DNA of 30,854 nt from a virus, in IMG/VR virus record IMGVR_UViG_3300021381_000043, positions 1 to 30,854 of that record; one strand, 5' to 3'. Each line of letters begins with the position of its first letter. Within the stretch, counting starts at the first letter, position 1. The notes under the pieces are model-generated. The model was not told where the DNA came from. It was given only the letters and a program-made list of their open reading frames with translations, and did no database searches. This document shows, piece by piece, positions 1 through 30,854 of the stretch. Position numbers and translations under genes: made by a program.

Positions 1-1032
1 GGATACTCCACTAATGAAGACCTTGAAGTTCTCAAGGCAGAGGATGCTGTATTAAAAAGTAACGTCGATGCTGCTGTTACTGCAAAGCTAATGCACATAC
101 CCCTTCATCCTTTAGATAGAGCTATTTTGACAAACTCATATTATAATAGAGATCTAAAGAAAATTATATTTCCCCCTTTTACAGGAAGCTTAATGGGTTC
201 CTTCGGGGATATTACTTATCTTCCTGATGAGTTTGGGTATTCTGAATTCTCTGAAGATAAAAAAAAATATATAAAAGAAAAATCTATTCCTATTTTTAGG
301 TATAATACTACAAACCCAAATGTATTAGATATAAAATTTAAGTTTGCAAATATTTACTTTTCACAACTGCAAATGGGATTTCAGAAAATGGTCAGCAGAA
401 AAGCCTCTGCTGTTGCTGCGGGAGTACTGCCGTTAGGCACAGGGACTCTCCCCATTACAACGAGGGGAGACGCAGCGCAATTCTTACGAGTAAATAACTT
501 TTCAGCAGGTACGGGAGACGAAGAGAAAGCAGAAATACTACAAGAGTTAGCGAGACGTATTAGCCCTGAGTTAGCTAAGTCCATGGAGAGTGACGAGCTT
601 CTCGCAGCGGACGGTATAGCGGCTATATTAGAAGTTGCAGAACAGGATAATTTACAGGGATATGTGGAAATTGAACAAATGCTCCCTGGAAATCCCAATG
701 CCATTATGGCCTCTATGGCTGAAGGCATGTATAGAGAGGCTCATTCTATGAATATTACTACGCTTCCTATATTTCATCTTACCAGTGTTGCTACCATAAA
801 TAATGACTGCATTCTGTTCGCACAAGATACCGCTATTATGCAGAGTCAGGAACCAAAACGAAGTGCTATGAACTCCTTTTTTAGTGGTTTATATAGAATT
901 ATGGGCTTTAGACACACTATTAATTCTACTACTGCTAAATCAGAATTTCAATTAGTTAAGAACGCAGTGAAGTATGATATACCTGAAGAAGAGAAAAAAT
1001 CCACCCCTAAAGTCTTAGAAGGGTATCAATAA
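1..1032 (+). CDS. Probable tail/baseplate hub protein (gp27-like position), 5' truncated
   Basis: The reading frame is open from base 1, so the gene begins upstream of the window; the first internal ATG is at 91. At least 343 residues are visible. The C-terminal third (around bases 745-975) has the pattern of a hub-type domain: a line reading TLPIFHLTS, then a Cys-containing strand, then SGLYRIMGFRHTI and SEFQLVK. This resembles the last domain of T4-like hub proteins that cup the central spike. The middle part (bases about 385-720) is Ala/Glu-rich and probably helical, with low similarity to anything I recognise. The gene sits 17 bases before a gp5-like spike gene, and in contractile-tail phages the hub and spike form one complex. 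The family assignment rests on pattern and neighbourhood, so a different tail structural protein is possible. Confidence 0.5.
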   Translation, partial: GYSTNEDLEVLKAEDAVLKSNVDAAVTAKLMHIPLHPLDRAILTNSYYNRDLKKIIFPPFTGSLMGSFGDITYLPDEFGYSEFSEDKKKYIKEKSIPIFRYNTTNPNVLDIKFKFANIYFSQLQMGFQKMVSRKASAVAAGVLPLGTGTLPITTRGDAAQFLRVNNFSAGTGDEEKAEILQELARRISPELAKSMESDELLAADGIAAILEVAEQDNLQGYVEIEQMLPGNPNAIMASMAEGMYREAHSMNITTLPIFHLTSVATINNDCILFAQDTAIMQSQEPKRSAMNSFFSGLYRIMGFRHTINSTTAKSEFQLVKNAVKYDIPEEEKKSTPKVLEGYQ

Positions 1033-1036
1033 GCAG

Positions 1037-1044
1037 AATAAATA
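1037..1044 (+). promoter_or_regulatory. AATAAATA late-promoter-like element before the spike gene
   Basis: This AATAAATA lies in the 17-base gap between the hub and spike genes, five bases before the ATG at 1050. It differs by one base from the T4 late consensus TATAAATA. AT-rich chance is a real alternative. Confidence 0.25.
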
Positions 1045-1049
1045 AAGTT

Positions 1050-2153
1050 ATGGATATAAATGATCAATTAATTTCATTAGCCGAGGTGGGAGACAGAGCA
1101 GACGGAACCTTGAATGGTACATTCAAGGCTAAAATTAAAGCTCTTGGATCTGATTATGTTGATGTTAATTATGTTAGCCCGTATGCAAGTAATACCAATG
1201 GAGGCTTCGTAGCTATTCCCGAAGAGGGAGTTGAGATTTTAGTTTGCTCTCCCCTAGGAACTAATGCTTGGTATTATATGGGATCAACCTTTGCCCCAGA
1301 ACCAGAACAGGTTATAGGATCAAAACTACCTGATGCTGAGGTTTACCCACTAGCTAGGGTCGATCCAGAGAACTACAAGGCTAGGGGTGTACCCATGAGG
1401 ATGAGTTTTAAAAGTGTAAATGGTGCTGGTTTAACAGTATCCGAGGAATATAATCCAAAATTTATTAATAGGAAAACCGAAATAAAGTCTACTGTAAATA
1501 AAAAAGTTACTTTGAATGACAGTCCTGGAATTGATTCTATAATTTTAGACTCAGGTAACGGTGCAAAAATTACTTTAACGGATGATCCAAAAAATCAAAG
1601 TGTTCCTTCTAGAGCCCTTCAAATTGAAACAGTGGGTCCACAGAAATACCTCAATGTTGAATCTCAAACTGACATCTTGGTGAAAGATGGTAGAGAACTA
1701 CAACTAATAAACCAATCAACAGGAGCCAAAGCTCCTGAAGGTGAACCTAATAAGGCTGGGAATGTAAATATTCAAAGTGATAAGAAGGATGTTAATATAT
1801 TTACCAAAGCTGAGGAAGGAAGAATATTCATAGAGTGTATTAGCGAGTCTGGTAATAATCAGGTCATTGAAATCCAAACTAATGGAGAAGGTGGGCATAT
1901 TCGGATTAAGACGAAAGGCAAGGTGGATATTGATGCAAAGAATATAGGCATTAATGCTGCGGAGAATATAGATATTAAAGCTGGGGGTAATATTAGTATG
2001 CAAGCTGAAGGGATTATGAATATGCAGGCAGCAGGAAATATTAATGCCGATGGAGCCCAAATCCAGCTTAATGGAGGAATGTCCACACCCGCCACCCCAG
2101 AGATTGGAAACACAGAAAGTTACTATGGAAACGATGGAGTAACTACATACTAA
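1050..2153 (+). CDS. Baseplate central spike protein, gp5/VgrG-like, without lysozyme domain
   Basis: The protein has 367 residues. Residues about 15-90 look like the OB-fold of gp5/VgrG spikes (DGTLNGTFKAKI, then a Gly-rich turn, then VAIPEEGVEILV and a WYYMG strand). From about residue 150 there is a long beta-repeat region, and residues 270-335 show the short periodic repeat of a gp5C/VgrG triple-stranded beta-helix (VDIDAKNIGINAAENIDIK, then GNISMQAEG, GIMNMQAAG). T4 gp5 is 575 residues with a lysozyme between these parts; no such domain is visible here. The protein would form the trimeric membrane-piercing needle below the tail tube. A PAAR tip candidate lies at 30524. The ATG at 1050 is preceded by an AT-rich AATAAATA and no strong Shine-Dalgarno; its distance from the upstream stop favours this start. 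Confidence 0.8.
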   Translation: MDINDQLISLAEVGDRADGTLNGTFKAKIKALGSDYVDVNYVSPYASNTNGGFVAIPEEGVEILVCSPLGTNAWYYMGSTFAPEPEQVIGSKLPDAEVYPLARVDPENYKARGVPMRMSFKSVNGAGLTVSEEYNPKFINRKTEIKSTVNKKVTLNDSPGIDSIILDSGNGAKITLTDDPKNQSVPSRALQIETVGPQKYLNVESQTDILVKDGRELQLINQSTGAKAPEGEPNKAGNVNIQSDKKDVNIFTKAEEGRIFIECISESGNNQVIEIQTNGEGGHIRIKTKGKVDIDAKNIGINAAENIDIKAGGNISMQAEGIMNMQAAGNINADGAQIQLNGGMSTPATPEIGNTESYYGNDGVTTY

Positions 2154-2162
2154 GAGGCGATT

Positions 2163-4880
2163 ATGGCATCATTTGATTTAGACACATTTTTAAAGGTTCA
2201 AGGGCAAACAGGAACAGGAGCATTTCAGGCTCTAGGGATGGCTTATGGTATGCCTAGCTGTATGATAAATTTGGCATCAGACGCACTAAGCCTACTTCCT
2301 AGCTCAGTGTTAAGTGATATGCAGACCAAAATTGCAGAAGGAAAAGCTAAGGCAAATGAAGTAACTAAAGAAGTATTCAAAAAACTCATGATGAACACAG
2401 GCATCATTGAGTTCGATACAGAGACAGGGCTCCTTAAGTTCGGCTCGGACACTTCTTGGATGGGTATTGAAAATGATGACAGCCAAACAAAAGATAACTT
2501 AACTGGTCTTTTAGGGGCTCTTGAGTACGCATCAGCTTTCGGAGCCCAAGTATATCAAAACTATACAGACATAACAAACCAAATTGACGCTATTACCGAC
2601 TGCTTAGACAAATTTAATACACTTCAGTCGTTCCAGTCAGGAAATTCGGCAGATCAAAAGGCTACCCTATCCTCTGGTGCAGCAGAAGAGTTATTTAACA
2701 AGGTTTACGTAGGAGACAAAGCTAAGTTAGAGTCTGCTTCCAACTTTATAAATAAATGTAATACCACGATCTCGGAAATTAACAATACCCTTCAAGCTAG
2801 AGCAGCAGATCCCTCCCTGGAGCCTTGTTTATTAAATTCTTCTGAATTAAACCCATTCTTAGACGGTACTAATTTTAAGAGATGCTCTCCCACAGACCCA
2901 GCGGTGGGGGCAGATGAAAAAGAAGTGTTCCGACTAACTTACGGACCCCCTGAGACTGCTGCGGGACAATATGTATTGACCTCGGACGGACTTTATTATG
3001 ACTCGCAAACAGGAGGATTGGATCCTGTCTTCTTGGCTATCTCAGGAATTGTACCTGTAGGAGATAAGTGGACATACGATTATGATCCTAACCTAGGAGG
3101 TAAGGGACAAGCTATTTCGATTGAATCTCTAAACAAGTTCTCCGATAATATTTTTGATCCTACCCGAATTGATGATAGCGTAGGACTCCAGCATTACTAT
3201 AACGAAGACCACTTCCTCTCTGTCTTAAAGCAACAAAGGGATAAAAATGTATATGATTTATCTTCAGATTTAACTTCATTTATTGCTGAGTTTGGAGAAG
3301 ATTCCTCGATTGTAACAAACCAAAGAAATTTAATTATCTCTGATATTGCTAATCATAATAGTAAAATTAACAGGAGAAAAAAACAGATCGAGGTTGCTGT
3401 TAAGGCTCCTCAGGTTTACGGAGAGGAAACCCAACCTAAGTTCTCCCCAGGAGAAGTCCCTATCAATGATTTCTCGTACCTAGCAGACTATAACTTAGAA
3501 GTAGATTTAGAAAAACAGAATGCTTTAATATTTAATCAAGCTGATGTTGTAGGTATAGTGTTACCTATTAACGCTAAGTTCGCAGGAACGAGTGCTAAAC
3601 CTCCCTCGTTAACTTTTGATCAGTTGAGGGTTCCTACGGTTGGAAAAGGTAGTATCTTATACTCCCCGTCTTCTACTGAGGCTGGAACGGTATTATCTTT
3701 AAATGATCAAGTTGTATACGATGGGTTGTTTGGAATTTACAACTTCTTAGAAACTAAGTTAGAGCTTCCTTCGTCGCTATCCTTCCCAGTAACAAATTGT
3801 GCTACAGAGAATATGTATAATAACGCCCAGATGGTGGGAGCTTCTAAAAAAGACATATTTGTTTCTGGTTTAGGAATTCCTTACTTAGGTGGAATTGTTC
3901 AAAATAAACTTAGTGATCCTGTAGCTGCTTCTGCGTTAGGATCGTATGTCAAGCTTCCTGACACTAAAGAATATCGGGACCTAACTTATTCGTCAACAGG
4001 ATTTACATTAGAATGTTGGGCTCATGTTCCTAATATCATGGATGGAGGTGTGGGATGGTTAAGTGCTACCGCTTCTTCATTAACGAAGGTTCTTTTAGCT
4101 AGTGAAAATGTAGGTAAATCCGATGTTTCTGGTCCTTGCCCTCCTGCCCCTGAGAAAGATTTAGATTATCTAAGAAATAATAGAGGGGATGAGTTTGTGA
4201 GAGGTATGGTTTGCGGCTTTACTAGAGATAGGAGAATTACAGAGGCAGGATATGGATTAAATTTATCAGGGTATAGTAATAATAATTATGATAATGACCC
4301 AGTATCATCATTGAGTTTCTTCATAGCCCCTACGCAATCTAGAGACGCATCCGCAGCATCTTGGATTAACAGTGATGAGTGCCAAGTCAACCCTACTTTC
4401 CATAAGATGAAAGTAGACCTTTCAGCAACAGATTTCGGAAACGTGTCATCACAATTCGTTTTAATCGACATATCGTGTGATCCTATTAATGATACTATTA
4501 AAATGTTTGCAGACGGATATCTTGTGGCAACCTCCTCTGTCTCTGAGGTATTCGGAACAGAGAAAGGAGTTTCCCCTAGTCTTCCAAACTTCAAAAAATC
4601 AAATAGTTTCCAATACTCATCCACAACAGTCGATGGTCCTGATATCCTAAAACAAGGCCCCTTGTTAAACACTTTCTACACTCCTTGGATTGTGGGTGGA
4701 GGGTATACAGACGGTATGTATAAAAATGGCAACTTCATGGGCGGCGATAGAGGAGGCATTACTAGTGGACTTCGCGGACATGTTGGTAGCTTAAAGTTTT
4801 ACTCTAGACCCCTAGATAATGGAGAGGTTTTGAAAAACTACAAAGCTCAACAAGGCTTCTTCAAAAATATTAAGATCTAA
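2163..4880 (+). CDS. Large virion protein with C-terminal LamG/concanavalin-like domain
   Basis: The protein has 905 residues. The start is supported by AAGAGG five bases before the ATG. Residues 1-150 are mixed helical with two Cys, and residues about 340-420 look helical or coiled. From about residue 575 to the end the pattern is that of a laminin-G/concanavalin jellyroll: GSYVKLPD, then STGFTLECWAHVPN, a middle strand ending in KMFADGYLV, and a closing GLRGHVGSLKFYSRPLDNGE. LamG-like domains usually bind glycans or other surface polymers. The gene lies between the spike and gp25 and its stop overlaps the gp25 start (TAATG), so a baseplate location is likely. The N-terminal half is not recognised. 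The LamG fold is moderately sure; the ligand is unknown. Confidence 0.6.
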   Translation: MASFDLDTFLKVQGQTGTGAFQALGMAYGMPSCMINLASDALSLLPSSVLSDMQTKIAEGKAKANEVTKEVFKKLMMNTGIIEFDTETGLLKFGSDTSWMGIENDDSQTKDNLTGLLGALEYASAFGAQVYQNYTDITNQIDAITDCLDKFNTLQSFQSGNSADQKATLSSGAAEELFNKVYVGDKAKLESASNFINKCNTTISEINNTLQARAADPSLEPCLLNSSELNPFLDGTNFKRCSPTDPAVGADEKEVFRLTYGPPETAAGQYVLTSDGLYYDSQTGGLDPVFLAISGIVPVGDKWTYDYDPNLGGKGQAISIESLNKFSDNIFDPTRIDDSVGLQHYYNEDHFLSVLKQQRDKNVYDLSSDLTSFIAEFGEDSSIVTNQRNLIISDIANHNSKINRRKKQIEVAVKAPQVYGEETQPKFSPGEVPINDFSYLADYNLEVDLEKQNALIFNQADVVGIVLPINAKFAGTSAKPPSLTFDQLRVPTVGKGSILYSPSSTEAGTVLSLNDQVVYDGLFGIYNFLETKLELPSSLSFPVTNCATENMYNNAQMVGASKKDIFVSGLGIPYLGGIVQNKLSDPVAASALGSYVKLPDTKEYRDLTYSSTGFTLECWAHVPNIMDGGVGWLSATASSLTKVLLASENVGKSDVSGPCPPAPEKDLDYLRNNRGDEFVRGMVCGFTRDRRITEAGYGLNLSGYSNNNYDNDPVSSLSFFIAPTQSRDASAASWINSDECQVNPTFHKMKVDLSATDFGNVSSQFVLIDISCDPINDTIKMFADGYLVATSSVSEVFGTEKGVSPSLPNFKKSNSFQYSSTTVDGPDILKQGPLLNTFYTPWIVGGGYTDGMYKNGNFMGGDRGGITSGLRGHVGSLKFYSRPLDNGEVLKNYKAQQGFFKNIKI

Positions 4881-5344
4881 TGGCTGCTAATCAAACTGTA
4901 ACTGTATACGGAAGAAAACCTTCTACTTACATAACTGATGGACCTACTTCTAAGAAAAAAGAAGTTTTTGGTTTGGGATTCCCTTTAGGGTCATCTCCTG
5001 ATGGGGGGATTTTTTCAAAGAAAACAGGCATTAATATGATTAAGGATGCGGTTCACCAACTACTCAAGACGGAAAGAGGTGAGAGGGTAATGCTTCCAAA
5101 CTTTGGGTGCAACCTTCGTAAATATTTATATCAACCTTTAGATGAGAGTACCTTTGAAGGTATTAAGAGGGAGGTTCAATATTCATTTAAAAACTATATT
5201 GTAGGTGCAAAAATAAAAAAGCTTGCTGTTTTCCCTATGGGCGACCTGGGACCAGCAGGAGGAAACTCCCTTAAGGTAATTTTATCTTTAATATTAGATA
5301 ACGCCGATTTAGAAACATTTGATGTTGAGGTAAACATATCATGA
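4880..5344 (+). CDS. 25: Baseplate wedge protein, gp25-like
   Basis: The protein has 154 residues (T4 gp25 has 132). Residues 50-150 match the gp25/GpW family: a helix (INMIKDAVHQLLKT), the conserved turn ERGERVMLPNFG at 65-76, a YLYQPLDE segment and C-terminal strands ending in a DVEV-type finish. Residues 1-45 are an extra N-terminal arm rich in Gly, Pro and Lys. In contractile machines gp25 is the wedge core that joins gp6 to the start of the sheath. The ATG overlaps the previous stop as TAATG, and the end overlaps the next gene by four bases, so translation is probably coupled. The family call is strong. Confidence 0.88.
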   Translation: MAANQTVTVYGRKPSTYITDGPTSKKKEVFGLGFPLGSSPDGGIFSKKTGINMIKDAVHQLLKTERGERVMLPNFGCNLRKYLYQPLDESTFEGIKREVQYSFKNYIVGAKIKKLAVFPMGDLGPAGGNSLKVILSLILDNADLETFDVEVNIS

Positions 5345-6927
5345 ACTTTTCAGGAACTATAGCATCGGACTTTATGAAGTTAGCAAACATACCTGTTAAC
5401 AAAAGACCTTCGCTTGTTAATTTTGCTGCAACGGATTTCTTAACTTTAAGAGATTCTTTGATTGATTATTCCAAAGCTGTCTATCCTTTAGATTATCAGT
5501 ATTTTGTTGAATCTGATCTAGGTATGATGTTTATTGACCTCATAGCTTACATGGGTTCTGTTATGTCCATGAAAGCAGACATGCTTGCTAATGAGAACTT
5601 CTTGGCTACGGCTAACCAAAGATCTAGTGTTAAAAAGCTTTTGCAACTAATTGGCATTAGCATGAAAGGCCCCTTATCATCAGCAGCAGACGCAAAGGCC
5701 ACAACAGAAAATACTGTTACAGGAAGAATGACAATTGCTGCTGCTGACCGTGTTATAGAGACTGTCTCCCCTGAAGACGGAGGAGCGCTTACCTTTACTT
5801 TATATAAGGTTGTTAATGGGTTAGTAGACACAGTTAACACTACTGGTGATCTTAGATTTGAAGACTCTGAAGCTTTAGGTGCGGATAAAAAAGTATTTGA
5901 AAATCTAGTTCTACAGGAAGGGGCTCTCGTTAAGGATACAGGTAGCTTTGCAGCGACAGAAGCTGTTAAAACCATAAAATTAACACAAGGACCCATTGTA
6001 GAGGGAAGTGTTCAGGTTTATGTTACTGCCGATTCCGCTTCTATGGAGGGAGCTTATTCAGAAGTACCGAATATTTATTTTGCTTCTGGATCGTCTGATA
6101 AGATCTTTGAGATGGTTTACGATGATGCGTATAACGGAACCATTGTTTTTGGTGATGGAAGTGTCGGTATCTCCCCAGAAGACACAGCTTCTTATACCGT
6201 ATTCTATAGAATTGGTGGAGGATCCCGAGGAAATATAGAAAAGAACTCCATTAATACAAGTATTGATGCTTTGGTTAATCTTAGTCCCGAGTCTGTATCT
6301 ATTACAAATGTCTCAAAGGGCACAGGTGGAGCTAATGCGGAGACTCTGGCTCACGCTAAAAAGTATGCTCCTTTGGAATTTAGGAGACAAGATAGGTTAG
6401 TAACCTTAGAAGATTACGCAGTATTCGCCAATACATTCATTAGTACGTTCGGCACAGTAGGTAAGGCCAATGCCGCTGTCCGTCAAGCATATTCCTCTGC
6501 TAACGTTATTGATATATACATCCTAGAAAAAGCTTCGGACTATCAACTTCAAAGAGCTACTTCCAACTTTAAGACTCAACTACTAACGGCTATCAGTAAG
6601 AAGAAGATGGCTACCGACGATGTTGTTATTGTTGATGGTTTAATTAGAACTTTAGATTTAGTTACAACGATTAGAATTGATCAAGCAGATGAAGAAAATC
6701 AAGATCAAATCCAAGCAAAAGTAAAAGACAAGATTCTAACCTATATGAATGTTGATAATAGAACCTTTGGCGAGGACTTTAGCATTGCTGAAATCAACAG
6801 AGAGATTTTTGAAGTTGAGGAAGTTAGGTTCTCAACTATTGATAACGTAGAACAAGATATTACGTTAGATTTCAATGAGATTATTCAGTTGAATAACTTA
6901 ACGATTAATGTAGAATTACTAGCGTAA
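5341..6927 (+). CDS. 6: Baseplate wedge protein, gp6 / baseplate J-like
   Basis: The protein has 528 residues (T4 gp6 has 660). Residues 30-110 are the N-terminal part with SLIDYSKAVYPLDYQYFVES and GMMFIDLIAYMG, typical of T4-like gp6 and baseplate J proteins. Around residues 265-300 there is the family signature FGDGSVGISP followed by VFYRIGGGSRGNI. Residues about 345-360 carry the RQDRLVTLEDYAVFA helix, and the end is a beta-domain ending in LNNLTINVEL. gp6 dimers form the ring of the wedge iris around the hub. The gene starts within an ATGA overlap with gp25 and ends in a TAATG overlap with the next gene. The order gp25, J protein, then tail protein I is the conserved order in many contractile systems. 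Confidence 0.88.
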   Translation: MNFSGTIASDFMKLANIPVNKRPSLVNFAATDFLTLRDSLIDYSKAVYPLDYQYFVESDLGMMFIDLIAYMGSVMSMKADMLANENFLATANQRSSVKKLLQLIGISMKGPLSSAADAKATTENTVTGRMTIAAADRVIETVSPEDGGALTFTLYKVVNGLVDTVNTTGDLRFEDSEALGADKKVFENLVLQEGALVKDTGSFAATEAVKTIKLTQGPIVEGSVQVYVTADSASMEGAYSEVPNIYFASGSSDKIFEMVYDDAYNGTIVFGDGSVGISPEDTASYTVFYRIGGGSRGNIEKNSINTSIDALVNLSPESVSITNVSKGTGGANAETLAHAKKYAPLEFRRQDRLVTLEDYAVFANTFISTFGTVGKANAAVRQAYSSANVIDIYILEKASDYQLQRATSNFKTQLLTAISKKKMATDDVVIVDGLIRTLDLVTTIRIDQADEENQDQIQAKVKDKILTYMNVDNRTFGEDFSIAEINREIFEVEEVRFSTIDNVEQDITLDFNEIIQLNNLTINVELLA

Positions 6928-9900
6928 TGGCCGATAATAAATATACTCCTAATCCTAGAAAGTACTCCAAGACAAATCTTGTAGAACTTATTGAGATTAT
7001 TACTCCTGAAGTATATAAGACGGAGGATTTAAAACTTAGTGGTACTGAGGTAAATCCCTTATCCCAGGTTATTAACTCACACCTGAATGTTGCAAATAAT
7101 ATCAGCACGGTGATTCCCCTCTCCGCTGTTCAAGATACCCAAACGAGTACTTTAAATAGTATAACGGGAATCGCTCAGTACTTTGTAAAGCAGAACCGAC
7201 TGACGAATATTAGTCCTTTTGATTTCGAAAGCAAGATCCTACTTCCTTTAAGTTCGACCTTAGCCAATTTCGATACAAGCGCAGAATTTAATAATTACTT
7301 ATCAGGGACATTTCTTCCTATGATAATCCCCGCTGCGGGAGTTCAGAATCAGCTAAACGCTAACATTACTACATTATCCTCTTTAACTAATAGCACTGAT
7401 CCCAGTAGTGTTCATAATTACTTAGTTGACGCTTTGGGATGGATGTACTTCTTAAATACTTCTGCCGATGGAGGATTAAGCTACTCCCCTTCAAGTTTTG
7501 TTTTAGATTCTTTAAATAGTCTTTATTTAGGTAATTCCTTAGAGACTATTGATGGTATTAAAGGTTTAGTAGAGTACTTGTGGAGAAATAACGAGACTTG
7601 CTCTTTTGGTTCTTATATTCCTGCTGATTTTGTTTCAGGAGTAGCGGACGGTATTGTAGATTCCAGTTCGGGAGTATTACCCACCTACACAAGTGGAACC
7701 CAGAAACTGGAGGCTCTGCAAACTTTAGTGGATGTTGTGTATTCGCCGTTGTATATTGACGAACAGGATTTCACAGTTCAGGACGCATTTACTAGCTACA
7801 TAGATGCCAATGTACAATTAGATAACAGATCCCCAAAAGGTCCATACAGAAAGTTCTTAAATTTATTAGGATACAGTACCGCTGATATAAGTGATCAGAT
7901 AGAGAACATTGAGTTAATTTATGACATTGAAAACGTCAAAGCTGAACACTTAGTCTATATTGCAGACTTAATCGGCTTTAAGCTCAGAGGGAACTCAGCG
8001 TCTAAGTGGAGACATCAGCTTCGCATAGCTATGGACCTATACAAATCCAAAGGCACTTTACGCTCGATCCAAGTAGCAATAAATGCTTTAATTACCGACT
8101 CAGTATTTGATTTATCGGGGAAAGTTGAAGAGCTTTGGGAATCCTATCTTCCTTTCCTTATTTGGTACGCTCTAGGAACCGAATCCCCAGAGTTTAAAGA
8201 TTTAACTACTTGGACCCTTGGTAGGGCAGAAGAAGCTGGAGTATATTCTTATAGCACTAGTAGCTTAGAAGAAAATTTAAAACTAGTTGTAGACTCTATC
8301 CTCCTTGATTTATATAAAGCTTTCCCTGAAAACTTTATTTTTCATGGAAAAAGATTTTGTCCACCTACTCTTGTGGAGGTAGACAATCGTGGGTATGAGG
8401 TAAAGACTTATACTACTATTGGTGATCCTACCATGAAGCCCTTCCACTTCCATGCAGAAAACAGTAATGGATACCAAGCCAGAAAGCAGGATGCTAAGTT
8501 ATTTGGCGAAAGTTTATCTTTCGAAGCAGCTACAGGGTATGGAGCTTTAGGTTTTGGGGTGTACATGGTTGGTTCAGAACACCCTTCTGATGGTAGTAGA
8601 CCCGTGTACCTGAAGCCCACAGGGGACTTGAACTTCTTGTTTAATTATAGAGGAAGAGTTAATTACCCTATCCCTCCTTTTGATGAAGTTAAGTATTATA
8701 GGGATTGTACGATTACAGCAGAGATGGTATCTTTATTAGTAGAGAAACTAAAGTGTTTTAATGTAAAAGATAGCTTTGCTGATGAGGTTGGTAATTACGT
8801 TTTAAGTAGTGCTGTTACTGATACTACCGATCTTGGGGCATTAAATGAGATGCTTATGTTATTTAGTTCGGTACAAGTACCTTCGAACTTTGACGATGTA
8901 ATGCTTAGTATTTCAGACTACGAGAAGAACCTCTTAAACCTCTGGAATGGAAAATCTTCTCACTTATTCATTAACTTTAAAGATACTGATTTGGATTTTT
9001 CAAAAACTACCTTAGAAGGTGATGGAAAGTATGCACTTTTTGAATCATCTAGGGTGATTAGAGAGTTTGCTCCTGGACACGCAATCCCCAAGATAAACCT
9101 TTCAGCCAGTGCTACCGAACCAGTATTTGATATTTCAGCAACTAGTTTTCCTTACGCAGGGTTAGACAGGGATGATACAAGGGCTTTGTATACTTCTGCT
9201 TCTATTTTAGGAAACTTTGAGTGGAGCGGTGCTGCTATGTGCTTTGATAGTGGGGGAGGTGATGGCAACCAAGACTCTAGCGGAGGTCGAGATGCGGCTA
9301 ACACTTTCAAACGACCTCACGCTGATCAGATCATTGATAGTCTATTAAGTGACGTAAATGCTGTTGTAGACTTGGGATCTGTCCCACGAAGAGCTTTGAG
9401 AAGGCGAAACCTCAAGTACCTCCTCCCTCTTGAGGGATACTACGACAGGACGGGCTTCAACGGCCCTGTAAGCTACGATCCCTCAACGTTTGAGCCATCC
9501 TTCGTCTCTTCCCTTGGAGAGCTTACACTCGGTTACGTTGCGTCTGCTGGAAAGTTCCACCCTGTCTGCGACCCCGTTGATCCTACAGGAGTTTGGGAGG
9601 GGTGTGAGAAGTTAAACTCTACAAATACCTTCTCTGGAATTGATACAAGCGCGACATTCCCTTATAGGGGGTTACATACGTTAGGTTCAAATAATAAGAG
9701 ACTAGAGGTATCTTCTGCTACAGCGAGATATGTAGATAGAGGGCAAGTGCCTATAATTTATAATACTATGCATGAGCTTTTGGAATCCAAAGCCTTGGAT
9801 AATGGTTATCAAATCCTCTCTAATACAAGCGGATACGATTCCGATGCTTACTGGAAGAACAACGCTCAAAGTTTAGCAAACTCCTCCATTGCAGACGGGT

Positions 9901-11333
9901 ATATTTTAAACTCTTTTGCTGACTACGAGAACTTTAAATTTGGTTCTGGACTCCAAAGAACTCATCGAGACTATTGTAAATATTTTGCAAAGCATCCTCT
10001 TGGGTTTAATGAGTCTATTAAGACTGGAGGTAATATCATTGCCCAAGTATTTGGTAAAGGCTTATTTAATTGTGATTTTGATATTGCTGGGTCCGCTGTA
10101 GGTAATATGATTGCTCCAACTGTTGATAGTGCCAGCGCGATCAATATTGAAAATGTTTGGAATGTAGATGGCAATGGCTCATTCAGTGCATACACTCCAG
10201 AGGAAGCAGTCATTCCCTTGTCAGGGACTTGGGTAGAAGGGAATGTGTTTAACGCGGATTGGAGAAACCCAGCAATTCTTAGCGGAATTGAGTTCTGCGA
10301 TATATCAGGAGCGCCATCCGCTAATCAATTTACTATTTTTAAATTAGATGCTTCTACTGCCGTCAAAGGTATGGAGAATTATTTAGTTGATAACACTGTA
10401 ATTAAATGTAAATCAGTCGGTGCGCTCCCAAGGATAAGATTTGATCTTTCAGCCTACGGGGATAGAAGAAACTACTTTATCAAGGACCACAAATTTAAGT
10501 TAAATATTAAAGCTTTGGTGGCTGAGGAGAACTCTCCAATACTAGGAGGAGGACAATTAGGAGTATGGATTCATACTCAACCAATAGATGGCATTATTTG
10601 GAGTTGGACCCCAAACCAAAAATGGGAAGTTATTGATCAAAGCAGGATTTCCATCCCTATTGTTAAGAATTCTTTATCACACAGGTATAAGTTTGAAACA
10701 AGATTACCTGATGAGAAAGCATCTTGCTTAGGCAACAATCTAGAGTCTAATATAGAACTAAATAATAAGACCTTGAGTAACTTAAAATCTAGTGATTTTG
10801 AAAACTTTGAGATAGAGTTTGATACTAGAAACTTTACTATTAATAATAATTTTGAGTACTTAGACATCATTCCTATTGATGATGAAGATTATAAAATCAC
10901 TGAACAAGTGAACAGAGATGACACAAACTATACTGTCGAGGTGTTCTTTGTTCCTAATAATAATCCTGTTAAGTACCTCTTACTTGATTCTATAGAGCTT
11001 CAGGACCTTACCCAAAGGGAAGATTCTGCTATCGGAACGGGACATGGGATCGAGACAAGTGGTATTCCTCATCGACCTTTTGTTAAAGAAGATAAGCTTT
11101 ACTTAGACAAAGATCAACTTGTTAATACTTTAAAGTTCTATAATGGATTGATAGGACAAGGTACAGGAGTTTACGCTACTAATTTAGCATCAAGAGATGC
11201 AACAATTACTTCAGGAACCTTGGAACTTAGCGGTGGTAGTAGATTGAATTATAGAACACATCCCGATTGGACTCCTGGGGTTACGAAAGTAACGAATTTC
11301 GAAAACTATACAAATGTGGAGTTTGATAACTAA
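6927..11333 (+). CDS. Very large baseplate wedge protein, gp7 / P2 gpI-like
   Basis: The protein has 1468 residues (T4 gp7 is 1032; P2 gpI is under 200). Residues about 300-410 hold a tail-protein-I-type core: GPYRKFLNLLGY, IYDIENVKAEHLVYIADLIG, then WRHQLRIAMDLYKSKGTLRS and a WYALGTESPEF segment. The remainder is long, mostly beta-rich and unrecognised, with a Gly/Asp-rich loop near residues 775-790 (DSGGGDGNQDSSGG) and a beta-rich C-terminus. The position directly after gp6 is where T4-like phages encode the third wedge subunit. The start is a TAATG overlap. The core assignment is fair; the large extra regions could decorate the baseplate or carry fibre attachment sites. Confidence 0.65.
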   Translation: MADNKYTPNPRKYSKTNLVELIEIITPEVYKTEDLKLSGTEVNPLSQVINSHLNVANNISTVIPLSAVQDTQTSTLNSITGIAQYFVKQNRLTNISPFDFESKILLPLSSTLANFDTSAEFNNYLSGTFLPMIIPAAGVQNQLNANITTLSSLTNSTDPSSVHNYLVDALGWMYFLNTSADGGLSYSPSSFVLDSLNSLYLGNSLETIDGIKGLVEYLWRNNETCSFGSYIPADFVSGVADGIVDSSSGVLPTYTSGTQKLEALQTLVDVVYSPLYIDEQDFTVQDAFTSYIDANVQLDNRSPKGPYRKFLNLLGYSTADISDQIENIELIYDIENVKAEHLVYIADLIGFKLRGNSASKWRHQLRIAMDLYKSKGTLRSIQVAINALITDSVFDLSGKVEELWESYLPFLIWYALGTESPEFKDLTTWTLGRAEEAGVYSYSTSSLEENLKLVVDSILLDLYKAFPENFIFHGKRFCPPTLVEVDNRGYEVKTYTTIGDPTMKPFHFHAENSNGYQARKQDAKLFGESLSFEAATGYGALGFGVYMVGSEHPSDGSRPVYLKPTGDLNFLFNYRGRVNYPIPPFDEVKYYRDCTITAEMVSLLVEKLKCFNVKDSFADEVGNYVLSSAVTDTTDLGALNEMLMLFSSVQVPSNFDDVMLSISDYEKNLLNLWNGKSSHLFINFKDTDLDFSKTTLEGDGKYALFESSRVIREFAPGHAIPKINLSASATEPVFDISATSFPYAGLDRDDTRALYTSASILGNFEWSGAAMCFDSGGGDGNQDSSGGRDAANTFKRPHADQIIDSLLSDVNAVVDLGSVPRRALRRRNLKYLLPLEGYYDRTGFNGPVSYDPSTFEPSFVSSLGELTLGYVASAGKFHPVCDPVDPTGVWEGCEKLNSTNTFSGIDTSATFPYRGLHTLGSNNKRLEVSSATARYVDRGQVPIIYNTMHELLESKALDNGYQILSNTSGYDSDAYWKNNAQSLANSSIADGYILNSFADYENFKFGSGLQRTHRDYCKYFAKHPLGFNESIKTGGNIIAQVFGKGLFNCDFDIAGSAVGNMIAPTVDSASAINIENVWNVDGNGSFSAYTPEEAVIPLSGTWVEGNVFNADWRNPAILSGIEFCDISGAPSANQFTIFKLDASTAVKGMENYLVDNTVIKCKSVGALPRIRFDLSAYGDRRNYFIKDHKFKLNIKALVAEENSPILGGGQLGVWIHTQPIDGIIWSWTPNQKWEVIDQSRISIPIVKNSLSHRYKFETRLPDEKASCLGNNLESNIELNNKTLSNLKSSDFENFEIEFDTRNFTINNNFEYLDIIPIDDEDYKITEQVNRDDTNYTVEVFFVPNNNPVKYLLLDSIELQDLTQREDSAIGTGHGIETSGIPHRPFVKEDKLYLDKDQLVNTLKFYNGLIGQGTGVYATNLASRDATITSGTLELSGGSRLNYRTHPDWTPGVTKVTNFENYTNVEFDN

Positions 11334-12478
11334 TGAGAGGCGAAGTAGAAATTTGGCAAGGAGACTCACTCCTTTATACAGAACCCAACATGTTAGTGGA
11401 TGGGGCAGGGGAGCTATTAGCCGAGATCATGACAGTATCTCCTTCGCTATCTGCTGTTGAAGACCACGCAACCTCCTCTATTCTAGATTCTTCTAATTAT
11501 ACTATTCAAGCTATATCGTTTGGAACAGGTTCAGATGCGTTTAATAAATCAACTAGAAATGCTCAATATCTAAATGCTGGTAAAATTGAATATCTTGTTG
11601 ATAGATTTGAGACTGCCGCCGCAGGATATCGGACTGGTCCTATAACGACTGGAATACAAAATGAAGTTGATGGTAGCTCCTATATTCCTGATGCAGGACT
11701 CCCTGAATGGCCGAACCCAACTTCAAGAGTATTGGAACACAATACAAGTGTCGCTGCTACTTTTGCGGGGTCTGGGGTAGATGTTGCAGTCAGCAGTGTT
11801 TTTCCTGGAAATGGACAACATGTTAATTTTTTACCCTCTGCAATTGGAAGTGGAATGATGGAGGCGACTGTGTTCTCCTCTACTATAGGTACTCAACTTT
11901 ATCCATCTTCTTTAGGACTAGCACAAAGTGTGTTAGGTGCTTTCCCAATAGGAAGTTCGACTGGGGGTGCTATGGATAGGGCTACCTCTAGAGTTATGTT
12001 GGGAGAGGATTTCACTCAGCGGGATGTTGGTAATAAGACATACGGATTTTTTAATGAAGTTAGTTCTATGGATGTTTCTGGCTTTGTTAATATGGTAATG
12101 TCAGGGAGTCCAGGAACCACTACAGGATATGCTATGAGTTCGGGGGCTAGTGGCTTATGCGTTTCAGGGGGAATTGATGCAACTAACTCAGGCACAGTAG
12201 AGTATAGCGTTATATTAGCAGGGGGAGATTTAGCAACTGTAAACCTGTATGGAGGGATTTATCATTTAGGTCTTTGGACAATTGATATGAAAGAGTCTCT
12301 TCTAAATGGAAATACTCCTCCATTTGCGTTCAGTGTACTAAATAACCCTAGGAAATATAAACTGTTTGCTAGAAAGGGATTAAGCAAAAACCTGTGTTAT
12401 ATAAATGATGATGGAGCTACTCCTGGCTTCGATAACCATACAGACCTAACTATTAAGTGGAGATTACACTTCCTATGA
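11333..12478 (+). CDS. Virion structural protein, paralogue of the next gene
   Basis: The protein has 381 residues and begins in a TAATG overlap. Its first 35 residues (GEVEIWQGDSLLY, then EPNMLVDGAGELLAEIMT) and its last strand (TIKWRLHFL) match the arrangement of the following protein, which has GHLTIIKQY, then DDHNIIVSGMGVGLTYMF and ends LIFRWTINF. Both then place an ISFGTG or FQVGVSG strand shortly afterwards. The middle, residues about 120-300, is rich in Ser, Gly and Thr with little charge, as in fibre or adhesin proteins. No catalytic motif is seen. It lies between wedge and fibre genes, so a baseplate-peripheral or fibre-linked role is inferred. Confidence 0.55.
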   Translation: MRGEVEIWQGDSLLYTEPNMLVDGAGELLAEIMTVSPSLSAVEDHATSSILDSSNYTIQAISFGTGSDAFNKSTRNAQYLNAGKIEYLVDRFETAAAGYRTGPITTGIQNEVDGSSYIPDAGLPEWPNPTSRVLEHNTSVAATFAGSGVDVAVSSVFPGNGQHVNFLPSAIGSGMMEATVFSSTIGTQLYPSSLGLAQSVLGAFPIGSSTGGAMDRATSRVMLGEDFTQRDVGNKTYGFFNEVSSMDVSGFVNMVMSGSPGTTTGYAMSSGASGLCVSGGIDATNSGTVEYSVILAGGDLATVNLYGGIYHLGLWTIDMKESLLNGNTPPFAFSVLNNPRKYKLFARKGLSKNLCYINDDGATPGFDNHTDLTIKWRLHFL

Positions 12479-13074
12479 AAAATTTTACAGAAGAACTAGG
12501 TATTAATGGACACTTGACCATCATTAAGCAATATACTGATGGTCAAGAAGAAGTTGTATTTGATGACCACAATATTATCGTCTCTGGTATGGGTGTAGGG
12601 TTAACTTATATGTTTACTGGGTCAGGGTCGAACTCTGTCCTTGATTACCAAATTGATAGGTTTCAGGTTGGTGTTTCGGGAGCAGCCGTAAATGAAGTAA
12701 GCTCTACATATCAGTTATCAGGCCCATGTACTGAGGCTGAGTACGGAGCGGGAAGCAACTTATTCATTGAAGCAAAAAACCAAATAACAAATACTACACT
12801 TACCTCCTTAGCCGCCGCCCATATCCCAGCAAATAAGATAACTAGAATTGGAGATAGTTCTGTTCGATACACACTTGTTGTTGATGAAGAAGCTTGTAAT
12901 GGAATTGAAAGAGACGGTGATGATATGAGTATCAACGAGGTTGGCTTGTTGATGAAGAACCCTACAGGTAATATATCCGCAGACAGACCTCTTCTTGTAG
13001 CCTATAGAACCTTCAGTGATATAGTAAAGACTAGTGATTTTAGTCTCATTTTCAGATGGACAATTAACTTCTAA
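12475..13074 (+). CDS. Virion structural protein, shorter paralogue
   Basis: I take the ATG at 12475, which overlaps the previous stop as ATGA, giving 199 residues. An in-frame GTG at 12457 would add six residues but lies further inside the previous gene. GGAG at 12459-12462 could serve as ribosome binding site for the chosen ATG with a long spacer. The N-terminus (GHLTIIKQY, DDHNIIVSGMG) and the closing strand (FRWTINF) mirror the previous protein. A late INEVGLLMKNP segment is like the C-terminal strands of tail-associated adhesin-like proteins. There are two Cys but no recognisable active site. Function is inferred from the neighbourhood only. Confidence 0.55.
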   Translation: MKNFTEELGINGHLTIIKQYTDGQEEVVFDDHNIIVSGMGVGLTYMFTGSGSNSVLDYQIDRFQVGVSGAAVNEVSSTYQLSGPCTEAEYGAGSNLFIEAKNQITNTTLTSLAAAHIPANKITRIGDSSVRYTLVVDEEACNGIERDGDDMSINEVGLLMKNPTGNISADRPLLVAYRTFSDIVKTSDFSLIFRWTINF

Positions 13075-16000
13075 TGCCTTTTAGCGAAACAGATATTTAC
13101 ACCAGTAGTGGAAGCGTAATGCTTCAAAACGCTTGGACTCCTTATGTGTCCAAGTACGATACTAGTTCTTTCTACAATTGGGAGCAAGATAACTTGCCTC
13201 TTTATGACCTAGAGGAACGTACATATGAGAACTGGGAACAGGCTGGTTTCGCAACTTCTTCATTAACAGGCTTTGCCCTCACTGTCTCGGCAGACGCAGC
13301 AAATACTACTGAAGGACAAGCTGTACTTCTCGCTAACAGTACCGTATTTACTGACCTTAGTTCTTGTATTGCCGCTATTCCAAAAGTGGTGCGCTTTCCT
13401 GTTTTAGTTGAAGTTGGTAGCTTTGGTGATCTTGGTCCCTTAGAACTACATAATTTCCGAATCGAAGAAGGTGGCTCTATTGAAATAATTAACCGCAACT
13501 TTGGGAGAGTTTATAATGCTTCTGGAGATTCCCGTGGTATTGTTACTCCAACATATAACGCTTCGCACAATCTTATGACTACGGTAAGTTCCTTGGACTT
13601 AAGTTCAACTCTTACTGCTACGAAGTGTGTTCATTTAGGGACTACGGTTCTTAGTGGAGCAGGAGATGCAAGGCTTGCTGCTCAGGGGAACTCAGTTTTT
13701 TACCCGAGGCATAATTTAAGAAAAGCCCCACTAACGGTAGCGTTAAAATCAGCTTCTCCGCTTACAGGGACAGCTAATCAATTTTCCTTTGCTCCGTATG
13801 AGAATATTGATAATACCTCTATTGATAATACTTTAGCAAATACAGATGTAAGTGCAACTAATCAAGCTACCGCTGCAACAATGTATAGAGCCCAGTTAGG
13901 CGGTTCTGAGGCTTTGTCTGTGGGTGGAAATACTTATTTCAATACCTGCTCTAAGATTAGCGTTAAGAACTGTGATGGTCCCATCTATATTAGAAACTTC
14001 TTTGTTGATGGAGAGACTACATTACCTGTTGCGATTGAAGTAACTAACTCACAAGTCCTCCTTGAGAACTGTGCAGGAGTAAGAGCCCAAGAGGCTGGAT
14101 TTAGATTTAACAACTCAAAAGTAACTCTATCTAGATCCGCTGCTGCTTATAGAAATTATAAGCTTACGAGTACAACCGCTAGAAAGGCCCAAACGGGTTA
14201 CGGATTCCACGCTGTTAACAGTGAGGTTATAGTAAGCTCACTTCCCTTGGTCCTAAACACGACTGGTCCTGGGGATATTGGTGGTTCTGGTGTTGATTGC
14301 GTTGTTATGGCATCTAGAAACTACGCAGGATGGGTGTTAGATAACTCTAAATTATCAGGAGGATTACAAAGAACAATCTCTACTAATCCTTTATTTGCTA
14401 GTATTGTTGGAACTGAGTTGAATACGGGTTATGGAATGCTTCTTAATAACTCTCATATGGATATAAAGGGGCTACTTGATGTTTACGGTGATGATAAAGG
14501 TATTGAGGCTGATGGATCTAAGGTAGTCTTTGAAAACTTATGCATTGACGCTCATAGTGGAGAAGCCATTAGATCACGAAACTCTTCCTTTGTATTCGAT
14601 TCCCCAGCATCACCTCTTGCGGCGGGTCAGGCAAATCGTAAGCAGTTAGATATGTCAGGAAATGCACAACATATTGATCTAATGAAGAATAGCTCTTTCG
14701 GATTTAGAAGAAAGAATAACATCCCAACTATGTACGGAAATACTTCCTTCGAAGTTGCTCACGGAGTTATTAAGTACAATGGAGGAAATAAATCACCTCT
14801 CCCCGCATTGTCCGTTAATGATGGCTCTGAGTTAGATTTGATTCACGCTTCTATTAGAGTTGATAGTACAAGCGAAAATATTGCCAATGTTCCATCTTAC
14901 GGACGAGCTATTAAAGCAACTAATAACTCTAAGGTTAGCTGTTTCGGATCTGGTTCAGGCTGCACGTTCGCATTCGGACCAGCGGGAATTACTTACCAAT
15001 CTAAAATGGCTGGTATGTACGCTAACAATTCTTCCGAGATTAATATTCACGGACCAGCGGCATTAGGCCAGTTCGGTGTTGACGTTCTTGTTGAGAACAA
15101 CTCTACTCTTAATATTGAACCCGCTAGAACTAGGGAGGCTTTTGGATTAGAAGTAAGCGGATTTGATTTAAGTTCTACTGCTAACCATACTTCGGTTGAA
15201 CTTCATGCTACGCGAGCTTGTTTAGTATCTAATAAAAACTCTGTTATCAATATAGCTGATCTTGGAGCTTTTCCTATTAACTGGTCTAAAACTTCTACAG
15301 GAACAGCTTACTTAGATGCAGGGTTTGACTACCCTATTGATACTTTTGATACTAGCGCATTCACTTCTTTAGGATCACTTCAATTCTACCCAAATCCTCA
15401 GGATCCTAACGCAATAGCCGATAATGATCTTGATGATCTCGTCGGCGGGGCATTATCCCTTACAATTCCTAATCCTCCAAGATTTGATAGCTTAAATGGG
15501 GTAAATAGATTCTTTAAGACTTCTGAAATTCTTAATGCTGCTAATCCTAATGATTTAGCTAATCTTACTCAAGGTGGAGTCTGCTTACGAGCTACTGAAG
15601 ATAGTGTAGTGAATGTCAAGAATGTTCACTTCCCTGTTGGACCTAATACAAGCCCTTTAGATGGTCTTTATTATGATGCTTCTGGTAGTGATTGTGATAA
15701 GTTGATGATTTGGAATATTGCTGATACGTCTAGGCTTAACGCATCCTTCTTATCCGTGAGCGGTATGTGGCCTGGAAACATTGATTACCACGGACCTAGT
15801 GGAGTATATGGCTCATCTGTTGATGGGGTTGGTACTACAGAGGCTTCTACTGTTGTTGCGTTTGGGGCTCCTCCTAGAACACCCGACACAGGAAGCTTAA
15901 GTATTCTTGATGCCTTCGGAGCAGGAAGTTCCGTTTGGGTGGTCCCTTCTGGAGTTACGGTAAATAATCCTTTTGATGCATTCTATCCTGTTTCGGGCAA

Positions 16001-16631
16001 CGTCAATGACCTGACAGCGAGTACTTTATCTTGGGCAGGAATTAATGTTAGCGGAACTACTACCTACAAGTGGGGAGCTACTCCTCATACAAGTAATAAC
16101 CAAGGAGTGTTTAGGATTTATTGGAGTCCTAAACCCTCTGCGAGGGCACTTCAAAGTGATTTGAGTGGTTTCCTTAATGGGCCTTACCCTCATAGCGGGT
16201 CTTTTAGTGGAACCGTTGGTCCTGCTTATCAAACTTTTGCTCAAGGATATAATTGCTCTGCACCTCTCTCCGCGCTTGTAGCTACTGATGGATCAAACCT
16301 TAGTGGAACTTACCCTGATCTAGTTAAATTAAGTTACGACTCTGATGGCGATGGAGTTCCTGATCAATTATGGACTTCAGGGTTCTACTACTGCAATGAG
16401 TTCGTTGAAGAGAACCCAACTCAATGTATAATGGATGAATCAGCTTCCTATACTTTTGCTAATGCTAAGAATGCTAGTGTGGGATTAGCAGGAAGACCTA
16501 AGAAAGTTACCATATACTCATCTAAATCTAATGCTGCTAATAATAGAACCTCAGAAGCTTATGTTGGTGATGCTTCTGGAGGAGTGGGCTTCAAGTCTGC
16601 TACAATTTTCGATCTTTCGAGGGATAACTAA
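13074..16631 (+). CDS. Large beta-helix tail fibre / baseplate-attached adhesin
   Basis: The protein has 1185 residues and starts in a TAATG overlap. Residues 34-54 hold a motif (YNWEQDNLPL followed by L, E and W) that is shared with the next protein and is probably a docking sequence. From about residue 320 to 890 short turns recur, each built as a small residue pair, then N-[N/S/D]-S, then alternating hydrophobic residues. Examples are TNSQVLLENC, NNSKVTLS, VNSEVIVSS, NNSHMDIKG, NNSKVSCF, NNSSEINIHG, NNSTLNIE and KNSVINIADL. This is the pattern of a right-handed parallel beta-helix with an Asn/Ser ladder, common in phage fibres and tailspikes. Residues 1089-1097 read DSDGDGVPD, a calcium-binding thrombospondin-3-like loop. 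No enzymatic residues can be assigned from sequence alone. Confidence 0.65.
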   Translation: MPFSETDIYTSSGSVMLQNAWTPYVSKYDTSSFYNWEQDNLPLYDLEERTYENWEQAGFATSSLTGFALTVSADAANTTEGQAVLLANSTVFTDLSSCIAAIPKVVRFPVLVEVGSFGDLGPLELHNFRIEEGGSIEIINRNFGRVYNASGDSRGIVTPTYNASHNLMTTVSSLDLSSTLTATKCVHLGTTVLSGAGDARLAAQGNSVFYPRHNLRKAPLTVALKSASPLTGTANQFSFAPYENIDNTSIDNTLANTDVSATNQATAATMYRAQLGGSEALSVGGNTYFNTCSKISVKNCDGPIYIRNFFVDGETTLPVAIEVTNSQVLLENCAGVRAQEAGFRFNNSKVTLSRSAAAYRNYKLTSTTARKAQTGYGFHAVNSEVIVSSLPLVLNTTGPGDIGGSGVDCVVMASRNYAGWVLDNSKLSGGLQRTISTNPLFASIVGTELNTGYGMLLNNSHMDIKGLLDVYGDDKGIEADGSKVVFENLCIDAHSGEAIRSRNSSFVFDSPASPLAAGQANRKQLDMSGNAQHIDLMKNSSFGFRRKNNIPTMYGNTSFEVAHGVIKYNGGNKSPLPALSVNDGSELDLIHASIRVDSTSENIANVPSYGRAIKATNNSKVSCFGSGSGCTFAFGPAGITYQSKMAGMYANNSSEINIHGPAALGQFGVDVLVENNSTLNIEPARTREAFGLEVSGFDLSSTANHTSVELHATRACLVSNKNSVINIADLGAFPINWSKTSTGTAYLDAGFDYPIDTFDTSAFTSLGSLQFYPNPQDPNAIADNDLDDLVGGALSLTIPNPPRFDSLNGVNRFFKTSEILNAANPNDLANLTQGGVCLRATEDSVVNVKNVHFPVGPNTSPLDGLYYDASGSDCDKLMIWNIADTSRLNASFLSVSGMWPGNIDYHGPSGVYGSSVDGVGTTEASTVVAFGAPPRTPDTGSLSILDAFGAGSSVWVVPSGVTVNNPFDAFYPVSGNVNDLTASTLSWAGINVSGTTTYKWGATPHTSNNQGVFRIYWSPKPSARALQSDLSGFLNGPYPHSGSFSGTVGPAYQTFAQGYNCSAPLSALVATDGSNLSGTYPDLVKLSYDSDGDGVPDQLWTSGFYYCNEFVEENPTQCIMDESASYTFANAKNASVGLAGRPKKVTIYSSKSNAANNRTSEAYVGDASGGVGFKSATIFDLSRDN

Positions 16632-19135
16632 TGTCAGAAAAACAATATCAAGATAGCAACTATAGGTTCACGGATCCTATTAGATTTTTTAAAGCTAATG
16701 ATCCTTACTACTTTGAAGTGGATAATATTCCTCTCAAGCAACTACAAGAGAACTGCAATTGGCTTAGGGATCAAGTTAGAAAAGATACAAATTCTTTACT
16801 TAATGTTAAGCGAAGCGATTTAGACGAGCTTAGACCTTACGCAACAGGGGCTGATCGTGTAATTAGAGTTAAACCAGGAAGGTACTCTGCTAGAATTAAT
16901 GATGCTAGTACTAAGCAACCTTTAGCTTACTTAGAAAAAGTTATGGGAGAAGCCATTGGTGAGGTTGATGCATGGTCTACTGCGCTTCCGAACCCAGGAA
17001 ACTTTAAAGGTGGGAAGAATGCTATCCTCCAAGCAGCGTTAGACACTTTCAAGACTGCGGTATCATCAGAAGCGATGGGGATGACAGGATTAGTTGAAAG
17101 AGCCTTCACTTGGCCTGTTATTAACTCAGATCTGCCTATTGATCTCGATGGAGTTGATTTAGCAAATGGTATGAGCTACGGGGGTCCTGATGTAAACATT
17201 CCAGGAGGAGCAGCAATGTACTCTCCTATGGTTATTTCCCAAGCTTTAATTTGGGCTAAATCTCAAGGGTCCACCGCAGGGGAGTATCTCTTGCCTAGTT
17301 TTGATATCTCTAACCCAAACAATGGTTGGGCTAAGTTACCTAGAACGGAGAGTTACTTTATTAAGAAGTGGCGAGGAGTTTCTCGAATTGCTATTGTAGA
17401 TGTTGCTGATGAAATCTCGATTGAAGTTCCTGGTTTCGATACTGATGATTTTTCTTATACCAACTCCGATGGAACTACTACACCAGTTGAGGGTGTTGAA
17501 AGTAGAATTGATTTAGTATTTATTTACAGTAAATCTATTGATTCTAGTGGAGCCACGATCCTAAAACCCAATAGTAAGGAATCTATTTCTAAACCACAGT
17601 TAGGGATTGTTCGTGGAGCAGGTATCAAGACTAATTTTCAAGAAACTACGAACTTCACACAAGAGTATCTTGAAAGTATGGGTGATGATCATAAAATTCT
17701 TGCTCATCCTGGTGATTCAAAGAATATCCAAATGGGATTTACTTCTACTTCCGCTAATGATATTGCAGAAGATGTTCGAGGTACGTTCCCCTCTCCTGAT
17801 GATATCCTAAATCTTGCTCCCCTTATTTCTGAAAGGTTAGAAGACAATGCTTATGAACTTGTTGGACAGTCAATCCTTCCTGTTGCGTATATTTGGGTCC
17901 AGAATGGCTCTCAAGTAGTTCTTAGTACTGACGTTATTGATATCCGACCTATATTCAGAACTGCTGAGTTGGCTTACAATGAGAGAGCAGGTATCGGAGC
18001 AGCGTTCCCTCAATTATCCCTCGCAAACCCTGCTGTTGGTAAAGGCCAATTAGATTATGAGCTTAAGCGTGTTTACGATGAACTTAATGGTAAAGTAAAA
18101 GGTCTAATTGAGCAAGGGAAGCATATGGGTACGAGTAATCTAGCTACGGGGTATGTCTTCGGGGGCTGGAATTTCGGTCCTGAAGGAGCTTTGTTTGATT
18201 ACTACCAAGGAGTTTTCGCGGATGATGGTCCTGGTGTTGAGGCTAACGATACTGATGCTTATATTAAAGCGTATGTAAAAGGTAAGTATGGGATTGGAAG
18301 CACTGGTTCTGAAATTACTATTCCAAGTTACCCTGATTGGGACTTATCTCAATGGTGTACGGAGCAAAGTCTTTCTTCTAAAGGCTTATATCCTAATGAT
18401 TATATTAATACTTTCATCTCAACGAATAGTACCCCTGATCCAAGTATTGTAGCAGGGAGTAACTCTGAATTAACCAATCCTGATGGGACAAACTCTGAGG
18501 GTGTACCCCCTGCTAAGTTACAGAACTTTTTTAATGCTTCTATGCAGACGAAGCCTAGCTCTGCCTTAGTTTCAAGAGTTAACTTTAACTATGTTTCTAA
18601 GAAAATTAAGTTTAACAGACCCGCTTGGTTAGCTGATTATAAAGTGGATGTAGATCTTATTAATTGTCTAGCTATGGCTTATTCTGGTGACGATGGACCA
18701 GCCGATGAGCCAGGAGTGTACTTCGGGCATTGGGTCGAGAAGGGCTTTGATGAGTTTACTATTTATGTTGCTTTCTCAGCAAGAAATAATAACTACCTAA
18801 ACGGGACTCAAACACCAGGATTCCCTGCTCCGCACTCGTTAACTTTAGTAAAAAATAGTGGAAAGAAGAAGAAGTCAACTTCCACAATAACTACGTCCGA
18901 GAGAGACGGGGAGAGGTTCAGTGGATTTATAGTCCCTGTTACGGATATTCTTACTTCTAATACTAATTCCATTGCTGGAGGAGCTAGAAGTGGTTATGTT
19001 GGAAACCCTAGAATAGGTAAATGTACTTACCCTACGGTTATGTGGAGTATGTTGGGAATACCATTGGATGAGTCTTCTTACTTATATGGAAACCTAAACG
19101 ATACTAACCCCACGATTTCTCTAAAAGGGTTCTAG
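16631..19135 (+). CDS. Virion structural protein with N-terminal docking motif
   Basis: The protein has 834 residues and starts in a TAATG overlap. Residues 27-44 (YFEVDNIPLKQLQEN and a following W) match the N-terminal motif of the upstream beta-helix protein. The next stretch (to about residue 130) is mixed alpha/beta with VIRVKPGRYSARIND. The central part has a long beta-rich domain with a strand pair IDLVFIYSKSID and VAYIWVQNGSQVVLSTDVIDIRP. The part up to residue 640 contains low-complexity Ser/Asn/Pro linkers. No known domain is recognised. A tail-fibre or baseplate-peripheral structural role follows from context and the shared motif. Its stop at 19133-19135 is followed by a 25-base gap, the first real gap since gp25. 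Confidence 0.5.
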   Translation: MSEKQYQDSNYRFTDPIRFFKANDPYYFEVDNIPLKQLQENCNWLRDQVRKDTNSLLNVKRSDLDELRPYATGADRVIRVKPGRYSARINDASTKQPLAYLEKVMGEAIGEVDAWSTALPNPGNFKGGKNAILQAALDTFKTAVSSEAMGMTGLVERAFTWPVINSDLPIDLDGVDLANGMSYGGPDVNIPGGAAMYSPMVISQALIWAKSQGSTAGEYLLPSFDISNPNNGWAKLPRTESYFIKKWRGVSRIAIVDVADEISIEVPGFDTDDFSYTNSDGTTTPVEGVESRIDLVFIYSKSIDSSGATILKPNSKESISKPQLGIVRGAGIKTNFQETTNFTQEYLESMGDDHKILAHPGDSKNIQMGFTSTSANDIAEDVRGTFPSPDDILNLAPLISERLEDNAYELVGQSILPVAYIWVQNGSQVVLSTDVIDIRPIFRTAELAYNERAGIGAAFPQLSLANPAVGKGQLDYELKRVYDELNGKVKGLIEQGKHMGTSNLATGYVFGGWNFGPEGALFDYYQGVFADDGPGVEANDTDAYIKAYVKGKYGIGSTGSEITIPSYPDWDLSQWCTEQSLSSKGLYPNDYINTFISTNSTPDPSIVAGSNSELTNPDGTNSEGVPPAKLQNFFNASMQTKPSSALVSRVNFNYVSKKIKFNRPAWLADYKVDVDLINCLAMAYSGDDGPADEPGVYFGHWVEKGFDEFTIYVAFSARNNNYLNGTQTPGFPAPHSLTLVKNSGKKKKSTSTITTSERDGERFSGFIVPVTDILTSNTNSIAGGARSGYVGNPRIGKCTYPTVMWSMLGIPLDESSYLYGNLNDTNPTISLKGF

Positions 19136-19160
19136 CACAGGTACATTCAGTATATAAGCT

Positions 19161-21773
19161 ATGCCAATTGCAAACCCCACATTCGGCTGCGGGACTTTTC
19201 TCCCAGGGGCATCACCTCAGGGCAATTTACCAGAGTTTGAATTTGGGCCAGTTATTGAAAGCGGAGGAGGTGATGATCCTCCCACTCCCCCTCAGCAAGG
19301 AGAATTCGAACGAATTCGATTTGGTGGATCGGACGGCCCCACGCCACCAGGACCTTCTGGTCCTGACCGTCCCGAGGACACTGTTCCCCCTGGTTTTGGA
19401 CAACCAGGAGATCCGGGACAACCAGAATCTCCAATGTTCTCTTGCTTTTGTAAATACGAAACATCTCCTTTTAAGACAGTTTCTCAGCCGCAGGAGAATG
19501 GAGATATAATTTACTTCGCTTTTTTTAGGGGAAGCTGTGAACTCTTAGCAGAAGAGCCTGCCGATACCCCAGTAAATTGGGCTAATTCCGCAGATAATCT
19601 CTCAGGTGCATCAGCTTGGGAGGAGGTCACTGGTGCTGGGGGAACGGTAAGTCAGTCTACCTGCAAAAAAGTTAATAAAACCAAATGTGAAGGTACTTGC
19701 AATCGTAGGGTAATAAAGTTTACAGTAAAAGCAGACGATCAGAATGGTGGTGGACTAGGTAATGGTGGTGGAATAATCACTAACCCAGACGGCGCAGGGT
19801 CCAATATAATACCCTTTAAATCAAACACAGAAGCAGCCGTAATTAGTGATGCTAGAGATAATGGGATTATTGATCTTAACGATCCTACAATTTCTTCCAA
19901 CATTCTTAGAAAAAAACCTACTGGGCTACAAGATTCAGACATAGCTTTCATAACAACTCCCCAAGCTCCCACAGAAGTTGTTAATGAAACAGGTCATACT
20001 GATATCTTTGCTGACATAATTGATAGTAATGTATCTTATATGCTAAAGAACCGTATGAATGTAGGTGACTGGGATAGTACTAGAGCAGCAGGAGTAACCC
20101 CTGAATCAGTTTACTTTAGTTTAAGGTCTAACATAAAGGATCTGTTTGGTCAAATTCGTAACTATGATGGGACTAACCTAACACTAGACCAAATCTATAG
20201 TGTGGTAGGCACTAGGATTTTAGACGGAAGTGTATCTAATATTACACTAAGGTCTTTGCAAAAACTAGCTAACAATAGTAAAAAGCGTATCACTACTGTA
20301 ATAAAGAGAAGTAGTGATAATATGATTAACGAGGTTGCAGCAGCAGCCTTAGTTGATATAAATAAATTTACTTTAGATCCAAGTAAAACAGAGGGGAGAA
20401 TGAAGAACATCCTTCCTAACTGGAAGACTCTAGCTACTGATATTGATCAATCTATCCCCATAAGGATAGCAGGAGTTTCTGAAAAGCTTTATGTTAGGGA
20501 TGACAATACTTTTATGACAGGAACAGATCTGAAAATACAAGACGGTAATTATGTAAACATTACTATAAGAGGAGTAACCCAAAAACTCTTTACTGACTCA
20601 GAGCTAGATCATGCGTTTATACTCCCCGAGAAAAGTAGACAGAAAGCTTTAAGCTTACTAGGAGCAAATACGAGCAGAACTTTAGAGGTTACTGCTCCTG
20701 CAAGTTTGTCGGGTATTGAGTTTGATTATTCTTTAACCGCCCCTCGCCAAAATTTTTATGTACTAAGTGCTGTTCTAAGTTCTATTAGTACTGTTCCGAG
20801 CCCTACAGGATCCTTGCTCCTTAAGGATTCGACAACTCAATACGATCTAGTCCCTACTCAACTTAAGTCTGAGATTGTAGCTTTTAATGAATTTATAAAA
20901 TATAAAGCAAACCACAGGGTATTCCTACTTGATGATGAAGATTTAATATTTGATTACTTGGACGGTGTAGGAAACCTAACTATTAAGCAAACTGATCTTC
21001 TATTTGATTCTCCTAAAACGAATAAATCTATTCCCTTACTAACTCGACAAATCCCTCCCTATATTTTAATATACCCTACCAATAGGAGTGACTACACGCT
21101 GTTCAACGATAAGTCTCAACTTGTTTCCATTGGTTCTGATGGAACTACAACAAGGAGTTTGCGCTGTAGAACAACAATTGTTCCTGAGTTCAGCAAAGGA
21201 CAAACTAATAAGTTTGTTAGGGTTATGACCGATGGCAAAGACGCTGTGGATGTCTTGGGGAATAAGAACACTCAGACCAGGATAACCCAAGTTATACCTA
21301 CGGATACGGTTTTTACTACTGGGTATAGAGATGGATCGAATTATGTAGCTGCTGATACTTATGTCAGAACACGAAAGAAGACAGGTTTTCGATTAGTAAA
21401 AGAGATTATTACTGAACTAGCCACGAATTATTTTGTAGAATCAGATGGACTAGGAAAATCAATCACGGAGTTTGATGTATTTAGTAGACTTTATTTAAGT
21501 GAATTTACTATGTTATCAAGACTAGAAAATTTTACAAGTATTCGAGACGCTATTAGAAACGGTTTAGTGGCGGGTGTTAAGGTTATCCCCCCTGTAGCAC
21601 GTTCTAATGCTAATATTAAGTTTAGGGATACCTTACTATCCCGAAGGAAACCTGGGGCTCCTAATGATATATTTAGCTCTATCAAAGGTACACGGGGAAG
21701 GGAGACTGTTATTCCTCCTACTACCACTGGTGGGGCGACGAGGGGATCTGTGCCTACTCGCACAACAAGATAA
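19161..21773 (+). CDS. Structural protein with Pro/Gly-rich N-terminus and Cys-containing domain
   Basis: The protein has 870 residues. Residues 35-92 are Pro/Gly/Asp-rich and low in complexity (for example GPTPPGPSGPDRP and GFGQPGDPGQP), an extended linker or collagen-like stretch. Residues 95-180 contain six Cys (95, 97, 126, 168, 176, 180) in a compact domain, followed by a Gly/Asn-rich linker near 195-205. Residues 270 onward look like an ordinary folded body with charged helices, and the C-terminus is basic with a Thr/Gly/Arg tail. I do not recognise the family. It closes the tail/fibre block just before the head genes, so a virion part is likely. The ATG at 19161 has no strong Shine-Dalgarno, but the Pro-rich frame is open from here and clearly coding-like. 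Confidence 0.5.
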   Translation: MPIANPTFGCGTFLPGASPQGNLPEFEFGPVIESGGGDDPPTPPQQGEFERIRFGGSDGPTPPGPSGPDRPEDTVPPGFGQPGDPGQPESPMFSCFCKYETSPFKTVSQPQENGDIIYFAFFRGSCELLAEEPADTPVNWANSADNLSGASAWEEVTGAGGTVSQSTCKKVNKTKCEGTCNRRVIKFTVKADDQNGGGLGNGGGIITNPDGAGSNIIPFKSNTEAAVISDARDNGIIDLNDPTISSNILRKKPTGLQDSDIAFITTPQAPTEVVNETGHTDIFADIIDSNVSYMLKNRMNVGDWDSTRAAGVTPESVYFSLRSNIKDLFGQIRNYDGTNLTLDQIYSVVGTRILDGSVSNITLRSLQKLANNSKKRITTVIKRSSDNMINEVAAAALVDINKFTLDPSKTEGRMKNILPNWKTLATDIDQSIPIRIAGVSEKLYVRDDNTFMTGTDLKIQDGNYVNITIRGVTQKLFTDSELDHAFILPEKSRQKALSLLGANTSRTLEVTAPASLSGIEFDYSLTAPRQNFYVLSAVLSSISTVPSPTGSLLLKDSTTQYDLVPTQLKSEIVAFNEFIKYKANHRVFLLDDEDLIFDYLDGVGNLTIKQTDLLFDSPKTNKSIPLLTRQIPPYILIYPTNRSDYTLFNDKSQLVSIGSDGTTTRSLRCRTTIVPEFSKGQTNKFVRVMTDGKDAVDVLGNKNTQTRITQVIPTDTVFTTGYRDGSNYVAADTYVRTRKKTGFRLVKEIITELATNYFVESDGLGKSITEFDVFSRLYLSEFTMLSRLENFTSIRDAIRNGLVAGVKVIPPVARSNANIKFRDTLLSRRKPGAPNDIFSSIKGTRGRETVIPPTTTGGATRGSVPTRTTR

Positions 21774-21866
21774 CAACAAATTTTAAAATAAAACTAAACA
21801 ATTTAGTCGTGTAGGCTAGATAAGTGTAGAGATGAAAATCTTAACCATAATTACGAGATTATAAAA
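21774..21866 (+). promoter_or_regulatory. AT-rich intergenic region before the head module, possible late promoter
   Basis: This 93-base gap separates the tail/fibre block from the head genes. It is AT-rich and ends in GATTATAAAA at 21857-21866, directly against the start codon. The same GATTATAAA core precedes the major capsid gene at 25576-25584. The T4 late promoter -10 element is TATAAATA, so this is a possible variant, but its closeness to the ATG would give an almost leaderless message. No terminator hairpin is obvious. Confidence 0.3.
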
Positions 21867-22250
21867 ATGGATCATATGAAATTAAGTGACGAGCTTCGCA
21901 AGCAACTTCTTGAAAGTGCTTCCTGGGGCAAGGCTGGAATCACCCTTAACGAGGGTGTTGTTGAAGAGGCTGCTAAAGCTGTAGAAGATGACAAGGCTAT
22001 GGAGCCTAAGAAAAAGGCTAAGAAGGATAAGAAAGAGGAAGTTCATTGCGAGGAAGCTGTTCATGTTTGCCCTCTTTGCGTTTCTCAACTTGACGAAGCC
22101 ATTGATGAAGAATCACTCCTTGAGCATCTGAATGTGGTGGTTGGTCTTGTTGACCGTTTAAGCCAACTGCAAGAAGGTGATGAGGACATTGAAACCGTTA
22201 TCGACGAAACTATTCAAGAGCTTCTTTTTCCCGCATCTGAGGAAGAGTAG
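21867..22250 (+). CDS. Small acidic head-module protein with CxxC (gp67/68-like position)
   Basis: The protein has 127 residues. Near the N-terminus it has two matches to the T4 gp21 cleavage motif: L14-L15-E16 before S17, and L27-N28-E29 before G30. Residues about 50-58 form a Lys-rich patch (KKKAKKDKKEE), followed by HCEEAVHVCPLC with a CxxC pair preceded by His and Cys, which could bind a metal. The remaining C-terminal half is acidic and probably helical. In T4-like phages the small prohead-core genes 67 and 68 lie just before 21, which is where this gene lies, but I see no direct sequence match. A prohead core or internal role is inferred. Confidence 0.55.
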   Translation: MDHMKLSDELRKQLLESASWGKAGITLNEGVVEEAAKAVEDDKAMEPKKKAKKDKKEEVHCEEAVHVCPLCVSQLDEAIDEESLLEHLNVVVGLVDRLSQLQEGDEDIETVIDETIQELLFPASEEE

Positions 22251-22252
22251 TC

Positions 22253-22765
22253 ATGAATAGTATTGGCGACTTCGCTGAGAAGCTTATTAACGAGCAGGTA
22301 GGTAACATTAAGCAAGGTAAGCAATTACCTCCTAGCCAAGGGAGCAATTTAACTCCCAATGGTAAGGATATTTCTAATGTTGTAGTTCCTGACTCGTTTA
22401 TGAAGCAAGTTTTAGGCGAAAGTTTTCACCCTCAAGAGACTCCAGCGGTTGAAGCTATTCCTGAACTTGTTTGGGAGCAGCCAGAAGAATCTATTGCCCC
22501 TGAGACATTAACTGAGGAGACCGCTCAACAACTGGTTCCACTTTTAGAGGAAGTTAAATCTCTTCTGAAAGAAATGACTGCTGCCGCTACCATGTCTGGC
22601 AACATCGGAGTTAATTTAGGTGGAGCTTGTGAAGATGACAAATCTTATGAAGCAATTGAGAAGCGTTACGGATATAAAAAAGCCACATCTTCCAAGCTTT
22701 CTGGTGATTCTAGGAAAAGTGTCCTCAAGGATTCAATTAAAAATAGATTAAAAAAACGTAAATGA
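22253..22765 (+). CDS. Small head-module protein, prohead core candidate
   Basis: The protein has 170 residues. It starts two bases after the previous stop. The first 60 residues contain NEKLxN-type helix and the segment VVVPDSFMKQVLGES, in which L54-G55-E56 before S57 fits the gp21 cleavage rule. Residues 65-115 are acidic and Pro/Glu-rich with a helix PLLEEVKSLLKEM. The last 35 residues are strongly basic, ending in NRLKKRK. An acidic middle and a basic tail suit a scaffold or DNA-contact protein. It is not recognised by name. Its end overlaps the next start (AATGA). Confidence 0.5.
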   Translation: MNSIGDFAEKLINEQVGNIKQGKQLPPSQGSNLTPNGKDISNVVVPDSFMKQVLGESFHPQETPAVEAIPELVWEQPEESIAPETLTEETAQQLVPLLEEVKSLLKEMTAAATMSGNIGVNLGGACEDDKSYEAIEKRYGYKKATSSKLSGDSRKSVLKDSIKNRLKKRK

Positions 22766-23208
22766 AACTAACTGAGACTATTGATTATCTGAACGAAGCT
22801 AGAGGTTCAAAGGAGGGTAGGAAAGCCTACACCTCCAAATCCGCTACTTCTGATGATAAGAAGAAGTCTTTTAAGGGTCGAGTGCAAACTTACGATAGTA
22901 TTAAGTCTGCATTGTCAGACGGAAGCTACGGACAGATTTTTACTACTAAAGCTGCTGGTAGACTTTATGTTATTTCTAAAGGTAAGTGGGGCGCAAAGAG
23001 TGGAAAAGGTAAGATTGCAAAAGGGTTCACCCCTGGTAGTGCTACCCCTTCCGCTAAATGGTCGAGTGTTAAGAAACACGCTTCTCGAACCTTACTAAGA
23101 TACGGAAAGGGCTCCGACAAATTAGCCCAAAAATATGGAAGCAGAACCATCAAAGCTAAACGAGGAATCGGTGGCAAAGATGGGCGCTCTGACAAAGGGA
23201 AAAAATAA
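22762..23208 (+). CDS. Small basic protein with capsid-targeting-like N-terminus; internal head protein candidate
   Basis: The protein has 148 residues and overlaps the previous gene by four bases. Its N-terminus, MKLTETIDYLNEARG, has the form of the T4 internal-protein capsid targeting sequence (T4: MKTYQEFIAEA), with the predicted cut after L10-N11-E12. The rest is highly basic, rich in Lys, Arg, Gly and Ser, with a folded middle (YGQIFTTKAAGRLYVISKG) and a Lys/Gly-rich tail. In T4 such proteins are packed inside the prohead, trimmed by gp21 and injected with the DNA. The assignment is by motif and composition, not by homology of the body. Confidence 0.5.
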   Translation: MKLTETIDYLNEARGSKEGRKAYTSKSATSDDKKKSFKGRVQTYDSIKSALSDGSYGQIFTTKAAGRLYVISKGKWGAKSGKGKIAKGFTPGSATPSAKWSSVKKHASRTLLRYGKGSDKLAQKYGSRTIKAKRGIGGKDGRSDKGKK

Positions 23209-23210
23209 CA

Positions 23211-24842
23211 ATGCAATTACTACAAGATATTTTTATTATTGAACAGCTTCAAGTTTTATCGGAAGGTAAGGCTGATGGTCCTATGAAGATCAGAGGAGTT
23301 TTCGGTCGCTGCAATGAGAAGAACAACAATGGTAGAATTTATCCTACCGCAGTACTAGAGAGCCAACTTGCAAAAGTTAAGCCCCTTATTTCCGAGCGAA
23401 GATTATGCGGTGAGTTAGATCACCCTTCCAATGATACTGTTAAACTCTCCAACGCCTCCCACCTTATCACCAAATTAGATATGAAGGGTGATGAGCTTAT
23501 CGGAGAAGCAGAGATTCTTAGAACCCCCGCTGGACTTACTGCTAAAGCTTTAGTCGAAGGTGGAGTGAAGATTGGTATTTCCTCTAGAGGGATGGGCACT
23601 CTTTCTGAAGATCATAACGGGGATAAGATTGTTAATGAAGATTTTCGTCTTGTAACCTTTGACCTTGTTGCTGATCCATCAACCAGAGGAGCTTACCCTG
23701 GCTTGTCTGAGTCTGTTGAGTCTAAGTTTGTTAAGGATTCTCAATCAAAGCTTACGAAAGAAAGTAATTTTGTTACCATGCTTAACTCTAAGCTGCGTGA
23801 TGCTTATAAGCCCTTCCTTGAAGAAAATGCACAGAAGGGGTATCCTGGAGTAAAGGGTGGAACTGCTGCTGCCGAAGAAATGGAAGAAAAGAAAGGAAAG
23901 AAAAAACTTACTAAGAAGCAGCGTAAATTGGATGTTGAACCAGAAGGTGGTGATGGTGACATTGATTCTAAAGATTTAGCAAAACTTCGCGGAGAAGCTT
24001 TTGAACTAGTAAAAGCTGATGGTCACTGGCATAGAATTGCTGATGCTATTGCCGAAGGGTTTGGTAAGAAGGTAGTGACTGAAGCCTTTGATGATGAGGT
24101 AGATAAAGAATCCGCGACTAAACTAGCCCAAAGAGAACCTGCTAATGATTCTGGTAGTATGCTGAGTAACTTTAGAGCCAGACGGCAAGCTAAAAAAATG
24201 GAAATTGCCAAAGCAAAAGGCGCAGCTAAAGGGGCTAATATTTTAGCTAAGGGCGATGTTGAGGCTGGAAGAACCCGTCAAAAAGCTAAGGACGCTGCTG
24301 CTGCTGGTAAGCCTGTAACTAGGGGTGAAAAGGTTGCGGCTGGTGCAGGTAAGTTGGCTAAAGGGGCTGAAGATCTTGCTAGGGGCGCAGCCGCTCTTCC
24401 TGGAAAAACAATTGATAAGGCAGTTGATGTGACAAATGCTGCGACTAAAGCTAAACAAGCTAATAGGTTAGCTAGAGCAGAAAGAGATAAAGCTAGAGGA
24501 CGTTCAGCAAAAAGAAAAACACAAAGAGAAACTCCCGCCCCAACAAAGGACTATAAATCCAATGAGGAGCAACCCTTCGGCGCAGGGGCTAACAGACCCA
24601 AGGAGCGTGAAGATTCAGCAAGAGCATACAAGCAAATTGGTTTAGTACTAGCCGAGACTATTACAGGCACTGCTAGAAAAAGTAAAAGTGGTGACTCCAA
24701 GCAGAAACAGAACCCGCATGGTAACGCCGAGGGTAAACAGGGTGCGTTAGGTCGCACGCCTAGGCGCGAGGATGGTTCGCTAGATAAAAAAACAATTCTG
24801 CATAATATGAAAGCTAACATGAACAGCCAAAATGCTCGCTGA
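23211..24842 (+). CDS. 21: Prohead core protease, gp21-like, with ~370-residue C-terminal extension
   Basis: The protein has 543 residues (T4 gp21 has 212). Residues 25-165 are the protease: RGVFGRCNEKNNNGRIYP, then the catalytic-His motif GELDHP with His71, then GISSRG with candidate nucleophile Ser124 (Ser125 also present), then FDLVADPS, whose Asp is a likely third residue. L16-S17-E18 before G19 may be a self-cleavage site. Beyond residue 170 lies an extension not seen in T4 gp21: a Lys/Glu-rich linker (225-260), a helical part (255-290), a basic Ala/Lys/Arg-rich region (320-440), and a cassette SARAYKQIGLVLAE at 469-482. This cassette recurs in the 28482 gene. The protease matures the prohead by cutting scaffold and capsid proteins. 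The family call is strong; the role of the extension is unknown. Confidence 0.88.
   Translation: MQLLQDIFIIEQLQVLSEGKADGPMKIRGVFGRCNEKNNNGRIYPTAVLESQLAKVKPLISERRLCGELDHPSNDTVKLSNASHLITKLDMKGDELIGEAEILRTPAGLTAKALVEGGVKIGISSRGMGTLSEDHNGDKIVNEDFRLVTFDLVADPSTRGAYPGLSESVESKFVKDSQSKLTKESNFVTMLNSKLRDAYKPFLEENAQKGYPGVKGGTAAAEEMEEKKGKKKLTKKQRKLDVEPEGGDGDIDSKDLAKLRGEAFELVKADGHWHRIADAIAEGFGKKVVTEAFDDEVDKESATKLAQREPANDSGSMLSNFRARRQAKKMEIAKAKGAAKGANILAKGDVEAGRTRQKAKDAAAAGKPVTRGEKVAAGAGKLAKGAEDLARGAAALPGKTIDKAVDVTNAATKAKQANRLARAERDKARGRSAKRKTQRETPAPTKDYKSNEEQPFGAGANRPKEREDSARAYKQIGLVLAETITGTARKSKSGDSKQKQNPHGNAEGKQGALGRTPRREDGSLDKKTILHNMKANMNSQNAR
24379..24398 (+). repeat. Copy 1 of a 20-base repeat encoding RGAAAL
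   Basis: This segment in the gp21 extension matches 28621-28640 at 19 of 20 bases, in frame. In gp21 it precedes the RAYKQIG cassette; in the 28482 gene it follows it, so the two shared blocks occur in opposite order. Confidence 0.6.
24621..24656 (+). repeat. Copy 1 of a 36-base repeat encoding RAYKQIGLVLAE
   Basis: This part of the gp21 extension matches bases 28506-28541 at 33 of 36 positions, in the same reading frame; the three differences are silent third- or first-position changes. Such nucleotide-level identity suggests recent duplication or exchange between the two genes. Confidence 0.8.
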
Positions 24843-24885
24843 AAGAAAGTTAACACCTACATTTTATAAAAAAAAGCAAATTTAC

Positions 24886-24904
24886 TATCTACACATAGTA
24901 GATA
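24886..24904 (+). promoter_or_regulatory. Perfect 7-bp inverted repeat before the scaffold gene
   Basis: TATCTAC at 24886-24892 pairs with GTAGATA at 24898-24904 across a five-base loop. It sits in the 86-base AT-rich gap between gp21 and gp22. There is no T-tract after it, so it is a poor intrinsic terminator. It may be an RNA-processing hairpin or a protein-binding site. AGGAAA lies about eight bases before the gp22 start. Confidence 0.35.
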
Positions 24905-24928
24905 TATTTAACCTAGGAAATCTTACAC

Positions 24929-25573
24929 ATGAATAAAATAAAGAATATTGCAGAAATTCTTCCTGAAGGACTTGATGAATCTACTGTCGAAGCTATCTTC
25001 GGTCTGGTGGATTCAACCATTAATGATCAAGTCGAAGAGAAGATCGGTCTTCTTGAAGCTAAGGTAAATGCTTATCTTAGAACTAAAGTAGATCAACTGA
25101 AAGAACAAGCTCTTACTGAGCTAAGTGAAGAGAGTGAAGTGTTTCGCAACGCTAGACTCTTTGAATCAGTAAGAACCCTAATGGCCCTTGAGCTTAACAG
25201 CGACGATGAAGAAGGCGCACTTTCTGAAATGACGAACCAACATGGTGAGCTTCAGGAAGAGTTTGACGTATTAGCGGAGCAGGTAACTTTACTTGTTCGT
25301 GAAAACGAGAAACTTCAAAGTACTGTTAAGGTCCTTGATAGTAAAGTTTCGATCACCGAGAGTTCGGTTGATAAACTTGAAGGTCAAAAAGCACAACTTC
25401 TTGAAGAAGTTGAGAACCTGGAAGCTGCTAGTCAAGAGAAATTTAATTCCTCTGAAAGAGCAGTTGTTGTCTCCCAAGCGGATAGGGAGATTAACGAAGA
25501 AAAGGCTCATTTTTCTAATGAGTTTCTAAATGATGAGGTTATGAAATTCATGCCTTTCTCCCAACAATCTTAA
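24929..25573 (+). CDS. 22: Prohead scaffold core protein, gp22-like
   Basis: The protein has 214 residues (T4 gp22 has 269), is acidic and almost wholly helical. Residues about 85-160 have a clear heptad pattern (LQEEFDVLAEQVTLLV, then KLQSTVKVLDSKVS and QAQLLEEVENLE-type repeats) as expected of a coiled-coil scaffold. The N-terminus has L11-P12-E13 before G14 and L15-D16-E17 before S18, both fitting gp21 cleavage, and gp22 in T4 is broken into small peptides by gp21. It ends in a FLNDEVMKFMPF motif. The order gp21-gp22-gp23 is that of T4. AGGAAA upstream supports the ATG. Confidence 0.85.
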   Translation: MNKIKNIAEILPEGLDESTVEAIFGLVDSTINDQVEEKIGLLEAKVNAYLRTKVDQLKEQALTELSEESEVFRNARLFESVRTLMALELNSDDEEGALSEMTNQHGELQEEFDVLAEQVTLLVRENEKLQSTVKVLDSKVSITESSVDKLEGQKAQLLEEVENLEAASQEKFNSSERAVVVSQADREINEEKAHFSNEFLNDEVMKFMPFSQQS

Positions 25574-25578
25574 AGGAT

Positions 25579-25586
25579 TATAAATA
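25579..25586 (+). promoter_or_regulatory. Exact T4 late-promoter -10 element upstream of gp23
   Basis: TATAAATA is identical to the T4 late consensus and lies two bases before the gp23 ATG. Its distance to the ATG would make the message nearly leaderless, so it is a weak candidate for gp23 itself. AAAGGA at 25572-25577 could be the ribosome binding site. Confidence 0.35.
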
Positions 25587-25588
25587 CT

Positions 25589-27286
25589 ATGGAAATGATG
25601 CATCAAACTGATGAAACGCTTGTCCAGAAGTGGGAGCCCGTGCTTGAAGGTATTGATAATGATTATACCCGCCGAGTTACTGCTCAACTTCTTGAAAACC
25701 AAGCAAAATCTATTGTCGAGGACAAAGTTCGCAATATTGACGAGGCTATCTCTGCTGCTGCCACTACTACTGGTCAGCTAGGTACTTTTCAAAAATTCGC
25801 TTTCCCCCTCGTTCGTCGGGTTTATCCCCAACTCTTAGCCAACAGCCTTGTTGGTGTTCAACCCATGCAGGGTCCTGTCTCTCAGGTCTTCTACCTTGGT
25901 AACTCTCGCGCCCGTAATGGTGGTGGGGCTGTTGCTGACAACCAAACCGTCTTCAGTAAGTTCAACCTTACTTATGCTGGTAACGTTGCACAGCAAATCG
26001 GTTCCGCTTCTGGTACTGGTACTGAAAGATCGACTGGTCCTGGCCTTGGTGGCGCACAAGGTACTTTCGTTGACAAGGATGGCGTTCAGATTCCGACCGC
26101 AACTCCTGGTCTTGATGGCGATATCGCCACAGATGGCTTCGACGTTTCTAACGTCCTTGCTGTGTCTGGTACTTCAATGCAAGGTGCTGGCGCAGCTTCT
26201 GGTACGATGGGTGGTCAGATCGCTGCTTGGCCTAACAGCAATGCAGTTATGGGCTACAACCTTTCTGGTGGTGAGCGTCTGACTGGAACGGGCATCCCTG
26301 AGATGACCTTCCACATCGAGCAAGAGGCTGTTGTGGCTCAAACTCGTAAGATGAGAGCCCTTTGGACTCTTGAGGCTTCTCAAGATCTTAAGGCATATCA
26401 CAACCTTGACCTTGAGCGCGAGCTTACTGACCTTCTTTCGAAGGAACTTCAACTTGAGATCGACCGTGAACTCATCGAAGATCTTCGCCAGATTGCTTAT
26501 GGTCTTAGGGATCAAGAAATGGGTGGTGGAAACCAGAATCTCATGGATTCTAACTACATTAACCTTGGTACTAACGTCAATGGTGGTGGATTCCCTGGTC
26601 TTGATAGTGCTGCTGATACGACTACTTTCGTCCCCGCTCAGTTTACCTACGACTTCAATGGTGATGGCGCAGGTGAAACACAGTTTGGTTCGGCTAAGAC
26701 TAACTCAAATGTTTTTGTTGTAGACTTCAGCCAATCCTCCCTCGACATGTATCCCCGCCACGTTGGCGAGGTGTACGCTAACCTTCTTGCAGTGATTAAC
26801 CTCGCTTCGCAAGATATTTATCGTACCACGATGCGTGGTCCTGGTAACTGGCTTCTCACCTCTCCTCTCGTAGCTTCCATGCTTGAGAGTGCTTCCAAGC
26901 TTGAGGGTGGTATTCAGGCTGCTGATGGTCCGACTAACATTGGTCGTAACAGCATTGAGTACAAAGGTAAGTTTATGGGTCGCTATGACCTGTACGTTGA
27001 CCCGATGTACCCGACTGACGAGATCCTGGTTGGTTATAAGGGCGCAAACGCGATGGATTCGGGATACATTTATGCTCCCTACATCCCTCTCCAGCAGTTG
27101 CCTACTATTACGGATCCCGAGTCTTTCCAACCCAGGAAAGGCATCCTGACCCGTTACGGTAAGGTCCAGATTGAGCCAATGAACCGATTCTACAGAGTCA
27201 TTCGTATTATTGGCCCGACCTCGAACTACTTGTTCAGCCCGTTCGCCCGTAACAACTCGGTCCTCGGTACTGCAACTACTGTCTAA
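25589..27286 (+). CDS. 23: Major capsid protein, gp23-like
   Basis: The protein has 565 residues (T4 gp23 has 521). The N-terminus follows T4 gp23: a KWEPVLEG segment (T4 KWKPLLEG), then TAQLLENQAK (T4 AKIFENQEK), and VGVQPM at about 88-93 (T4 CGVQPM). The predicted gp21 cut is I50-D51-E52 before A53, close to the T4 site at residue 65. The C-terminus has YAPYIPLQQLP, then DPESFQPRKGILTRYGK. Residues 355-362 read DFNGDGAG, an acidic Gly loop like a calcium-binding site. Codon use is visibly richer in C-ending, higher-GC codons than neighbours, as in a highly expressed gene. A terminator follows directly. The call is very strong. Confidence 0.95.
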   Translation: MEMMHQTDETLVQKWEPVLEGIDNDYTRRVTAQLLENQAKSIVEDKVRNIDEAISAAATTTGQLGTFQKFAFPLVRRVYPQLLANSLVGVQPMQGPVSQVFYLGNSRARNGGGAVADNQTVFSKFNLTYAGNVAQQIGSASGTGTERSTGPGLGGAQGTFVDKDGVQIPTATPGLDGDIATDGFDVSNVLAVSGTSMQGAGAASGTMGGQIAAWPNSNAVMGYNLSGGERLTGTGIPEMTFHIEQEAVVAQTRKMRALWTLEASQDLKAYHNLDLERELTDLLSKELQLEIDRELIEDLRQIAYGLRDQEMGGGNQNLMDSNYINLGTNVNGGGFPGLDSAADTTTFVPAQFTYDFNGDGAGETQFGSAKTNSNVFVVDFSQSSLDMYPRHVGEVYANLLAVINLASQDIYRTTMRGPGNWLLTSPLVASMLESASKLEGGIQAADGPTNIGRNSIEYKGKFMGRYDLYVDPMYPTDEILVGYKGANAMDSGYIYAPYIPLQQLPTITDPESFQPRKGILTRYGKVQIEPMNRFYRVIRIIGPTSNYLFSPFARNNSVLGTATTV

Positions 27287-27310
27287 TTAAATAACTAAAT
27301 AGACTTTTAT

Positions 27311-27348
27311 AAGGGCCAGAGGTTTTTTTGTCCTCTGGCCCTTTTTCT
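27311..27348 (+). terminator. Strong intrinsic terminator after the major capsid gene
   Basis: AAGGGCCAGAGG at 27311-27322 pairs perfectly with CCTCTGGCCCTT at 27332-27343 around a nine-base, T-rich loop. A TTTCTCTTT tract follows. The GC-rich stem stands out in an AT-rich genome. The minus-strand exit is not T-rich, so it appears to act only on + strand transcription. It likely isolates the very high capsid transcription from downstream genes. Confidence 0.9.
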
Positions 27349-27372
27349 CTTTACTATATACTCTAGAACATT

Positions 27373-27603
27373 ATGTACAAATACCGAAGCAAATGCAGGT
27401 GGAATATGCTTCTTCACATAGATGGTGAAGTAGTAGAGATTAGACCTTCAGAATTATTTGAATCAAAGACGTTAGTTACTTCTAGAAATCTAGAGTTAGT
27501 TACTGAACCGACAAAGAAGAAGAAGAAGAAGAAAGCTACAAAAAAAGTAGCCGCCCCCAAAACGTTTATAGAGGACTCCTATGGCAACAGCAGCAGCACC
27601 TAA
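27373..27603 (+). CDS. Small Lys-rich hypothetical protein
   Basis: The protein has 76 residues. A compact N-terminal part (residues 1-45, with a CRWNMLLHIDGEVVEIRP strand pair) is followed by a run of seven Lys and a KKVAAPKTF tail. The Lys run comes from a GAA/AAG-type repeat near 27517-27533. It overlaps the following neck gene by 23 bases in another frame. It lies just after the capsid terminator. The family is not recognised; a head-associated minor protein is possible. The ATG at 27373 has no strong ribosome binding site. Confidence 0.5.
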   Translation: MYKYRSKCRWNMLLHIDGEVVEIRPSELFESKTLVTSRNLELVTEPTKKKKKKKATKKVAAPKTFIEDSYGNSSST

Positions 27604-28465
27604 AATTGATCCTAGGTTAGTAGGATACGGAGATACCTTTGGCAACTACGGTGGCAGGAATCTTGGAGATACCGATATCTACTCCACTGCTATTGATTCC
27701 TCTAAGCTTAACAAGAGTCTTTTAGGTGAAGGGGTTGAGCTAGATCCCTTCGAACAGACAGTTCATGATTTTGTCCTCTCTAGATTAGGTCATCCAGTAG
27801 TCCGAGTAGAGCTTACCCCTTTCCAGATTAAGACTGCTATTGATGAAGCGGTAACTAACTTAGATTACCATGCACCTTTCTGGACCATGCAATGTGCAAC
27901 CTTTGAATGTTCAGCAGGGGTAAACGCTTATATGCTCCCTATGCATATAGCCTACAACCTCAACTACGTTGTATATAAGAAGTCCCTACTAACTATTCCA
28001 GGAGGAGCAGGAAGCTTGGAGTCTGATTTCTTTATCAAATACTTCCAAGACAACTTCCTCTTTAGTAACTTCCAAGTATCTGATTTTTATCTAATGCAAC
28101 AGCACTTAGAGATGGTTAGAAAGATTCTAGGCCAAGAAGGATCTTGGGACTTACTCAACGGAAACATATTACAACTGTATCCTACGCCTGTTAACAATAG
28201 CCAGATAGTTATTTTGATTTACAGAGCATTAGATACTTACACTATGCACCCCTACTATAAGAACTGGATTCAACGATTTGCTTTAGCAGTATGTAAAGGA
28301 ATCCTTGGTGAGATCAGGGGTAAATACAAATCACTTCCATCTCCTGGTGGAGGTGCAAGCTTAAACGGTTCTGAGTTATTGCAACAAAGTACTCAAGAAA
28401 AAGAAAAGCTAAAAGAAGAGCTTCTCTCTGAGATAGAAGAACCTCCTGCGTTCTCTATGTTTTAG
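27581..28465 (+). CDS. 13: Neck / head-completion protein, gp13-like
   Basis: The protein has 294 residues (T4 gp13 has 309). Residues 67-91 read LSRLGHPVVRVELTPFQIKT then AIDEA, the family-typical opening in which a LG-hP-hhxVELT strand leads into a helix. The middle is rich in aromatic residues with AYNLNYVVYKK and NFLFSNFQVSDFY. Near the end there is a helical stretch WIQRFALAVCKGILGEIRGK and a final acidic helix. GAGGA lies five bases before the ATG, which supports the start inside the previous gene. gp13 with gp14 forms the neck that closes the filled head and joins the tail. Moderate to good confidence. Confidence 0.7.
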   Translation: MATAAAPKIDPRLVGYGDTFGNYGGRNLGDTDIYSTAIDSSKLNKSLLGEGVELDPFEQTVHDFVLSRLGHPVVRVELTPFQIKTAIDEAVTNLDYHAPFWTMQCATFECSAGVNAYMLPMHIAYNLNYVVYKKSLLTIPGGAGSLESDFFIKYFQDNFLFSNFQVSDFYLMQQHLEMVRKILGQEGSWDLLNGNILQLYPTPVNNSQIVILIYRALDTYTMHPYYKNWIQRFALAVCKGILGEIRGKYKSLPSPGGGASLNGSELLQQSTQEKEKLKEELLSEIEEPPAFSMF

Positions 28466-28466
28466 G

Positions 28467-28474
28467 AATAAATA
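28467..28474 (+). promoter_or_regulatory. AATAAATA late-promoter-like element before the internal head protein
   Basis: This AATAAATA lies in the 16-base gap between two genes, seven bases before the ATG at 28482. It is similar to the AATAAATA at 1037-1044 before the spike gene. It may be a T4-type late element or simple AT-rich chance. Confidence 0.25.
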
Positions 28475-28481
28475 AACAAAT

Positions 28482-29228
28482 ATGAAAACTTTCGAGAATT
28501 CCAGCAGAGCTTACAAGCAAATTGGTTTAGTATTAGCCGAAGCTATGGGTCATAGAGTTGATGAAATTGCTCCTTTGGCTGCTTTAGGGGCGGGAGCCCG
28601 AGTGGTTGCTGGTGTTGCCTCTAGGGGCGCAGCGGCTCTTGCTAGGGGAGCTAAGGGTCTTGGTCAAGGTGTAAAGTCTGGTGCTAAGGTTGCTGGTCAG
28701 AAGATTAAGCAAAGGATCAAGAAAAAAGCTACGGATAAAGCTTTAGGCTATGCTCAAGAAAAGTTGGGAGATAAGTTTCAAGCTGGATATAAAAAAATTA
28801 AAGGTAAATTCACGGGGGCTGGGGACCAAGGTACTATCCCCGATGATAAGGAGGCTGAGGAAGAGCTTAAGGTATCCGATTTGGATAACGTCCAAAATGA
28901 AGGAACAATTATGAATAACGCATACTCTGTATACTCCCGCCTAGCGCATATCTTTTTAGAAGGAGGCAATCCTTTCACTGATACGCAAAGGGCTGCGGGA
29001 ACTAAAGCGCGGGGAGACGCGGCAAAACGAACTCCCACTGGCGCAGAACACGCCCAAACAGCGGAGAAGGAGGCTAACAGAGCAGCTTCTAGAGCACCTA
29101 GAGATGTAAAACCTACTGTAACCGCAAAGAACAGACTTGCAAGAAAAAGAACAGAAAGGGCTAGTATGAAAAGAGGAGCGTTGAGAGATTTAGCGGTAAA
29201 ATCACAAATTAAACCTAAAGATGGCTAA
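28482..29228 (+). CDS. Basic internal head protein candidate with capsid-targeting-like N-terminus
   Basis: The protein has 248 residues. Its N-terminus, MKTFENSSRAYKQIGLVLAE before A21, has the form of a T4 capsid targeting sequence (T4: MKTYQEFIAEA), with a predicted gp21 cut at L18-A19-E20. The rest is Ala/Gly/Lys/Arg-rich: a hydrophobic Ala/Gly block (30-62), a Lys-rich part (65-110), an acidic linker (120-140), a second targeting-like segment AYSVYSRLAHIFLEGGNPF at 147-165, and a basic tail. The first block shares two DNA-level repeats with the gp21 extension. A well-placed internal start at 28911 is described separately. It lies between gp13- and gp14-like genes, an odd site for an internal protein. 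No homologue is recalled. Confidence 0.55.
   Translation: MKTFENSSRAYKQIGLVLAEAMGHRVDEIAPLAALGAGARVVAGVASRGAAALARGAKGLGQGVKSGAKVAGQKIKQRIKKKATDKALGYAQEKLGDKFQAGYKKIKGKFTGAGDQGTIPDDKEAEEELKVSDLDNVQNEGTIMNNAYSVYSRLAHIFLEGGNPFTDTQRAAGTKARGDAAKRTPTGAEHAQTAEKEANRAASRAPRDVKPTVTAKNRLARKRTERASMKRGALRDLAVKSQIKPKDG
28506..28541 (+). repeat. Copy 2 of the 36-base repeat encoding RAYKQIGLVLAE
   Basis: This copy lies at residues 9-20 of the protein encoded at 28482 and matches 24621-24656 at 33 of 36 bases with all differences silent. Confidence 0.8.
28621..28640 (+). repeat. Copy 2 of the 20-base repeat encoding RGAAAL
   Basis: This copy matches 24379-24398 at 19 of 20 bases, in frame. It lies after the RAYKQIG cassette here, but before it in gp21. 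Confidence 0.6.
28911..29228 (+). CDS. Possible internally initiated protein inside the 28482 gene
   Basis: An in-frame ATG at 28911 (codon 144) is preceded by AAGGA at 28900-28904 with a six-base spacer, a better ribosome binding site than many real starts here. It would give a 105-residue basic protein beginning MNNAYSVYSRLAHIFLEGG, itself similar to a targeting sequence ending in an FLE|G cut, and followed by a Lys/Arg/Ala-rich body. It could also be only an internal motif of a single long protein. Confidence 0.4.
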   Translation: MNNAYSVYSRLAHIFLEGGNPFTDTQRAAGTKARGDAAKRTPTGAEHAQTAEKEANRAASRAPRDVKPTVTAKNRLARKRTERASMKRGALRDLAVKSQIKPKDG

Positions 29229-29787
29229 AAAGAACTATAAAGCAACGACGAAGCTCCCTGAGCTTCCTGACCTTGATGAGGGAGAAAGTCTTCTTAACCT
29301 CTTCGATCAGGATAACCCAGATATTAACCTATTTAACTTGGTTGATGATGAGATGATTCGCCTTGCTGGTTCTAAGTTCTCTTTCTACAAGTATTATCAA
29401 ACGGAAGAGTTCGATGATGTTTACATGGAATCGCGGAACAAACCAGTAGCTAAGAATGCTATTACTGTTCACGGTCACTATGACCCTACTTCAATGAGCG
29501 AGGAGCTTACTCAGTTTGGTATTGAATTAACTAATGACCAACTGTTTACCTTTAACAAAAGTTATATTGAAAGAAAGATAGGTAGATCGGTCATTCCTGG
29601 AGATATTGTAAAGCCAGCATTCCAAGATCAGATGTATGAAATTTTCGAAGTAGTTGAGGATAGCTTTGAATCTTATGGTGTGTACCATTTAGTATGCTCT
29701 GCTAAACTCCTCCGTGATGCTCCTGACGTTCAGGACACTCCCCTTACCGAGATCAGTGATGAGCTTGGAGGGTACGCAGGTATCTAA
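29221..29787 (+). CDS. 14: Neck protein, gp14-like
   Basis: The protein has 188 residues (T4 gp14 has 256). The start overlaps the previous stop by eight bases. Residues 97-112 read QFGIELTNDQLFTFNK and 124-145 read IPGDIVKPAFQDQMYEIFEV. This FGIE / ND / FN, then GDI / EIFEV arrangement is the gp14 hallmark. The first 35 residues are an acidic Leu/Pro arm. gp14 joins gp13 in the neck ring between head and tail. Its end overlaps the next start as TAATG. Confidence 0.65.
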   Translation: MAKKNYKATTKLPELPDLDEGESLLNLFDQDNPDINLFNLVDDEMIRLAGSKFSFYKYYQTEEFDDVYMESRNKPVAKNAITVHGHYDPTSMSEELTQFGIELTNDQLFTFNKSYIERKIGRSVIPGDIVKPAFQDQMYEIFEVVEDSFESYGVYHLVCSAKLLRDAPDVQDTPLTEISDELGGYAGI

Positions 29788-30524
29788 TGACCACAAGTAA
29801 GTTTATAGATAACAGTGGGCTGAATGTAGATTGGGATGCTTCTGCGTTCACAAGTAAGAACAGTAATTGGAAAACTAGAGAAGGTAACGTTCGTAAAGAA
29901 ATTTACAAAATGACCAAAGCTAGATCTAACGTATCCTTTGTTTATAAAGAGTCTCTAAGGTCTATGATTGCATCGTTTAATGATGTTGGTTACATTAGCT
30001 CAGAGGATAAGTGGAATGATATTAAATGTATCCATGCTAATGCAGAGAGAGCGGTTGCTAAACTTAAGCAAGAGAATAATATTATCCTACCTATTTTGTC
30101 AATTGGTCAGACAGTTTCGGATAACGACACTGAAAGACAGAAGACTGAAAGCCTTTTAGTTAATGAGAAGTACTGGGATAAGGAAAAGAATAGAGCTATT
30201 AGGATTCTAAGTCTTGCTCCTAGGGCTGTAAATGTTAGATACCAATTAAATATTTGGGCTAAGTACATGGCAGACATGGATCAGATACTTGAGCAGGTTA
30301 GATTAAAGTTTAATCCTGAGATGCAAGTCCCAACTGAATTTTCTACACTTGCTAAAGCCTTCTTAGAGTCCGAAGAAGAGGTTGGTCAGGTTACTGTATC
30401 GGATAAAGAGGATAGGATTTTGAAGAAGACTATGAACATTGTTTTAAGAACCTATATTCCAAGCCCTAAATTCCTGTATACATCTACAGGAAAGATTGAA
30501 GAATTTAAAGTGGACACTACCTGA
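29787..30524 (+). CDS. 15: Tail sheath stabiliser / completion protein, gp15-like
   Basis: The protein has 245 residues (T4 gp15 has 272). The diagnostic part is residues about 139-181: a Pro before a strand that reads VNVRYQLNIWAKY, then MADMDQILEQV and KFNPEMQVP. The pattern Pro - strand - D-x-x-Q-I-x-E-Q - F-x-P is characteristic of T4-like gp15 proteins. It caps the tail end that binds the neck. The N-terminal half is more diverged. Its stop overlaps the PAAR start (TGATG). Gene order 13-14-15 supports the call. Confidence 0.62.
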   Translation: MTTSKFIDNSGLNVDWDASAFTSKNSNWKTREGNVRKEIYKMTKARSNVSFVYKESLRSMIASFNDVGYISSEDKWNDIKCIHANAERAVAKLKQENNIILPILSIGQTVSDNDTERQKTESLLVNEKYWDKEKNRAIRILSLAPRAVNVRYQLNIWAKYMADMDQILEQVRLKFNPEMQVPTEFSTLAKAFLESEEEVGQVTVSDKEDRILKKTMNIVLRTYIPSPKFLYTSTGKIEEFKVDTT

Positions 30525-30814
30525 TGCCAGCCGTAACTAGAATTGGTGATAAAGACGTAATGCATTGAAGCGTTCCTACGAGAGCAGTTGGTTCTCCAGA
30601 TGTGCTTTGTAATGGAATAGGAATCTCTAGGCAGGGAGATGTTAACGATGTTCATTTACTTCCTGGGGTTCCATGCCCTTCCCATTCAGCGCCAATTGCT
30701 ATTGGCAGTAGCACTGTTTTTATTAATGGAAGGGGTTGTGGTAGGGTTGGAGACGCTATTGCGGGGTGTACTAGTGTGGCTACTGGATCCCCTAACGTAT
30801 TTGCTGGTGGTTGA
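30524..30814 (+). CDS. PAAR-repeat spike tip protein with an in-frame TGA at codon 15
   Basis: Starting at the ATG that overlaps the previous stop, the frame gives MPAVTRIGDKDVMH, then TGA at 30566-30568, then continues as a full PAAR protein to the TGA at 30812-30814, 96 codons plus stop. This matches the size of T4 gp5.4 (97 residues). PAAR features are intact: GSPDVLCNG, RQGDVNDVH, CPSH, GSSTVFING, GRVGD, GSPNVF. Metal ligand candidates are H14, H44, C51 and H54. From memory of relatives the TGA replaces Cys in a HCS-like site. A GTG at 30602 is the only early in-frame restart, but it would omit the N-terminal repeat. PAAR proteins sharpen the central spike. Causes could be a sequencing error, a real nonsense mutation, or recoding. 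Confidence 0.75.
30580..30596 (+). promoter_or_regulatory. Weak SECIS-like hairpin after the PAAR TGA
   Basis: GAGAG at 30580-30584 can pair with TTCTC at 30592-30596 (one G-T wobble) around a seven-base loop CAGTTGG. The spacer from the TGA to the helix is 11 bases, the bacterial selenocysteine spacing. The stem is short and such hairpins arise easily by chance. Confidence 0.15.
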
Positions 30815-30854
30815 TAAAAAAGTTTTCAAAAAGTAAGGGTCAAAGTGATACATA

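Follow-up and report, generated by a model that had tools for sequence, protein, structure and literature searches.

A repeated module on basic head proteins and on the gp21 protease tail suggests a capsid-targeting and processing tag in uncultured T4-like marine phages

In phage T4, the prohead protease gp21 cuts after [LI]xE, and the first 10 residues of the internal protein IPIII form its targeting sequence, with residues 4 and 7 important for targeting and residues 8 and 10 for processing; processing of gp21 at its own C-terminus is also expected (PMC9026906). In phiKZ and SPN3US, one gp21-related protease likewise cuts many head proteins after x-x-E and cleaves its own C-terminus, although the propeptides there are long (100+ aa), the motif is another one, and no repeated Y-x-x-I-G module is described in the part of that source drawn on here (PMC5694885). 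Tenacibaculum phage PTm5 has a gp21-gp22 fusion of 564 aa, in which a gp21-family protease likewise has a long extension at its C-terminus. Unlike the extension reported below, that of PTm5 is acidic (the whole fusion has a net charge of -28), and no separate gp22 precedes the capsid gene; the present locus has a basic tail and a separate gp22. The herpesvirus assemblin-scaffold precursor is also a maturation protease fused C-terminally to material that it removes. The partner there is the scaffold, whereas the present phage encodes its scaffold in a gene of its own and has a protease tail that is basic and hypervariable.

The window is the whole stretch of DNA analysed, 30,854 nucleotides of IMG/VR virus record IMGVR_UViG_3300021381_000043. 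Its head genes (Table 1) encode, in order, an acidic protein, a basic-ended protein, the basic 22762, a protease, an acidic coiled-coil scaffold and a capsid protein. This is the order of the T4 core genes (gp67, gp68, gp21, gp22, then capsid), except that 22762 is an extra gene, gp21 is ~2.5 times longer, and 21867 and 22253 have no detectable sequence match. These two have no PHROG or Pfam match to the gp67 and gp68 families and are like them in position and charge only. The capsid protein gp23 has both the family profile match and the prepeptide site. Pfam/PHROG searches of 21867, 22253, 22762 and 28482 returned no family above noise; the weak coiled-coil matches were set aside. An HVCPLC (CxxC) patch is present in 21867. 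A more distantly related form of the head cluster occurs on QCKN01000003.1, a contig from a Prochlorococcus single cell and the best lead to a host.

Table 1. Head-gene features of the window; a slash marks the predicted cut.
Feature	Positions	Strand	Residues	Evidence
21867, acidic 127-aa core-type protein (position/charge like T4 gp67)	21867..22250	+		net charge -20
21867 conserved site LLE/S	21906-21914	+	14-16	intact in 36/36 orthologs
22253, 170-aa core-type protein, basic C-terminus	22253..22765	+		position; site LGE/S
22253 conserved site LGE/S	22412-22420	+	54-56	intact in 32/37 orthologs
22762, 148-aa strongly basic protein, best internal-protein (cargo) candidate	22762..23208	+		net +26
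22762 site LNE/A, ending predicted N-terminal helix	22789-22797	+	10-12	E12 conservation; LNE kept 35/35
gp21 prohead protease domain (Peptidase S77)	23211..23825	+		PF03420 5e-23, PHROG 207 6e-50
gp21 N-terminal site LSE/G	23256-23264	+	16-18	39/40
gp21 C-terminal extension of 338 aa, basic and hypervariable	23826..24839	+		net +26
First module of gp21 extension, WHRIADAIAE/G	24027..24056	+		module HMM 34.7 bits
Second module of gp21 extension, RAYKQIGLVLAE/T	24621..24656	+		module HMM 9.3 bits
gp22-position acidic coiled-coil scaffold	24929..25573	+	LPE/G 11-13	net -26; LPE 32/36
gp23 major capsid protein	25589..27286	+		Pfam Gp23, PF07068, 2e-80
gp23 prepeptide site IDE/A	25736-25744	+	50-52	[LIM]xE 35/36 at prepeptide boundary
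28482, basic hypervariable 248-aa protein, gp13-gp14 slot, cargo candidate	28482..29228	+		net +21
N-terminal module of 28482, RAYKQIGLVLAE/A	28506..28541	+	LAE/A 18-20	module HMM 25.5 bits
Possible second, degenerate module of 28482, NAYSVYSRLAHIFLE/G	28917..28961	+		by eye; below HMM threshold

The first-pass annotation had proposed a family of head proteins sharing T4-gp21-type sites. All of the [LI]xE sites that it quoted are present in the translated ORFs, including a second site in 21867 (LNE/G, aa 27-29), although that of 22253 does not lie very early in a 170-aa protein. Counting against random expectation, as that annotation suggested, we found [LI]xE[AGS] within the first 60 aa in 7/7 of the genes listed (on average 1.1 after shuffling; 7 reached in 0/5000 shuffles), in 3/4 other head/neck genes and in 1/11 tail genes. 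Because the listed genes had been picked for having sites, a fair contrast takes in every head/neck gene: 10/11 of these have a site, compared with 1/11 tail genes. Thus, the motif is not equally frequent near the N-termini of tail proteins, which as a whole showed no excess (11 sites versus 12.5 in their own shuffles).

Conservation was scored in ~35-40 relatives, with a denominator that differs by gene. The sites LLE of 21867, LGE of 22253 (P3 hydrophobic in every ortholog), LNE of 22762, LSE of gp21 and IDE of gp23 were kept in 86-100% of them, the last despite an adjoining 3-residue indel. The gp22 count is uninformative, since the entire region is conserved. LNE27 of 21867 is gapped in 26/36 relatives and is not demonstrably conserved, LGE48 of gp13 (5/33), LDE18 of gp14 (8/28) and a tail-gene IAE57 (2/11) are poorly kept, and LFE28 of 27373 (23/35) was counted as unconserved. 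Conservation thus splits apparently genuine sites from chance ones, the latter including, on this measure, several additional [LI]xE matches in neck proteins. The proposed family holds as a set of sites common in head proteins, rare in tail proteins and conserved in the lineage, with LNE/G of 21867 as the exception. Taken together, the enrichment and the conservation split give good support, at the level of sequence, to the reading that one gp21-type protease would process one set of proteins.

Beyond single sites, a repeated module was found with the consensus Y-x-x-I-G-x-x-L-A-E/A (module peptide sequence AYKQIGLVLAEAMG). Its core is Y/W at P10, I/L/M at P7, G/A at P6, L/I/M at P3, A at P2 (62/67) and E at P1 (65/67, a count partly built into the selection). 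A module HMM gave 88 matches at >=5 bits versus 0 in residue shuffles; the matches lie in gp21 extensions, proteins of the gp13-gp14 slot and small ORFs of the head cluster, with the exception of one 5.7-bit minus-strand ORF. The N-terminus of the gp22-position protein, IKNIAEILPE/GL, resembles the module in register, and the ortholog of this protein in relative L063 gave a weak HMM match (3.4 bits). Two genes of the T4 record begin MKTYQEFIAE; compared by eye, the module showed no homology to this sequence beyond the pattern (hydrophobic P7, P4 and P3, then AE/A).

The protease itself carries the module. Its domain has the catalytic-type motifs of Peptidase S77 (GEL-H-P, SSRG), with H71, S124, S125, R126 and G127 invariant in 22 sequences. 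Its length of 543 aa exceeds the ~210-220 aa that is typical, though not strictly defining, of that family. The lineage median is 472 aa; gp21 was 207-221 aa in the eight cultured phages sampled, a range that covers T4, cyanophage, Vibrio and Campylobacter phages. The T4 protein ends in AYMALAEAMKKAL. Extensions are basic (median net charge +29 in 37 gp21) and, apart from the repeated module, unalignable between relatives (pairwise identity is 0.78 in the domain, 0.32 in the extension and 0.29 in shuffles). An AlphaFold model of the whole protein was too poor to interpret (pLDDT 50.6). The first module is present in 26/38 gp21, with E in register in 15/26; the remaining 11/26 retain DG.WH.IA and lack that E. 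A Y-type module is absent from 13/38. Cleavage would therefore not occur in every gp21 tail, and binding may be what the module chiefly does. The second module and the copy in 28482 are identical at 33/36 nt. Across all genomes, however, this window alone holds a pair of gp21 and other modules at >=80% DNA identity, and the 92 intra-genome pairs had a median of 0.56 versus an inter-genome median of 0.51, so that recent module exchange is demonstrated in a single instance. The hypervariable basic extension sharing the module of 28482 had been overlooked in the first-pass annotation.

Most of the window's set are the expected T4 substrates, namely core proteins, gp22, gp23 and gp21. Thus, the large unannotated cargo or scaffold set once proposed reduces to two cargo candidates, 22762 and 28482, together with the relatives, in which tag-bearing basic ORFs occur also outside the head cluster. 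Both candidates have an N-terminal prepeptide of 10-20 residues ending in a gp21-type site (12 aa in 22762, 20 aa in 28482) before a basic protein. In 22762 a predicted N-terminal helix is followed by a variable linker and a folded alpha/beta domain (AlphaFold places the helix at 3-11 and the domain at ~45-135, with low confidence over 1-40); E12 does not vary in the 31-36 sequences compared, whereas its flanks do, and a targeting-like helix on a basic protein is supported here. As for the MKL/MKT starts likened to T4 targeting sequences, they are real and their helix and E are conserved, but MK itself varies (MK, MN, MR or IR in 22762 relatives). The 22762 model had no significant fold match in PDB or BFVD, and a search of cultured phages at E<=0.1 yielded no relative of the protein. 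For 28482, no match was found in cultured phages and a single-protein scan found no relatives, because the protein is too variable and the module alone is shared: nearly all relatives examined have a different module-bearing basic protein in this slot, and in most the module is internal. As a counterpart to the possible second 28482 module, the ortholog in relative L001 has STVYSKLGHLFLE.

Our preferred reading, to which we give as a whole a probability of about 0.7, is that the window comes from an uncultured T4-like lineage with head [LIM]xE sites for its own gp21, and that the module tags both hypervariable basic head proteins and the tail of the protease itself for capsid targeting and for processing by gp21. 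In these marine phages, scaffold, capsid, putative cargo and maturation protease would all be tag-bearing. The tag would consist of an aromatic residue, then I-G, then L-A-E/A, at amphipathic-helix spacing. From these patterns we infer that the tag helix docks each protein onto a gp22-type core during prohead formation and that, upon shell closure, gp21 cuts after E, so that the mature, basic parts are set free inside the head. Because its own tail carries one or more tags, gp21 is proposed to be held in the core by them, and its self-cleavage would yield basic peptides that remain with the DNA. As in T4 IPI-IPIII and Alt, there is a short helix-like N-terminal prepeptide ending in [LI]xE/A, a basic variable mature part and a gp21-family protease, processing being predicted here; unlike in T4, the tag sequence is another, the tag is often internal and repeated, candidate cargo is encoded among the head genes, in the gp13-gp14 slot, and the protease tail is tagged too. 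The comparison suggests a variant of the T4 capsid-targeting-sequence system that is new in this lineage.

Several other readings were weighed against this one. Since [LI]xE is short and frequent in acidic head proteins, the sites could be chance matches, as holds for those unconserved in 21867, gp13, gp14 and 27373; a relaxed regex also matches the N-terminus of an apparent ribonucleotide reductase. The enrichment over shuffles and tail genes, the near-invariant E and L at the other sites and the HMM count make this very improbable, and as a global explanation chance was ruled out by the shuffles and by conservation at the main sites. Alternatively, the module could be a core-docking helix only, uncut, with E part of the binding surface and the gp21 extension a multivalent tether keeping the protease in the core. 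The gp21 modules that keep DG.WH.IA and lose the in-register E would fit, as would the D that replaces E in the modules of two relatives (L018 LAD, L003 MAD); a T4 targeting sequence with D at position 10 still targets and is not processed (PMC9026906). Yet LAE/A is the most uniform part of the Y-type module, and the same rule governs the gp23 prepeptide site, a cut site in T4, so that we regard docking without cutting as unlikely.

It is somewhat more conceivable, though still doubtful, that the tagged basic proteins are extra scaffold or core, destroyed at maturation rather than delivered. Indeed, 21867, 22253 and gp22 occupy the positions of T4 gp67, gp68 and gp22, which are cut to pieces in T4 (PMC9026906). 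However, the tag of 22762 is followed by a conserved basic domain that is apparently folded, as predicted, and the proteins of the 28482 slot show the hypervariability that would be expected in internal proteins but not in an essential core. We also entertain, tentatively, gp21 as a polyprotein, its basic tail being packaged cargo that is cut at its own modules into DNA-binding or host-directed peptides, and the module a movable cassette that the protease tail exchanges with other head genes, as the 33/36 shared nucleotides may reflect; no comparable case emerged when the literature on tailed phages was searched for a protease polyprotein.

Under the preferred reading, capsid targeting and protease release, known from the T4 internal proteins, would in these uncultured phages have become a modular tag that has spread onto the protease, as our data suggest. 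The module HMM provides a sequence handle for head cargo proteins of phages that have never been grown. Furthermore, the extended gp21 bears on the purpose of gp21 self-cleavage at the C-terminus, which the T4 review expressly names as a gap (PMC9026906).

The record spanned by the window (30,854 bp, linear, uncultured virus, IMG/VR) is probably a fragment, and no near match to it was found among 50,697 phage records. Its gp21 matches Pfam S77 (5e-23), its gp23 has a Pfam match at 2e-80, and its gp13-type neck protein matches PHROG 211; gp21 and gp23 are only ~28-45% identical to those of the nearest cultured phages. Relatives were collected through gp21 (29) and through 22762 (51; such numbers name genes by start position), in overlapping sets that include 13 contigs of 56-106 kb. 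A short ORF at 30602-30814 resembles, by eye, a PAAR-type spike-tip protein.

Gene blocks and module copies in the window
Feature	Position	Genes
Tail/baseplate block	91-21773	
T4-type head block, after the tail/baseplate block		21867, 22253, 22762, gp21, gp22-position coiled coil, gp23, 27373, gp13-type neck protein, 28482, 29221, gp15
Module copy in gp21 tail	24621-24656	
Module copy in 28482	28506-28541	

T4 gp21, the prohead protease, cuts after [LI]xE (PMC9026906). The first-pass annotation had listed seven head genes (21867, 22253, 22762, gp21, gp22, gp23 and 28482) with such sites near their N-termini, and had proposed a large, unannotated cargo or scaffold set processed by one protease. 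Every site that it quoted is present, and this observation was right; the interpretation was only partly so. Within the first 60 residues, [LI]xE[AGS] occurs in all of the listed genes (7/7), in 3/4 of the remaining head/neck genes and in 1/11 of the tail genes, and residue shuffles of the seven gave a mean of 1.1 genes with a site, none of 5000 shuffles reaching 7. Because the listed genes were picked for their sites, 10/11 head/neck versus 1/11 tail genes is the fair contrast.

A stronger test than enrichment is site conservation, scored as an intact [LIMFV]xE among relatives, with ORF starts assigned mechanically. LLE14 of 21867 (numbered by its first residue) is intact in 36/36 relatives, LGE54 of 22253 in 32/37, LNE10 of 22762 in 35/35, LSE16 of gp21 in 39/40, and IDE50 of gp23 in 35/36. 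LPE11 of gp22 is intact in 32/36, but the surrounding stretch is uniformly conserved and the count carries little information; at LNE27 of 21867 the alignment is mostly gapped. Since the relatives share descent, these counts are not independent events. The safeguard is the failure of control sites within the same alignments: the identical motif was not kept in gp13 (LGE48, 5/33), gp14 (LDE18, 8/28), 27373 (LFE28, 23/35) or the tail (IAE57, 2/11 relatives).

The E of the 22762 site is invariant, while the preceding residues and the following linker vary in sequence and length, a pattern that would be expected of a prepeptide. The AlphaFold model (31 sequences) places a helix at 3-11 and a folded domain at ~45-135, with a low-confidence linker between them; a fold search with it gave no significant match. 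In the acidic gp67-position protein (21867-22250), an HVCPLC (CxxC) patch, a possible metal site, is conserved in nearly all relatives.

The first-pass annotation missed the long basic extension of gp21 and the module within it, a repeated Y-x-x-I-G-x-x-L-A-E stretch before A. The protein has 543 aa in the window, with a median of 472 aa over 37 gp21 of the lineage, whereas T4 gp21 has 212, those of sampled cyanophages and a pelagiphage 214-218, that of a Vibrio phage 213, and those of further phages sampled 207-221. In all relatives the part of gp21 after residue 205 is basic (median net charge +29, versus -3 for the domain). Pairwise identity of the extensions (0.32) is close to that of shuffled sequences (0.29), compared with 0.78 for the domains, and the conserved module is embedded in this otherwise unalignable region. 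In 11/26 gp21, no E stands in register in the first module, and the Y-type module is absent from 13/38, most of which belong to a sister clade or are shortened or truncated copies; this suggests that targeting may be its primary role and cutting a secondary one.

Just C-terminal of the protease domain (23931-23990, aa 241-260) lies an EF-hand/dockerin-like calcium-loop sequence, DVEPEGGDGDIDSKDLAKLR, with similar sequences in many relatives (in L018, sub-threshold Pfam Dockerin_1, E 0.042); calcium control of the protease is possible. In Tenacibaculum phage PTm5 (L131 1531-3225), gp21 continues as a fusion into an acidic scaffold-like region, and no separate gp22 lies between it and the capsid gene. 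Tiny ORFs directly after gp21 in four relatives (L010 9536, L023 9299, L025 2020, L029 10932 and 11192) start with the module, MNNTYKNIGLIIAEALNL, as though the final segment of gp21 had become a separate gene.

An HMM of the module, built from 27 gp21 copies, gave 88 matches of at least 5 bits in 2616 ORFs of the loci and 0 in shuffled ORFs. These lie in gp21 extensions, in proteins of the 28482 slot (between gp13 and gp14) and in small ORFs of the same cluster, the only exception being one minus-strand match (5.7 bits). The consensus is Y/W at P10, I/L/M at P7, G/A at P6, L/I/M at P3, A at P2, E at P1 (65/67) and mostly A at P1'; the selection pattern itself accounts for part of this uniformity. 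Among the genes of the long contigs, 30 have a relaxed form of the module within their first 45 residues, versus 5.2 in shuffles (maximum 9), a count that takes in gp22 and a gene resembling a ribonucleotide reductase. It also takes in minus-strand basic ORFs distant from the head cluster, e.g., G007 61835-63016 (ESIWNIYRSMAYVIAE and kin). These small basic ORFs and those at G006 55195-56187 share the N-terminal sequence ESIW(N/D)TY..A/G...(I/L)xE and form what looks like an island of internal-protein-like genes; their opposite-strand neighbours are, by eye, DNA polymerase-like.

In nearly all relatives examined, the 28482 slot holds a differing basic protein with the module. Slot proteins (L019 5262, L017 5849, L022 12991, L001 7785, L006 5497) often have one of two short recurrent domains at their start, MPLTSKGKKIM..VFYASKNKGTI or MPKGTKVSRCVEK..NPYAVCQASTKQSYATGKKL, for which no Pfam match above cut-off was found. 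In the window, the gp21-tail and 28482 modules are identical at 33/36 nucleotides. No other pair over all genomes compared is as close, and the case therefore shows one recent exchange or duplication and no general rule.

In T4, the ten N-terminal residues of IPIII are enough for head targeting, residues 4 and 7 acting mainly in targeting and 8 and 10 in processing; C-terminal processing of gp21 itself is expected (PMC9026906). Parallels exist in giant phages (PMC5694885), and targeting in P1 has been described (PMC9024508). T4 gp21 ends in AYMALAEAMKKAL, resembling the end of the lineage's module. The most economical reading of these sequences is that in this lineage a helix-plus-LAE tag brings proteins into the core and releases them, the same tag standing on the protease tail. 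Tagged proteins would dock in the core through it and be released by cutting at the tag, and the pieces would presumably be set free in the head. Compared with the T4 system of capsid targeting and maturation, one element is unusual: a protease tail that is tagged, basic and hypervariable.

A distant copy of the head cluster lies in Prochlorococcus single-cell assembly AG-409-P03 (L139 4172-10202, contig QCKN01000003.1), with genes like 21867, 22253 and 22762 and a gp21 of 425 aa that has a basic tail; it offers a clue to which hosts the wider group may infect.
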